A stretch of DNA of 64,000 nt from an uncultured Flavobacteriales bacterium (lineage in GTDB: Bacteria; Bacteroidota; Bacteroidia; Flavobacteriales_D; Crocinitomicaceae). The position numbers and the translations under genes are program-made. A model generated the notes under the pieces. That model did no database searches, had not been told where the DNA came from, and worked only from the letters and a program-made list of their open reading frames with translations. Below, in pieces: positions 1 to 64,000 of this stretch; the first letter of the stretch is position 1, and the number at the start of each line of letters is the position of its first letter. The DNA lies in assembly GCA_913054135.1 (NCBI GenBank), contig CAJXJK010000001.1:62001-126000 (forward strand). Direction: 5' to 3'.

Positions 1-166
1 TCACGATTAGGTTTGAGATACTCATCTCACCTGTATTCGGATCAATTCCAATAATTAAATCCCAAACTTTAATCTCTTTTGTAAGGTCTGTAACTTTCTC
101 GGCTTGCTGCGCCACATTCAGGCTATCTAATCCTGTTGATTGTAATAATAAAGCAAAAGTGCTCAT
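1..166 (-). CDS. Partial CDS running off the left edge (N-terminus MSTFALLLQSTGLDSLNVAQQAEKVTDLTKEIKVWDLIIGIDPNTGEM...), function unclear
   Basis: Open minus-strand frame from ATG (164-166) to the window edge with no stop. Confidence 0.6.
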   Translation of the reverse strand, partial: MSTFALLLQSTGLDSLNVAQQAEKVTDLTKEIKVWDLIIGIDPNTGEMSISNLIV

Positions 167-314
167 GATCTGTTGGTTTTAATTTATTAACGGGAGTGTG
201 AATCAATCGTTACAAAAGGACACACCAATCCCAAATACTTTGGAAAAGTACTCAATAAACTAATTCTGCAAAATTGAAGAAGTAGAAGTTATTAACCAAT
301 GAATATTAGCTAAG

Positions 315-1808
315 CTATTCAGCAAACATGAAGAAATAGCAAGCAGCGCCTGCTAAATATCCAATTATAGCGTAAAGGCTAATTTTTTTGATATACCAAC
401 CAAAGCTGATTTTCTCTAAGCCCATTACAGCTACACCAGCAGCTGAACCAATAATTAAGGCAGATCCACCAGTACCAGCACAGTAAGCTAAGAACTGCCA
501 GAATTTACCTGAAGTTCCGAAATCACCCATTTCAGCAATTGGGTACATACCTTGTGCTGCAGCAACTAAAGGAACATTATCTACAATTGCAGAAAGTAAT
601 CCAATCGCTACGTTAATGGTATAGATATTTCCACCCATAGACTCATCTAAGAATCCTGCTACTGTATTTAAGTGACCTACTTCTTGTAGAGCACCTACTG
701 CCATCAAGATTCCTAAGAAGAATAATACTGAAGCCGTATCAACTTTTTGTAGAACTGAAATTACAGAAAGGTTTCTCTTAAGTTCACCAGATTTCTTTCC
801 GTGCATTAACTCAGTAACTGTCCAAAGAACACCTAATGACAACATCATTCCTGTGAAAGGAGGTAAGTGTGTCATTGTTTTAAATACTGGTACGAATAAC
901 AATCCTGCAAGCCCTAAAAAGAATACAAATGTTTTCTCCCATTGCACTACTTCAACGTGTGCATGACCAGGCAAGTTTCCAACTTTATCAGGACGTTTTA
1001 CATTTCCTTTTGTAAAGAAAGAAGCAAGACCCAATGGAATTAATAGCGCCACTAATGAAGGGATAATTAAGTTCACAATGATCACCCCTGTTTCAGGTAG
1101 TTGACCGTTATTCCATAACATTGTTGTAGTTACATCACCAATTGGAGACCATGCACCACCTGCATTTGCTGCAATAATGATGAAACCACCAAATAACCAT
1201 CTTGTTTCTTTTGAGTCAATCAGTTTTCTAATCACTGATATCATCACAATGGAGGTTGTTAAATTATCCAGGGCGGCGGACATAAAGAAGGTCAGCAAAC
1301 AAATTACCCAGAGTAGTTTAACCTTAGAAGTTGTATTAATTCTGTCTGTAATGACGGAGAAACCTTCGTGAGCATCTATCAGCTCTACAATAGTCATTGC
1401 ACCTAATAAGAAGAAAAGGATACCTGCAATCTCAAACAGGTGATGCATTAATCCATGCTCAACATATTCTTGGATGTGATGATGAGTCTCATGAGCATCT
1501 TTCGTAGTGAATTCTTGATCAAAATTTCCATGATTTAAAATCTCATCAGTTTCCTTGATTACCTCATGATTTGCAAACTCAGCAAAAGCTGGATTATTCT
1601 CTTTTATCGTTGAGTCACGAGAAATATCTAAAACAGTTTGCCCCTCTGTAACACCTAGGTTTTCTTCAGGCCAAATCGCATACATTCCCCAACAAATCAT
1701 TCCAATTAATAAGGCTGATGCTGCTTTATCTACTTTAATATTATGTTCTAATGCGATAGCTATATATCCTACCACAAAAACAAGTATCATTACAATTCCA
1801 ATTCCCAT
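315..1808 (-). CDS. nhaD: Na+/H+ antiporter, NhaD family
   Basis: 497-aa polytopic protein; NhaD-like motifs (DNLTTSIVMISVIRKLI, ANAGGAWSPIGDVTTTMLW, DNVPLVAAAQGMYP). Confidence 0.9.
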   Translation of the reverse strand: MGIGIVMILVFVVGYIAIALEHNIKVDKAASALLIGMICWGMYAIWPEENLGVTEGQTVLDISRDSTIKENNPAFAEFANHEVIKETDEILNHGNFDQEFTTKDAHETHHHIQEYVEHGLMHHLFEIAGILFFLLGAMTIVELIDAHEGFSVITDRINTTSKVKLLWVICLLTFFMSAALDNLTTSIVMISVIRKLIDSKETRWLFGGFIIIAANAGGAWSPIGDVTTTMLWNNGQLPETGVIIVNLIIPSLVALLIPLGLASFFTKGNVKRPDKVGNLPGHAHVEVVQWEKTFVFFLGLAGLLFVPVFKTMTHLPPFTGMMLSLGVLWTVTELMHGKKSGELKRNLSVISVLQKVDTASVLFFLGILMAVGALQEVGHLNTVAGFLDESMGGNIYTINVAIGLLSAIVDNVPLVAAAQGMYPIAEMGDFGTSGKFWQFLAYCAGTGGSALIIGSAAGVAVMGLEKISFGWYIKKISLYAIIGYLAGAACYFFMFAE

Positions 1809-1819
1809 AATCTCTATTA

Positions 1820-3049
1820 TTAAACTAGTTTATTTAAAGCAATCTCAAATGCAGTTTTTGCTACATTGTTTTTACTTGAATCTTTTTTATGTGTATTCTC
1901 AAGGGCAATTTTTATCGTATTAGAAGTATCACTGAAAATCCCTTCAGTTGTTAAGGCATCTAAATCATTACTCATCAAGTAAGCAAACACTCTTGCCATT
2001 CCACAATTCGAAATAAAATCAGGAATCACAGCCATCTTATTATCTGTGTATTCTGCGATCGGTCCGAAGAAAATTTCTTTATCAGCAAAGGGAACATTCG
2101 CTCCAGCTGAAACAACTTCCATCCCGGCAGCTATGATTCTATCAACTTGATCTTTTGTGATTAATCTTGAAGCCGCACATGGTGCGAAAATCTCAGCTTT
2201 AACATCCCAGATTTTAGCATTCACCTCATCAAATGAAAGCATGTTTTCAGCATTCAATTTGTTACCGTCTTTTGCCAAAAACAAATCAGTAATCTCTTCA
2301 AACGAAAATCCTTCTTCCTTTATAAGCCCTCCTACTCTGTCAATGATCCCTACAACTTTAGCTCCGGCCTGTGCCAAATAAAAAGCTGCTGCCGAACCAA
2401 CATTACCCCAACCTTGAATGATGACACGTTTGCCTTTAACGTCTCCTCCCCAAATATTGTAATAATGTAATACAGCTTCAGAAACCCCGTAACCCGTAAT
2501 CATATCGGCTACAACATACTTTCTGTCTACTGCTGGAGTATATTTTTCTTCTTCAATTACTTTAAGAACGCCTTGACGTAATTGACCAATTCTATTAATC
2601 TTTTGTGCTTCTCTTGGCTGAAAATGCCCGTTAAAAACTCCTTCTTGAGGATGCCAAACACCACAATCTTCAGTGATTGGAATTACTTCATGGATTTCAT
2701 CAACGTTCAAATCACCACCTGTTCCGTAGTAATGCTTTAATAATGGTGTAACCGCAGCATACCATCTTCTCAAAACACCTTCTTTTCTAGGATCATTTGG
2801 GTCAAAGTTGATTCCTGATTTCGCTCCACCAATTTGTGGACCAGCTACAGTGAACTTTACCTCCATGGTTTTTGCCAAAGATTCAACCTCTCTTTTATCT
2901 AGGCCAACTCTCATACGAGTTCCACCTCCGGCAGCACCACCTCTCAAAGAGTTGATCACTACCCAGCCTTCTGCTTCGGTCTCTGCATCTTTCCATTCGA
3001 ATACAATCTCTGGACGCTTATTCTCAAATTTTTCAAGAAGTTTAATCAT
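1820..3049 (-). CDS. Glu/Leu/Phe/Val dehydrogenase family protein
   Basis: GGAKSGINFDPND catalytic region, Rossmann motif GWGNVGSAAAFYLAQ, CAASRLIT. Confidence 0.9.
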   Translation of the reverse strand: MIKLLEKFENKRPEIVFEWKDAETEAEGWVVINSLRGGAAGGGTRMRVGLDKREVESLAKTMEVKFTVAGPQIGGAKSGINFDPNDPRKEGVLRRWYAAVTPLLKHYYGTGGDLNVDEIHEVIPITEDCGVWHPQEGVFNGHFQPREAQKINRIGQLRQGVLKVIEEEKYTPAVDRKYVVADMITGYGVSEAVLHYYNIWGGDVKGKRVIIQGWGNVGSAAAFYLAQAGAKVVGIIDRVGGLIKEEGFSFEEITDLFLAKDGNKLNAENMLSFDEVNAKIWDVKAEIFAPCAASRLITKDQVDRIIAAGMEVVSAGANVPFADKEIFFGPIAEYTDNKMAVIPDFISNCGMARVFAYLMSNDLDALTTEGIFSDTSNTIKIALENTHKKDSSKNNVAKTAFEIALNKLV

Positions 3050-3123
3050 GAATTCAGGTTTTTAACGTCTGCAAAAATAACAAAGATTTTAAATGATTCA
3101 CCAGCATTCGCTCAAGTTGTGAA

Positions 3124-4203
3124 TTATGTAGATGGAATATGGATTTTACCCCCACAAGAATCTGATGAAGCACCAGTTACAGATGAAAGAATGTTATCCT
3201 CACCTCTATCTTTCAAGAATCCTAGAAAACCAAATATCAAGGCCTCTTTAAAATCAACAAGTTTTATATCAGGAATCACAAATTCTGCGTTTGTATTCTC
3301 CTTCAAACATTTCATGAAGAAGAGATTGTAAGCGCCTCCGCCTGTCACTAAGACATTTTGAATATTATTTTTTGCACACACTTTGTGAATCTGGAATACT
3401 TCGTGCCTCACTATGGTGTTCAATACATTTGCAGTTGGATGAGCTTTATATTTTTCAACCAGAGGAAAGATATTTGCATCCATCCATTCAAAACCTAACG
3501 ATTTGGGTGGACTTAGGTTATAAAACTCAAGGGCACTTAACTCTTGGTACAACTCAGGAATTAAAGACCCGCTTTGGGCAATTGCACCATCTTTGTCATA
3601 ATTGAGATTATATTTCTCCTTCACTATATAGTTTAAAGGAATGTTAGCCGGACCGATATCAAAGGCTATTCGTTCTCCTTCTTTCTGAAAACTAATATTT
3701 GAGATTCCGCCCAAATTCAAACAAGCCTGATATTCAGCAAATAATAATTTATCGCCAATTGGAACCAATGGCGCTCCCTGCCCACCTAAAAGGACATCAC
3801 CTATTCTAAAATCATTAATAACTTTTACACTTAATTCATTCGCCATTATCTGGCCGTCACCAACCTGAACCGTTATCTGTTTTTGGGGCTCATGAAACAC
3901 AGTGTGTCCATGCGAAGCCACAAAATCAATAGATTCATTGAGACCATTTTCTAGACTAAATATCTTCACAAATTGCGACATCAACATTGCGAAGTCTTTT
4001 TCTAATGCTTGAATCCCAGCTGCATCCAATTTAATTGCTGATCTCAACTTTTCAACCCATGTATCTGAGTACTTGAATGTATTTGTAGCAACTAATTCAA
4101 AAGAATAAACACCATTTAAACAACTGAAATCAGCACAACAAACATCAAGTCCATCTAAGGAAGTACCTGACATTAACCCTATGATTCTTTTTGACTTAGC
4201 CAT
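3124..4203 (-). CDS. anmK: Anhydro-N-acetylmuramic acid kinase
   Basis: N-terminal GLMSGTSLDGLDV and NLGGISNIS, GPANIPLNY, VTGGGAYN motifs of AnmK. Confidence 0.93.
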   Translation of the reverse strand: MAKSKRIIGLMSGTSLDGLDVCCADFSCLNGVYSFELVATNTFKYSDTWVEKLRSAIKLDAAGIQALEKDFAMLMSQFVKIFSLENGLNESIDFVASHGHTVFHEPQKQITVQVGDGQIMANELSVKVINDFRIGDVLLGGQGAPLVPIGDKLLFAEYQACLNLGGISNISFQKEGERIAFDIGPANIPLNYIVKEKYNLNYDKDGAIAQSGSLIPELYQELSALEFYNLSPPKSLGFEWMDANIFPLVEKYKAHPTANVLNTIVRHEVFQIHKVCAKNNIQNVLVTGGGAYNLFFMKCLKENTNAEFVIPDIKLVDFKEALIFGFLGFLKDRGEDNILSSVTGASSDSCGGKIHIPST

Positions 4204-4363
4204 TAGTTTTAGATTGCAGTGAACAATAATAAGTACAAAAGGTTATTAAAAGGAGGACAAATAATGATTATCAGAAACAGAAATTTGTGAATAAATACTT
4301 AAATTTGCAACCGGTCAATCAGACCAGCTTTACTTCAAAAAACAAAGCAACACACATAGAAAG

Positions 4364-5506
4364 ATGGATTTTAAATTTACAGAAGAACAACTTGCCGTTA
4401 GAGACGCAGCCAGAGACTTTGCTCAAAATGTACTTAAGCCAGGCGTAATAGAAAGAGACATTGAAGCTAAATTCCCTGAGAAAGAAATTAAGGAATTAGG
4501 AGCGCTTGGGTTTTTTGGAATGATGGTAGACCCTAAGTACGGAGGCGGAGGAATGGACACCATTTCTTATGTATTAGCTATGGAAGAAATTTCAAAAGTT
4601 GATGCATCTACTTCAGTATGTATGTCTGTAAACAACTCATTAGTGTGTTGGGGGCTTGAAAGGTTTGGAAGTGAAGAACAAAAAGAAAAGTATTTAAGAG
4701 CAATTGCTGAAGGAAAAAAAATTGGAGCATTTTGTCTTTCTGAACCTGAAGCTGGTTCGGATGCAACTTCTCAACAAACTTCGGCAATTGATCAAGGTGA
4801 CCACTACTTATTAAACGGTACGAAAAACTGGATTACCAATGGTAGCTCTGCTGAGATTTACCTGGTAATGTGTCAAACTGATAGAGAAAAAGGACATCAC
4901 GGAATCAACTGTTTAATTGTTGAGCGTGGAGCTGAAGGATTTATTGTTGGTGAGAAAGAAGATAAAATGGGTATCAGAGGATCTGACACTCATACTTTAA
5001 TATTCAATGATGTAAAAGTGCCTAAGGCAAACAGAATTGGAGAAGAAGGATTTGGTTTCAAATTCGCAATGCAGACTTTAGGTGGTGGTAGAATCGGAAT
5101 TGCTTCTCAAGCCTTAGGAATTGCTTCTGGAGCTTTAGAACTAGCAATCGCTTATTCAAAAGAAAGAAAAACATTCGGAAAAGAAATTTACAAGCATCAA
5201 GGAATCGCTTTCAAACTTGCTGATATGGCAACTAAGGTTGAAGCAGCTAGAATGCTATGCTTAAACGCGGCTGACAAAAAAGATAAAGGGGAAGAATTCA
5301 CTGAAGCCGCTTCTATGGCTAAACTATTCTCTTCTGAAATTGCTCAATTCGTAACAACTGAGGCTGTTCAAATTCACGGTGGATACGGATACGTCAGAGA
5401 GTATCACGTTGAAAGATTAATGAGAGACGCTAAGATTACTCAGATTTACGAAGGAACTTCTGAAATTCAGAAAATCGTAATCTCAAGAGGAATTTTGAAG
5501 GACTAG
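4364..5506 (+). CDS. Acyl-CoA dehydrogenase
   Basis: 380 aa; FCLSEPEAGSDA, ITNG, QIHGGYGYVREYHVERLMRDAKITQIYEGTSEIQ. Confidence 0.96.
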   Translation: MDFKFTEEQLAVRDAARDFAQNVLKPGVIERDIEAKFPEKEIKELGALGFFGMMVDPKYGGGGMDTISYVLAMEEISKVDASTSVCMSVNNSLVCWGLERFGSEEQKEKYLRAIAEGKKIGAFCLSEPEAGSDATSQQTSAIDQGDHYLLNGTKNWITNGSSAEIYLVMCQTDREKGHHGINCLIVERGAEGFIVGEKEDKMGIRGSDTHTLIFNDVKVPKANRIGEEGFGFKFAMQTLGGGRIGIASQALGIASGALELAIAYSKERKTFGKEIYKHQGIAFKLADMATKVEAARMLCLNAADKKDKGEEFTEAASMAKLFSSEIAQFVTTEAVQIHGGYGYVREYHVERLMRDAKITQIYEGTSEIQKIVISRGILKD

Positions 5507-5526
5507 TATTAAAACATAAATAATTC

Positions 5527-5560
5527 AAAAAGGCAAGTGTTCATTTACTTGCCTTTTTTT
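5527..5560 (+). terminator. Rho-independent terminator downstream of acyl-CoA dehydrogenase
   Basis: Hairpin AGGCAAGT-N8-ACTTGCCT followed by T-tract. Confidence 0.85.
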
Positions 5561-5611
5561 ATACCCCAGAAATTGTAAATGAAGGGAACTCCGTTTCCAT
5601 TTTTTATGGAA

Positions 5612-5647
5612 ATAAAAAATCCTGACCAATTGCTTGATCAGGATTTT
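5612..5647 (-). terminator. Rho-independent terminator for minus-strand gene 5667-6590
   Basis: AAAATCCTGA...TCAGGATTTT hairpin, U-rich tail on minus strand. Confidence 0.8.
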
Positions 5648-5666
5648 CATTTGCGTCAATTGTTAA

Positions 5667-6590
5667 TTATTGTATCGGTAAACCTGTAGTTACGTCTCCA
5701 AACGGAATTACCATTGGATCATCTGAGAAAGGATCATCAGTATAAACTCTTCCCATTTTTGCATCAACTTTTTGAACCTTCACATTTTTGAATGTTCCAA
5801 CCCAAGGAGCCTGAACCATATCGCCAGCCTTAACATTAGGATTAACCGGCAAAGCAGTACAATCAGACTTGTTGTGCATTTTCATTTTACCTGCAAATCC
5901 ACAAGTAAGAACTTTGTCTCCTTTAACAGAAATGACAGTTGCCGCCTTGTATGATGAACCATCTTTTACAGCCACAGTAGTTCCAGGTGACCATTCTGCA
6001 GTCAATACGTGGAAAGAATTTGGCTTTATTTGGTAAGTCGCTTGACCAATTCCAACTCCATCAGAATTTTCAGCAGGATTATCCCAATCAAGGTCAATAT
6101 AGTTTACAATTGGCTCAGAAGGATTAGAATCATCCACAACAATAGCTCTTTGCATTCCAGAACCTGTTTGCCACCATGTTAAAATGATATCTCCATTCTT
6201 AGCGGCTTGACCAGACTTAATTGGAACTATCATATAGTTTGGAATATCAACCTCACCATCAAAAGTGAAATCAACTGTACTCATTTCTCCACCAGGAGCA
6301 CTCATATTAGCATTATAGAAGATGAAAGTTTGATCTTCAGCATCACCGGTTGTAGCATCTTCCTGCCATGTTACAGAAGGAGTTAATACATAATCTCCAG
6401 CAGCTGCAACTGTACCAACCGTTGGAAAATCAGGAAATGGGTTAATTGCTCCCTCTAATACTTCTTCAGTTTCTGCAGCAGCTGTATCTACTGACTCAGC
6501 CGACTCTGTTGTTTCAGAACTTTCTTCTGAACCTCCACATGATGCAAGAACTAGGGCACTTACACCAATGACAAATAATTTCTTTTTCAT
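5667..6590 (-). CDS. Secreted lipoprotein of unknown function
   Basis: Lipobox-like ALVLASCGG signal, Glu/Ser-rich N-terminus. Confidence 0.75.
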   Translation of the reverse strand: MKKKLFVIGVSALVLASCGGSEESSETTESAESVDTAAAETEEVLEGAINPFPDFPTVGTVAAAGDYVLTPSVTWQEDATTGDAEDQTFIFYNANMSAPGGEMSTVDFTFDGEVDIPNYMIVPIKSGQAAKNGDIILTWWQTGSGMQRAIVVDDSNPSEPIVNYIDLDWDNPAENSDGVGIGQATYQIKPNSFHVLTAEWSPGTTVAVKDGSSYKAATVISVKGDKVLTCGFAGKMKMHNKSDCTALPVNPNVKAGDMVQAPWVGTFKNVKVQKVDAKMGRVYTDDPFSDDPMVIPFGDVTTGLPIQ

Positions 6591-6701
6591 AATTGATTTT
6601 AATTTTCAACCAAATTATAAAAGATTTGAAACTAGACAGTTAGATTCTTTGCGAAATTCAGAAAAATGATGGTGAGAGGCCAAAAAATAGGGGTGAATTA
6701 A

Positions 6702-7985
6702 TTAAAGATGTTCAATTGATTTCTCAAGACGAATTCCTCTCGAACCTTTTAATAGAATAAGTTTTTGAGATTGCTCTACTGCATTTAACTCTTCAATCAC
6801 CTCATTAACACCAGCAAATTTTCGGAAAGTAGAATTCACTTTTCCAAACTCAGCACCAACTAGCCATGAATCAATTCCAAGCTCTTTGGCCTGATCAGCT
6901 ATTTTTTGATGTTCTTCTGTTGATATATGGCCAAGCTCTAACATATCTCCAAGTATGGCTAGCTTAGATTGGCCTTCCATTTCTGAAAAACTTTCTAAAG
7001 CTGCCTTCATAGAAGTTGCGTTCGCATTATAACAATCCACAATCAAGGTATTAGTCGCAGTTTTAGTCACCTGCGAACGATTGTTGGATGGCTTGTAGTT
7101 CGTTAGAGCATCATTTATATCATTTGAAGACACTCCAAAGTAATCCCCTATTGTTGTAGCCGTTAAAAAATTCAAGAGATTATATTTACCAACCAAGTTG
7201 GTTGTCACTACTTCTGATAGATATTCGTCTTTGCGCCACTTGAATTTTACAAAAGGATCAAGCGCCACCAAATCTCCAATTACATCTCCACTCTCTGTGC
7301 CATATGCGATATTGGTTGTGTTATTGGGTAAATTTCTAAGTAGAGTCGGATCGGATGAATTATAAAATATAACGCCTTCTTTAGCTGAAACAAAATCATA
7401 CATTTCAGTCTTAGTCTTCTCAACTCCCTCAAGAGAGCCAAAGCCCTCAATGTGGGCAGCCCCAATATTTGTAATCACTCCATATGTTGGTTCTGCGATT
7501 TCAACCAACTCCTTTATATCCCCTGGCTTATTTGCACCAGTTTCAATGAGAGCAAATTCATGTGAACTATTCAAACCCAATAAAGTAAAGGGTACACCCA
7601 AATGATTATTGAGATTACCTTTGGTCATTAATAGATCGAATTTTTTCTCTAGAACGGCTCCGATAAGTTCTTTGCAAGTTGTTTTACCATTACTACCAGT
7701 AATACAAAGCACAGGGATATCGAATTGCTTTCTATGATAGTTAGCAAGATCTTGTAGAGTTTGTAATACACTATCTACCACTATACATTTATCAGAAACT
7801 GCGTTTTGCTCTTCATCAATGATTGCATAATTACAACCAGCCTCTAAAGCTGCTGCTGCAAAATTATTCCCATTAAAATTCTCACCCCTTAGAGCAAAAA
7901 ACAATGTATTCGATTGTAGGGCTCTTGTATCAGTACAAATGCCGTCACCTTGAACAAATAACTTATGTAGCTCTGAGGTATTCAT
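6702..7985 (-). CDS. murF: UDP-N-acetylmuramoyl-tripeptide--D-alanyl-D-alanine ligase
   Basis: CITGSNGKTTCKE P-loop, TKGNLNNHLGVPFTLL, DCYNANATSMKAAL. Confidence 0.95.
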   Translation of the reverse strand: MNTSELHKLFVQGDGICTDTRALQSNTLFFALRGENFNGNNFAAAALEAGCNYAIIDEEQNAVSDKCIVVDSVLQTLQDLANYHRKQFDIPVLCITGSNGKTTCKELIGAVLEKKFDLLMTKGNLNNHLGVPFTLLGLNSSHEFALIETGANKPGDIKELVEIAEPTYGVITNIGAAHIEGFGSLEGVEKTKTEMYDFVSAKEGVIFYNSSDPTLLRNLPNNTTNIAYGTESGDVIGDLVALDPFVKFKWRKDEYLSEVVTTNLVGKYNLLNFLTATTIGDYFGVSSNDINDALTNYKPSNNRSQVTKTATNTLIVDCYNANATSMKAALESFSEMEGQSKLAILGDMLELGHISTEEHQKIADQAKELGIDSWLVGAEFGKVNSTFRKFAGVNEVIEELNAVEQSQKLILLKGSRGIRLEKSIEHL

Positions 7986-9178
7986 TATTTTAATATTGCC
8001 GCGATTCCAGGAAGAGTCTTTCCTTCTAAGTACTCTAACATGGCGCCACCTCCTGTTGAAACATGACTTACTTTTGTAGCCAAATCAAATTTATTGACTG
8101 CCGCAACACTGTCTCCTCCTCCTACTAAAGAGAAAGCTCCATTTTGAGTAGCTTCCGCAACCATGAGTGCTATTTCTTTCGTTCCGTTTTGAAATTTTTC
8201 CATTTCGAAAACCCCCATTGGACCGTTCCACAAAATTAATTTTGAATCAAGAATTGCTTTTTTGAATTGATCAATTGAAGCTGCAGCAACATCTAAGCCC
8301 ATCCATCCTTCTTCTATTTGATCAATTGAAACCTCCTTTGTATTGGCTTCATTTGAAAACTCATCTGCCACAATCGTATCGGTCGGAATCATGAGATTGA
8401 CTCCTTTTGTTTTGGCATCTGCAATTATCTGTTTAGCTGTATCAATGAAGTCATCCTCTACTAATGAATTCCCTATAGCGCCACCTTTTGCTTTTACAAA
8501 AGTATATGCCATTCCACCACCAATAATGAGGTTATCTACCTTATCTAGCAGCTTAGTAATGATTGTAATTTTAGAAGACACCTTTGCCCCACCAACAATA
8601 GCAGTCAAAGGCTTTTCAGATGAGTTTAATACTTGATCAACACTTTTGATTTCTTTCTCTATTAAAAATCCAAACATTTTGTTTTCAGGAAAATAGTCGG
8701 CAATAACAGCCGTTGATGCATGCGCTCTATGAGCTGTACCGAATGCATCATTGATATAAACATCTCCATGTTTAGCTAGCTTCTCAGCCATTTCAACATT
8801 TCCCTTTTTCTCTCCTAGATGAAATCTTAAATTCTCTAGTAGCAGCACTTCTCCAGCTTTCAACTTAGACGATTTTTCAAATGCCTTTGCTCCTAAACAA
8901 TCAGCTGCGAATTGAATTTTACAGCCTAAATTTTCCTCAACTTTTGAGATAATATTCTTCAATGAGAACTTCTCTTCGGGAACATTTTTCGGACGCCCTA
9001 AGTGTGACATTAACACAACACTTCCTCCGGCCTCAAGCACTTTTTTAATAGTGGGCACGGCTGCCCTGATTCTTGTATCATCAGTTACTTCTAGTGTTTC
9101 CTTATTCAAAGGCACATTGAAATCAACACGAATCAAGGCTCTTTTATTCGAAAAATCGAAATCTGCAATGTTTTTCAT
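7985..9178 (-). CDS. pgk: Phosphoglycerate kinase (start placed at ATG 9178, not the upstream TTG at 9199)
   Basis: [70 protein letters not shown]. Confidence 0.97.
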
Positions 9179-9198
9179 ATCAACAAATATACTGCACA

Positions 9199-9232
9199 AA
9201 AAAAGGAGGTTGAAAATTCAACCTCCTTTTTC
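9199..9232 (-). terminator. Rho-independent terminator of gene 9252-10109
   Basis: AAAAAGGAGGTTGAAAATTCAACCTCCTTTTT hairpin. Confidence 0.8.
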
Positions 9233-9251
9233 ATCATTATTTTTTAACAAT

Positions 9252-10109
9252 CTATTTCAAGAAAACTTTTCTGTTAATTGCATAATTATCTATCAATAAA
9301 GAGACGAAATATATACCTGAATGATTGAACTGTGAAATATCTACCTCATCATTCTGATTTCCTTGGGATTTACTTCCCAAAAATTCTCTATAAACTAATT
9401 TACCAGACATATCAATTACATTAAGAGTAACGTCTGATTGATCTATTGTCGAATACTGTAAGTTCATCACAGAAGCATCATTGTTCACTACTACATTATA
9501 TGCGGCGTCTAACTTTTCATGAGCTGTAATACTAGCATTGTCAACAACACCAATAGATTCTTGACCAAGATAAACTACATCACTTCCTGTTGAACCTCCA
9601 TTGTCAGTTGCATTAAAGGCATAATAAACAGTCAATGCACCCATATCTGTTGAAGGCGCGTTCCAAGTAAACGACCAATCAGTAATTCCGGTAGAAGAAG
9701 ATTGCTCAATATACTCTTTACCTCCAGCACTCGCAGTAGCAGAATTGGTTCCCGCATTAAATGTACCAGCAGCATTGTCAGACGCATCAAGAATAGTTAG
9801 TTGAAATCCATTTTTAGGACCTGAGGCTATTGAAAGATCTATTGTGTAAGATTGACCAGGTGTGTATTCATTATTTGCACCTGAAAAAGCATATGTAATG
9901 GTCCCAGCAGCAGATTGAGTTGAGCCCGTATGGCAATCGGTACAATTACCTTCGCCTGGCGCACCAGTTTTTCCGTCTGGAGGATTATTTGAATACATTA
10001 CACCTTCAATACCATCATTATGATATTTTGACATGTTTTCCTCCTTATCAAAGTATGAGAAACCCATGAAGCCCAAAACGGGGAGTAATAAAAGTAATTT
10101 TCTATTCAT
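9252..10109 (-). CDS. T9SS type A-sorted protein with N-terminal CxxCH motif (CTDCH) and Reeler/choice-of-anchor V-like domain
   Basis: GEGNCTDCHTGS near N-terminus, reelin-like middle region, C-terminal sorting-like domain (NLQYSTIDQSDVTLNVIDMSGKLVYRE...ISQFNHSGIYFVSLLIDNYAINRKVFLK). Confidence 0.75.
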   Translation of the reverse strand: MNRKLLLLLPVLGFMGFSYFDKEENMSKYHNDGIEGVMYSNNPPDGKTGAPGEGNCTDCHTGSTQSAAGTITYAFSGANNEYTPGQSYTIDLSIASGPKNGFQLTILDASDNAAGTFNAGTNSATASAGGKEYIEQSSSTGITDWSFTWNAPSTDMGALTVYYAFNATDNGGSTGSDVVYLGQESIGVVDNASITAHEKLDAAYNVVVNNDASVMNLQYSTIDQSDVTLNVIDMSGKLVYREFLGSKSQGNQNDEVDISQFNHSGIYFVSLLIDNYAINRKVFLK

Positions 10110-10172
10110 AGTTTTTAGTTTAAGGTTTTGTCGATTGCCCTATCAAATAATTACAATTTGAGGCGATAAATC

Positions 10173-10209
10173 TTATCTCATCAAACCTATGAAGAATCTG
10201 GTGAGATAA
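10173..10209. repeat. Inverted repeat in the intergenic region between the DUF5777-like gene and the CxxCH/T9SS gene
   Basis: TTATCTCATCA ... TGGTGAGATAA: 11-bp stem with one G.U, ~15-nt loop. Confidence 0.5.
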
Positions 10210-10254
10210 AAAGGTATAATTACGCTTATTTGAGGTATTATCCCTAAAAACAAC

Positions 10255-11106
10255 CTACAACTTGAACCTTCTATTTATAGAAAATCCGAATCTAAATTGA
10301 CCATCCAACCAATTTGAAGTTGTTCCCGGAATGAAAATATTTTCGTTTAATCCTCTACCATTAGAGAAGTGCAGGGCAAATGTGTGACCACCCGTTAAAA
10401 TTTCAAAACCAAAACTTAAAGGATCTTGTGCTACAATTGCGGCAGGTCTTCCAAAGACGTGATTATACTCAAATAGGATTCCTAAGGTCTTTGTGAATCT
10501 GAACCTACCAGAAGCACCAGCAAAGAAAAGTCCATTTTTGTCAGTAAAATCAACAAAATTCCTGTGATTATATCCCGCATTCACTTGAATAGAAATTCGC
10601 TCACCAAACTTCTTGGTAACCAAAAGTTGATTCGTGAAAATGAATCTGTTTAAGAATTTTGGATATGAAGTCACAGAAGTTGAATCTGTGCTTGCACTTG
10701 CATATGGAAGCACAACTGAACTCACAAAAGTTAGTGAAATTGGCATTCCGGTATCTTTTTGTTGAAGGATACTATATTTGGCAAAACCATCAAGAAGCTG
10801 TGTTCTTGCTCCTACCCCCTTGCATCTTCCTAGTCCAATATCTAAGTTATCAATGATTCCATATTCAAATGCTATTCTAACATCTGCCAAATTATCGAAA
10901 CCGTAAAAGTTTGAAAGTCCGCCGGCAGCACCGGCAATATCACCAAACTTATGAGCCACAATGAATTCTAGAGATTGCTTAGGTAACATTTCACTCGAAT
11001 GGTTGTTTATGACACGCGTACCTGCAAAAGTCTCATTTATCTTGTTTTGTGCAATTAAGCCAGAACTAAATATTACTGCCGTTAAAACTAATATCAATCT
11101 TTTCAT
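10255..11106 (-). CDS. DUF5777-like outer-membrane beta-barrel protein
   Basis: Signal peptide, alternating aromatic/hydrophobic strands, FAGTRVINNHSSEMLPKQSLEFIVAHKFGD N-terminus, C-terminal terminal-strand-like FRFGFSINRRFKL. Confidence 0.65.
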   Translation of the reverse strand: MKRLILVLTAVIFSSGLIAQNKINETFAGTRVINNHSSEMLPKQSLEFIVAHKFGDIAGAAGGLSNFYGFDNLADVRIAFEYGIIDNLDIGLGRCKGVGARTQLLDGFAKYSILQQKDTGMPISLTFVSSVVLPYASASTDSTSVTSYPKFLNRFIFTNQLLVTKKFGERISIQVNAGYNHRNFVDFTDKNGLFFAGASGRFRFTKTLGILFEYNHVFGRPAAIVAQDPLSFGFEILTGGHTFALHFSNGRGLNENIFIPGTTSNWLDGQFRFGFSINRRFKL

Positions 11107-12146
11107 TCAGTGGCCTTTTTTTCTATGTAAAACATTAAATCAAGCATTTGCTCATCACTCATGTTTTCAAAAGAGTACATGGGCATATATTGTTTTCTTC
11201 CGCTAATTGCGTACGTACCATATCTCGTAATGTGCGATACAGAAAACGAGTTGTATTTGTTTTTCTTTGCTAACAAAAACTTATGAGTCAACTTAGTGTC
11301 ATCTAAATCAAAATTCGTGATGTTTCGACCCACGGCATGACAATGCAGACATCCTTGTTTGTAAATGAACTCTCCATTTTCAGCACTTGGCTCATAACCT
11401 TCAATTTTAGGAATTTCTGAAGTTCCAAAATGCGCATCATTAATTTGATTGTATTTTGATTTCAGCAGTTCTACTGCCTTCTTATTATTAGAAGACATAT
11501 AAGCTGTGAACTCACCATATTCTCTTGAATTGAATTTCAAATCACAGACCTTTAGCTCTATAGATTTGTAATAATGCATCACTGATCTTATCTCCCAATC
11601 TTCCATTTCTCTCCCCTGAGAACATTGCGTAGCACACAGTTGAATGGCATTGAATAAAGTATCTCGTGTTGGTTTCACCAAATCACCATACTTCTTGGCA
11701 TAATCCCCATTATACCAATGTTCTTTATTGAACATGCCATAAAAAGTGGAAGCCGGTAAAAACGGAATATTATTTTTCTTACTGTATTCGAGAACTCTTT
11801 CTGGGGATTCGTCAGCAGGATCATCTGTTTCTAATTGCTGATTATGACAATCGGTACAAAGAAAGTATTTTGAAATTCTTGAAGTTGAACCATCTTTTAG
11901 TTTCCCAAATTTCACGAGCTCTTCTCCCATACGAGCCGAATCGTCACTAACATTCATAATGTAATGAAGTGGTCTTTCTTCATTCATCATATCAAGAGCA
12001 TAAGAAACTGAAACATCAGCAAGCTTATCTTCAAGAAATCTTGAATTTGAATAGGTAGATAAAGTTCCGCTCGATTTCCAATTAAATGCAAAAAGTGCAA
12101 GAATCAGAATTAAAAGCAGAGCTATTTGACTAAATTTCTTGAGCAT
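11103..12146 (-). CDS. c-type cytochrome with two CxxCH haem-binding motifs
   Basis: CTDCHNQ and CLHCHAVG; signal anchor at N-terminus; 4-nt overlap with downstream gene. Confidence 0.85.
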   Translation of the reverse strand: MLKKFSQIALLLILILALFAFNWKSSGTLSTYSNSRFLEDKLADVSVSYALDMMNEERPLHYIMNVSDDSARMGEELVKFGKLKDGSTSRISKYFLCTDCHNQQLETDDPADESPERVLEYSKKNNIPFLPASTFYGMFNKEHWYNGDYAKKYGDLVKPTRDTLFNAIQLCATQCSQGREMEDWEIRSVMHYYKSIELKVCDLKFNSREYGEFTAYMSSNNKKAVELLKSKYNQINDAHFGTSEIPKIEGYEPSAENGEFIYKQGCLHCHAVGRNITNFDLDDTKLTHKFLLAKKNKYNSFSVSHITRYGTYAISGRKQYMPMYSFENMSDEQMLDLMFYIEKKATE

Positions 12147-12188
12147 GTTTAACTTTGAATATCGAAATATAGAAATTATTTTGTTTGA

Positions 12189-14288
12189 ATGAGTAATATA
12201 TTATCCACACCAATTGAATACTTGAAAGGGGTTGGCCCTAAGCGTGGTGATATACTCAGAAAAGAGGCTCACCTATTTACTTTTGGAGACCTAATTCATT
12301 ATTTTCCATTTAGATACATTGATAAATCATCATACAATTTGGTGAGAGATGTTGCACATCACGAAGGTGCCGTTCAGTTAAAAGGTCAAATTATCGGCTA
12401 TAAAGAAGTCAAGTTTGGAAAAGGAAAACGACTTGAAGTAGTATTTGAAGATGAAAGTGGTCGGATTGACTTGATTTGGTTCAAAGGTGGTAAGTGGATT
12501 GCTCCAAAACTCGTAATTGGCGGATGGGTGAAAGTTTACGGAAAGGCCAAAAAGTTTGGAGCCAAGTACAACATTGCTCATCCAGACATGGAATTTCTCA
12601 AGCATGAAAAAGAAGATTCTTTAGGCCTTCAGGCGGTTTATCATTCTGGTGAAAAGCTTCAAAATCTTGGATTCACATCAAAAGGGATTGAAAGAACTAT
12701 AGCCCAACTAATACCTCAACTTAAAAATGAGGTAGATGACTTTTTGCCAAGATGGTTAATTAATGACTTGAACTTAATTTCACGAGAAGAAGCATTAGTT
12801 AAAATACATCAACCCTCTAATTATGATGAGGCTAAGAAAGCTCAGCTGAGACTTAAATTTGAAGAACTATTCTTATTGCAACTTGAGCTCGTTTTTAGAA
12901 AAGAGATTACTAAAAAGAGGATTAAAGGAATTAAGCTAGATAAGATAGGAGATGCATTTAATACATTCTTTAACGAACATCTGCCATTTGAATTAACAGG
13001 TGCTCAGAAGAAGGTTATCAAAGAAATTAGAGCTGACATAAGTACTGGCATACATATGAACAGGCTACTACAAGGTGATGTTGGTTCAGGAAAAACCTTA
13101 GTCGCTTTGATGACCATGCTCTTGGCTGTAGATAATGGCTACCAAGCCTGTATCATGGCGCCAACAGAAATCTTAGCTCGACAACATTTTGAGACCATTT
13201 CAAACTTTCTAGAAAAAATGGATTTGAAAGTGGCGGTTCTTACGGGATCGACAAAAAAGGCCGAACGAAAAATATTACATGAACAGCTACTTTCAGGTGA
13301 AATTGACATTTTATGTGGAACCCACGCCTTGCTTGAAGACATTGTTCAATACAAAGATTTGGGACTAGCAATCATTGATGAACAGCATAGGTTTGGAGTT
13401 GCACAAAGATCAAGACTTTGGAAAAAGAACACTTTGCCTCCTCACATTTTAGTTATGACAGCAACTCCGATTCCGAGAACCTTAGCACTAACTTTTTATG
13501 GTGATTTGGATGTAAGTGTAATTGACGAATTACCACCAGGAAGAAAAGAAATTCAAACCTCTCATAGACTAGAATCAGCAAGACTAAATGTCTTTGGATT
13601 TATTGAAAAGGAAATTGAGAAAGGACGTCAAATCTATATTGTTTATCCACTAATTCAAGAATCAGAAACTTTAGACTATAACAATCTAATGGATGGCTTT
13701 GAATCGATCACCAGGAGATTCCCTTTACCCAAATACCGAGTTAGCATTGTTCACGGAAAGATGAAACCTGCTGACAAGGATTATGAAATGCAACAATTTG
13801 CAAAGGGGAACACGCACATTATGGTTGCTACAACTGTAATAGAAGTTGGGGTTAATGTTCCTAATGCATCAGTGATGATTATAGAAAGCTCAGAGAAATT
13901 TGGATTATCACAATTACATCAATTAAGAGGAAGGGTTGGTAGAGGAGCTGATCAATCTTATTGTATTTTGATGACAGGATACAAACTAGGTGAAGATGCT
14001 AAAAAACGTCTGGCCACCATGGTGGATACTAATGATGGATTCAAGATATCAGAGGTTGACCTGAAATTGAGAGGACCCGGTGACATCATGGGAACTCAAC
14101 AAAGTGGAATCCTAAATTTAAAATTGGCTGATTTAGCTAAAGATTCACAAATAGTCCAGTTAGCAAGAGACAAGGCTTTAGAACTTGTTGAGAAAGATCC
14201 AGAACTCAAAGACAGAGATCATCAAAATATTGCTCGAGTGTTGAGAGCAATCATCAAATCAAAGCCAAACTGGAGCCGAATAAGCTAG
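12189..14288 (+). CDS. recG: ATP-dependent DNA helicase RecG
   Basis: GVGPKRGDILRKE wedge domain start, LLQGDVGSGKT Walker A, DEQHRFG, MTATPIPRTLALT, LRGRVGRG. Confidence 0.97.
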   Translation: MSNILSTPIEYLKGVGPKRGDILRKEAHLFTFGDLIHYFPFRYIDKSSYNLVRDVAHHEGAVQLKGQIIGYKEVKFGKGKRLEVVFEDESGRIDLIWFKGGKWIAPKLVIGGWVKVYGKAKKFGAKYNIAHPDMEFLKHEKEDSLGLQAVYHSGEKLQNLGFTSKGIERTIAQLIPQLKNEVDDFLPRWLINDLNLISREEALVKIHQPSNYDEAKKAQLRLKFEELFLLQLELVFRKEITKKRIKGIKLDKIGDAFNTFFNEHLPFELTGAQKKVIKEIRADISTGIHMNRLLQGDVGSGKTLVALMTMLLAVDNGYQACIMAPTEILARQHFETISNFLEKMDLKVAVLTGSTKKAERKILHEQLLSGEIDILCGTHALLEDIVQYKDLGLAIIDEQHRFGVAQRSRLWKKNTLPPHILVMTATPIPRTLALTFYGDLDVSVIDELPPGRKEIQTSHRLESARLNVFGFIEKEIEKGRQIYIVYPLIQESETLDYNNLMDGFESITRRFPLPKYRVSIVHGKMKPADKDYEMQQFAKGNTHIMVATTVIEVGVNVPNASVMIIESSEKFGLSQLHQLRGRVGRGADQSYCILMTGYKLGEDAKKRLATMVDTNDGFKISEVDLKLRGPGDIMGTQQSGILNLKLADLAKDSQIVQLARDKALELVEKDPELKDRDHQNIARVLRAIIKSKPNWSRIS

Positions 14289-14377
14289 AAATCAACAATC
14301 AATTGGTTTTAATTTTTCATTTCATGCATCTAAGCTGGCCTGATTTGTGATAATTTGGTTTCATAAAAATCACACTT

Positions 14378-14752
14378 ATGAAAAATTTGGTTTTACTTAT
14401 CGTGCTTTGTGTTTCCAATTTTGCTGTTGCTCAGGTATACGGAGAAATCTTTATGGACAAGCGAGAAATCGTAAAAGACATTGATTACACAGTTAATTAT
14501 AGCAAAGAGGGAAAACTCGTATTTGACATAAAAGTGAATACTGACGGTAAGGTAACTTCTTGTTTTATAAATGAAGATAAAAGTACAATTACTGCCAAGG
14601 GGCCTATGATGAAAGCTAAGTCAAAAATTATGGGACAGCTGGTTTTTGGAAGAGGAATTGGCCTCCCACAATTTCACTCTGGCTATGTGCAAATAACTAC
14701 TACTCAAGGAGAAAACACACAAGAGGATAATAGATTCAAGCCCCCCTATTAA
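14378..14752 (+). CDS. Small secreted protein of unknown function
   Basis: Signal peptide MKNLVLLIVLCVSNFAVAQ; codon-periodic ORF. Confidence 0.6.
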   Translation: MKNLVLLIVLCVSNFAVAQVYGEIFMDKREIVKDIDYTVNYSKEGKLVFDIKVNTDGKVTSCFINEDKSTITAKGPMMKAKSKIMGQLVFGRGIGLPQFHSGYVQITTTQGENTQEDNRFKPPY

Positions 14753-14836
14753 ATTGGAATCCAATAATTGAGGTTTTAAGGTAATCTTCGGTGGCAACCT
14801 AAGAATCTGAAGGGCGTTTGGCTTAAAAATCATATT

Positions 14837-16051
14837 ATGAAGTTTATTTTTGCCCTCTCTATCCTCATCAGCTCAGCTGCATTTTCACAAACAACAAAGA
14901 AAGCCTGTTTCTTAGGCAACAGTTATACTGGTGTCAATGATTTGCCAGGTTTAATCTCAAGCATTGCAACAGCTGACGGAAATACACTAACCAAAGATCA
15001 AAACACGCCGGGAGGATACACCCTCATGGGGCATGCTACAAACAATACTTCTCTCACAAAAATTGCTGCAGACAATTGGGATTTTGTCATTTTACAAGAT
15101 CAAAGTCAAATGCCATCTTTCCCTTATTCTCAAGTACAATCAGATGTATATCCTTATGCCGAAATTCTTTGTGACTCAATCAGGAGTGCTAATGAATGTG
15201 CGATTCCACTTTTCTATAATACATGGGGAAGACGTGACGGAGATCCTCAATGGGACTCAATCAACACATTTGACAAGATGAATGAAAGGCTATTCAATGC
15301 CTATGAGAATATGACAGACTTTAACGCCGGTATGCGAGCACCAGCAGGATCTGGTTTTGACCATGTCGATAACGACCTAACTTCTCCTATTACACATACC
15401 GATTTATATGCAACAGATGGAAGTCACCCATCTATTTATGGTTCATTTTTAACCGCCTGCATCTTTTATGAAATCATTTTTGATGAGGATGTTCAAGGAA
15501 ACACACATTTACCTTCTGGAATCACGGCACCAATTGCTGCTTACTTGCAAACAACTGCTCATCATGTAGTGCACGAAGTTGATTCAATTGAAGTTGACTT
15601 TACCGCACCAGAGGCAAACCTTAGTTATACTGAGAATATTTTTGAAGTTACCTTCACCAATGAAAGCACACATGACTTTGAATGGTTATGGGATTTCGGA
15701 AATGGAAATACCTCAACTGAAGAGAACCCAATTTTTGACTTTGGACAAAGCGGAGATTTTGAAGTCACTTTAACCGTATACAATTGTGGTCAAGAAGATG
15801 ACACAACTTTTTGGGTTTCTTTAAATACCACAGGAATTGAAGAGCAAGCAAAAGATTTCAAGGTTTTTCCAAACCCTTCTCAGGGTGAAGTCTCAATTAC
15901 GGCAGTCTCAGAATTTGATTACCTCATTTACGACATTGAAGGAAGATTAATCAGAAGAGGTAAAGGCAACAAAAAAGCCGACCTCTTATTAGAGACCGGC
16001 TTATATTTTGTTGAAGTAAATGGCAAGCGCCAGAAACTTATAATTCTTTAA
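14837..16051 (+). CDS. SGNH-hydrolase-like (DUF4886-like) secreted protein with PKD domain and T9SS type A sorting domain
   Basis: KACFLGNSYTGVNDLP, DFVILQDQSQMP, ATDGSHPSIYGSFL; PKD DFGNGNTSTEENPIFDF; C-terminal FKVFPNPSQGEVSI...LYFVEVNGKRQKLIIL. Confidence 0.8.
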   Translation: MKFIFALSILISSAAFSQTTKKACFLGNSYTGVNDLPGLISSIATADGNTLTKDQNTPGGYTLMGHATNNTSLTKIAADNWDFVILQDQSQMPSFPYSQVQSDVYPYAEILCDSIRSANECAIPLFYNTWGRRDGDPQWDSINTFDKMNERLFNAYENMTDFNAGMRAPAGSGFDHVDNDLTSPITHTDLYATDGSHPSIYGSFLTACIFYEIIFDEDVQGNTHLPSGITAPIAAYLQTTAHHVVHEVDSIEVDFTAPEANLSYTENIFEVTFTNESTHDFEWLWDFGNGNTSTEENPIFDFGQSGDFEVTLTVYNCGQEDDTTFWVSLNTTGIEEQAKDFKVFPNPSQGEVSITAVSEFDYLIYDIEGRLIRRGKGNKKADLLLETGLYFVEVNGKRQKLIIL

Positions 16052-16695
16052 TCTTCACCAAAAAACTCTTCGTGATTATCTGATTGATAAAAGATTCTAA
16101 TTTGAGCAGTATCCTTTAAAAAGTCAATTTTACCAATTAATATTTTGGTGATTTTCAAACCAGTCCTTTTTTCAAGGTCGGCTTGAAGTGCAGGTCTATT
16201 CTCTGGTTTAATCAAATCAATTTTCTCATAGATTATCGTTTTACTCATTTCATGGTTTTGTAAAACCACATACTCTAATAAGTAAACGAAACCAACAGTT
16301 CCTGCATTAACGAATAACAATTCGGCCAAGCTTATTTGTTTTCCGGCTAGTGCATTCACGACAGCCAAGCCAATTGCGACAAACAAGTAGGTCATCTCTT
16401 TAATCCTGACGGTACCTGTACGATACCTAATTATTCCAAAGATGGCAAAGAGTCCAAGCCCCATTCCCATATCAATCTCAAGCTTTTTTAATGCAAAACA
16501 TATCATGAATGATATGACCGAAATCATGTAGTAAGTGAAGAGATAATCTTTTCTCTGAGTTTTTCGATAATAAATGAATCTTATCAAAATCGTCAAAAAG
16601 ACGAAGTTGATTATAAACCTGTACAGCAACTTGTAAAAGTCATCATCCATCATGGGAATCCCCATGAATGTATATATAGCATCTTGATCCGGCAT
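16048..16695 (-). CDS. DUF4956-type membrane protein
   Basis: Multiple TM helices, FAIFGIIRYRTGTVRIKEMTYLFVAIGLAVVNAL signature; adjacent to VTC gene. Confidence 0.8.
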   Translation of the reverse strand: MPDQDAIYTFMGIPMMDDDFYKLLYRFIINFVFLTILIRFIYYRKTQRKDYLFTYYMISVISFMICFALKKLEIDMGMGLGLFAIFGIIRYRTGTVRIKEMTYLFVAIGLAVVNALAGKQISLAELLFVNAGTVGFVYLLEYVVLQNHEMSKTIIYEKIDLIKPENRPALQADLEKRTGLKITKILIGKIDFLKDTAQIRIFYQSDNHEEFFGED

Positions 16696-16696
16696 C

Positions 16697-17452
16697 TTAA
16701 TTCTTTAATTTATCTATCAATAATAATTTCGGTTTAAAGTTATTCGCTTTCAAACCAGGATTCAGTTTAGCTGTTCCTACGCAATATTTACTAAAACCGT
16801 TCGGCCTAACCAGGTTTTTCTTCATTAATTCGTAGAATAAGCTTTTGCGATTAACCTTTTCTTGTTTCAATTCTGCAATGACAATGTGCGGAAAAGATTG
16901 AACGTTATCCCCGTCTTGAAAACCTAAATTCAAATCTAAGGTTAATCGTTCTTTTTCAACTTTGTTCACCAATGTAATACGATCAAAAGAGTTCCACATT
17001 TTTGACTCCAAACCATACTCCTTGCCTATTACAGCATCAATGTACTCTTTAGAACCTGAAGAGAGAACCTTCTCAAAATCATCAACTCTAATCCTTTTTT
17101 TATCAGTTCTTCCTTTAAATTTTCGTTTCACTTCGAGAAAACATAAATCAGATCCGATATACTTTCTGATTCTTACTTTAAACCTTAAGCTTCTTTCATT
17201 ATGATGATCTAAATAAAAATCAAATTTCTCGGTATCAAAATACTGAGTAGAATAACCACTCATTCTGGTTCCGGCGATTTCAAGCGATCGGTAACCTTCT
17301 TTTAGAATCGGTAATATCTCATTAAAGGTCTTTCTTGAAACTACAAACTTAGTATCGGTACGGTTCATAAGCGCAACCTCATTCATCTGTTCCAAGGTGA
17401 TTGGATCAAATTCATCAAGTAATTTTTTTTCGCCGTAACGCTCGAATTCCAT
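16697..17452 (-). CDS. VTC-domain (polyphosphate polymerase-like) protein
   Basis: NRTDTKFVVSRKTF, STQYFDTEKFDFYLDHHNERSLRFKVRIRKYIGSDLCFLEVKRKFKGRTDKKRI. Confidence 0.8.
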   Translation of the reverse strand: MEFERYGEKKLLDEFDPITLEQMNEVALMNRTDTKFVVSRKTFNEILPILKEGYRSLEIAGTRMSGYSTQYFDTEKFDFYLDHHNERSLRFKVRIRKYIGSDLCFLEVKRKFKGRTDKKRIRVDDFEKVLSSGSKEYIDAVIGKEYGLESKMWNSFDRITLVNKVEKERLTLDLNLGFQDGDNVQSFPHIVIAELKQEKVNRKSLFYELMKKNLVRPNGFSKYCVGTAKLNPGLKANNFKPKLLLIDKLKN

Positions 17453-17540
17453 AAATCAAAAGTAACTTAATTTTGTATATTACATATAAACAAAGCCATA
17501 GTCAATTAGACGAGGAATTTTGAAAATGGTTTAACTACTT

Positions 17541-18014
17541 ATGAAAAACAAAACAATTCAGGTCAATTACAAAGAAGGAAATGACTTAACTGCATTTGAT
17601 GCAAAAACAAAAGATTTGATTGAGCAAACAATTGCTTTCTCTAAAAACGCTTATGCGCCATACTCAAATTTTCACGTAAGTGCTTGTCTCATATTAGACA
17701 ATGGTAAAGTAGTAAAAGGGACAAACGTTGAAAACGCCTCTTATCCCGTTTCTATTTGCGCAGAAAGAACTTTGCTATCACATACTGTATCTAATTATCC
17801 TTCAAATAAAATTGAGAAAATCGCCATCTACGTTGACAAGAACTTAAGTGAGCCCGTTCCACCATGTGGAGTTTGTAGACAAACATTGTTAGAAGTCGAA
17901 AAACGACAAGAGCAGGACATTGAAGTCATATTAATTAGTCAAAGTGGAACCTATATCGTATTCGAGAAATGTTCAGATTTATTACCTCTTTATTTTGATG
18001 GAGAAGCGTTATAG
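17541..18014 (+). CDS. cdd: Cytidine deaminase
   Basis: KNAYAPYSNFHVSACL, ENASYPVSICAERTLL, EPVPPCGVCRQ zinc motifs. Confidence 0.95.
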   Translation: MKNKTIQVNYKEGNDLTAFDAKTKDLIEQTIAFSKNAYAPYSNFHVSACLILDNGKVVKGTNVENASYPVSICAERTLLSHTVSNYPSNKIEKIAIYVDKNLSEPVPPCGVCRQTLLEVEKRQEQDIEVILISQSGTYIVFEKCSDLLPLYFDGEAL

Positions 18015-18017
18015 CTT

Positions 18018-18728
18018 TTACTCTTCATCAGGATCAGGTAAATCGGCATCCTTATAGGTATTTGAAAGACTTAAAAGAGGCATTCTTACGTTGAAGAACA
18101 GTTCTTTAACTTTCTTTTTACCCTTAATTTTTTCTTGATCACTTTTTTTAAATTTCAGCAAATCACAGTCAGTGATTAGGTGTTGTTCAACCGCTCTTAA
18201 TCCTAAATCACCTAATATTTGATATTCATGATCTACAGATACCACCACGAAAGCTGACATTAAATCTTTACCATCTCCGCTTTTGTAAATAGTCTCTAAA
18301 AAAGAATAATAATGCTTTGCGTAAAAATGTTTTTCATCATCCTTTTCTAATTTCAAGCTAGCAATTGACATTTTCAATAAAACTTCTAAATCAACTGGGT
18401 TTTCTTGCAACACCTCTTCACCAGTTTTCAACACCTTGTCGTAGTCTTTCAGTTTATAATCTTCAGCTAACGACTTCTTTAAATTGCTGATACCATAGGG
18501 TTGATAATACCGTTGAAAGACATTGCCGTAATATAAATGATGATATTCTTCGGCACTTAATGAACTGTCTTTGTTGAGTATTTTCTTTTTCAATTTCGGA
18601 TAATAAAAGACTGAAGACGTGTCTTTTATCGTTTTCTTGATTTCATCAAAGTTGACCTTTGATATAGATTGACTCCATGACAAGGTCATGGCAGAAAGCC
18701 AAACAGTCAGAATTACAAGTTTTTTCAT
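18018..18728 (-). CDS. Secreted DUF4919-like protein
   Basis: Signal peptide; YHHLYYGNVFQRYYQPY signature region. Confidence 0.6.
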   Translation of the reverse strand: MKKLVILTVWLSAMTLSWSQSISKVNFDEIKKTIKDTSSVFYYPKLKKKILNKDSSLSAEEYHHLYYGNVFQRYYQPYGISNLKKSLAEDYKLKDYDKVLKTGEEVLQENPVDLEVLLKMSIASLKLEKDDEKHFYAKHYYSFLETIYKSGDGKDLMSAFVVVSVDHEYQILGDLGLRAVEQHLITDCDLLKFKKSDQEKIKGKKKVKELFFNVRMPLLSLSNTYKDADLPDPDEE

Positions 18729-18991
18729 AATGGGTTTTGGTTAAAAAGCCATTCAATGTAAATTAAAATGCCTCAGTATGATTGGTCAGATCACTTAAGT
18801 ATAAGCATGATAATCAATTTGGTAACAAATAATCTTGAAAAATTATTGTGAATAGAATAACAACCTTAATCTCAATCGTTTATTATTGGACTCAAAAAAC
18901 GTAACCTTGAATATGAAATACTGCGTATATTGAAGACCGATTTTTAACGAATATGAATATATTTGTCAATTGAATTTTAGTACAGGAAACT

Positions 18992-20050
18992 ATGGCAACT
19001 AAAACTGCTGCAAAAAAGCCCTCGAAGGCTGCAAAGACAACAAGAAAATCGAAAGCATCAAAGTTTTCGAAAGCAACCTATATCAAATGGTATACGGACA
19101 TGTTGTTAATTAGAAAATTTGAAGAGAAAATTTCTCAATTATATATCCAACAAAAATTTGGTGGATTCTTGCACGTATACATTGGGCAAGAAGCTATCGC
19201 GGTTGGAACAGTGTCTGGTTCTCAAAAAGGAGACAAGCACATAACTGCATATAGAGATCATGGACATCCAATTGCCCTAGGATCAGACCCAAGAGTATTG
19301 GCGGCTGAGCTTTATGGTAAATCAACAGGTTGTTCAAAAGGAAAAGGAGGCTCAATGCACTTTTTTGATGTGGAGAGAGGATTCATGGGAGGACACGGAA
19401 TAGTTGGTGCTCAAATACCAATGGGAGCTGGAATCGCATTTGCCGAGCAATACAAGGGAACAAAAAATGTTTGTTTTTGTTCATTTGGGGATGGAGCAGC
19501 AAGACAAGGTGCATTGCACGAGACTTTCAACATGGCAATGAACTGGAACCTTCCATGCGTTTTCATTATTGAGAACAACAACTATGCAATGGGAACTTCA
19601 GTTGAGCGAACTACTAATGTTACTGACATGTCTCAAATTGGTGCATCTTACGATATGCCTTCATTCATTGTTGACGGAATGAGTCCTGAAGCAGTTCATG
19701 AAGCAATTGAAGAAGCTGCTGATAGAGCAAGAAAAGGAAACGGACCAACATTATTGGATATTAGAACTTACAGATATAAAGGACATTCAATGTCTGATCC
19801 TCAAAAATATAGAACTAAGGAAGAAGTTGCTGATTGGCAAGCAAAAGATCCTATTGATCACTGCTTAAAAGTGATTAAGGATAACAAATGGTTGACCGAG
19901 AAGAAAATCACTGAAATCCAAGATTGGGTAAAGAAAGAAGTTGCCGAATCAATCAAATTTGCTGAAGACTCTCCTTTACCAACTCCAGATGAGTTGTACA
20001 AAGATGTTTACAAAGAGGAATATCCTTTCATTAAAGAATACTTAGCATAA
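18992..20050 (+). CDS. pdhA: Pyruvate dehydrogenase E1 component subunit alpha
   Basis: GQEAIAVG, AYRDHGHPIALG, GKGGSMHFFD, FGDGAARQGALHETFNMA, TYRYKGHSMSDP. Confidence 0.95.
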   Translation: MATKTAAKKPSKAAKTTRKSKASKFSKATYIKWYTDMLLIRKFEEKISQLYIQQKFGGFLHVYIGQEAIAVGTVSGSQKGDKHITAYRDHGHPIALGSDPRVLAAELYGKSTGCSKGKGGSMHFFDVERGFMGGHGIVGAQIPMGAGIAFAEQYKGTKNVCFCSFGDGAARQGALHETFNMAMNWNLPCVFIIENNNYAMGTSVERTTNVTDMSQIGASYDMPSFIVDGMSPEAVHEAIEEAADRARKGNGPTLLDIRTYRYKGHSMSDPQKYRTKEEVADWQAKDPIDHCLKVIKDNKWLTEKKITEIQDWVKKEVAESIKFAEDSPLPTPDELYKDVYKEEYPFIKEYLA

Positions 20051-20092
20051 GCTAATAAGATATTATACAAATTAATTGACCAAACAAAAGAC

Positions 20093-21370
20093 ATGGCGGA
20101 AATAGTTAGAATGCCGAAATTATCTGATACAATGACCGAAGGTGTTGTTGCAGAATGGCATAAAAAAGTTGGAGACGCAGTTTCAGAAGGAGATTTACTA
20201 GCTGAAATTGAAACTGATAAGGCCACAATGGAATTTGAGTCATTTTATGACGGAGTTCTATTACACATTGGTGTAGACAAAGGTGATGCTGCTCCTGTAA
20301 ATGATATTCTTGCCATCATTGGTGAAAAAGGAGAAGATGTTAAAGCAATTATTGCTGAAGCAGGCTCTTCAGCCGAACCCGCTGTTGAAGAATCATCAAG
20401 AAAGAAAGCTGAAGTCGAACCAGCACCAGTAGCTGCACCAGTTACACCTACTCCTGCACCAGTTGCTGCTGAAGTAGTGGCTGAACCAGTAATTTCAAAT
20501 GGATCTTCAAATGGTGAAAGAATTTTTGCCTCTCCATTAGCAAAGAAAATGGCTGCTGAAAAAGGAATTAGTTTAAGTGCTATTTCAGGTTCAGGAGAAA
20601 ACAGCAGAATAGTAAAAAGAGATATTGAAAACTACCAACCTGCTGCTTCAGGCGGAGCTCAGGTAATATATGCTGCTCCGACAGGAACAGAATCATTTAC
20701 AGACGTGCCTAATTCTCAAATGAGAAAAGCAATTGCTAAAGCACTTTCTGCATCTAAATTTTCTGCTCCTCACTTCTATCTTAAAATGGAAGTTGATATG
20801 GATAATGCAATTGCAGCTAGAAAAGCTATCAATGAAGATGGATCTGTGAAGATTTCATTCAACGATATGGTAGTTAAAGCTGTTGCAGCCGCTCTAAGAA
20901 AAAATCCAAAAGTGAATGCTGACTGGATGGGAGATGCAATCAGATACAATGACCACATTCATGTTGGTGTTGCGGTTGCAGTTGAAGATGGATTAGTTGT
21001 TCCTGTTGTGAAATTTACAGATACTAAAGGAATGGCTCAAATTGGAGCTGAAATCAAAGATTTAGCATCTAGAGCAAAAGACAAAAAAATTCAACCAGAC
21101 GAAATGCAAGGTGGAACCTTCGCAGTATCGAACTTAGGAATGTATGGTATTGAAGATTTCACTTCTATTATCAACCCTCCTAACGGATGCATACTTTCTG
21201 TAGGGCAAATCAAATCAACTCCTGTTGTTAAAAACGGAGAGATTGTACCAGGAAATGTAATGAAACTGAGCTTATCTTGTGACCACAGGGTTGTTGACGG
21301 AGCTGTTGGCTCTGCATTTTTGAAAACCTTAAAAGAACTATTAGAGAATCCTGTAAAGATGATTGTCTAA
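20093..21370 (+). CDS. pdhC: Pyruvate dehydrogenase E2 (dihydrolipoamide acetyltransferase), single lipoyl domain
   Basis: Lipoyl motif ETDKATMEFES, peripheral-subunit-binding domain ASPLAKKMAAEKGISL, catalytic SCDHRVVDGAVG. Confidence 0.95.
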   Translation: MAEIVRMPKLSDTMTEGVVAEWHKKVGDAVSEGDLLAEIETDKATMEFESFYDGVLLHIGVDKGDAAPVNDILAIIGEKGEDVKAIIAEAGSSAEPAVEESSRKKAEVEPAPVAAPVTPTPAPVAAEVVAEPVISNGSSNGERIFASPLAKKMAAEKGISLSAISGSGENSRIVKRDIENYQPAASGGAQVIYAAPTGTESFTDVPNSQMRKAIAKALSASKFSAPHFYLKMEVDMDNAIAARKAINEDGSVKISFNDMVVKAVAAALRKNPKVNADWMGDAIRYNDHIHVGVAVAVEDGLVVPVVKFTDTKGMAQIGAEIKDLASRAKDKKIQPDEMQGGTFAVSNLGMYGIEDFTSIINPPNGCILSVGQIKSTPVVKNGEIVPGNVMKLSLSCDHRVVDGAVGSAFLKTLKELLENPVKMIV

Positions 21371-21386
21371 TTGAACTAAATAATTG

Positions 21387-21420
21387 AAAAAGGTCTTTCT
21401 TAGAAAGGCCTTTTTTTGTT
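21387..21420 (+). terminator. Rho-independent terminator after pdhC
   Basis: AAAAGGTCTTTCTTAGAAAGGCCTTTTTTT hairpin plus T-tract. Confidence 0.75.
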
Positions 21421-21425
21421 TTAGG

Positions 21426-22127
21426 ATGAAAAAATTTGCGATATATCTTGATGCAGCTATTAGTATGACAATGCCTTTGGTTGGAGCTGCCTTTTTCATT
21501 TGGCAAGACTCTACATTTTCAAACCACATATATTTGTTTTGCTGGTTGATGTTTGTGATCAATATTGGATTGACATTTGAAATCAACAAATTGTTCTCAA
21601 ATCCAAAATCTAGCTTGCTTTCCATCCTGCACTTTTTCATTTTACTCATCCTTGTGCTACTTGGACATCTTGAAATTCAAGAGTTCTTATTAGCCTCTAT
21701 AATTGGGGAATCTGTCGCGACATCCTTGGCCATTCTGTACTTTTTCATATTTAAGAAAGGTATTGATGGTAAGTCTGCCTGGAAATCGTTTGGTGCTTTT
21801 ACGGTCATTTTAATATCAATCTTTTTCATTGGTACCATTTACCCATTCTTTGGTGAATGGATTCTATTTATTCAGTCTTCAGATCCCGGAATTTTAATGT
21901 GGATAGCATTTGCTACCACTTTGACAATTGGGATTATGAGAAAAGCCAACACTCTTGGGGCAATAATGTTGAAGAAGAAAAAAGACCCTAACTACGATCA
22001 TGAAAAAGAAATACAAAAGGCAATGGATAGCAAAACTCCAATGCCTGACGAATCAAAAGTTATGCTCATTGGCTTAGGACTATGGTTCGTAGGCTTAGGT
22101 ATTCTCTTTGGCATCTATGCCAACTAG
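21426..22127 (+). CDS. Polytopic membrane protein of unknown function
   Basis: Several TM segments; ORF-track start at 21384 (TTG) lies in the terminator, so ATG 21426 preferred. Confidence 0.65.
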   Translation: MKKFAIYLDAAISMTMPLVGAAFFIWQDSTFSNHIYLFCWLMFVINIGLTFEINKLFSNPKSSLLSILHFFILLILVLLGHLEIQEFLLASIIGESVATSLAILYFFIFKKGIDGKSAWKSFGAFTVILISIFFIGTIYPFFGEWILFIQSSDPGILMWIAFATTLTIGIMRKANTLGAIMLKKKKDPNYDHEKEIQKAMDSKTPMPDESKVMLIGLGLWFVGLGILFGIYAN

Positions 22128-22440
22128 TCTGTGATCTTTCTAATCTCCGTTCTTCTATTTGCAGCTTTACCATTTTCAGTATCATTACTTCCTATTGGCG
22201 CAGTCTCACCAAATCCTATAGTCTCTAGTTGTGTTGATTGAATCCCTTGAGCAATTAAATATTGTTTAACTGCTTCAGCTCGAGCTAAAGAAAGTTCGGC
22301 ATTAGATTTTTCAGAGCCATCAGAATCTGTATGTCCTTCAATAGAAAACTTAGATTCAGATTCACCCTTTAAAAAGAGAACTAACTTGTCTAAAGCCTCA
22401 AATGATTCGGTCATTATCTCTGCAGAATTTGTCTCAAAAT
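22124..22440 (-). pseudogene. OmpA-family C-terminal peptidoglycan-binding domain; 3' half of a gene split by a frameshift (ORF-track fragment begins at ATG 22414, but the frame reads back to ~22440)
   Basis: Frame reads NLNFETNSAEIMTESFEALDKLVLFLKGESESKFSIEGHTDSDGSEKSNAELSLARAEAVKQYL...GFGETAPIG...NRRTEI, an OmpA domain whose first strand lies upstream of any start codon. Confidence 0.75.
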
Positions 22441-22794
22441 TTAAATTTCAAATTTTTCTCTTGCCTCATACAATACTTGAATTCGTACATGATTGTAAAT
22501 TTTTCGCCCTTCCAATTCTGGAATATTAAGGGGTGCTTCTTTTTTTATTTCTCCTTCTTCTTTTAATTGGATTGTATATGAACCGGGGGAAAGTATTAAA
22601 TCAAAACTTCCTTTTGAGCCAGTATTACCTGAATGCACCAAAGTGCCTTTATCGTTAAAAAGTAAAACTTCAATTTCAGAGACAGGAACTTCATCAAAAT
22701 CTGTTACCAAAATCTCAGCATCAAAAGTTTCTATACTGAATGCATTAACGAATAAACTACATGTTAAAAGGCCTGCGAATAATATCTTCTTCAT
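22441..22794 (-). pseudogene. Signal peptide plus N-terminal domain of the same OmpA-family protein, terminating prematurely at the frameshift
   Basis: MKKILFAGLLTCSLFVNA signal; ends ...YNHVRIQVLYEAREKFEI*, the usual linker just before an OmpA domain. Confidence 0.7.
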
Positions 22795-22795
22795 A

Positions 22796-22836
22796 ATTAT
22801 TGATTTGAATTTCTTTTGAATGTTCAAATCAATAAT
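22796..22836. repeat. 14-bp perfect inverted repeat abutting the start codon of the OmpA-family gene
   Basis: ATTATTGATTTGAA (22796-22809) / TTCAAATCAATAAT (22823-22836), 13-nt spacer; minus-strand ATG at 22794. Confidence 0.85.
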
Positions 22837-22844
22837 AAGTAACC

Positions 22845-23870
22845 CTAAATTTTATACTTCTCTTTATATTTTAGAATGGGCTGCTCTATTAAATGATAAG
22901 ACAAGACAGCCACTGCAAAGGTCAACAGGATGTTGTAAGGATAAGATTGAATCCACCATTTGAGTGATGGCCCAGTAGTTAAAAAGACTCCTTGAAAAAT
23001 GTAAATTCCGTAAGAAATTTGACCGATATAAAAAAGCGGTTTTAGTTCTAGCGCCTTGATCAAGAAACTTGATTGATTATGATAAATCCAAAGAAGAATA
23101 CAACTTACCCCTAGGGCCTGAAAAAAAGACACATACGTAAGCAAGTCAAAGGGAACATATAAAGGAGAAAGGAATAAAACCAAACCAATGATAAAAACAC
23201 CTAAGCTTGGCATAAACCGGACTGATTTATCTTTCAAGACAGCAATAATTGCACCCATAATAATGGGAGAAATAGCTGGTAAAAACCACCTATTGATATG
23301 ATAATCATTAGCTAAATCATTGCTTTGATTAAATATGAAAAGTGCAACACAAGATCCTACTATAACAAATGCAAGACCTAAGATTATTTTAGGATTTTTA
23401 ATAAATGCCAATACAAATGGCCAGGTAAAATAGAATTGCTCTTCAACGGCTAAAGACCATGTGTGAGCGAGTTCACCTGTGTAATTCGCTTTGGGAATAA
23501 AATTATTGATGTAAAAGAAAGAGTAAAATAATCCTACAACTGAAATTGGAATGAGATCTAAAAACATTAAGACTACGGCAAAGATCATCATCAATATAAG
23601 CGGAGGTAATAGCCTTAGAAACCTACGGACGAAAAAGAACTTTAGATTAATAGACCCGTTCCTCTTTTTCTCATCAAGAAGTAAGGATGTTATCAAAAAA
23701 CCAGAAATCACAAAAAACACCATCACCCCTGTGTCCCCAGATATGAGTGGCCAGAAACGTTCTAAAAAAAATTCACTCTTAGGCAATGACCACCTCAAGC
23801 CCAAATGGGCAAGTAACACCATGAAAATTGAAATTGCCCTCAGGCCGTTCAAGCCTTTAATGTAATTCAT
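22845..23870 (-). CDS. Acyltransferase 3 family membrane protein (OafA/YrhL-like)
   Basis: YIKGLNGLRAISIFMVLLAHLG, GVMVFFVISGFLITSLLLDE, HTWSLAVEEQFYFTWPF. Confidence 0.93.
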   Translation of the reverse strand: MNYIKGLNGLRAISIFMVLLAHLGLRWSLPKSEFFLERFWPLISGDTGVMVFFVISGFLITSLLLDEKKRNGSINLKFFFVRRFLRLLPPLILMMIFAVVLMFLDLIPISVVGLFYSFFYINNFIPKANYTGELAHTWSLAVEEQFYFTWPFVLAFIKNPKIILGLAFVIVGSCVALFIFNQSNDLANDYHINRWFLPAISPIIMGAIIAVLKDKSVRFMPSLGVFIIGLVLFLSPLYVPFDLLTYVSFFQALGVSCILLWIYHNQSSFLIKALELKPLFYIGQISYGIYIFQGVFLTTGPSLKWWIQSYPYNILLTFAVAVLSYHLIEQPILKYKEKYKI

Positions 23871-25314
23871 CTTTTTTCTTTAAGATGAGACAAAGCCAAT
23901 CGTCATATACTACCTCAAATCCCTTTAAAAGTTTGAGTTCGTCATAGCTCACATACACTTCGGCCGTAACGCCATTTCTAATCCAAACTATAGCGTCAGA
24001 TGAAGTGAGTTCATAAAACAACACATCCATTTCTTCTTTATAGGTTGGATTACTTTCTTGGCTGTATAAGTTCGTTTTTTCAGGCAATAAGAAGGTATTT
24101 ACCTCTGCTTCAGAAAAGTACTGAATAGGTCCTTGGTCATTGCAATAAATTCTATCGGCTGAAATATTTGTCAGATGAGAAGTGAATTTAAACGCTCTCC
24201 AGTCTTTAGAGTTATAGCCAACTCCGTTTTCTTTTAAATTCAAATTAGAAATAATGGTTAATCCAAAACAGAGAATTAACACCTTGGGTAAAATGAACTT
24301 CATGCGTGCCTTAAACTTATCGCTCGTTAGAACAGATGACTGCGCAACTGCTGCTAAAGCAATAAGATTCAGATAAAGTGGAAAAGATGTTCTCAATTCG
24401 AAAGGGATACTCGCATCAATGAAGGCCGAACTCAAAAACAAAAACACAATGTAAGCATAGAAATGAATGACCAAAAACCAATCAAGCAATGACATCAACA
24501 CCTTGTCTTTCCAAATTTTAAAGAGGTATAGTAAGGGTAAAACAAATAGTATCCCTCCTAAAAAAATTGATAAATATGGATGAATATCTGATGTCAACAA
24601 ACCGCCTAAACTCTCTAAGAAATTTAAGAAATCATTAGCATTTGGTAAATGAGCCATGAACGGTCGAGCTGTGTTACCTAGTTTAAAAGTTCCCAGTAAG
24701 GTCCATCCAACAATAGTTAATAGGCCAACCATTAAAGAAAGAACAGCCCGTGGCTTTCTATTGATAAAGAGATAGGCTAAAAACAAAGAGCCCGCCGAAA
24801 CAAAACCTACCATTCTTGTTAAACATAGCAGCACAAGCAAGAAGGTTATTGGCCAAATTGGATTAGGTCTCTTTTCTTTAGCAAGAAACCACAAAAGCAT
24901 AAGAAATAATAATCCGAATAAACTTTCTGTCCATAAGCAGTAATAGTTTGTAATTACAAAAAACAGCCCAAAGAAGATGATGAAATATTTGGGAGCACCA
25001 ATCTCTTTTAAATATCTTCTGAATACAACTACACTTCCGCCAAAAAGTAATAATTGAAGAAATAACAGCCCTTTTGGAGCAAGAGCAAAAAGAGCGGCAA
25101 TTACTGGATACAATGGAAAACGGTGAGCTGCAAACTCTAATCCTTCAGGGCCCGAATGAAGGTAGGCTCCCTTACTTAACAGATTATCTCCTGCTTGTAA
25201 AAATGAGACTGAATCAAAAGTGGTACCGGGTCCAAAAGGGTATAAAACAAAAAAGAACCACCCAAAAATCAGGAATTCTAATCCCCAATTTTTAAGTAGT
25301 TCTTTAAATTTCAT
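23857..25314 (-). CDS. Polytopic glycosyltransferase-like (GT-C/ArnT-type) membrane protein
   Basis: ~10 TM segments, N-terminal short cytosolic then large loop (HSGPEGLEFAAHRFPLYPVIAALFA). Confidence 0.6.
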   Translation of the reverse strand: MKFKELLKNWGLEFLIFGWFFFVLYPFGPGTTFDSVSFLQAGDNLLSKGAYLHSGPEGLEFAAHRFPLYPVIAALFALAPKGLLFLQLLLFGGSVVVFRRYLKEIGAPKYFIIFFGLFFVITNYYCLWTESLFGLLFLMLLWFLAKEKRPNPIWPITFLLVLLCLTRMVGFVSAGSLFLAYLFINRKPRAVLSLMVGLLTIVGWTLLGTFKLGNTARPFMAHLPNANDFLNFLESLGGLLTSDIHPYLSIFLGGILFVLPLLYLFKIWKDKVLMSLLDWFLVIHFYAYIVFLFLSSAFIDASIPFELRTSFPLYLNLIALAAVAQSSVLTSDKFKARMKFILPKVLILCFGLTIISNLNLKENGVGYNSKDWRAFKFTSHLTNISADRIYCNDQGPIQYFSEAEVNTFLLPEKTNLYSQESNPTYKEEMDVLFYELTSSDAIVWIRNGVTAEVYVSYDELKLLKGFEVVYDDWLCLILKKKDELH

Positions 25315-25347
25315 TGTTCAATTTAAGAATTGTATTTGAAACAATTC

Positions 25348-26238
25348 CTAAGCTGTCTCTAAAGCAGCACTTTCGGTTGGGAAAGCTCTGTCTACTTTTT
25401 TAAATAGTCCTTGTAAAACTTTACCGGGCCCAACTTCTGTCACTGAAGAACACCCGTCTGCAATCATTTGTTGCATAGTTTGTGTCCATCTAACAGGTGC
25501 AGTTAATTGCGCCACTAAATTATTTTTAATTTCTGCAGGATCTAAAACCGCAGATGCCGTCACGTTTTGGTAAACCGGGCAAGTAGGAGTTGAGAATTCT
25601 GTTGCTTCAATTGCAGCAGCTAATTCTGCTCTTGCTGGCTCCATTAAAGGAGAGTGAAATGCTCCACCTACTGGTAATTTCAAAGCTCTTCTTGCTCCTT
25701 TTTCTAATAAGATTTCACATGCCTTGTCAATTGCCGGAACTGAACCTGAGATTACTAATTGACCAGGGCAGTTGTAATTTGCTGCTACCACTACTCCATC
25801 AATACTATCACAAACTTCTTCTACAACAGCATCTTCTAAGCTCAAGATCGCAGCCATTGTTGAAGGCTCTGCTTCACAAGCTTTTTGCATTGCTAACGCT
25901 CTTTGTGAAACTAATTTGAGTCCATCTTCAAAAGACAAGACACCATTTGCTACTAGTGCAGAAAGTTCACCTAAAGAGTGACCAGCAACCATTTCAGGTT
26001 TAAAGTCATCTCCTAATACCTTTGATAAAATAACTGAATGCAAAAAGATTGCAGGTTGAGTTACTTTCGTTTGTTTTAATTCTTCATCTGTTCCTGAGAA
26101 CATGATATCCGTTATACGGAATCCTAATATATCGTTTGCCTTTTCAAAAAGGTCTTTTGCTAAATCTGAATTGTCATAAAGGTCTTTACCCATTCCTACG
26201 AACTGAGCTCCTTGACCTGGAAAAACGTATGCTTTCAT
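25348..26238 (-). CDS. fabD: Malonyl CoA-acyl carrier protein transacylase
   Basis: YVFPGQGAQFVGMGKDLY, VAGHSLGELSALVANG, GAFHSPLM; start corrected to ATG 26238 because the longer ORF reads through the terminator at 26279-26310. Confidence 0.95.
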   Translation of the reverse strand: MKAYVFPGQGAQFVGMGKDLYDNSDLAKDLFEKANDILGFRITDIMFSGTDEELKQTKVTQPAIFLHSVILSKVLGDDFKPEMVAGHSLGELSALVANGVLSFEDGLKLVSQRALAMQKACEAEPSTMAAILSLEDAVVEEVCDSIDGVVVAANYNCPGQLVISGSVPAIDKACEILLEKGARRALKLPVGGAFHSPLMEPARAELAAAIEATEFSTPTCPVYQNVTASAVLDPAEIKNNLVAQLTAPVRWTQTMQQMIADGCSSVTEVGPGKVLQGLFKKVDRAFPTESAALETA

Positions 26239-26278
26239 ATTGAATCTTTTCTTTGGATTTTGTTGGAACAAATTTAAT

Positions 26279-26310
26279 AAAAAACCCCTCACTCAGAAGA
26301 GTAAGGGGTC
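26279..26310 (-). terminator. Rho-independent terminator of gene 26376-27392
   Basis: ACCCCTTACTC...GAGTGAGGGGTTTTTT-type hairpin on minus strand. Confidence 0.8.
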
Positions 26311-26375
26311 AACATGAAAAAATAGCTACTTAACTATTTTTAAATTAGGTGTAATCAGCACCCATGAAAAAGCGT

Positions 26376-27392
26376 TTATTCAACAATTAATTTTTCCATA
26401 ATTTTTTCGTTCCCGTGATCAACTTGAACCACATACACTCCTTTTTGCCACTTTGCAACATCAATTGTATGATTGAATTGACCTTTGAAATCACCTAAAT
26501 CCCTTTTAGCAACCGTTCTGCCTCTCATATCAGTAATATTTATAGATGTCGGAGCTTTCTCAGCAAAAGTTAAATCTAACTGAGAAGTTGTCGTTGCTGG
26601 GTTTGGATACAATTTAAACATTGGCACCTCTTTATCTTCATCATTCACAACCATTCCTTTTTGTGAAGGGCTGTTCGCCGGATCAGATACAATTACCATT
26701 GTAAAATCTTCACTTTCTCCCCAAACAGCAACTTCCATATGATGATTATGTCCGTTCACTTCATGGTGAAAGTCGGCATCAGTTGCATCAATTGATTCCC
26801 ACTCCATGTTTCCATCTCTACCATCCATCTTTTCTTCAGAAATAACCATCTTTTTAATGAAAACTTGGTTTGAATCTCCTTCATGTCCTTCCATTGCCGC
26901 AGCAATAATACTATCAATGTTTATATCCTCTAAAAGACCTTGAACATCAACATTCACATTTATATCTTCTTCACCATCTTCTGAAGTTTTTATAATCTTC
27001 TTTTCTATTCTGATTTCTTGTCCTTCACCATTAGATGTTGCTTGAATATCTTCATCATCAATCTCTATAAATACCATTTCTCCTTCATAATCTCCATGAG
27101 GATGGTCGTTTGAAAATGTAAATGAATTCTCTCCCATATTTGAAAAATCAATAATGCTTATTTGTTCATCATTATCAAAACCCAACTGCGCTAAATAATC
27201 GTTTGGTGAAAAAGTAGAGTTTGCGCTCAATGTTGTGTCATAAGTTGTCATTTGACCGTCAACCATTCTTATCACTTCATAATTCTTCATTGAGGGTGCA
27301 TCCGGATTCGTGTCTGAAGTAAATGAATAAACTCCAGCAGCCAAACCAGTCATGGCTACCCCTCCTATAATAAGTCCTTTTAAATTTTTCAT
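26376..27392 (-). CDS. Acidic T9SS type A-sorted protein of unknown function
   Basis: Signal peptide, Asp/Glu-rich middle, C-terminal FKLYPNPATTTSQLDLTF...ITDMRGRTVAK...KGVYVVQVDHGNEKIMEKLIVE. Confidence 0.75.
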   Translation of the reverse strand: MKNLKGLIIGGVAMTGLAAGVYSFTSDTNPDAPSMKNYEVIRMVDGQMTTYDTTLSANSTFSPNDYLAQLGFDNDEQISIIDFSNMGENSFTFSNDHPHGDYEGEMVFIEIDDEDIQATSNGEGQEIRIEKKIIKTSEDGEEDINVNVDVQGLLEDINIDSIIAAAMEGHEGDSNQVFIKKMVISEEKMDGRDGNMEWESIDATDADFHHEVNGHNHHMEVAVWGESEDFTMVIVSDPANSPSQKGMVVNDEDKEVPMFKLYPNPATTTSQLDLTFAEKAPTSINITDMRGRTVAKRDLGDFKGQFNHTIDVAKWQKGVYVVQVDHGNEKIMEKLIVE

Positions 27393-27444
27393 AATTCTCT
27401 TTTTTTGTTTGAGACAAAGTTAGATTGAACCCAAGCGCAATTAA

Positions 27445-27483
27445 GTTAAAGCGAAGCAAAAGTCAGGTTAAAAAAGGTTAAAG
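27445..27483. promoter_or_regulatory. Candidate response-regulator binding region: GTTAA direct repeats
   Basis: GTTAAA-like elements at 27445, 27467 and 27477 (spacing 22 and 10 bp) between the divergent T9SS gene and the HK/RR operon. Confidence 0.35.
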
Positions 27484-27484
27484 T

Positions 27485-27516
27485 TTTGGGCAGTGCGTAT
27501 ATTGCCTCTACATTTG
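27485..27516 (+). promoter_or_regulatory. Candidate Bacteroidota promoter for HK/RR operon (TTTG-N20-TACATTTG)
   Basis: Matches published TTTG/TAnnTTTG consensus; -7 box ends 5 nt before ATG 27521. Confidence 0.45.
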
Positions 27517-27520
27517 AAAC

Positions 27521-29026
27521 ATGTCTAAAAGAAGTGTCCCTATATTAATAAGTATCATGAGCCTAGCTCTGATTGGTATATTAGTGATTCAATATAAATG
27601 GATTGACACAACAATCACTGAAAAGAAAAAACTCATTGACAATAATGTCATGCTTGCCGTTTCAAATGTTGAACAACAGCTTAATGACCACAGAGCTATG
27701 ACTTTTATTTCGGGCTCTGAGATTAATGATTTTGATTTTGAATCCATCACAACAGATGTTGACACAATCATTAGGCACCAAGGGTTTCAAGATGACTCTT
27801 CAGCTAATGTCGAAATTAAAGTGATGAGTTCATTTCATTCCTCATCTGATAGTGGTGAATCGCATGAAATGATTGTTCAAAATAACGCTAACCAGATTAT
27901 ACAGATTGATTCAGACAGCATGAATCTTACGAATTGGATTGATGAAATTGGTCAAATTGAGTCTCTAGTGAACAGAATGAAAATTGAAATTCATTCTGGA
28001 GAAGATGACCTTAGATTGGATAGCGCTAGAGTAAGAGATTTACTAGAGAAAGAATTAGCTGCAAATGAATTAGGTGAAATACTTGATTGGGCAATTTATG
28101 ATGAAGAGGAAGATACCTTTATCGTTTACCAGCAGAAAAAGTTAAAGCTCGAATACAACATCCCATTATTCACAACAGATGTTATGCACCCAGGCAGATA
28201 CGAGCTCCGTTTAAATTTGAATAAATCAGATTTAGTTTTAAAGGAAATTTGGGGCATGATATTGCTATCATTTATATTCATCTTAATCATCACGATTGTT
28301 TTTGCCTACAGCATTAAATTGGTCATTAAACACAAAAAGATCTCACAAATCAAATCTGACTTTATCAATAATATGACCCATGAATTCAAGACACCTTTAG
28401 CATCTATCTCTTTAGCAGCTGATTCATTATTGCATCCTAACACAAATGTTAACAGAGAATCTTTGGAGAAATATGTTGGCATAATTCAAGACGAAAAGAC
28501 AAAATTAAACTCACATGTTGAGCGAATTTTAGAGGTGGCTTCTTTGAATAAAGATGCTTTGGATATAGCGTTAAATGAAGTTGACACCTCAGCTGCAATA
28601 GCATCTTCTTTATCTAAACTGAAATTGATGATTGAAAAGAATGGTGCTCAAATCAGCACGAACTTGCAATCGACATCAAAAGCCTCAGCTAATATCTTTC
28701 ATCTTGAAAATGTCTTCATCAACTTAATAGAAAACGGAATTAAGTATTCTCAAGAACCAGCTCAAATCAGCATCAGCACAAAAGAAAACAAAGAATACAT
28801 CATCATCTCAATTGAAGATCGTGGCATTGGAATGGACTCGAAACAACTTTCAAAAGTATTTGATAATTTTTACCGAGCACAAACAGGCAATGTTCATGAC
28901 ACTAAAGGATTTGGGCTTGGCCTCTCTTACTCAAAGCTTGTTATTGAAAAGATGGGTGGATTCATTCACTTAGAATCTGATTTAGGGAAAGGAACCAAAG
29001 CAATCATCAAACTAAAAAGATCATGA
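27521..29026 (+). CDS. Sensor histidine kinase (two TM, periplasmic sensor)
   Basis: HisKA box NNMTHEFKTPLASISLAADSL, N box NLIENGIKYS, G boxes DRGIGMD and GFGLGLSYSK. Confidence 0.93.
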   Translation: MSKRSVPILISIMSLALIGILVIQYKWIDTTITEKKKLIDNNVMLAVSNVEQQLNDHRAMTFISGSEINDFDFESITTDVDTIIRHQGFQDDSSANVEIKVMSSFHSSSDSGESHEMIVQNNANQIIQIDSDSMNLTNWIDEIGQIESLVNRMKIEIHSGEDDLRLDSARVRDLLEKELAANELGEILDWAIYDEEEDTFIVYQQKKLKLEYNIPLFTTDVMHPGRYELRLNLNKSDLVLKEIWGMILLSFIFILIITIVFAYSIKLVIKHKKISQIKSDFINNMTHEFKTPLASISLAADSLLHPNTNVNRESLEKYVGIIQDEKTKLNSHVERILEVASLNKDALDIALNEVDTSAAIASSLSKLKLMIEKNGAQISTNLQSTSKASANIFHLENVFINLIENGIKYSQEPAQISISTKENKEYIIISIEDRGIGMDSKQLSKVFDNFYRAQTGNVHDTKGFGLGLSYSKLVIEKMGGFIHLESDLGKGTKAIIKLKRS

Positions 29027-29706
29027 AAAAGATTTTATTAGTTGAAGATGAAGAGAATTTTGGCTCATTGCTCAAAAACTACTTAGAGCTATCTCAATAC
29101 GAAGTTCACTGGGCAATGAATGGAGCTGAAGCATATTCTATTGTAAAACAAAATGAGTTTGACCTTTGCATTCTTGATGTAATGATGCCTCATATGGATG
29201 GATTTACCTTAGGTGAGAAAATCAAAGATGAGAAAGACATTCCTTTCTTCTTTTTGACGGCTAAGAATCAAAAAGAAGATATGGTTAAAGGTTACCAGAT
29301 TGGGGCAGATGATTACCTCACAAAACCATTTGATACCGAAGTTCTTTTACTTAAAATTAAAGCTCTTTTGAGCAGAACATCAAATGAAAGTAACCTTCCC
29401 AATGAAAAGGAAAAATACGAATTCGGAACATTTGAATTCTCGCCAGTAAGCAGAATGCTTAAACATCCACAAGGAGACAAAAAACTTTCTCCAAAAGAGA
29501 GTATGTTGCTTGAATTGTTGTGCAGATATGAAGGAAAAATAATGCCGCGAGACGTGGCTCTTGACACCATTTGGAAACAGAATGATTACTTCACCAAAAG
29601 AAGTATGGATGTCTATGTCGGGAAACTTAGAAAGTACCTAAAGTTAGATCAGACCATCAAAATTGAAACCTTCCATCAAATGGGATTTCAATTAATGGTG
29701 GACTAA
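29023..29706 (+). CDS. DNA-binding response regulator, OmpR family
   Basis: REC domain LLVEDEENF, CILDVMMPHMDGF, LTAK, DDYLTKPF plus winged-helix C-terminus; ATGA overlap with HK. Confidence 0.93.
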   Translation: MKKILLVEDEENFGSLLKNYLELSQYEVHWAMNGAEAYSIVKQNEFDLCILDVMMPHMDGFTLGEKIKDEKDIPFFFLTAKNQKEDMVKGYQIGADDYLTKPFDTEVLLLKIKALLSRTSNESNLPNEKEKYEFGTFEFSPVSRMLKHPQGDKKLSPKESMLLELLCRYEGKIMPRDVALDTIWKQNDYFTKRSMDVYVGKLRKYLKLDQTIKIETFHQMGFQLMVD

Positions 29707-31625
29707 CCAGCCTCTTTGAATTTAATTGAAACCTGCATTCCTGAAGAAGAATCCAAGTATTTCAATTCTCCTTGAATTTGTTCAATCAACACCTCGATAA
29801 GTTCTGTTCCGAAAGATGACTTAACCTGCTCAACATCAAACCCGACACCATTATCACTGTATTTAAGCACATATTTACCGTTCTTTTTACTGAGGTCAAT
29901 GATTATTTTCGGTTCAAGAATAGAATCATCAAAAGCATGCTTAATTGAATTGGTTATCAATTCATTTATAGAGATACCCAAACTAATCATGGTATCCATC
30001 TCTAATTCATTAATATCAGACTTAACGGTATATTCTATTTCCTTGCTATAAGAACTGAACTTCAATGATGTTGTCAGTTTTTTAAAATAATCGACTGGCA
30101 TTATATTAGCGAATGATTCTTCTTTATAAATCATATCATGAACTTCAGCCATTGATTGAATTCGATTGACAGCATCTTCAAAAGCTGCGCTAATTACACT
30201 ATTATCCTCATCACATGCCTGCAGTCTCAGTACACTACAAACGATTTGAAAATTATTTTTTACTCTGTGATGAATTTCTTTGAGCAATAGTTTACGCTCC
30301 TCACTTTGAGATTCAATTTTTGCTTTCTGCCTCTTAATCTCTTTATTCCTTCTTAATTGAATAGCTGCAAAGAGTAAAACAATTAATGCCAAAATGAGAA
30401 TGGCATAGGTTATAATCTCCTGCTTAGTATTTTCTGCCTCACTGATTGCTAAGCTTGATTCATGTTGTTTTTCTGAGATTTCTTTATCCGTCTTGTACTG
30501 ATATTCCAATTCTTTTGATGCCGAAGAAATTTTTAGACTAGCGTTATAAATCGAATCCCTGATATGCACATACTTTTGGTAGTAATCAAAAGCCTCGCCT
30601 CCCTTGTTCAACTCATCTTTGACCTTATAAAGAGTCCTGTAAGCTCTCATAGTTGGCTGAGTTGCTCCTGACTTCAATGCGAACAATAGTGAGAAATTTG
30701 CATTGGTTTCAGCCTCGCTAAACATGCCCATTTTTAATTGAGTTAATGCAATTTTATCGTAGGTCATAGCGGTCCAATCATTTTGATCTATACTCTTGAA
30801 AATCACAAGAGCTTTGTCTAAATAATCGAGTCCTACATAAACCGAGTCTTTGAAAGATTGCGCATAAATTCCGCCAATGTTATTACATGACATTCCTTCA
30901 CCAAAAACATTGTTTTCTGATTGAGCCAATTTCAATGATTGATGATGATAAATCAGTGACTTTTCAAATAGTCTTTGTTCTTGATAAATTACTGCCAGAT
31001 TGTTTAAAACAAGAGCTCTCAATTCCATATTTCTGGTATCGTACATTGAATCCACTGCTAAAGTCATGTACACCTCAGCTTGCTTAATATCACCTTGATG
31101 AAAATAAGAAGTTCCGATATTAGAATACAGACTTACATAATCTTCAGCCTTACCTATTCCTAAAAGCATATCTTTTGCCGACAAAAAGTAATCAAGTGAT
31201 TTGACTAAGTTGCCTTTATCAATTTCAAGTTGACCAAGGTCGTTCACGCTTTTGGCAAAAATTCTTTTGAATTCTAGTCTATCAGATTCAGACCTCTTGC
31301 CAGAGAACATTCTATTATATGAAAATATCAGTAGTTCATCTAGATAGCTTGACCAAAGTTCGCTTTCATCAATCAGGGTACAAAGGTCATGTAAGGTATG
31401 TAGTTTATCAATTTCACTATCAGATTCATGAAAGATTGATAAGGTCGAGTCTAAAATTTGTCTGGTTTCTTCTGAGATCTCAATCTCTTTCAAAGAGTCA
31501 AGCAAATAAAACTCTTTATCCAAGAATTCTTGAGAATGAGCTGAGAGCCCTATTAAAGCAGAAAATATGAGTAAAAATTTCTTCACCGATTCAAATTCGG
31601 CGCAAAGATGATACATTAATATCAA
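29703..31625 (-). CDS. TPR-TM sensor histidine kinase, HisKA_2 type
   Basis: TPR-like repeats, TM ITYAILILALIVLLFAAIQL, LLLKEIHHRVKNNFQIVCSVLRLQ and ISINELITNSIKHAF, DNGVGFD. Confidence 0.9.
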   Translation of the reverse strand: MILMYHLCAEFESVKKFLLIFSALIGLSAHSQEFLDKEFYLLDSLKEIEISEETRQILDSTLSIFHESDSEIDKLHTLHDLCTLIDESELWSSYLDELLIFSYNRMFSGKRSESDRLEFKRIFAKSVNDLGQLEIDKGNLVKSLDYFLSAKDMLLGIGKAEDYVSLYSNIGTSYFHQGDIKQAEVYMTLAVDSMYDTRNMELRALVLNNLAVIYQEQRLFEKSLIYHHQSLKLAQSENNVFGEGMSCNNIGGIYAQSFKDSVYVGLDYLDKALVIFKSIDQNDWTAMTYDKIALTQLKMGMFSEAETNANFSLLFALKSGATQPTMRAYRTLYKVKDELNKGGEAFDYYQKYVHIRDSIYNASLKISSASKELEYQYKTDKEISEKQHESSLAISEAENTKQEIITYAILILALIVLLFAAIQLRRNKEIKRQKAKIESQSEERKLLLKEIHHRVKNNFQIVCSVLRLQACDEDNSVISAAFEDAVNRIQSMAEVHDMIYKEESFANIMPVDYFKKLTTSLKFSSYSKEIEYTVKSDINELEMDTMISLGISINELITNSIKHAFDDSILEPKIIIDLSKKNGKYVLKYSDNGVGFDVEQVKSSFGTELIEVLIEQIQGELKYLDSSSGMQVSIKFKEAG

Positions 31626-31730
31626 TTGACCATAAAAACACTGACTAATTAACTGAAAATCAGACCTTGATAATCCCTAAATCTGTTAAGATTAAAGAAG
31701 CTTAAAATGAAAAATTTAGGGCCATATAAT

Positions 31731-32000
31731 TTACTTTGATGCCGCCTTCAATTTCTTCCATCCCAAGAGTGCGAACATGTAAACGACAAAAGCCTCTAAA
31801 TTGATAGCGATTAGCCAAATTAAGAAAGCAGATTCTGATCTAAACGAATACTTTCCATGAAGCACATTTATCGCAATGAATATTGCTAGAATGTAAAAGA
31901 AAGGTTTCGGATTCTGTTTGTATTTAACAACCAAATAACCTAGGAAAACAAAGGCGATAATTGAAAATGCGAAGGCAACTAAAAAGACTGTAGTATCCAC
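31731..32000 (-). CDS. Small membrane protein
   Basis: 89 aa with three hydrophobic segments; adjacent to co-directional gene 32004-32954. Confidence 0.5.
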   Translation of the reverse strand: MDTTVFLVAFAFSIIAFVFLGYLVVKYKQNPKPFFYILAIFIAINVLHGKYSFRSESAFLIWLIAINLEAFVVYMFALLGWKKLKAASK

Positions 32001-32003
32001 TAT

Positions 32004-32954
32004 TTACTTCTTCTTTTTGTATTTCTCTGCCATCTCTTCTCTCCAAGTCATTGGAGTACCATCAGCTTTAAGCTTTGGCTCTGATTTAGGAGTAGTCTTT
32101 TTTGGAGCAGCCTTCTTCTCAACATCTTTCTTAATCTCCTTAGTCTCTTCTTTGATAACTTCTTTTTTCTCAGCTACTTTCTCTGCAGGTTTCTCACTAA
32201 CCTTCTCAATAGGCTTTTCATCATTGATGTGAGCTTCTTTTATTGCTTGGTCAACATCTGCTCCTTCAGCAATCTTTTCAATTACTTCTTCACTCTCATT
32301 GATGTCAACAACCGCCACCTTCACTTTTTGATCTCTAGGATCTCCAATCATTGGACCTTCAGGCGTTACTAAATACTTTTTTCCTTTATGCTTAAAATCA
32401 GGCATATAATAAGGTAAACCTCTTTTTCTTGCCCACCAAGGAGCTTCATACTTAGCAGACGAAATTCCCAAAACGAAAAGAATATAGAAGCCATTAAAAA
32501 TCACGCACATCACTTTATCTACCGTACCGTGCTTTCCAAAAGAATCACACACCTCTGTGAACATTACAATTACGAAATAGATGAGTGGTAATGACGCCAC
32601 ACCCATAATAATAAAAGGTACAGTCGCTTCGGATAAACCATGAGAAGCAGCTTGCCATCCACCTGCATCAGCTATGTATTCAGGAAACAACCCATCAATC
32701 AATGGAAAAAATGCAATCACTGTTCCCGCCATAATTAAACCAGGAACTATTAAAAACCAAGCATGAGCGGCAGGTCTTCCCACTACTTTACAGAAAACCA
32801 TAACATTCCAAACCGGAACCAAGGCTGCGATAGCCGGTTGACCAGCCTTAGCATATAGAGACATTTGAGAAACTAAGCCAATAAAGCCAAGAATTACTCC
32901 CCCTACTATAAGGCCAGGGTTTTGGGAAAAGATGGTTATAAAAAAATCTAACAT
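32004..32954 (-). CDS. DUF5684-like membrane protein with Lys/Glu/Pro-rich C-terminal tail
   Basis: YAKAGQPAIAALVPVWNVMVFCKVVGRPAAHAWFLIVPG motif; charged tail. Confidence 0.7.
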   Translation of the reverse strand: MLDFFITIFSQNPGLIVGGVILGFIGLVSQMSLYAKAGQPAIAALVPVWNVMVFCKVVGRPAAHAWFLIVPGLIMAGTVIAFFPLIDGLFPEYIADAGGWQAASHGLSEATVPFIIMGVASLPLIYFVIVMFTEVCDSFGKHGTVDKVMCVIFNGFYILFVLGISSAKYEAPWWARKRGLPYYMPDFKHKGKKYLVTPEGPMIGDPRDQKVKVAVVDINESEEVIEKIAEGADVDQAIKEAHINDEKPIEKVSEKPAEKVAEKKEVIKEETKEIKKDVEKKAAPKKTTPKSEPKLKADGTPMTWREEMAEKYKKKK

Positions 32955-33052
32955 AATATTGAGGTTCGGTAATCGAAAATAAGAAATTTTTTCGACTAAT
33001 GCTTGATTTTCAAATTATCACGAAGCTTCTGAGAGCGGGGCAGAAAAATTAC

Positions 33053-33060
33053 TATCTTTA
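33053..33060 (+). promoter_or_regulatory. -7-like box TATCTTTA upstream of SPFH gene
   Basis: Same octamer recurs upstream of genes at 53589, 57417 and 59678. Confidence 0.35.
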
Positions 33061-33120
33061 TTTGAAATCTAATAATTAGCCTGAGAGAACTACATTTTTG
33101 AAGGCTCAAAATCAAAATTT

Positions 33121-34047
33121 ATGAGTGAAAATGAAATAGTAGTCTATTCAGTGCTTGGCGCAATTGTATTACTACTGATAATTAAATCTGTCATTTTGGT
33201 AACCGAGAAAACGGTTGCTGTTATCCAAAGACTAGGTAAGTTCAAAAAAATGGCTCCGGCAGGTCTAGGATTTATCATCCCATTTATTGACAAAAAAGCG
33301 GGTAGAATTAACCTAAGGGTTCAGCAATTGGATGTTGATGTAGAAACGAAAACAAGAGATGACGTTTTTGTTCACATTAGAGTATCTGTTCAATTTCAAG
33401 TAATGAAAGATAAATTACACGAATCATTTTATGCCCTAGATAATCCAAGACATCAAATTTCGTCTTATGTATTTGATGATGTAAGAGCCGAGGTTCCGAA
33501 AATGGAATTGGATGATGTATTCGCTAAGAAAGAAGAAATTGCTGTTGCGGTAAGACAAAATATTGCAGACTCAATGGATGATTATGGATACATGATTGTA
33601 AAAGCACTTATCACAGATATTGATCCTGATGCACACGTGAAAGAGTCAATGAACAGAATTAATGCTGCGAAAAGAGATAAAGAAGCAACAATGGAAGAAG
33701 CTGAAGCAGCAAAAATCACAGTTGTAAAAGCAGCTGAAGCTGATGCTGAATCTAAAAGACTTTCAGGTGAAGGTATCGCACAACAAAGATTAGAGATAGT
33801 AAGAGGATTTAAAGAATCTGTTGAAGATTTCCAAAAATCATTAAAAAACATCACCCATGAAGAAGTGATGCAGTTCGTATTACTAACTCAATATTTTGAT
33901 ACACTAAATAACATTGGTGCAAATGGTAAAAACACAACAATGTTAATGCCTCACTCACCCGGAGCAATGCAAGATTTCCAACAACAAATTGTTTCTGGAA
34001 CAGCATTCGGTCAAAAGATGAGTGAAAACATGGAAGAAGAAGACTAA
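33121..34047 (+). CDS. SPFH/Band 7 (prohibitin/stomatin-like) protein
   Basis: N-terminal TM, VIQRLGKFKKMAPAGLGFIIPFIDK, LDVDVETKTRDDVFV, EEAEAAKITVVKAAEADAESKRLSGEG. Confidence 0.92.
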   Translation: MSENEIVVYSVLGAIVLLLIIKSVILVTEKTVAVIQRLGKFKKMAPAGLGFIIPFIDKKAGRINLRVQQLDVDVETKTRDDVFVHIRVSVQFQVMKDKLHESFYALDNPRHQISSYVFDDVRAEVPKMELDDVFAKKEEIAVAVRQNIADSMDDYGYMIVKALITDIDPDAHVKESMNRINAAKRDKEATMEEAEAAKITVVKAAEADAESKRLSGEGIAQQRLEIVRGFKESVEDFQKSLKNITHEEVMQFVLLTQYFDTLNNIGANGKNTTMLMPHSPGAMQDFQQQIVSGTAFGQKMSENMEEED

Positions 34048-34467
34048 ATGATTAGGACGGCCATTCTTGTAACAGTAACAATTGTGGTTGTTTATTTAGG
34101 TCTTGAGTTATCAAGCCATCTTTTTGATATTCCCCGTTCAGAGATTTTATCTTGGACGGGGATTATTTTTTTAGCCTATGTACTTGAAAAGGCTTTGAAG
34201 TACATTCTGCTCATGCCTTTCAAAATTTACCTTAAAGAAGTAAGAAGTCATCATTTGGGCCGCAGTGTTCAAGAAATGGGATTTTCCCTTTCTTACATTT
34301 CGGTTTGGTTGGCTGTAGGATTTACACCCATCAATGGATTCGTTCAAGGAAATCACAGTGGTCAAATCATCACCTATCCTATATTTTTAAAGATAGCTCT
34401 AGTGCTTATTTTGAGTACGATTTTGTTCTCAATTCTTTGGTGGATGTCTTTAAGAATTAAAAAATAA
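34048..34467 (+). CDS. Small polytopic membrane protein
   Basis: 139 aa, 4 TM-like segments, starts immediately after upstream stop. Confidence 0.6.
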   Translation: MIRTAILVTVTIVVVYLGLELSSHLFDIPRSEILSWTGIIFLAYVLEKALKYILLMPFKIYLKEVRSHHLGRSVQEMGFSLSYISVWLAVGFTPINGFVQGNHSGQIITYPIFLKIALVLILSTILFSILWWMSLRIKK

Positions 34468-35085
34468 AGAGTTTATAGCTGATATCAAATATTGCACACC
34501 TATTGCAATGACAATAAAGCCGATAATTCTTGATAACGCATTGATTCCAGAGGCCCCCAAACTTTTAACAATAAAGTCTCCGCTAAAGAGAACCGCAAAG
34601 ATTGATACGCTCACCGCAACTATCGCCCCTAAAATGAACATTTGATCTGTTACCAAATGGTACTCTTGTTGATATGATATGAGTAGACTTATTGTCCCTG
34701 GACCAGCAAGCATTGGGATCGCTAGTGGTGTTAGAGAAACTTCTGACCTGTTAAAAGCATCATCTTTTTCGCGTTTCTTCATCCCTTTGTGTTCAGCAAA
34801 ATTTCCACTTAACAAAGCGAAACCAGAAGCGGCAATAATTAATCCGCCGGCTATCTGAAGGGCCTCGATACTAATTCCGAAAAATGATAGAATGTACTTC
34901 CCTGTGTAGAAAGAAATCACCAAAATGACAAGCACATAAATGGCTGTCGCAATTGATACACTTCTTTTTTCTGTCTTTGAATTTTCTGCTGTTAGCCCTA
35001 CAAATATCGGAACGGTTCCTAAAGGATTAATAACCGAGAACAGAGCTGCAAAACTTATCCAAAATATTTCCATTTTTTTTTGCAA
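34450..35085 (-). CDS. MarC family integral membrane protein
   Basis: FSVINPLGTVPIFVGLT, LTPLAIPMLAGPGTIS, SRIIGFIVIAIGVQ. Confidence 0.92.
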   Translation of the reverse strand: MQKKMEIFWISFAALFSVINPLGTVPIFVGLTAENSKTEKRSVSIATAIYVLVILVISFYTGKYILSFFGISIEALQIAGGLIIAASGFALLSGNFAEHKGMKKREKDDAFNRSEVSLTPLAIPMLAGPGTISLLISYQQEYHLVTDQMFILGAIVAVSVSIFAVLFSGDFIVKSLGASGINALSRIIGFIVIAIGVQYLISAINSLFFNS

Positions 35086-35193
35086 AGTAAGCTTGAATAA
35101 GCGGACAATTGATTTAAGAAAAAGTTAAGTAACTGTGATATTATTCTACGAAATTGAACTTCTAGGTTATGAGAAATTGACCATAACAAAAAA

Positions 35194-36279
35194 GTGAGTA
35201 AATTTGATACACACACCTTATTAATGAGAAAGCACTCAAAAGCATATTTAATTTTAGGATTTTTCTTAATCTCTTGTCAAATCGGATTTTCTCAAAATCC
35301 CCAAGAGTCAGATAGAGGAATCAGAATCATGTTTTATAATGTCGAGAATCTCTTTCACCCTTCAAATGACTCATTGAAAAATGATGATGAATTCACCAAA
35401 GATGGTGAGCGTTATTGGTCATTCAGACGTTACTACGACAAAGTAAACAAGATTGGAAAAACAGCCATTGCTGTTGGAGAATGGGAACCACCAGCTGTTA
35501 TTGGACTTTGCGAAATTGAAAACATTCAATGCTTAAAAGATGTCGTTCATTCTTCTCCGCTCAAAAAGTTTGGTTATGAAATCGTACATCAAGAAAGCGG
35601 AGATAATCGTGGAATTGACGTAGCGTTATTATACCGTCCAAAGTATGTTAAACTTGAAAGCTTCGAAGCTATCAAACTAAATTTTGGGCCTGACAGCAGA
35701 CCTACCAGAGATATTCTTTATGTGAAAGGCTTGGTGGGTGAAAAAGATACTATTCACCTTTTTGTCAATCACTGGCCTTCTCGTTATGGAGGTCAGCTGG
35801 TAACGGCACCAAAAAGAGATTTTGCGGCTACCACCTTGAGAGCAAAGTATGATTCCATTTTAACAGTTAATCCTAATGCTGCAATTCTAGCAATGGGAGA
35901 TTTTAATGACCATCCTGACGATCCTTCAATGAAGGATATTATGAAGGCCCGTAAAACAATTGAAGAGATGAAAGATGGTGACTTTTTAAACATGACATGG
36001 CAATATGAATTCAAAAAGGGGACTCACAAATACCAGCATGAATGGGGAATCTTAGATCAATTTGTGGTTACCCCAGGCCTCTTAAACGGAAAATCAGGTT
36101 TAGAGACGAAGCTTGAATGGGCACAAATATTTGAAGGCGATTACCTACTTGAAAATGAAAAAGACGGTATTGGTAAAATCACAAATAGAACTTATATTGG
36201 CTTCAAATATCATGGAGGATATTCGGATCATTTGCCAATTTTTGTAGATGTCAAGTTTCCAACTTCTCCAAGTAAGTAG
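35194..36279 (+). CDS. Endonuclease/exonuclease/phosphatase family secreted protein
   Basis: MFYNVENLF, IGLCEIEN, LFVNHWPSRYGG, MGDFNDHPDDPS, YSDHLPIFVDV. Confidence 0.9.
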   Translation: MSKFDTHTLLMRKHSKAYLILGFFLISCQIGFSQNPQESDRGIRIMFYNVENLFHPSNDSLKNDDEFTKDGERYWSFRRYYDKVNKIGKTAIAVGEWEPPAVIGLCEIENIQCLKDVVHSSPLKKFGYEIVHQESGDNRGIDVALLYRPKYVKLESFEAIKLNFGPDSRPTRDILYVKGLVGEKDTIHLFVNHWPSRYGGQLVTAPKRDFAATTLRAKYDSILTVNPNAAILAMGDFNDHPDDPSMKDIMKARKTIEEMKDGDFLNMTWQYEFKKGTHKYQHEWGILDQFVVTPGLLNGKSGLETKLEWAQIFEGDYLLENEKDGIGKITNRTYIGFKYHGGYSDHLPIFVDVKFPTSPSK

Positions 36280-37189
36280 TTGAGACTATTTTCCCCGTTT
36301 TATCAAACCCCAATTTCTTATAATTCTTGTAGGCAAATCCTAATATGTAGCCGTTGTTAGTGATATCAATTTTGCGGTATTTACACTTTAAAATGGGTTT
36401 GTTTTTATAATAAAAGCCATACTTCTCCCCTCTCTTCACTTTAATCAGATCTGCATTTCCTTCAACGAATTCAATTTCGTCATATAATGGTTTTATTAAA
36501 AAATACTTACCCGACCTAAGCTTTCTGGCATAGCCTCTTTTGTTACCTCTCTCAATAATATACCCATCACATTTATCTTGTAGATAGACATCATCAATAC
36601 TCTTGTTATTGAATTTGAACAATTCTTCACCAGATGGACTCAATACGATATTCTCTCCTTCAATTTGAAGATAAAGTAGTCGTCTACTTTTTTCACAATC
36701 AAGATGCAGCCTGAGCTTATTATACTTTGCCGGTAACGCCTCTACTTTCTTAGGCCAATCGTACAAGCCCATTTTACCATTATTGAAGACGACCAGCAAA
36801 TCATTGTCATAAAACGAACCGTAATCTGCAGTTGATCTTACTTTGTCATAATTTCCATTTTTCATGTAAACGAATTCTCCTGTTTCATTGTAGACATCCA
36901 TTTTGCCTTCAGCGGTGAATCCCGCCACAAGTAACTCTCTATTTAGATCATAATAGAACTTGGTATAAGGAATTTGTGAGAATTCAGATTTTCGCGAAAG
37001 ATTATACCATGAGGCTCCAATTTTTCCTGCGACAAAATAATCTCTGATAACTACCTTATCGTATTTCGCACTATGAACTACAACATCATTGTATTTTACA
37101 CCAAATTTTTCACCATACTCGAAAACCTCCTGCGAAAACACAGTGAGAGATAATACACTAATCAGAAAAAGACCTAGGCTCTTGAACAT
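36251..37189 (-). CDS. WG-repeat-like secreted protein
   Basis: Signal peptide; FEYGEKFGVKYNDVVVHSAKYDKV, KRGEKYGFYYKNKPILKCKYRKI repeats; paralogous to next gene. Confidence 0.65.
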   Translation of the reverse strand: MFKSLGLFLISVLSLTVFSQEVFEYGEKFGVKYNDVVVHSAKYDKVVIRDYFVAGKIGASWYNLSRKSEFSQIPYTKFYYDLNRELLVAGFTAEGKMDVYNETGEFVYMKNGNYDKVRSTADYGSFYDNDLLVVFNNGKMGLYDWPKKVEALPAKYNKLRLHLDCEKSRRLLYLQIEGENIVLSPSGEELFKFNNKSIDDVYLQDKCDGYIIERGNKRGYARKLRSGKYFLIKPLYDEIEFVEGNADLIKVKRGEKYGFYYKNKPILKCKYRKIDITNNGYILGFAYKNYKKLGFDKTGKIVSTTYLEKLET

Positions 37190-37222
37190 GGGAATTGTGA
37201 AGCCACAATTATTGTGCCTCTA

Positions 37223-38155
37223 TTATTCTTCTTTTACAGGCGTCAGTCCACCCTCAGGATCTAAAAGAAATTCACCTTTTTTGCCTACTGCGACGGCAAG
37301 ATAACCTCGCTCTGAACTTTTATCAATTGTGATATATGCTGGTTCAAGTAATAACTTCCCATTAAAATAAAGTCCATCACCTTTTTTTCCTGTTACAATC
37401 ACAACTTCATCTGAACCTTCAAAAGGAATTGCGTCTATATAAAGAGGATCAACCAACCATTTTGCCTTTGAATTGTACATTCCGTAGCTCCCTTCATCAG
37501 ACATTATTAAAAATAAACTTAGTGACTCCTCATTTGCTTGCATGCTAACAATCAATTCTTCTGATTCTAAATCAAACTTCTTGTTTCCTTCATAATCATA
37601 AACTTCAGTTTTTCCTTCAGTTGCAGCAAACAGCCATCCACCTTCTGAAACTCCTTGATCAGCCCAAATAGAAGAATACTTAGCCTTTATAATTTCCTTT
37701 TTTAATTTTAGAGAAACCAAACCGAAAGACTTCTCATTCTTCGTCATTAGATACTCTGATGTAATTCCAAATTCAACAGGATCAATAACTGAAGTCGCTT
37801 GTACATTTCTCAATAAGAAATCAGATTCTTCAATAGATATAATATCAATGTAGCCATCTCTTTGCGCCACCATCACATCTGAATTAAACAAAGGCGCATA
37901 AATCTCTTCGTAACCTTGTTGATTGAGTAATTTACTCTTGGTCATAGGATACCATGTTTTATCCTTTAATCCATAAGCAAAGTATCCATCTGCTGTTACC
38001 TCTACCTTCACTTCGTCATAACTAGCTCTAAAGATGATGCTGTCATTCGCATCCCCATATTTACTCAACCCCCACTTTCCATCTTTCTCAAAAGGTTCTT
38101 GAGCAAATCCGACAAGAGATAATGAACTTAGAACTGCTATTAAAATTATTCTCAT
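37223..38155 (-). CDS. WG-repeat-like secreted protein, tandem paralog
   Basis: FEKDGKWGLSKYGDANDSIIFRASYDEVKV; similar layout to 36251-37189. Confidence 0.65.
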   Translation of the reverse strand: MRIILIAVLSSLSLVGFAQEPFEKDGKWGLSKYGDANDSIIFRASYDEVKVEVTADGYFAYGLKDKTWYPMTKSKLLNQQGYEEIYAPLFNSDVMVAQRDGYIDIISIEESDFLLRNVQATSVIDPVEFGITSEYLMTKNEKSFGLVSLKLKKEIIKAKYSSIWADQGVSEGGWLFAATEGKTEVYDYEGNKKFDLESEELIVSMQANEESLSLFLIMSDEGSYGMYNSKAKWLVDPLYIDAIPFEGSDEVVIVTGKKGDGLYFNGKLLLEPAYITIDKSSERGYLAVAVGKKGEFLLDPEGGLTPVKEE

Positions 38156-38167
38156 ATTGACTTTTTT

Positions 38168-38203
38168 ACAAAAAAAATCCCCTTGAACTTGCGCAAAAGG
38201 GGA
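38168..38203 (-). terminator. Rho-independent terminator of gene 38223-38642
   Basis: AATCCCCTT...AAGGGGATT hairpin with U-tract on minus strand. Confidence 0.8.
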
Positions 38204-38222
38204 TTAATAAATTTATTTCGGT

Positions 38223-38642
38223 TTACATGTCGCCAGGTCCACCTACTGTTTTGTATGCTTTTTTCTTTGGCTTTAATTTCTCAACAAAAATTACGTGGAA
38301 GTGGTCTTTATCTTCATTTGTAATCAATTCTGAAATCCCATTCGAGATTGACGCATTTTGACCCGCCTTGTTTGTAATCTTTTGATCCATTAACTCATAT
38401 GTTCCATCTTCATATTGCAAAAAGATTGAAACAACTTTACCGTTCTCTACTCTTGCTTTTCCTGAAACGCAGTAAGAATCTGGCCCATCCACAAAGTGAA
38501 TGTATACTTTTCTATGCATGTCATCTGAGACTGAATAGGCTCCCCTTTTTTCAAAAGCTTCTTGCCAATCATCAAGGCATCCTTGAGAATACGCTCCAGA
38601 AACTAGAACTGAGAAAAATAAAAGTAGAAATGTCTTTTTCAT
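38223..38642 (-). CDS. Small secreted protein of unknown function
   Basis: Signal peptide MKKTFLLLFFSVLVSGAYSQ. Confidence 0.6.
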   Translation of the reverse strand: MKKTFLLLFFSVLVSGAYSQGCLDDWQEAFEKRGAYSVSDDMHRKVYIHFVDGPDSYCVSGKARVENGKVVSIFLQYEDGTYELMDQKITNKAGQNASISNGISELITNEDKDHFHVIFVEKLKPKKKAYKTVGGPGDM

Positions 38643-38934
38643 AAAAATTGTTTTTGGTACCCGTGAGTCCCATAGTCTTCGAAACTCAAATATAATAGAA
38701 GTTTATTACTTAATATGTATATGACGAATACAATTTGTTGTTTTGATAATATCTTGATTCGATTATGTAATAAGCAAATAACAGGCCATGTTTCTATAAG
38801 CCCCTAATAATAATGGGTTACAAAGTTTTCATTTATTGACTTAATCAATGATTTCAGAAGATATTCAAACCGCTCGTAATCAATTTGAGGTTCGCAACTA
38901 TTATATTGGTACTTTGGTATCTCAAATTAATATT

Positions 38935-41900
38935 ATGAAATCTATTTTCTCACTCATTTTAGTTCTTCTTGTTTCTACTTCTTATGGCCAAGAAATAAAC
39001 AATTCCTCTTACAAGGATATCAGTGAAGGCTTAAACTGGAGATGTATCGGGCCATTTAGAGGTGGTCGATCAGCTGCTGTAACCGGAGTTGAAGGTAAAC
39101 CAATGCTCTACTACATGGGATCAACCGGAGGTGGAATTTGGAAGACAAAGAACGGAGGGAATACTTGGGAGAACATTTCGGATGGTTATTTCGGAGGATC
39201 TATAGGCTCAATTGCTGTCAGTTCATCTGATAATAATGTTCTTTATTCGGGAGGCGGAGAGGTAACTGTGAGAGGAAATGTCTCTTACGGATATGGTGTT
39301 CATAAATCAATTGATGGCGGTCGTTCATGGAAACATATGGGTTTAGAAAACTCTAAACATATTCCGAGAATCAGAATCCATCCGAAAAATCCTGATATCG
39401 TTTATGCTGCCGTTCTTGGAGATTTATATAAATCTTCTGATGACAGAGGAGTGTACAAGTCAATCAATGGAGGAGAAAGCTGGGAGAAAGTATTATTTGC
39501 AAATGCTGATGCTGGAGCCGTTGATATAATAATGGACCCTGAAAATCCTGATATTATTTATGCGAGTACTTGGCGAGTAAGAAGAACTCCTTATGATTTC
39601 TCTTCGGGAGGAGAAGGCTCTGCTCTTTGGAAAACTACAGATGGAGGAAAAACTTGGGAAGAGATTTCGAAGAATGAAGGTTTTCCTGAAGGAACGCTTG
39701 GAATTATAGGTGTAACTGTTTCACCAGTAAATCCTGAAAGAGTTTGGACGATTGTCGAGAATGAAAAAGGTGGAATTTATCGTTCAGATGATGGAGGAGA
39801 AACATGGGAGAACACTAATTCAGACAGAAATCTGAGACAAAGAGCTTGGTACTACTCAAGAATCTACGCAGATACTCAAGACGAGAATAAAGTATATGTG
39901 ATGAATGTAGCTTATCATATGTCAGCAGATGGTGGCAAAACGTTCTCAACTCATTACGCCCCTCACGGAGACCATCACGATTTGTGGATTGCTCCTGAAG
40001 ATCCAAAAAGAATGATCATTGCAGATGACGGAGGAGCTCAAGTATCATTTGATGCTGGGGCGAATTGGTCGACCTATAAGAACCAACCAACCTCACAGTT
40101 TTATAGGGTCACAACAGATGATGCATTCCCTTACAGAGTATATGGAGCGCAGCAAGACAATTCAACGGTTCGAATTCGTAACCGAGTTGATTGGGGAACA
40201 ATTTCTGAAGATGACTGGGAAAGTACTGCTGGAGGTGAAAGCGCTCACATTGCAATTGACCCTGAAAATAACGACATAGTTTACGGCGGGAGTTATGGCG
40301 GATTTTTGACTAGAAAAAATCATCAGAAAAATCAAAATAGATCTATCAATGTTTGGCCTGACAATCCTATAGGATATGGAGCTGAAGGGATGAAATATAG
40401 ATTTCAATGGAATTTCCCTTTATTCTTTTCGCCTCATGATTCGAAAAAACTTTACACAGCATCTAATCACTTACATGTTTCTAATGATGGAGGTGAAAGC
40501 TGGGAGGTAATCAGCCCTGATTTAACAAGAAATGACCCTTCAAAACTGGGCCCATCTGGTGGTCCAATAACCAAAGACAACACAGGGGTAGAATATTATT
40601 GCACCATATTTGCTGCAACTGAGTCATACAAAGAAAAAGACCTTCTTTGGGTAGGAACCGATGACGGATTAGTTCAAGTTTCAAGAGATGGTGGAAATGG
40701 ATGGGTAAATGTTACACCTCCAGGATTGCCTGAGTGGTCAATGATAAATAGTGTTGAAATAGATCCTTTCAGTGATGGTGGATTATTCGTGGCTGCGACC
40801 TCTTACAAGAATGGAGATTATGCACCCTACCTTTTTCACACTGTTGATTACGGTAAAACTTGGAAGAAAATCACCAATGGAATAGATGAAAACCATTTCA
40901 CAAGAGTTATCAGAGCTGATCCAAACAAAATAGGATTGTTATATGCTGGAACAGAAAGTGGCTTGTACATTTCATTTGATAATGGAAATAATTGGGAGGC
41001 ATTTCAACAAAACTTACCAATTGTACCAATTACTGATATGACTATCAAGCATGGAAACTTAATTGTAGCAACACAAGGAAGAAGTTTTTGGATTTTGGAT
41101 GACATGCATCTTATTCCGCAATACATGGAGAAAAAACCTTGGCATCTTGAATTATTCAAACCTGCTGATGCGATTCAAATGGGAGGTTCAACTAAAGAAT
41201 CAAAAACCGAAGGTCAAAATCATAGTGGTGGTGTTAGGGTTCACTACTTTTTAGAGAAAGAATTGGCTGAAGATGATACTATGTCTATCCGTTTTTATGA
41301 AGGACAAAATTTGATTCGCTCATTTTCAAACAAACCTAAAAAGGATGAAGGAGAATTGGGAGACCCTGAATTAGGAACCAATTTATTAGTTTGGAACATG
41401 CGCTACCCTAAAGCAGATAAATTTGAAGGTATGCTCATGTGGTGGGGAACTTTACAAGGTCCAAAAGCGCCGCCGGCAGAATATTCAGCTGAGCTCTTTT
41501 TGAATGGAGAGAGATATGGAACCGGACACAAATTCAAAATTCTTAAAGATCCAAGAAGCGAGGGCTCAGAAGAAGATTTACGCATGAAATTTGATTTCTT
41601 ACTAGACATTAGAAACACGCTTGATGAAACTCATGATGCTATTTCTGACATGCGATTGATCAAATCTCAAATTAAAAAAATGAATGAGCTTATCCCTGAA
41701 GGAAAAAATCAAGATGTAGTTGATAAAGGAAATGACTTAGATTCTATTTTAACAGAGATTGAAAAAACGCTTTATCAAACTAAACTAAAGAGTAATCAAG
41801 ACATGTTGAACTATCCAATCATGCTAAATAATAAGCTAGCACACGTAGCCTCCTTGGCAAGTATGAGCAATGATCGGCCTACTGAACAAATGATGTTGGT

Positions 41901-42033
41901 TAGAGATGATTTGACTAAAAAAATCAATGAGCAACTTCAGAAATGGAAAGACATTAAAAATGTGGAGATTCCTGCTTATAATGAACTGATTCGAAACGGA
42001 AAAATCAATGTAATTGGGCTTCCAGAAGAATAA
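38935..42033 (+). CDS. VPS10/sortilin-like beta-propeller (BNR-repeat) exported protein (start at ATG 38935, before the signal peptide)
   Basis: Repeated SxDGGxTW motifs (KNGGNTWENIS, TTDGGKTWEEIS, SDDGGETWENT, SNDGGESWEVIS, DNGNNWEAF). Confidence 0.9.
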   Translation: MKSIFSLILVLLVSTSYGQEINNSSYKDISEGLNWRCIGPFRGGRSAAVTGVEGKPMLYYMGSTGGGIWKTKNGGNTWENISDGYFGGSIGSIAVSSSDNNVLYSGGGEVTVRGNVSYGYGVHKSIDGGRSWKHMGLENSKHIPRIRIHPKNPDIVYAAVLGDLYKSSDDRGVYKSINGGESWEKVLFANADAGAVDIIMDPENPDIIYASTWRVRRTPYDFSSGGEGSALWKTTDGGKTWEEISKNEGFPEGTLGIIGVTVSPVNPERVWTIVENEKGGIYRSDDGGETWENTNSDRNLRQRAWYYSRIYADTQDENKVYVMNVAYHMSADGGKTFSTHYAPHGDHHDLWIAPEDPKRMIIADDGGAQVSFDAGANWSTYKNQPTSQFYRVTTDDAFPYRVYGAQQDNSTVRIRNRVDWGTISEDDWESTAGGESAHIAIDPENNDIVYGGSYGGFLTRKNHQKNQNRSINVWPDNPIGYGAEGMKYRFQWNFPLFFSPHDSKKLYTASNHLHVSNDGGESWEVISPDLTRNDPSKLGPSGGPITKDNTGVEYYCTIFAATESYKEKDLLWVGTDDGLVQVSRDGGNGWVNVTPPGLPEWSMINSVEIDPFSDGGLFVAATSYKNGDYAPYLFHTVDYGKTWKKITNGIDENHFTRVIRADPNKIGLLYAGTESGLYISFDNGNNWEAFQQNLPIVPITDMTIKHGNLIVATQGRSFWILDDMHLIPQYMEKKPWHLELFKPADAIQMGGSTKESKTEGQNHSGGVRVHYFLEKELAEDDTMSIRFYEGQNLIRSFSNKPKKDEGELGDPELGTNLLVWNMRYPKADKFEGMLMWWGTLQGPKAPPAEYSAELFLNGERYGTGHKFKILKDPRSEGSEEDLRMKFDFLLDIRNTLDETHDAISDMRLIKSQIKKMNELIPEGKNQDVVDKGNDLDSILTEIEKTLYQTKLKSNQDMLNYPIMLNNKLAHVASLASMSNDRPTEQMMLVRDDLTKKINEQLQKWKDIKNVEIPAYNELIRNGKINVIGLPEE

Positions 42034-42103
42034 TTAACTTTTTTTAAGATTTTGTACAATAAGTCATTTTTTTAATCGTTTAAGGAGAACCTAATCCTCA
42101 ACC

Positions 42104-42370
42104 ATGAAATGTCTTATTGTCCTCTTGACCTTGGTGTCTCTGAACTTAAGCTCTTTTGGAGCGCAAGAAGTTCAAATAGACCCAAACATCCAGACGTCAT
42201 CTTCAGATGCTTCAAATAGTGGCTTAGATTTTACGAATGCAACCTCAAGCACTCAAAATCAATCAACAAAAAAATCGTCTATGATGTACTATGTAATTCC
42301 TGCTGCAGCAATTCTACTAATTGCACTATTTTCAATTGCAATCTCGAAAAGATTATTCTTCGAAAAGTAA
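42104..42370 (+). CDS. Small single-pass membrane protein with signal peptide
   Basis: Signal peptide, Ser/Thr/Gln-rich middle, C-terminal TM MYYVIPAAAILLIALFSIAI. Confidence 0.5.
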   Translation: MKCLIVLLTLVSLNLSSFGAQEVQIDPNIQTSSSDASNSGLDFTNATSSTQNQSTKKSSMMYYVIPAAAILLIALFSIAISKRLFFEK

Positions 42371-42373
42371 ACC

Positions 42374-42637
42374 TTACTTTCTCTGCTTTCTTGATTTTCT
42401 ATACTTTGAAAAAGTATACATTCCCAATGCACCCGTTAGCATTGAAACAAGGATTATATAGATAATCCTGATTCTAAATTCTAACATAAAGAATTCAATC
42501 TTAATCTTATTTGAATTTTGAAATACAAACGCAATTAATCCAATCACCAATAAAACAGAGATAATTAAACCTATTTTTTGCTTTGTAGAAATCATTGACT
42601 TCTTCTCACTTTGCTTTTCATTTCCTTCTTCCATCAT
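42374..42637 (-). CDS. LapA-domain-like (DUF1049) membrane protein
   Basis: Two TM helices flanking FQNSNKIKIEFFMLEFRI. Confidence 0.7.
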   Translation of the reverse strand: MMEEGNEKQSEKKSMISTKQKIGLIISVLLVIGLIAFVFQNSNKIKIEFFMLEFRIRIIYIILVSMLTGALGMYTFSKYRKSRKQRK

Positions 42638-42696
42638 TCAAATATTTGCACTAAGATAGGGGATTCAAAACTTTATTTGATTATATTTTAATCATT

Positions 42697-42730
42697 TTTG
42701 TGACGATTTAATAATCTTTTATTACATTTG
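42697..42730 (+). promoter_or_regulatory. Candidate Bacteroidota promoter (TTTG-N22-TACATTTG) for ComM/YifB gene
   Basis: Close match to TTTG/TAnnTTTG consensus, 30 nt upstream of ATG 42760. Confidence 0.5.
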
Positions 42731-42759
42731 AATTCTCGCGCCTAATAAGAATTTACAAC

Positions 42760-44295
42760 ATGCTTATTAAAACTTACGGCTGCGCCGTTTACGGAATTGA
42801 GGCAATTCCAATTACCATTGAAACAAATATTGATAGAGGTATTAACTTTTTTTTGGTCGGATTACCTGACAGTGCTGTCAAAGAAAGTCATCAAAGAATC
42901 AAGGCAGCTTTCGCGAATTCAGATTACAAATTACCTGGCAAAGAAATCACAATCAACATGGCTCCTGCAGACATCCGAAAAGAAGGCTCTGCATATGATC
43001 TTACTATTGCTTGTGGAATTTTAGCTGCATCCGATCAAATAAAAGAAGACCTTGTTTGTCAATACTTAATAATGGGAGAACTTTCTTTGGATGGTGGGCT
43101 CAGACCAATTAAAGGAGCATTACCCATGGCACTTAAGGCGAAAGAGTTAGGATTTAAAGGATTCATTTTACCCAAAGAAAACGCCAATGAAGTAGCCATT
43201 GTAGAGGGGTTAGAAATTTTAGGTGCCCAAAATATAAATCAAGTAGTAGATTTTTTTAATGGCAAATCTCAAATCGAAATTGCAAAATTTGATATTGAAG
43301 AACAAAACGAATTGGCATTTATTAATGAAATTGATTTTTCAGATGTTAAAGGTCAAGAAAATGTAAAGAGAGCCCTAGAAATTGCTGCCGCTGGAGGACA
43401 CAACATCTTACTGGTCGGCCCTCCGGGATCAGGTAAAACAATGCTTGCCAAAAGACTTCCTACAATCCTACCTCCGCTTACGATTGACGAAGCTTTAGAA
43501 ACAACCAAGATTCATTCAGTTGCCGGCTTAATTAAACCAAACAGTGGATTAATGATGAATCGACCTTTTAGGTCTCCTCATCACACTGTCTCTGATGTTG
43601 CCTTAGTTGGAGGAGGATCACATCCAAAACCTGGCGAGATTTCATTAGCCCATAATGGCATCCTATTTTTAGATGAGCTTCCTGAATACAAAAGACAAGT
43701 TTTAGAAGTTATGCGACAACCTTTAGAAGACAGGGTAATTTCAATATCACGAGCAAAAATGTCAGTAGATTATCCCGCAGGTTTTATGCTAGTCGCGTCC
43801 ATGAACCCTTCTCCTTCAGGTAACTTTTATGACCCTAATGATCCATCAGCTGATCCAGAGTTTGCTGTAAAAAGATATTTAAACAAAATCTCAGGTCCCT
43901 TAATGGATAGGATTGATCTTCAAATTGAAGTTCCGGCCGTAAAATTTGATCAGTTGGCTGACGAAAGAAAAGGAGAGGCTAGCAAGTCAATTCGTCAAAG
44001 AGTAATTGAAGCAAGAAAGTTCCAAGCCAACAGATTTCAAGAGCACAAAGGAATTCACTATAATGCACAACTGTCTCCAAAACTTATCGAAAAACACTGC
44101 AAGCCTGGCAAAGCAGGAAAAGAGCTTATAAAAACTGCTATGGAGAAAATGGGTTTATCTGCGAGATCATTTGCCAGAATCTTGAAGGTTTCGAGAACAA
44201 TTGCTGACCTAGATAAATCAAATGCTATCAAGCCAAAGCACATTGCCGAAGCTATTAGTTTTAGGAGTTTAGATCGTGCAGGATGGCCAGGATAA
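42760..44295 (+). CDS. comM: YifB family Mg chelatase-like AAA ATPase (ComM-like)
   Basis: GLPDSAVKESHQRIKAA, MAPADIRKEGSAYDL, LLVGPPGSGKTMLAKRLPTILPPL, RPFRSPHHTVSDVALVGGG. Confidence 0.95.
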   Translation: MLIKTYGCAVYGIEAIPITIETNIDRGINFFLVGLPDSAVKESHQRIKAAFANSDYKLPGKEITINMAPADIRKEGSAYDLTIACGILAASDQIKEDLVCQYLIMGELSLDGGLRPIKGALPMALKAKELGFKGFILPKENANEVAIVEGLEILGAQNINQVVDFFNGKSQIEIAKFDIEEQNELAFINEIDFSDVKGQENVKRALEIAAAGGHNILLVGPPGSGKTMLAKRLPTILPPLTIDEALETTKIHSVAGLIKPNSGLMMNRPFRSPHHTVSDVALVGGGSHPKPGEISLAHNGILFLDELPEYKRQVLEVMRQPLEDRVISISRAKMSVDYPAGFMLVASMNPSPSGNFYDPNDPSADPEFAVKRYLNKISGPLMDRIDLQIEVPAVKFDQLADERKGEASKSIRQRVIEARKFQANRFQEHKGIHYNAQLSPKLIEKHCKPGKAGKELIKTAMEKMGLSARSFARILKVSRTIADLDKSNAIKPKHIAEAISFRSLDRAGWPG

Positions 44296-44397
44296 TCTGA
44301 GTGTTTTACACTTATAAATCAATAATCGTTAATAAGTCATGATACTCAATTAAGGTGGGTTCGTCAAAATTCATATATTTACTTCAAATCAAGCCTT

Positions 44398-45210
44398 ATG
44401 GAAAAGAGAGCACTTTTAGTACCACATGACTTTACAAAAGTTGCAGACAATGCTGTAACATATGCTTTGAACCTAGCTAACAAGATGGGAGCAAATGTAG
44501 AACTGCTGCATGTTGTAAAAGACAGTAAAGGAATTACAAAAGCTAAAACTCAGTTTGAAAAATTGATAGCTGACATTAAAGATAAACCTGCATCTGTAGA
44601 AGTAAATTATAATGTTCGTTCTGGTTCAATTTTTACTGATATTGCTTCAGTTGCTGCTGAAATACAAGCTTCTTTAATCATCATGGGTACACATGGTTCT
44701 AAAGGAATTCAGCAAAAAATGTTTGGTAGTTTTGCTCTGAAAGTAATCACGAGTACACACGTTCCTTTTTTGGTTGTCCAAGAAGAATACTCAGGACTTG
44801 ATTTAAGTAAGATTGTTGTTCCAATTGATGAGTCTCAAGAAAGTTTACAAATTGAGCAAGTCACATCTGGTTTAGCAGAAATGTTAAAATCAGAAGTTCA
44901 CATTTTGACTGAGAAAAAAGTAGATTCTAACCTCAAGCTAAAAGTAGCAGTTCACTCTGGACTTTTATCTAAACAATTTAAAGCTGCTGGTATTCCTTAT
45001 GTTACAGCTTCATTGAAAAAAGAGAAAGGCTACGCAGTTGATATTGCAGCTTATGCGGCATCACAAGACGCGAACTTAATTGCTTTTGCTTACCACTCTG
45101 ACAGTTTACTACCTCAGTTTGACACCTTCGCGCAGACGGTGATAATGAATAAAAAGGGAGTACCTGTTCTAATTCTTAATTCTAAAGAAGCTGGTAACTA
45201 CTTCTTCTAA
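44398..45210 (+). CDS. Universal stress protein family
   Basis: VPHDFTKVADNAVTYALNLANKMGANVELLHVV, IIMGTHGSKGIQQKMFGSFALKVITSTHVPFLVVQ. Confidence 0.88.
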   Translation: MEKRALLVPHDFTKVADNAVTYALNLANKMGANVELLHVVKDSKGITKAKTQFEKLIADIKDKPASVEVNYNVRSGSIFTDIASVAAEIQASLIIMGTHGSKGIQQKMFGSFALKVITSTHVPFLVVQEEYSGLDLSKIVVPIDESQESLQIEQVTSGLAEMLKSEVHILTEKKVDSNLKLKVAVHSGLLSKQFKAAGIPYVTASLKKEKGYAVDIAAYAASQDANLIAFAYHSDSLLPQFDTFAQTVIMNKKGVPVLILNSKEAGNYFF

Positions 45211-45433
45211 AGGTTAATTTTAGATATAATTCATAGTGAATTTGTTAAAGGATTCTCAAATGGCAATATTTAAAGAATTTGTCGTAGCCATCAACCTGGT
45301 CTACAACCCTCTTTTTCAGCACCTTTAAATAAGATGTATTATAGATTTAACAGTCTGATTATTTCTTAACCCTTTACTTATCTATCAATTTTGTAGATTA
45401 GTAGCTGATTTACTATTTACCAAATTCTAATTC

Positions 45434-48400
45434 ATGAACAGATTTCTAATCGCATTCACTTTTAGTGCAATTGTATTGAGCTCATCTTTTGCTCAAGAAC
45501 GAAGCTCAACTCCTTCTAGGTTTTCAGGTTTCACACCAAATAAAGGTCAAATCGCTAATGAAAAAAGTGAGCCTCTTGACAGCATTGATTTTAAGCTAGA
45601 AGCAGCAGGTGTTAATGCCTATTTCACCCCTTCTGGTATTGTTTACCATTTTTACAGAGAATACGAAAAGGAATCTTCAGAATACACGAAAGAAGAACAA
45701 GAAGCATATAATCGAGGTGATTATAATGAAGTAGGTAAAAAGGTCTTTTTCTACAGAATGGATTTCAGACTGATTGGCGCCAACCAAGAAGCAGAAATTA
45801 AAATGGAACAGGAATCAAAATCTTACACAAATTACTATTTGGCTTCATGCCCTGAAGGAATCACCAATGTTCATTCTTATAGCAAGGTCACTTATGAAGA
45901 GATTTATCCAAACATTGATTTAGTTTATTTAACTGAGAACGGAGAATTGAAATACGAATTCATAGTTAAACCGGGAGGTAACATTGAAGATATTCAATTC
46001 AAGTATGATGGTGCCGACGACATGAACCTGAGAGATGGAAACCTTGAGGTTGCTAATGGTTTTGGTCCTTTTATGGATAAAGCTCCTTTCAGTTTTTATG
46101 AATTAGAATCAAATGAAATTGAAAGTGAATACAAAATTGAGGATGGTATTGTCGGCTTTAAGGTAGAAGAATATGATGCCTCTAAAACTTTAGTTATTGA
46201 CCCTACAATTACCTGGTCAACTTATTATGACAATGGTGGTGGATCTGATTTTCACGCGAACAGTGCATATGATTCAGATGAAAACATGTACTTGGCTTAT
46301 GCTTCGTACTCTTCAGCTTGGACTACAGTAAATGCTGGAGCCGGACAATACTATGACGCTATTCATGACGGAAGTTTAGATCTGGTAATAGTTCGATTTA
46401 ATTCAGACATGACATTACAATGGGCAACATATTATGGCGGAGATGCAAGTGACGTGCTATGCGGAACTGGTGGAGATTACGGTAAAACTATTGACGTAAG
46501 TGACAATGACGACATTTATGTAGGAGGTCATGCAAACAGTAATCCGACAACCTTCCCTACCTTGTCATCTGGCGTTGGAGGAGCTTGGTACCAAGATCAA
46601 ACAAACCTAAAAGGTGGAGATAATTCGTTCTTATTAAAATTTGATCAAAATGGAGTAAGACAATGGGCTACTCTTTATCAACATACGAATGTCTCAACTT
46701 CGGGAGCAGGAATTAGAATTAACGGGATTAAATGTAACGGAGACAAAGTATACTTTACAGGACAAACGTATCAATTCAGTGGATTTGACATTCCTATAGT
46801 GTCTTTAGGTGGTGCTTATAACAACAGCACATTCGTTGGTAATCAAGATGTATTTCTTGGTAGGTTCAGTTCAGACTGTATTCTAGAATGGAGTACCTAC
46901 TTCAATAGCGGAAATGTTGCAGCCAATGGATATCAGCAAGGTTCTGACATAACTTTTGACGCATCTGGAAACATGATTCTTGCAGGTCAGGTATCAAATG
47001 ATAACTTAGGAGTGAACACTGTCAACCCTGGAGGTGGAGCATATTACGTTACTACAGTTAGTGGTTTTATAGATCATACAATAACTAAATTCAACACCTC
47101 TCTTCAGCCTACTTGGTCTACAATTATTGGAGGAACTGACTTAGACAGGGTGTCGGAAGTTTCGACAGACCCTTCAGGAAACATCCTGGTCGCGTCAAGA
47201 ATTGTGAGAGATAACGTTCCAACAGCCAACCCTGGAGGAGGCGCTTTCTTTATTGGGGCACACTCTGGGAATGATGATGGATTCATCATGAAATTCACAC
47301 CTGGTGGAGTCTACACTTGGGGAACTTATGTGGGGGCAAGTACAGCTTTCTCATCTATGACGGGTATCATTGGAGATGAGAATGATAACGTCTATGCCAT
47401 TGGTTATACCCAGGCAACAAACTTCCCTATTCAGTCTAACACAGGGTCATATAACCAATCTACGATTGGTGGGTCAAACGACTTAGTCCTAATGAGATTC
47501 AACTCGCTAGGGGTAAATGAATGGTCAACATACTATGGCGGAACTTTATCAGAAACTTGTTATGGTATTAAAATTGAACCATCCACAATTGCAAATTCTT
47601 GCGGTTTTAAACAATTCTTTTCTCCTGCAAGTCAAAGTACAAACACTCCAACAACCAATCCTGGTGGAGGTGCATTTTTTGAAGGAACCCTATCGGGTAC
47701 TTCTTCAAGAATGATTGTTTCTTATGAAGAAGCTGGAGGTTCAGTAGGAACGGCTCCTACATCAATTTCAGGAACAACTACTATTTGTTCAGGAAGTTCA
47801 ACAACTTTAACACAAGTTGGTGGATCTTTAGGAACCGGAGATACCTACGAATGGTATAGTGGAAGCTGCGGAGGAACATCTGTTGGGTCAGGAACATCTG
47901 TAATGGTATCACCAACAACTACCACAACTTATTACGTAAGAGCTGAAGGAACTTGTGGAATAACTGCTTGTGCAAGTGTAACAGTTACTGTAAACCCAAG
48001 CTCAACAGCACCAACAGGAATTACAGTAGATACAAATCCACTTTGCCCTGGCGGAAACACAGATCTAACGGTTCAAGGTGGTTCTTTAGGAACAGGTGCT
48101 AGTTTCGAATGGTATACAGGTTCTTGCGGAGGTACTTCGGCAGGATCAGGTGCAACAATAAATGTTAGTCCTGCTACTACAACAACTTATTATGTTAGAG
48201 CTGAAGGAACTTGTAACACAACTGCATGTGCGTCAGTTACCGTTACTGTTAATTCTGAATCGACGGCGGCAACTTCAATTTCATCTGCTCAAACTACGAT
48301 TTGTGACGGAGATACTGAAACACTAACTGTCAGTGGCGGATCTTTAGGAACTGGAGCTACTTGGGAATGGTATACAGGTTCATGCGGCGGAACTTCTGCT

Positions 48401-50215
48401 GGCACAGGAACTTCAATTTCACCTAGCCCATCAACTACAACAACCTATTATGTAAGAGCAGAAGGTACATGTAATACTACAGCCTGTGCTTCAGTTACGA
48501 TCACTGTCAACCCAGTTCCGAATGCAACCGTGACTTCTAGTGGAGCAGACATTTGTGATGGAGCAACTCTTAACCTTACAGGAACTCCGGCTGGAGGAAC
48601 TTGGTCAGTAACGAGTGGACCAGGAACAATTGCTACTGACGTATTATCAACAACAGGTGCTGGAATAATTAATTTAGAATACTCGGTAACAACATTAGGC
48701 TGTACAGGAACAGACACGCAATCCATTACTGTTCTGACAGCTTCAGACGGATCATGGACTTCTCCTGGAACTGTGTGCGAGACTGCAGGAATTCTTGATT
48801 TAAACACCTTAATTACTGGTGATGCCGGAGGTACTTGGTCAGGAACCGGAGTAACAGGCTCAAATTTTGATCCAACAGGACAAAACGGAAATACAATAAC
48901 CATAACTTATGATGTAGGAACAACCTGTCCTGATCAAGTTCAACATGATATCACAGTTGAAACTTCTGTAAGTGCAGCTTGGACTTTACCATCTGCGCTT
49001 TGTGAAAGTGATTCACCATTAGATTTAGCAACATTAGTGACAGGTTCTGCCGGAGGAAGCTGGACAGGTACTGGAATTTCAGGATCGAATTTTGATCCAG
49101 CTGGATTGGTTGGGATGAACACTGTTACCTATAATGTGGGTTCAGGAACATGTTCAGACATGCTAGCGCAAGACATTGAGGTTTTAGCTTCACCAATTGC
49201 CCCAACATTTGAAGCAGACGATAGTACTGTTTGTGCAGGCGCAACGGTAAACTTAACTGGATCTGGTTCAGGAACAGTTGATTATAACGTATACAGTGAT
49301 GCAGGTGGTACAACCTTATTAGGTACCGCACCATTAGCAGTAAATCCTACCGTAACTACAACTTACTATTTAGAAGCTGAAGGAACTAACGGCTGTGGTA
49401 ATATTGGTGGTTTACAACCATTGACAATTACTGTGACAGCCTTACCAACTTTAACTGTGTCTGCTGATCAAAACATTTGTCTTGGACAAGATGTAACCTT
49501 ACAAGCAACTGGTTCAGGAACTTTATTGTGGTCTACCACTGAAATAACTTCTGAAATAACGGTATCACCTAGTACAACAACCACCTATACAGTTTCATTA
49601 ACAGATGGAAATGGCTGTACGGCAAACGAATCTGTAGATGTGAATGTTCAATCTTCAGTTACAGTGAGTGCTGTTGATGACATTGCAATGACTGATGTCG
49701 ACGCCTTGGTGAATATTGATGTTGCGGCAAATGACAATGGAGACCCATTGACAGTTAGTATCATTGAGTCTCCGGCAAATGGAATCGCTTCGGTACAATC
49801 TGATGGTACGATTGATTATTTACCTCTTTCAGGATATATTGGGTCTGATTCCTTAACATATACTATTTGTGACGTTTTTTGTTCAACCCTTTGTGATACC
49901 GCAATCGTAAGAATTGAGATTCAGAGAGAAGAAGAATTATCTGTTCCTGGTGGATTCTCACCAAACGGAGATGGAATAAATGAGAACTTGGTGATTGAAG
50001 GTTTAGATGCTTATCCTGAAAACTCATTGACAATCTTTAATCGTTGGGGAGATATCATTTACACTTCGAGTCCATACAATAATGATTGGAGTGGACAGGC
50101 TGAAGGAGCGAGGACCATTACTGGTGATGTCGTCGTCACCGGAACCTATTTCTACATCTTAGAATTAGACGAGAATACAGAAGCACTTCACGGATCAATT
50201 GAAATTAAAAAATAA
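45434..50215 (+). CDS. Giant T9SS type B-sorted surface protein: N-terminal FTPNKGQ domain (DUF7948-like), SBBP repeats, Ig-like repeats, CTB domain
   Basis: 1593 aa; FTPNKGQIANEK; W.TYYGG and NPGGGAFF repeats; three EWY.GSCGGTS Ig-like repeats; C-terminal VPGGFSPNGDGINENLVIEGL...LTIFNRWGDIIYTSSPYNNDWSGQ. Confidence 0.92.
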   Translation: MNRFLIAFTFSAIVLSSSFAQERSSTPSRFSGFTPNKGQIANEKSEPLDSIDFKLEAAGVNAYFTPSGIVYHFYREYEKESSEYTKEEQEAYNRGDYNEVGKKVFFYRMDFRLIGANQEAEIKMEQESKSYTNYYLASCPEGITNVHSYSKVTYEEIYPNIDLVYLTENGELKYEFIVKPGGNIEDIQFKYDGADDMNLRDGNLEVANGFGPFMDKAPFSFYELESNEIESEYKIEDGIVGFKVEEYDASKTLVIDPTITWSTYYDNGGGSDFHANSAYDSDENMYLAYASYSSAWTTVNAGAGQYYDAIHDGSLDLVIVRFNSDMTLQWATYYGGDASDVLCGTGGDYGKTIDVSDNDDIYVGGHANSNPTTFPTLSSGVGGAWYQDQTNLKGGDNSFLLKFDQNGVRQWATLYQHTNVSTSGAGIRINGIKCNGDKVYFTGQTYQFSGFDIPIVSLGGAYNNSTFVGNQDVFLGRFSSDCILEWSTYFNSGNVAANGYQQGSDITFDASGNMILAGQVSNDNLGVNTVNPGGGAYYVTTVSGFIDHTITKFNTSLQPTWSTIIGGTDLDRVSEVSTDPSGNILVASRIVRDNVPTANPGGGAFFIGAHSGNDDGFIMKFTPGGVYTWGTYVGASTAFSSMTGIIGDENDNVYAIGYTQATNFPIQSNTGSYNQSTIGGSNDLVLMRFNSLGVNEWSTYYGGTLSETCYGIKIEPSTIANSCGFKQFFSPASQSTNTPTTNPGGGAFFEGTLSGTSSRMIVSYEEAGGSVGTAPTSISGTTTICSGSSTTLTQVGGSLGTGDTYEWYSGSCGGTSVGSGTSVMVSPTTTTTYYVRAEGTCGITACASVTVTVNPSSTAPTGITVDTNPLCPGGNTDLTVQGGSLGTGASFEWYTGSCGGTSAGSGATINVSPATTTTYYVRAEGTCNTTACASVTVTVNSESTAATSISSAQTTICDGDTETLTVSGGSLGTGATWEWYTGSCGGTSAGTGTSISPSPSTTTTYYVRAEGTCNTTACASVTITVNPVPNATVTSSGADICDGATLNLTGTPAGGTWSVTSGPGTIATDVLSTTGAGIINLEYSVTTLGCTGTDTQSITVLTASDGSWTSPGTVCETAGILDLNTLITGDAGGTWSGTGVTGSNFDPTGQNGNTITITYDVGTTCPDQVQHDITVETSVSAAWTLPSALCESDSPLDLATLVTGSAGGSWTGTGISGSNFDPAGLVGMNTVTYNVGSGTCSDMLAQDIEVLASPIAPTFEADDSTVCAGATVNLTGSGSGTVDYNVYSDAGGTTLLGTAPLAVNPTVTTTYYLEAEGTNGCGNIGGLQPLTITVTALPTLTVSADQNICLGQDVTLQATGSGTLLWSTTEITSEITVSPSTTTTYTVSLTDGNGCTANESVDVNVQSSVTVSAVDDIAMTDVDALVNIDVAANDNGDPLTVSIIESPANGIASVQSDGTIDYLPLSGYIGSDSLTYTICDVFCSTLCDTAIVRIEIQREEELSVPGGFSPNGDGINENLVIEGLDAYPENSLTIFNRWGDIIYTSSPYNNDWSGQAEGARTITGDVVVTGTYFYILELDENTEALHGSIEIKK
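47749..48513 (+). repeat. Three tandem ~255-bp repeats encoding Ig-like modules within the giant adhesin
   Basis: Repeated SLGTG..EWY.GSCGGTS.G.GTS...P.TTTTYYVRAEGTC..TACASVT.TVN at protein level, with clear DNA similarity. Confidence 0.85.
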
Positions 50216-50220
50216 GAAAC

Positions 50221-51159
50221 ATGAAAAACTTAAAAAGAACAGTCATTTTAGCTGCAGGCCTTTTCATAGCTTCTTCAGCACAAAGTCAAAACCAATTCCA
50301 TTTAACACAATATATGGTTCACCAACCATTTATTAATCCTGCCTCTATGGGTATGTTTGATAATATGAATGGATCCATTTTTTATAAAAATCAGTGGACA
50401 GGCTTTGATGGTGCGCCTAAATTAATTGGGTTCAACTTCAATACACCTTTGGGAACAGGAATGAAAAATCGTGTAGGATTAACAGTGGTTAATGATAGGA
50501 TTGGAGTAAATTCTGTCACCTCTATTTCAGGATCGTACGCTTATTCAATAAAAACTGGAACATCCTCAACATTATCTTTTGGTTTAGCCGCCACTTTAGG
50601 GCTGAGACAAAGTGATTTTGCAGATGTGAGTACAACCATAGTTGACCCTGAGTTTCAAGCAAACACACCAACCTTAGCTATGCCGAACTTTAAGTTTGGA
50701 GCATTTTACAAAGCGAAGAATTGGTATGTTGGAATGTCTTTACCAAATATGTTGAAGAACACAATTGAGTACACCAATGAATTTTCTGGTGCTACTTCAT
50801 TCGATCTTTCTGATTGGCACTTCTATTTACATGGTGGGTACTCATGGGCCATCAATGAGAATCTAGATTTGAATTCATCTACAATCTTCAAACATGTTTC
50901 TGGAGCTCCATTTCAAGTTGACATCAGTACCATGATGGTTATTAAGAAGAAATTTGGAATTGGAGTTAATTACAGAACTTCAAAAGATATTTCAGGACTA
51001 TTGAGATTTAGATTGAACCCTATGTTAGAGATGGCTTATGCCTATGATTATAACATAAGTGACATTAATAAGTTTTCTTCAGGATCACATGAGATCATGA
51101 TCATCTTTGACATTTATAATAAAGACAAGAAACCTGACCAGGCAATGCCTAGGTACTAG
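50221..51159 (+). CDS. PorP/SprF family type IX secretion membrane protein
   Basis: QFHLTQYMVHQPFINPASMGMFDNMNGSIFYKNQWTGFDGAPK signature; directly downstream of the CTB protein. Confidence 0.93.
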   Translation: MKNLKRTVILAAGLFIASSAQSQNQFHLTQYMVHQPFINPASMGMFDNMNGSIFYKNQWTGFDGAPKLIGFNFNTPLGTGMKNRVGLTVVNDRIGVNSVTSISGSYAYSIKTGTSSTLSFGLAATLGLRQSDFADVSTTIVDPEFQANTPTLAMPNFKFGAFYKAKNWYVGMSLPNMLKNTIEYTNEFSGATSFDLSDWHFYLHGGYSWAINENLDLNSSTIFKHVSGAPFQVDISTMMVIKKKFGIGVNYRTSKDISGLLRFRLNPMLEMAYAYDYNISDINKFSSGSHEIMIIFDIYNKDKKPDQAMPRY

Positions 51160-51172
51160 GATTGGATATTAT

Positions 51173-51228
51173 AAAAACAAAAGCCGGTCAAATAAGTTAG
51201 CTTCTACCAAAACTTATTTGAACCGGCG
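51173..51228 (-). terminator. Strong hairpin with U-rich tail on the minus strand, downstream of SSB gene 51296
   Basis: Minus strand reads GCCGGTTCAAATAAGTT-loop-AACTTATTTGACCGGC-TTTTGTTTTT (16-17 bp stem with one bulge). Confidence 0.7.
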
Positions 51229-51295
51229 TCAAGTTTCTCTTTGTGTTCAGGGCGATCAATCTCGCGCTTGTAGCCACCCCTCTCCTACCTAAGAT

Positions 51296-51763
51296 TTAAC
51301 TTGCTTTCTTTAAAGACGCGCGTTCTGCCTTATTTTTTGCAGATAATGCTTTCACTTGATTTTTCTTAACCTCTTTAATTTGCTCAGGTGTAGGCATCTT
51401 AATGGTTAACTGAGCACTTTCTTTTCTTTTTTGCTTTGCGTTTATGAGTAAAACCTCATTCACTTGAATCTCGGTCATCCTTTTATTCAGACCATCATTC
51501 CCTCTAAAGAGTCTATTAACCAGCTTGCCATCAACCGCCATGAGCTGTCCTTTTTTGACGAATTTCTCAATGAGTTCAGCTTTCTTTCCCCAAGCGACAA
51601 TGTTATGCCATTGGGTTTCTTTTCTCTTGCCATTGACTTCTAAATAAGTTGAAGAAGTGGCCAAGGAGAATTTTGCTAGTTTGACTCCGTTTTCAAATGT
51701 TCTTATGATTGGCGTATTTCCGGCTCTGCCGATTAAGTTTACTGCGTTTTGTAATTTGTTCAT
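51296..51763 (-). CDS. ssb: Single-stranded DNA-binding protein, basic tail
   Basis: NLIGRAGNTPIIRTFENGVKLAKFSLATS, KRKETQWHNIVAWGKKAELIEKFVKKGQLMAVDGKLVNR. Confidence 0.9.
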   Translation of the reverse strand: MNKLQNAVNLIGRAGNTPIIRTFENGVKLAKFSLATSSTYLEVNGKRKETQWHNIVAWGKKAELIEKFVKKGQLMAVDGKLVNRLFRGNDGLNKRMTEIQVNEVLLINAKQKRKESAQLTIKMPTPEQIKEVKKNQVKALSAKNKAERASLKKAS

Positions 51764-51766
51764 TTT

Positions 51767-51815
51767 GTTTCGTGTTTCGTGTTTCGTGTTTCGTGTTTCG
51801 TGTTTCGTGTTTCGT
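51767..51815. repeat. Tandem heptanucleotide repeat (GTTTCGT)x7
   Basis: Seven perfect 7-bp units read directly from sequence; fills the spacer between SSB start and four-helix-bundle stop. Confidence 0.97.
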
Positions 51816-52180
51816 TACTTAAATGTGTTGGATTGCTGGTGATTAATAAAACCGCTCAAAATCATTTTACCTCTTTGAATGTTAAGCAAAGAAATTTCAA
51901 ATGCTGCATCCCCGATAAAACCGAATTCTTTAGCCAAGATTAATTGGCATTCGACTTCATATAAGGATCCTCTTGAAATGTAGAAGAAGCGAAGTCTGTC
52001 TTTTCTATGTCTTCTTCCGCAGCCCTCGGCCAAATTTGAAATCGTTGAAACGGCAGCCCTTCGAATTTGAGAAGTTAATCCGAATCGTTCATCCTTCGGA
52101 AACAACCTTGTGTTTGCATAAATCATTTTATTGACTTTGAGCAGTTGAGTCCAAACATCTAATTTTTTAAAATCATCCAT
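51815..52180 (-). CDS. Four-helix-bundle protein (23S rRNA intervening-sequence/Avd-like family)
   Basis: FKKLDVWTQLLKVNKMIYANTRLFPKDERFGLTSQIRRAAVSTISNLAEGCGRR...FFYISRGSLYEVECQLILAKEFGFI. Confidence 0.92.
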   Translation of the reverse strand: MDDFKKLDVWTQLLKVNKMIYANTRLFPKDERFGLTSQIRRAAVSTISNLAEGCGRRHRKDRLRFFYISRGSLYEVECQLILAKEFGFIGDAAFEISLLNIQRGKMILSGFINHQQSNTFK

Positions 52181-52277
52181 ATTCAATTGGTTTATTCGAA
52201 CGGAAGGCAATAGTCGTATCCCTGAGTTGACTGTCCGAAAACGAATCACGGAATACGACATTGTCTCCCCTACACAT

Positions 52278-52634
52278 CTAATTCTCAACTACCTCTTGCT
52301 CTTTATTCCCCAACATCAAAACCTCACTTACCACAACCTCAGTTCTGAACCTCTTCTCTCCTTCTTTCGTCTCATATGAACGAGTGACTAATTTTCCTTC
52401 AACTGCGATTTCTTGCCCTTTCTTAATATACTTTTCAAAGACGTCTGCTTGTTTCCCCCATGCAGTTAATGAATGCCATTGTGTTTCTTGAACTTTTTCG
52501 CCTTGTGCGTTTTTATAAAAATCATTAGTTGCCAACCTTACTTTTGCCAACTTGTTTCCGTTTTCAAATGAAACTATCTCTGGAGCTAATCCTAAGTTCC
52601 CGATCAATTGTACTTTGTTTCTTAAATTATTCAT
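52278..52634 (-). CDS. ssb: Single-stranded DNA-binding protein, short form
   Basis: NKVQLIGNLGLAPEIVSFENGNKLAKVRLATNDFYKN, TQWHSLTAWGKQADVFEKYIKKGQEIAVEGKLVTRSYE; start corrected to ATG 52634. Confidence 0.9.
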   Translation of the reverse strand: MNNLRNKVQLIGNLGLAPEIVSFENGNKLAKVRLATNDFYKNAQGEKVQETQWHSLTAWGKQADVFEKYIKKGQEIAVEGKLVTRSYETKEGEKRFRTEVVVSEVLMLGNKEQEVVEN

Positions 52635-52758
52635 AATGTGTGTTTTTGTGCTCACCTGATTTTGTTTAGTGCGGTTCGCTAGTTTGTAAATAAATGCTTG
52701 TCGTTTGTTTCGACATGGCAAAGGAATGACATCTTCAAATCAACAACCGTACTTTAAC

Positions 52759-52786
52759 CGTTTGTTTACGTTTATTATACGTTTGT
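52759..52786. promoter_or_regulatory. Three helically phased direct repeats CGTTTRT
   Basis: CGTTTGT 52759, CGTTTAT 52769, CGTTTGT 52780 (10- and 11-bp spacing); a fourth CGTTTGT at 52702. Confidence 0.5.
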
Positions 52787-52934
52787 AAATATTTAAATAC
52801 AGTTAAATCATTACTATCAATGAAATATCTGAAATCAATTATTTAAACTTTTTTGTGTCGATTTATTCGTTTATCTTTAATTGGTATCTAAATTTCATAA
52901 ACCACTGTGTAGAATTTTGTAAAGAACAAAACAT

Positions 52935-53516
52935 ATGAGATCACTATTTCTAGCCACTCTTTTAATTTTTGTATCACTCTCGAGCAGTGCTCAAAGAGAC
53001 TCAATTTTAAGTTCGGGAACAATGTATGTGATGCAAAAGGACATGATTGGAGACACCTCAATTCTTTCTTATTCTAAAACTAATCTTACTGTAAAGTGTT
53101 TTATGATTAATGATGTGATTGATACTATTTACTCGGTGAATGAGAATGGTATCAAACTCAATCGCTTAAATAATGTCGGGCAGACTAAATTTATCGAGCT
53201 TTTACCGCACCTAAACATACCTGACTGGGAATTGTTATCCAGAGTTTTAAAGATGTATCCTGACCCTGTAAAACGTGAAACCGAGTTGAGTAAAATGGCT
53301 TATACATATCGCCAGTTGGTCATCAGTCGATTCGGAAACTTTAACGAAGATCTTGCGCTCATCAAAGCAAATGACAAGTTTGGGTACATAGATAGAAAAG
53401 GTCGAATCAAATGGGAACTTCTTTTTGAGAATGCCGGTGGTTTTGAAAACGGAGTTGCCCATATTCAAATGAATACCATTTGGTATGAACTTGATAAAGA
53501 TGGATTACTGAAGTAA
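52935..53516 (+). CDS. WG-repeat-containing secreted protein
   Basis: Signal peptide; ALIKANDKFGYIDRKGRIKWELLFENAGGFENGVAHIQMN. Confidence 0.7.
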   Translation: MRSLFLATLLIFVSLSSSAQRDSILSSGTMYVMQKDMIGDTSILSYSKTNLTVKCFMINDVIDTIYSVNENGIKLNRLNNVGQTKFIELLPHLNIPDWELLSRVLKMYPDPVKRETELSKMAYTYRQLVISRFGNFNEDLALIKANDKFGYIDRKGRIKWELLFENAGGFENGVAHIQMNTIWYELDKDGLLK

Positions 53517-53565
53517 AGTTTCCAAAATCTTTTGTCAGCAATCATTTTTCATTCATTCATTTCCT

Positions 53566-53588
53566 TATCTTTAGTAGGATTCTACTAA
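53566..53588 (+). promoter_or_regulatory. -7-like box TATCTTTA overlapped by perfect inverted repeat TTAGTAG-GATT-CTACTAA abutting the ATG
   Basis: Direct reading; 7-bp perfect palindrome 53571-53588. Confidence 0.5.
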
Positions 53589-55718
53589 ATGAAAAACTTA
53601 ATTTCTGTCATTGCCATACTCGCATTGAGTATAAGCAGCTTTGCCCAGCTGAGCGAAGATCAACAACAATATGTTGACTCTCTGAAACTTGACATTGAAA
53701 ATGCTACTCATGACACTACTCGAGCTGATCGATACCTAGGAATCTCAACTGTGTATTATTTAAATTCTCAGGGCGGTACCGTCTTCAGAGATATGGCTAC
53801 TAAAGCCCGAGAAATATCCGAAGAGAATCTAGCCAAAGAGATTTCACCTGCTGAACGAACCAAATTCTCATCCATACTTGCGGATGCAATAAATGCCATA
53901 GGCCTCCATCATTATTCAATAGGTGAAATAGAAGAAACTGAAAAGCTATTACTTCAGGCCGCCTCCATTCATTTTGAAAACAAGGATTACAGCAATCTTC
54001 TCACGATTTTATTCAATCTATCTGCTATGCATTCAGGAGTAGAAGACATTCCGAAATCAATGCAATACCTTGAAGTCGTAATTGAAATCGCACAAAGCAA
54101 AGAAGGTAGAAATGAAATGATTTTAGCTACGGCCTTGGCTCAAATGGGGCATGACACCTACTCTATTGACCCACAACTCTCGCAAAACTATCATCAAGCT
54201 TCTTATGATTTATTTGTAAGAACAGATGACAAACATGGACAGGCCCGACAACTTTTAAACTTAGGAGACCTACAGGCTGATCAAGAGAACTACAATAGCG
54301 CTCTAGAGTTCTACGAGCAGGCCCTAACCTTATCGATTGAAGATGGTGACAAGGTGAGCGAAATTTGGACTTATGCTTCTATGTCTGACATCTATGTGAA
54401 AACTGATACAGCACTTGCGATTTCATTCTATCAAAAAGCTCTCAGCATCAGTAAATCAATTGAACACACCGACATGATTTTGAGTAATCAAAATAACTTG
54501 TCAGAACTATACCTTGAAAGCGACTTTGATTCTTCAAAGTACTATGCTTACTTGAATGTGGATCTTTTAAATGATTATCGCGCAAGACCAGGAACTCAGC
54601 ATAAAATCAGTCGAATTTTAACTGAGGTGTATGAAAGAGATGGCAGATTTAAAGATGCTCTTAAAGAGCACAGAAAATACATCTCTTTAAAGGATAGTTT
54701 ATTTAATATTGAAAATAAGCAAGAAGTAATTCAGCAAAATTTGAGTTATGAGTACGCCACAAAGAAAGCCGTAGATGATAAAGAGAATGAAAAGAAGTTG
54801 GCTATTGAACGTAAAGACAAAGAAAAGCAGACGGTTATTACTTGGGCTGCCTCTGTCGGATTACTATTGTTACTGGTGTTCTCAGTTTTTATTTTTAACC
54901 GATTCAAGGTAACAAGTAAACAAAAAGTAGTAATTGAAGCGCAAACTCATCAAATCGTTGAGAGTATTAATTATTCTCAAAGGATTCAAAACTCTTTACT
55001 ACCTCAATTGGATGACATTGCTCAATCGTTCAAAAATCTCTTCATTTTTTATGAGCCAAAAGATATAGTATCAGGAGATTTTTATTGGTTTAAAGATTTC
55101 GAAGACCATCAAGTAATGGCTTGTGTTGATTGCACGGGTCATGGTGTTCCGGGCGGATTTATGAGTACAATGGGAAGTCTTTTACTGAACAAAGTTGTTA
55201 CAGGCGAAGAAAGTGATCCCGCAAAACTCTTAGCCACTTTAAATAAAGAAATCATAGAAACGCTTCACCAAGAAAGTGAAGATGGAATTCAAGACGGTAT
55301 GGATCTTTCGATATGTGTAATTGATAAGATTAAGAACCAAGTAAAGTTTTCGGGGGCCCGAAATGGCATAATGCTAATGAGAGAAAATGAGATTATCCGC
55401 TACAAGGCCGACTTGTTACCTGTAGGAGGAAATTATCTTAAAAAGGGGAAACCTATTGAAAGAATATTTAGCACACAGACCATTGATCTAAAGCCCAATG
55501 ACTGGATCTACATGTATACAGATGGATTTATGGAACAGTGCGGCATCTCAGAAAATTTGCCCATGAATTACAATCAGTTTCAAGAGGTATTACTTAAGCT
55601 AAATAGTCAATCTGAAAGGGATGCGAAGAACGAAATATTGAAAAATGATTTTGATGCATGGAGGGGCAGCATCAAGCAAAGTGATGACGTTCTAATAATT
55701 GGATTCCAGAAAAATTAA
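53589..55718 (+). CDS. TPR-TM-SpoIIE (PP2C) serine phosphatase, SiaA-like output
   Basis: TPR repeats; TM VITWAASVGLLLLLVFSVFIF; SINYSQRIQNSLLPQ, FYEPKDIVSGDFYWF, ACVDCTGHGVPGGFMS, DWIYMYTDGFMEQ, SDDVLIIGF. Confidence 0.92.
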   Translation: MKNLISVIAILALSISSFAQLSEDQQQYVDSLKLDIENATHDTTRADRYLGISTVYYLNSQGGTVFRDMATKAREISEENLAKEISPAERTKFSSILADAINAIGLHHYSIGEIEETEKLLLQAASIHFENKDYSNLLTILFNLSAMHSGVEDIPKSMQYLEVVIEIAQSKEGRNEMILATALAQMGHDTYSIDPQLSQNYHQASYDLFVRTDDKHGQARQLLNLGDLQADQENYNSALEFYEQALTLSIEDGDKVSEIWTYASMSDIYVKTDTALAISFYQKALSISKSIEHTDMILSNQNNLSELYLESDFDSSKYYAYLNVDLLNDYRARPGTQHKISRILTEVYERDGRFKDALKEHRKYISLKDSLFNIENKQEVIQQNLSYEYATKKAVDDKENEKKLAIERKDKEKQTVITWAASVGLLLLLVFSVFIFNRFKVTSKQKVVIEAQTHQIVESINYSQRIQNSLLPQLDDIAQSFKNLFIFYEPKDIVSGDFYWFKDFEDHQVMACVDCTGHGVPGGFMSTMGSLLLNKVVTGEESDPAKLLATLNKEIIETLHQESEDGIQDGMDLSICVIDKIKNQVKFSGARNGIMLMRENEIIRYKADLLPVGGNYLKKGKPIERIFSTQTIDLKPNDWIYMYTDGFMEQCGISENLPMNYNQFQEVLLKLNSQSERDAKNEILKNDFDAWRGSIKQSDDVLIIGFQKN

Positions 55719-55723
55719 TTGAT

Positions 55724-56089
55724 TTAAAAAGGTTTAAAATTGAATGGTAAATCTACCATTATCTTGAGCTCTTCTCCTCTTTCAAGTAAAATGTCATTCT
55801 CAGCAGGGTGCAACCAATTCACCTCAGCTTTTAACTTTTCGGCCTCATCAATTGTCATCAACATTTTCAGTAGTTGTTTCGCTGAAGATGAATTGAAATA
55901 TTTTAGATTAAACTCAATGGTGAAACTTCCTTCATTACTAGCAATATAAGCATCAACCCAAGTATGTATCGGACCATAAAAAGTCTCAGCATCCTCCATC
56001 ATTGATTTTCCTGAAATCTCAATTTTACCTGATGTATTCAGAATGACTTTCGGTCCGTATTCAGAAGATTCGATATTAATATTTTCCAT
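55724..56089 (-). CDS. SiaC-family regulatory phosphoprotein (DUF1987)
   Basis: 121 aa; GKIEISGKSMMEDAETFYGPIHTWVDAYI, FNLKYFNSSSAKQLLKMLMTIDE, WLHPAENDILLERGEELKIMVDLPF. Confidence 0.9.
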   Translation of the reverse strand: MENINIESSEYGPKVILNTSGKIEISGKSMMEDAETFYGPIHTWVDAYIASNEGSFTIEFNLKYFNSSSAKQLLKMLMTIDEAEKLKAEVNWLHPAENDILLERGEELKIMVDLPFNFKPF

Positions 56090-56101
56090 TTACTTCTTTC
56101 C

Positions 56102-57211
56102 TTATACTTTTATTTCTAAGCCCATCATCAAGTAATAACCTCCATTATCTTCTGTAGCAATAATATCAATTTTAGAATCTATCGTCCTTTTTAAATCTAT
56201 CAAACCAATGCCGGCGTTATTCCCTTTTTTGAGTACATTTTTTTTCAATGTGGACCTGTAGAGCTCGTTCAATTCGTCTTTCGTTTTCAAATTTAAACTT
56301 TCCACCTTTTGTACAATGTCCAAGCCTTCTTTTTTTATATAATTCCCTGAACACATGTAATACCCTTCCTTTGTATTTAAGATGGCAAAAATCCCATCAT
56401 TTCCATCCTTCTCTTCTTTTCCGTGGCGGACAACATTCTGCATCATCTCAACTGCAGCATGATACAACTGAAATCCTGCTGAATTAGTCTCGGTATTATT
56501 GGTTTCTTCAATTATTGACAGCATTGAACTTATCATATCATCTGAGAAGTCACCATTATATAAAAATGAAATATCGTATTCAAGTGTGCGATCATAAACA
56601 GAAGAATTTTCTTCTATACTCATTGGCTGTTGATCAGATTCTTTTGACAATGAATCATTCTTGAAGTCAATTTGCAAGTTGAATGAGTAAAGCTCCCCTT
56701 TTTTAACAAACTGATGCTGAACAGGATGTTTTGATCTCCTCACCATTGAAACAAACCCAAGTCCTGCACCACCTTTGGCGCTCAGCTCATTATTCATTAA
56801 AGAATCACGATAATATTCGTCTAACTCATCTGAATTTAAACTTTCTATCTTCTTTAAGCTCTTTTCAATTATTTCTTTATCTGCCTCTTCAACCAAGTTT
56901 GAAGAGTAGATATGTAAATAAGAACCTATACTTCTTACTCCGAATAAACTTAATTCATCCTTTTCAGGAACATCCGCTCCATGACGAACTATATTCTGAA
57001 AACTCTCGGCTACAAAAAAAGCCATTCTCCTTCTTGTTTTTCTCTCCAGCTCAAATTCAGCAAGAGTTATTACCCTATCAGTAAAACTATCAGTAAATGC
57101 ACCTTTGTAATAAACAGTTGACCGGTCTTTCTTAAAACAATCCCTCAATTCAGAAACGACATGAATCCTCTCATTTCTTGAATTTTCTTTAGAATTACTT
57201 GTGTTTGACAT
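56102..57211 (-). CDS. Tandem (double) SiaB-like/DUF6272 kinase-fold protein
   Basis: Two halves each with an N-box-like motif (AESFQNIVRHG; VEMMQNVVRHG) and a Gly-rich box (GGAGLGFVSMVRRS; GNNAGIGLIDLKRT). Confidence 0.8.
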   Translation of the reverse strand: MSNTSNSKENSRNERIHVVSELRDCFKKDRSTVYYKGAFTDSFTDRVITLAEFELERKTRRRMAFFVAESFQNIVRHGADVPEKDELSLFGVRSIGSYLHIYSSNLVEEADKEIIEKSLKKIESLNSDELDEYYRDSLMNNELSAKGGAGLGFVSMVRRSKHPVQHQFVKKGELYSFNLQIDFKNDSLSKESDQQPMSIEENSSVYDRTLEYDISFLYNGDFSDDMISSMLSIIEETNNTETNSAGFQLYHAAVEMMQNVVRHGKEEKDGNDGIFAILNTKEGYYMCSGNYIKKEGLDIVQKVESLNLKTKDELNELYRSTLKKNVLKKGNNAGIGLIDLKRTIDSKIDIIATEDNGGYYLMMGLEIKV

Positions 57212-57416
57212 CAGCTTCTTCGCGCTAGCTCTTATTTATTGTACAGCTTGAAATTTTGTCCGTACACAGTTAAATATAGCATTTTTCCTTATTCAAATCA
57301 CTTGAGATATTGACCTTTTTCTCCTTCTTATGAAGATTCAAAACCATCATCAATCCACGAATCATATTGAGCGTGCTTTTTACTAATTCACTATCTTTAG
57401 TTAAAATCAATTATAG

Positions 57417-58127
57417 ATGAGCTTTTTGAAAGCCGAATGGAGAAAACTTGCAATCGTCAACTATGAAGTTGAACCTAAATTACTTCAAAAATATCTTCCT
57501 TTCGGAACGGAACTAGACCTTTGGAATGACAAGTGTTATGTAAGCTTAGTGGGATTCATGTTCTTGAACACCAAATTGCTAGGAGTCAAAGTTCCTTTTC
57601 ACTCTAACTTTGAAGAGATCAACCTGCGTTTTTATGTAAAGAGATTTGATGGAGACGAATGGAAAAGAGGAGTCGTCTTTATCAAAGAAATTGTACCAAA
57701 AGCCGCTCTTTCATTTGTTGCAAATAGCGTTTACAATGAAAACTATATCACTTTGCCCATGAAACATGTTTGGCAAGAAAATGAAGATTCAAGATTGGTT
57801 GAGTATTACTGGAAAAAAAATGACCAGTGGAATCACATAAAAGTAGTTGCCGATAAAACTCAAAGCGAAATCAAAGAAGGAAGTGAAACAGAATTTATCA
57901 CAGAACATTACTGGGGATATGCAGCTGTGAATGAAAAACGTTCAAATGAATATGAAGTGACACATCCTAAATGGAAACACTTTGAAGTTCATTCACACGA
58001 TATTCAAATTGATTTTGGAGAGATCTATGGTAATGACTTCAAAGGCTTAAATAACAAAGAACCCGACTCTGTGATGCTAGCAGAAGGTTCTCAGATCACA
58101 GTTGAAAGTAAGATTAAGATCAAATGA
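57417..58127 (+). CDS. DUF2071 (YqjF-like) family protein
   Basis: FLKAEWRKLAIVNYEVEPKLLQKYLPFGTELDLWNDKCYVSLVGFMF. Confidence 0.88.
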   Translation: MSFLKAEWRKLAIVNYEVEPKLLQKYLPFGTELDLWNDKCYVSLVGFMFLNTKLLGVKVPFHSNFEEINLRFYVKRFDGDEWKRGVVFIKEIVPKAALSFVANSVYNENYITLPMKHVWQENEDSRLVEYYWKKNDQWNHIKVVADKTQSEIKEGSETEFITEHYWGYAAVNEKRSNEYEVTHPKWKHFEVHSHDIQIDFGEIYGNDFKGLNNKEPDSVMLAEGSQITVESKIKIK

Positions 58128-58756
58128 AAAATCAGTCACTCACAAATCAAGTATTCTCAGAAGGAGCAGAACTGTACGCCAAAAAGTTCATGAATTTTGA
58201 TGCTTATCATTATTCGTTTGACAAATTTTTGGATTTGATAAACGTAAGTAACCCTTCTATTGTAGATGCTGCATGCGGACCTGGAAACATTTCTAAATAC
58301 CTACTCTCTAAAAATCAACATCTAGAAATCAATGGGATTGATTTAGCTCCTAAAATGATTGAATTGGCAAAACAACTCAATCCATCTGCAGATTTTGAAT
58401 TAAGAGGTCTTTTAGATTTTGATCAGAATTATGATGCCATCATTTGTGGATTTGGATTGCCCTATCTTAACAAAGAAGAAGCCATTCAATTCATTAATAA
58501 ATCAGCAGAACACTTGAACAAAGACGGGGTTTTATACATTTCGACAATGGAAGGTAATTATGAAAAGTCTTCATTTCAAGCTCCCAGTTCGGGTAAAGGA
58601 CCCTCCTTATTTATTCATTATCATGAAGCATCTTACCTAAAAAAGAACATGATTATCAATGGGTTTGAAATCTTATTCGAAGATCGTAAGGAGTACGTTC
58701 ATACCAAGGAAAAGACTTTCACCGATTTAATATTGATTGCTCGAAAAATCAATTAA
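58124..58756 (+). CDS. SAM-dependent class I methyltransferase
   Basis: VDAACGPGNISKYLL, INGIDLAPKMIELAKQLNP, AIICGFGLPYL; ATGA overlap with previous gene. Confidence 0.9.
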   Translation: MKNQSLTNQVFSEGAELYAKKFMNFDAYHYSFDKFLDLINVSNPSIVDAACGPGNISKYLLSKNQHLEINGIDLAPKMIELAKQLNPSADFELRGLLDFDQNYDAIICGFGLPYLNKEEAIQFINKSAEHLNKDGVLYISTMEGNYEKSSFQAPSSGKGPSLFIHYHEASYLKKNMIINGFEILFEDRKEYVHTKEKTFTDLILIARKIN

Positions 58757-58843
58757 TAACGTCTTGAGTGCAGAAATTGAAAATAAATCTGCACCAAATA
58801 AAGCGTGTTTTCATGATTCAAATTTGTGTCTTAAGTTTATACT

Positions 58844-59611
58844 GTGAAAAACATTTTCTACCTATTGATTTTACTTAGCGCATTCTCATGTGAGAACGAG
58901 CCCTCTATTGAAACAGAGGAGGCACCAGAGATTGATACACTCAATTTGCTTGACCATCATCTAAATGGCGACTCGGTAATCGCGCACAGAGATACCATTG
59001 AATTCTGGAAATGGGGAGATTACAAACCTTGGTGGTATGATGACAATCCTGGAAGAACTACTATGCGTTTCAAAGATTTTAAATTCAGAATTGATGGCAA
59101 TTTCTCAAAAGAGAGCTGGGATGAAAAAGATGACACCATGCACATCAGTGAAGACGTGGGCTGGTATTTACCCGGAAGATCCATGTGGATTGATGCCGAA
59201 AATGACTCAGATAAATTTGAGGTTTATCTTGCCGTAGAACAAAGAATTTGGGAACAATTCGATTACAAATTGTATGATGACCCAAACTTCAGCTGGGAAG
59301 ATTGGGACGCTCAATCTTACGAAAGAATGGAGAGATCAGAATATTATGCCCTTGAAGATTCTGCCTCAAACTACCGAATTCATGGTGAGTTTACTACATT
59401 TTTTCATGACAGATTTCTTGAAGAATACGACTATGACACTTGCAGCAATTTCGTTTCTAGCGAAGGTGGAGGGTCTTACGCCTCTTTCTTAATTAACAAC
59501 AAACCATGCTGTTGGATGGCAGAATACGGAATTATAAAAATTATTCAAACAAAGTCTGACGGAACAAAATCAGAACACTTCTTTAAAGTATATTACAGCT
59601 ATGGCTGCTAA
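58844..59611 (+). CDS. Putative lipoprotein of unknown function (GTG start)
   Basis: LLILLSAFSCENEPS lipobox. Confidence 0.65.
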   Translation: MKNIFYLLILLSAFSCENEPSIETEEAPEIDTLNLLDHHLNGDSVIAHRDTIEFWKWGDYKPWWYDDNPGRTTMRFKDFKFRIDGNFSKESWDEKDDTMHISEDVGWYLPGRSMWIDAENDSDKFEVYLAVEQRIWEQFDYKLYDDPNFSWEDWDAQSYERMERSEYYALEDSASNYRIHGEFTTFFHDRFLEEYDYDTCSNFVSSEGGGSYASFLINNKPCCWMAEYGIIKIIQTKSDGTKSEHFFKVYYSYGC

Positions 59612-59677
59612 TTGCCCGTCATCATTACATCTTGGCACGAATTTTATTCATTATCTTTAGAATCGAAAATTTAGAGA

Positions 59678-60844
59678 ATGAAAAAATTACTATTTGTATT
59701 GGCTTTAGTGCCTTTAATGAGTTTTGGACAGAAGACTGATGTTAAAAATGTTATCCTAATGGTGGGTGACGGAATGGGCTTATCTCAGCTGTCAAGCATC
59801 TACTATTTTAACGATAATAAAGAACCCAACTTTAGCCGATTCAAGAATATTGGATTGATGAATACCTCATCTGCAAAACAAAAAATTACTGACTCTGCTG
59901 CCGGAGCAACTGCCTTTGCAACAGGACAAAAATCTTATAACGGAGCGATTAGTGTTGATACCTTAGAGAAAGATTTACAAACGATTATTGAAATAATTCA
60001 AGATAAAGGTGTAAAATCAGGCTTAGTAGCCACTTCATCTATCACTCACGCGACTCCTGCATGTTTTTATTCACATGCTGTTTCAAGAAACTTAGCTGAA
60101 GATATTGCTAAAGATTTAGTAAAATCAGGAGTTGACTTTTTTGCTGGTGGTGGATTGAAATACTTCAACAAAAGAGCTGATGGCATTGATATGTACCGTG
60201 AATTAATAAAGAAAGGGTTTGAACTGGACACTACTTTATTGAATCCGCTTAAGAAATTGAATAAGCAAAAGCGATATGGTTATCTCATGGCAGAAAACGG
60301 TTTAAAATCTAAGCTTGAAGGTAGAGACGACTTTTTATTAGATGCGACTGAACTTGCTCTTTCTTATCTTCAAGATTCTGACGAAGGATTCTTTTTAATG
60401 GTTGAAGGCTCTCAAATTGATTGGGAAGGTCATGCTCATAACGGAAAAGGAATTATTGAGGAGGTAAAAGATTTTGACAAAGCTGTTGGCGCGGCACTTG
60501 ACTTTGCTGAAATTGATGGTGAAACATTAGTCATTGTAACAGCCGATCATGAAACTGGTGGATTTGCACTTGCTCCAACTGCAAAAGATAGCAGCTGGCA
60601 ATACAATGACATTCACCCAACATTTTATAAAGGTGCGGATGATCCTGCAATGTCTTACGCAGCACACACAACTACTTTGATTCCTGTTTTGGCTTACGGA
60701 CCTGGATCTGAATTATTTCAAGGATTTTACCAAAACAATGACATCTTTCACAAGATAATGCAGGCGACAAATTGGAACATAACTGAAATTCGTCAGAATA
60801 CGAATCCAGACGCACAACAGCATATTTATAAAGAGAAAAGATAA
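59678..60844 (+). CDS. Alkaline phosphatase
   Basis: VILMVGDGMGLSQLS, ITDSAAGATAFATGQKSYNGAI, VEGSQIDWEGHAHN, TADHETGGF. Confidence 0.95.
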   Translation: MKKLLFVLALVPLMSFGQKTDVKNVILMVGDGMGLSQLSSIYYFNDNKEPNFSRFKNIGLMNTSSAKQKITDSAAGATAFATGQKSYNGAISVDTLEKDLQTIIEIIQDKGVKSGLVATSSITHATPACFYSHAVSRNLAEDIAKDLVKSGVDFFAGGGLKYFNKRADGIDMYRELIKKGFELDTTLLNPLKKLNKQKRYGYLMAENGLKSKLEGRDDFLLDATELALSYLQDSDEGFFLMVEGSQIDWEGHAHNGKGIIEEVKDFDKAVGAALDFAEIDGETLVIVTADHETGGFALAPTAKDSSWQYNDIHPTFYKGADDPAMSYAAHTTTLIPVLAYGPGSELFQGFYQNNDIFHKIMQATNWNITEIRQNTNPDAQQHIYKEKR

Positions 60845-60852
60845 AAAGTTCA

Positions 60853-61380
60853 ATGCCCAACCTAAAATTTGAAACTGAGCGTTTAAGAATATCTGAAATT
60901 AGCCAGGACGACTTAGATGCATTTTTCGATTTACAATCAAACCCTAATGTCTTAAAATATGTTGGCGCCCCTGCTAGCACTTTGGATGATTGTAAAAAGG
61001 AAATTCCGCAACTGCAAGCCAACTACACAGATGAAAATGCCATACTATTTGTATGGGCTATTCATGATAAAATTTCAAACGATTTCATAGGAACCTGCGC
61101 TTATGTTAAAGAAGAAGGTCATGAAATTGGTTATCGACTAAGGGAAAAATTTTGGGGAAATGGTTATGGGTCTGAACTGACAGTTGGTTTAATTGACTTC
61201 GTTTTTGAGAAATATCAAGTGGAGGAAATTTGGGCTGAAGCAGATGTATTAAACTTGGCCTCAGTAAAAATACTTGACAAGCACCTCATCAATCAAGGGA
61301 AACGTTGGAACGAAGAAGATAATTGTTGGGACTTTCATTATTTACTTACAAAAGAAGAGCATGAGAAAAGATCAAATTAA
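60853..61380 (+). CDS. GNAT family N-acetyltransferase
   Basis: LKFETERLRISEISQDDLDAF, EIGYRLREKFWGNGYGSELTVGLIDF. Confidence 0.9.
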   Translation: MPNLKFETERLRISEISQDDLDAFFDLQSNPNVLKYVGAPASTLDDCKKEIPQLQANYTDENAILFVWAIHDKISNDFIGTCAYVKEEGHEIGYRLREKFWGNGYGSELTVGLIDFVFEKYQVEEIWAEADVLNLASVKILDKHLINQGKRWNEEDNCWDFHYLLTKEEHEKRSN

Positions 61381-61879
61381 AACCTTACCATCTTATTACG
61401 AAAAGTATGTAAACCTTGCAGGAGATGGAGACTTTATGAATGAGTTAATGTCAGGTGGATTACAACTCTTTATAGACAATGCCGATAAACTCGAAGCACT
61501 AGGTCAAAAAACATATGCCGAAGGCAAATGGACAGTTCAAGAAATGCTTGAGCATTTAATGGATACTGAAAGATTGTTTCAATCGAGATGTCTGCGTTTT
61601 GCAAGAGCCGACAAAACAGACTTACCCGGATATGATGAAGATTTGTATGCTAATAACGCGCGTTCAAATGATATCCCTTTAAGAAAGTTGCTCTCAGATT
61701 ATAGATTATTGAGATCGTCATCAATTGCTATGTTCTCTAACTTTAATGAAGAAGAACTGCAAAGAACAGGAACTGCAAATGGCCAAGAAATATCGGTACT
61801 AGCAATGGCTTTTATTATGATTGGCCATCCTATTCATCACTTCAATGTTTTAGAAGAACGTTATTTCGGTTTGATTTAG
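61361..61879 (+). CDS. DinB family protein
   Basis: YAEGKWTVQEMLEHLMDTERLFQSRCLRFAR, IGHPIHHFNVLEERY. Confidence 0.88.
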   Translation: MRKDQIKTLPSYYEKYVNLAGDGDFMNELMSGGLQLFIDNADKLEALGQKTYAEGKWTVQEMLEHLMDTERLFQSRCLRFARADKTDLPGYDEDLYANNARSNDIPLRKLLSDYRLLRSSSIAMFSNFNEEELQRTGTANGQEISVLAMAFIMIGHPIHHFNVLEERYFGLI

Positions 61880-61911
61880 TTACCTTTTTCAAAAAGGAGA
61901 CATTCATAAAC

Positions 61912-62331
61912 ATGAAAGCACTACTAATTATTGGCACCATTCTGCTAACTAGTTTTACTCCAAATCCAAATGACTTTTTTGTTGGGAAATGGGTTTTCTC
62001 TGAATTCAGACCATTTAATGATAAATATAAAGTGATTGATGAGAAAGCAAAAGACTATAATTCAGAGTTTGTATTTTATAAAGACGGTAGATTCACCCAA
62101 ACTATTAATGGCGAATCAGTGAATGGCAAATACGCTTTAAAGAAGCCAAATAAAATTGAGTTTGTTGACAAAGATGGAAACTGGACTGTGAGATGGCCTA
62201 AAAATACCGAAGACCCTTACCCTAGAACCGAAGCTATAGATTTTCCTTATCCAGTGGTCATGATGGTAAGTGATGAAGAAGGGAACGAATTCTTAATGGA
62301 AATTGATTGTCTTTACAAAAAGGTAGATTAA
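61912..62331 (+). CDS. Secreted protein of unknown function
   Basis: Signal peptide; GKWVFSEFRPFN...FYKDGRFTQTINGESVNGKY lipocalin-like pattern. Confidence 0.55.
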   Translation: MKALLIIGTILLTSFTPNPNDFFVGKWVFSEFRPFNDKYKVIDEKAKDYNSEFVFYKDGRFTQTINGESVNGKYALKKPNKIEFVDKDGNWTVRWPKNTEDPYPRTEAIDFPYPVVMMVSDEEGNEFLMEIDCLYKKVD

Positions 62332-63425
62332 TCTACAATCAACTCACCAAAGCCCTCAGTGAAATAAGTTTCAAGTCGATCTTTCTTATTCGTGAAAATG
62401 AGATATGCTTCAAGACCTAAATGTCTGTTATCATTCACAAATTTTATTCCTTCGTCTGGTCCCATCACCATTAAAGCCGTAGCATAAGCATCTGCCATTG
62501 CGCAATCTGGAGCAACAACAGTAGCACTCAATAAAGTATGCTTAACAGGGTATCCAGTTTTTGGATTTAAGGTGTGAGAATATTTAAGGCCGTCTTTTTC
62601 ATAGAACTTTCTATAAGAACCTGAAGTTGCAATTGATTGATTCTCTAATTGAACAATTTCTTGTAACACTCTATCAGAAGCGTCTGATCCTTCAATTGGC
62701 TTGTCAATTCCTATGCGCCAAAACTCTTTCTCTGAATTTTTACCTGCCACTCTAATTTCACCTCCAATTTCAATAAAGTAATTCTTCGCACCTTTTGAAC
62801 TAATCAATTCAGCCAATACATCAACAGCTTGACCTTGTGCTATGGCATTAAAATCAAGCTTTGCATTAGGTGTGTTTTTATCAATAGTAGATGCTGGAAT
62901 TGTATCACTAAATCCATCTCTTTCCATGATCAATTGATGAAAATTGAAATGATATCCATTTGTAAAAGATGTTAATGCTCTCAAAGAATCAACTGCTATA
63001 GAATCTGGCACATTTTCAATGTCTTTAAAGAATCCCCAACCCGCTACCAATGGATAGACTGTTGGATCAAAAAGTCCGTTCGTCTCTTTGTAAACGATCT
63101 GAGACATTTGGTAGCAATCATTGAAAAATCCATTCTTATCATCATAATTAAATTCACCTGCGGCTGCGTCATTTAACTTACTCACAATTGAATTTGGGAT
63201 GTAAGTAGAAAGCGCCAAATCAAATTCATGCAAAACTGAATCAACCTCTTTTGAAGTCAATTCAATAGGGTCGTTAACTATAATTGAATAGGTAGTTCCT
63301 TGTGTGTTCCCAAACAATTCAATTCGTTCAGACGCATTATCTTCTTTGTCGATATTATTTTCAGGAGAAGAACCTCCACAAGAAAAAAGAAATAAGAAAA
63401 GAGGGATTAAGGGGTAATGTTTCAT
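62328..63425 (-). CDS. apbE: FAD:protein FMN transferase
   Basis: Lipobox FLFSCGG; GNTQGTTYSI, LDFNAIAQGQAVDVLAELI, IEIGGEIRVAG, HTLNPKTGYPVKHTLLSATVV, CAMADAYATALMVMG. Confidence 0.95.
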   Translation of the reverse strand: MKHYPLIPLFLFLFSCGGSSPENNIDKEDNASERIELFGNTQGTTYSIIVNDPIELTSKEVDSVLHEFDLALSTYIPNSIVSKLNDAAAGEFNYDDKNGFFNDCYQMSQIVYKETNGLFDPTVYPLVAGWGFFKDIENVPDSIAVDSLRALTSFTNGYHFNFHQLIMERDGFSDTIPASTIDKNTPNAKLDFNAIAQGQAVDVLAELISSKGAKNYFIEIGGEIRVAGKNSEKEFWRIGIDKPIEGSDASDRVLQEIVQLENQSIATSGSYRKFYEKDGLKYSHTLNPKTGYPVKHTLLSATVVAPDCAMADAYATALMVMGPDEGIKFVNDNRHLGLEAYLIFTNKKDRLETYFTEGFGELIVD

Positions 63426-63432
63426 TTAGGTA

Positions 63433-64000
63433 TTAATTTCTACCAACCTGTGCAGAACTTGTTTCATTATTCCACTGGTATTCAGTAATTGGTTGTCCAT
63501 TACGTGTATAAGATTCGTGCCCGTATCTTGAAGATACTTTTTCATACACTTTTCCAGAACCATTATTAACAACAATTCTTCTTACCACATATGACTTTAA
63601 AACACCTTGTGAATCATTAATTGCAAAACTCTCTTCAGTAACACCTTGAGGGAATTTTTTACCCAACTCATTTTCAAGCTCAGGCGTGATTTTAGTAATA
63701 TCAATTTCTTTCAAGCTTTCAGCATAGTCTTGACTTTCGTTCAATGATGCTTCATTTTGAATTTCATCATCTTTCAAATGATCGATATGATCTTCCATCA
63801 TGTCGGCTTGGTTATCTTCATTCACAACTTGCTTGTCATAACCTTCTTTGTCTTTAGCTGTTTTATCATCTAACATCTCCTCAGCATAATCTTTCATATC
63901 CATGCCTTTGTCAATGTTATCATCAGCTAATTCATTGTCTTTTTTATTGATTTCATCTTGAATATCAATCACCACTTCTTCGTATCCTTCTCTCTTCTCA
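63433..64000 (-). CDS. Acidic protein of unknown function, partial (5' end beyond the window)
   Basis: Frame stays open from the 63433 stop through the right edge (...RREGYEEVVIDIQDEINKKDNELADDNIDKG...). Confidence 0.6.
   Translation of the reverse strand, partial: EKREGYEEVVIDIQDEINKKDNELADDNIDKGMDMKDYAEEMLDDKTAKDKEGYDKQVVNEDNQADMMEDHIDHLKDDEIQNEASLNESQDYAESLKEIDITKITPELENELGKKFPQGVTEESFAINDSQGVLKSYVVRRIVVNNGSGKVYEKVSSRYGHESYTRNGQPITEYQWNNETSSAQVGRN

Follow-up and report, generated by a model that had tools for sequence, protein, structure and literature searches.

The window (a stretch of 64,000 nucleotides from an uncultured Flavobacteriales bacterium whose 4.05 Mb genome is 98.5% complete) carries three genes between positions 53589 and 57211. 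A SpoIIE/PP2C phosphatase gene with a SiaA-like role (53589-55718, plus strand, 709 aa) converges on a minus-strand operon in which a tandem SiaB-family kinase (56102-57211, 369 aa) is followed, after a 12 bp spacer (56090-56101), by a SiaC phospho-carrier (55724-56089, 121 aa). The stop codons of the phosphatase and SiaC genes lie tail to tail, 5 bp apart (55719-55723). These positions, strands and gaps agree with the first-pass annotation, and profile searches with Pfam and NCBIfam matched all three proteins to the families it had expected. Neither terminator nor promoter signals beyond chance were detected in the region of the 5-bp convergent gap, which is devoid of a terminator-like hairpin. 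Elsewhere in the window (51296-52721, minus strand), two paralogues of a single-stranded-DNA-binding protein flank, as judged by eye, a gene for a four-helix bundle of the S23 type.

The kinase is a double SiaB-like protein, as had been proposed: both the DUF6272 profile (Pfam PF19788, 2.9e-46) and the SiaB_fam_kinase profile (NCBIfam NF038262, 4.8e-48; 163 bits for a cut-off of 85) match it in two stretches. It is related by sequence to SiaB in the PDB (6kko_A, 1.5e-4). The AlphaFold2 model, built with 60 sequences, is of good quality (pLDDT 88, pTM 0.88) and one half of it superimposes on SiaB 6kko_A with a TMt of 0.82 (Foldseek). Domain 1 (approximately aa 33-184; 56660-57115, minus strand) exhibits an E69-x-x-Q72-N73 box, N105 and a GGAGLG lid (aa 147-152). 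Domain 2 (approximately aa 211-368; 56108-56581, minus strand) exhibits an E255-x-x-Q258-N259 box and N290, while its lid comes down to a single strongly kept glycine, G336. Since the alignment-based scan described below selected on the domain 1 motifs, motif conservation was judged on 42 tandem proteins collected without motif selection. In all 42, E69, Q72, N73, N105, G147, G148, G150 and G152 of domain 1 are invariant. In domain 2 of the same proteins E255 is conserved in 93%, N259 in 98%, N290 in 100% and G336 in 98%; the lid is otherwise relaxed and column entropy is higher than in domain 1. The N-box Glu and Asn together with a Gly-rich lid are therefore complete in domain 1, whereas domain 2 keeps the Glu and Asn with a relaxed lid, which suggests that catalysis falls more probably to domain 1, with a regulatory or lesser role for domain 2. 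Dimerisation of the Pseudomonas SiaB has been mentioned (PMC7278518). The tandem protein is likely to be a pseudo-dimer of two covalently joined halves, of which one does most of the catalysis and the other plays a lesser or regulatory part. A tree of SiaB domains places the 41 first domains together in one clade (98/94), in which those of loci L213 and L242 branch first; the second domains are clustered and are not resolved as a single clade.

The product of 55724-56089 is a SiaC-like protein according to its Pfam match (PF09345, 1.2e-29; 102.9 bits for a cut-off of 24.5), to its sequence similarity with PDB entries 6kko_C/6k4f (2.5e-8) and to its AlphaFold2 fold, which matches 6kko_D (Foldseek, TMt 0.91, 1.1 Å). 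This model was obtained within a read-through construct with the kinase, in which the stop codon TAA was read as G; the co-fold is good (pTM 0.75) and carries no interface information. The two minus-strand proteins thus match the SiaC and SiaB folds. Pseudomonas SiaC is phosphorylated on Thr68, within LLYLNTSSIK (PMC7647112). The equivalent position in the window protein is Ser67 (codon 55889-55891, minus strand), within LKYFNSSSAK, and is phosphorylatable; it is the putative phospho-acceptor. The nature of this residue follows the type of kinase gene to which SiaC is linked. With identical sequences removed and relatives kept, it is Ser in 71 and Thr in 7 of 78 SiaCs linked to a tandem kinase, Thr in 34 and Ser in 2 of 36 linked to a single SiaB, and Thr in 19, Ser in 3 and Ile in 8 of 30 others. 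A Ser or Thr acceptor is therefore kept in every kinase-linked SiaC and is absent from some orphan members.

The eight Ile sequences constitute a SiaC group of their own (8/8 members with Ile, in a YFNISS or FFNIAS context), which cannot be phosphorylated at this position. It includes a protein of the source genome (L046:9768-10199, that is C11:45768-46199) together with L284, L286-L289, L292 and L294. The source genome gene is flanked on one side by an OmpH/Skp-like gene and on the other by a gene that we read as a BadF-like ATPase, although it has no Pfam hit; the sizes of the neighbouring genes suggest similar settings for its relatives.

The phosphatase carries the SpoIIE (2.7e-15) and TPR_12 (1.1e-19) Pfam domains, in agreement with the TPR-TM-SpoIIE/PP2C architecture first proposed. 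Its PP2C domain (aa 508-705, approximately nt 55110-55703) is similar to the SiaA PP2C domain (6k4e, 2e-13), and alignment to 6k4e shows that the metal motifs VDCTGHGVPG, TDGF and DD are retained. Reading of the sequence reveals an apparent signal peptide and one transmembrane helix (approximately aa 413-433) preceding the PP2C domain, so the TPRs are probably periplasmic. Other module phosphatases carry different sensors: TPR in L172, L229 and L123 as in the window, Reg_prop/Y_Y_Y in L092 and L102, CarboxypepD_reg-like domains in L047, L111 and L247, and a short form in L218. A TPR-based sensor input therefore holds for the window but is not a constant trait: on related PP2C domains, other modules of this kind bear propeller or CarboxypepD_reg-like sensors. 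The window phosphatase nevertheless falls within one PP2C clade (100/100) with the propeller phosphatases of L092 and L102, which argues that the sensor has been exchanged over a constant eraser.

The tandem SiaB module is ancient and widespread in Bacteroidota and not unique to the window. In this phylum, 121 tandem-kinase loci were collected, which correspond to 63 clusters at 60% identity. SiaC occupies the position immediately following the tandem kinase (+1) in 45 of the 63 clusters, so that the tandem-SiaB/SiaC order is recurrent, while SpoIIE is found at +2 in 27 and between -5 and +6 in 36; in these counts a neighbour beyond a contig end is scored as absent. About a quarter of the tandem clusters lack an adjacent SiaC, partly through contig ends. 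Among the first 42 loci, SiaC lies directly downstream on the same strand in 32, with a spacing of -37 to +21 bp, and a convergent SpoIIE gene comes next in 20. The gap between the SiaC and SpoIIE stop codons has a median of -4 bp (43 module loci) against 27 bp for 126 other convergent pairs (Mann-Whitney p = 0.0015, related loci included). Over the 63 clusters no other recurrent neighbour was found beyond local synteny or generic surface-protein genes. RadC/WecB-like genes with a 100-aa protein were considered as module partners and discarded, being confined to the synteny of one family.

Full-length tandem kinases are present in approximately 39 of 199 genomes of the order Flavobacteriales, while SiaB relatives occur in 170 and SiaC in 172 of them. 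Restriction of the tandem form to this order was considered and rejected: the alignment-based scan found 80 tandem loci in Flavobacteriales, Bacteroidales, Cytophagales and other Bacteroidota, one matching record being labelled Chlorobiota. The corresponding scan of genome contigs with a single protein as query recovered no tandem loci, against the 80 obtained with the alignment. In locus L192 a propeller sensor, Y_Y_Y, SpoIIE and both SiaB domains are joined in a single ORF of 1540 aa (L192:2527-7149) followed by SiaC. This fusion ties the phosphatase and the tandem kinase to one circuit. It also places writer and eraser within one protein. Single SiaB domains within longer frames (G329:C18:25252-25728, 1396 aa; G356:C121:63233-63664, 627 aa) may represent further fusions.

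The source genome includes 14 SiaC matches (13 besides that of the window), six DUF6272 domains distributed between four proteins (two tandem and two single) and 51 SpoIIE matches (approximately 50 besides the window phosphatase). Compared with four SiaB-family kinases in a 4 Mb genome, 51 SpoIIE/PP2C matches make a strikingly phosphatase-heavy repertoire. Contig C17 carries another tandem module (L047), whose genes converge in the same way. The further SiaC and SpoIIE copies indicate that the window module is one channel of a network, in which the number of SiaC (14) and SpoIIE (approximately 50) genes makes crosstalk possible. The phylogenetic trees separate the module from these paralogues. 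Tandem-linked SiaCs form one clade (96/77), which contains the window SiaC and a single local duplicate; within it the Thr-bearing members L242, L213, L231 and L245 branch first and most others carry Ser. In the PP2C tree the two module phosphatases of the source genome cluster with their counterparts from modules in other genera. A separate clade holds 26 of the 29 source-genome paralogues, along with 4 of the 45 module phosphatases. The kinase and SiaC have thus been passed on together as a specific set, separately from the other paralogues of the genome. The phosphatase has mostly accompanied them, though less strictly. Such co-inheritance implies that the channel is insulated and that its core stays constant while sensors can be exchanged.

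SiaC-family proteins have been suggested to act on adjacent proteins (eLife 2021, PMC8457831). Since the module has no conserved neighbour besides the phosphatase, the client of its SiaC would be encoded elsewhere. The best surviving alternative, to which we give a small but real share of the probability, is that SiaC has no separate client: its target would be the phosphatase itself or other SpoIIE proteins, a feedback that would make the cassette one layer of a PP2C cascade. RsbT acts on RsbU and provides a model for such feedback. The genome's excess of SpoIIE and SiaC matches (51 and 14) over SiaB proteins (4) is consistent with this possibility, as is the position of SpoIIE as the sole conserved neighbour. 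However, no sign of SiaC acting on a phosphatase was observed here, and the Pseudomonas phosphatase has SiaC as its substrate, the output there being a different protein (PMC7278518). A class III adenylate or guanylate cyclase as client, following the SiaABCD logic with another nucleotide, appears slightly less probable still. The source genome has 4 class III cyclases, and a SiaC gene lies directly upstream of one of them, a TPR-TM cyclase (L056). This SiaC is nevertheless not that of the module, and the adjacency is missing at 29 of 29 other cyclase loci, including six with full-length relatives of the L056 cyclase. In only one of the 63 clusters does a cyclase lie near the tandem kinase, behind unrelated genes. 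This Bacteroidales cyclase, three genes upstream of the kinase and separated from it by a penicillin-binding protein and an oxidoreductase (by eye), was rejected as a partner because its position was taken to reflect local synteny.

Diguanylate cyclases are a different matter. The first-pass annotation had seen no SiaD or other GGDEF protein at the locus, and this observation extends to the whole 98.5%-complete genome, where profile searches with positive controls identified 0 GGDEF and 0 EAL domains. The client is therefore not a GGDEF diguanylate cyclase, and c-di-GMP is excluded as the output of the module, a GGDEF gene in the unassembled 1.5% being the sole escape. No co-conserved GGDEF client was found over the 63 clusters, and GGDEF exceeds the cut-off in only 4 of the 199 genomes of the order; c-di-GMP is thus probably not the output of the SiaC family in most Flavobacteriales. 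Of the approximately 39 genomes that encode a full-length tandem kinase, G183 alone yields a GGDEF match above the cut-off, and this match is weak and partial. An ordinary SiaABCD system, in which SiaC would control a distantly encoded diguanylate cyclase, accords with the homology of the families to the Pseudomonas system but is extremely improbable in a genome with neither GGDEF nor EAL and with G183 as the lone case among tandem-kinase genomes.

The write/erase/carrier switch with a client outside c-di-GMP signalling, as originally proposed, therefore holds by sequence, structure and comparative genomics. We estimate at roughly three in four the probability that the locus is a dedicated and insulated SiaABC-type partner switch, with variable envelope sensors and an unlinked client not connected to c-di-GMP. 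From what is known of these families we infer the kinase action, the phosphatase action and the change of partner; the catalytic motifs are present in the kinase and phosphatase sequences. The covalent SiaB pseudo-dimer would phosphorylate Ser67 of SiaC using ATP, the membrane phosphatase, under the control of a TPR sensor that is probably periplasmic, would strip the phosphate from SiaC, and unphosphorylated SiaC would then bind and control a client protein encoded elsewhere. A broader proposal, to which we give somewhat less than even odds, is that Bacteroidota lacking c-di-GMP run a large SiaC network conveying envelope signals to a new class of clients, with the tandem module as an ancient insulated Ser channel and its kinase as an asymmetric pseudo-dimer.

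In the open literature searched, no paper was found on DUF6272 or on SiaABC in Bacteroidota, and DUF1987 appeared only in the Pseudomonas SiaC-SiaD paper; SiaC-type switches are treated there only as regulators of diguanylate cyclases. Since the write/erase/carrier core is widespread where these cyclases are mostly absent, SiaC must have other clients, a question that the three-protein cassette makes directly testable. Here a three-gene switch known from a c-di-GMP-producing Pseudomonas system has its kinase doubled in one protein and occurs in bacteria without c-di-GMP enzymes. A paralogue-rich genome with both Ser-type and Thr-type SiaCs also provides a natural system for studying how partner switches are insulated.

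The module resembles SiaABCD of Pseudomonas aeruginosa (PMC7278518, PMC7647112, PMC8457831) in its PP2C phosphatase, its SiaB-type GHKL-like kinase and its SiaC carrier, in their folds and in the position of the acceptor in SiaC. Unlike SiaABCD, its kinase is a tandem fusion, its acceptor is Ser, its sensor is TPR, its phosphatase gene is convergent rather than part of the operon, and its genome has no GGDEF client nor any GGDEF or EAL gene. The three proteins also score well under the SiaA, SiaB and SiaC equivalog thresholds (NF038263, 143.8/700 bits; NF038264, 71/225; NF038265, 61.7/150), the SiaA match of the phosphatase being partial. A second point of comparison is the core single-SiaB/SiaC pair of the source genome (C4:233963-234775), in which SiaB likewise lies directly upstream of SiaC in one operon; unlike the window module, this pair has a single kinase domain, a Thr acceptor and no module phosphatase, and it falls in separate clades of the trees. 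Such SiaB-SiaC pairs are near-universal in the order Flavobacteriales, and, within the same family, many genomes have the single SiaB and Thr-type SiaC adjoining coaE, the dephospho-CoA kinase gene (L045:9846-11405 on C4; L250-L283). SpoIIAB/SpoIIAA/SpoIIE and RsbW/RsbV/RsbU are more distant: SiaB and SiaC are families separate from theirs and the 63 clusters show no association of the module with a sigma factor gene, but the GHKL kinase fold, the STAS-like carrier and the PP2C eraser are shared, and weak Foldseek matches to 1l0o and 1til were obtained. Kinase and carrier are members of the SiaB and SiaC families, respectively, and the locus is SiaABC-like, not SiaABCD.
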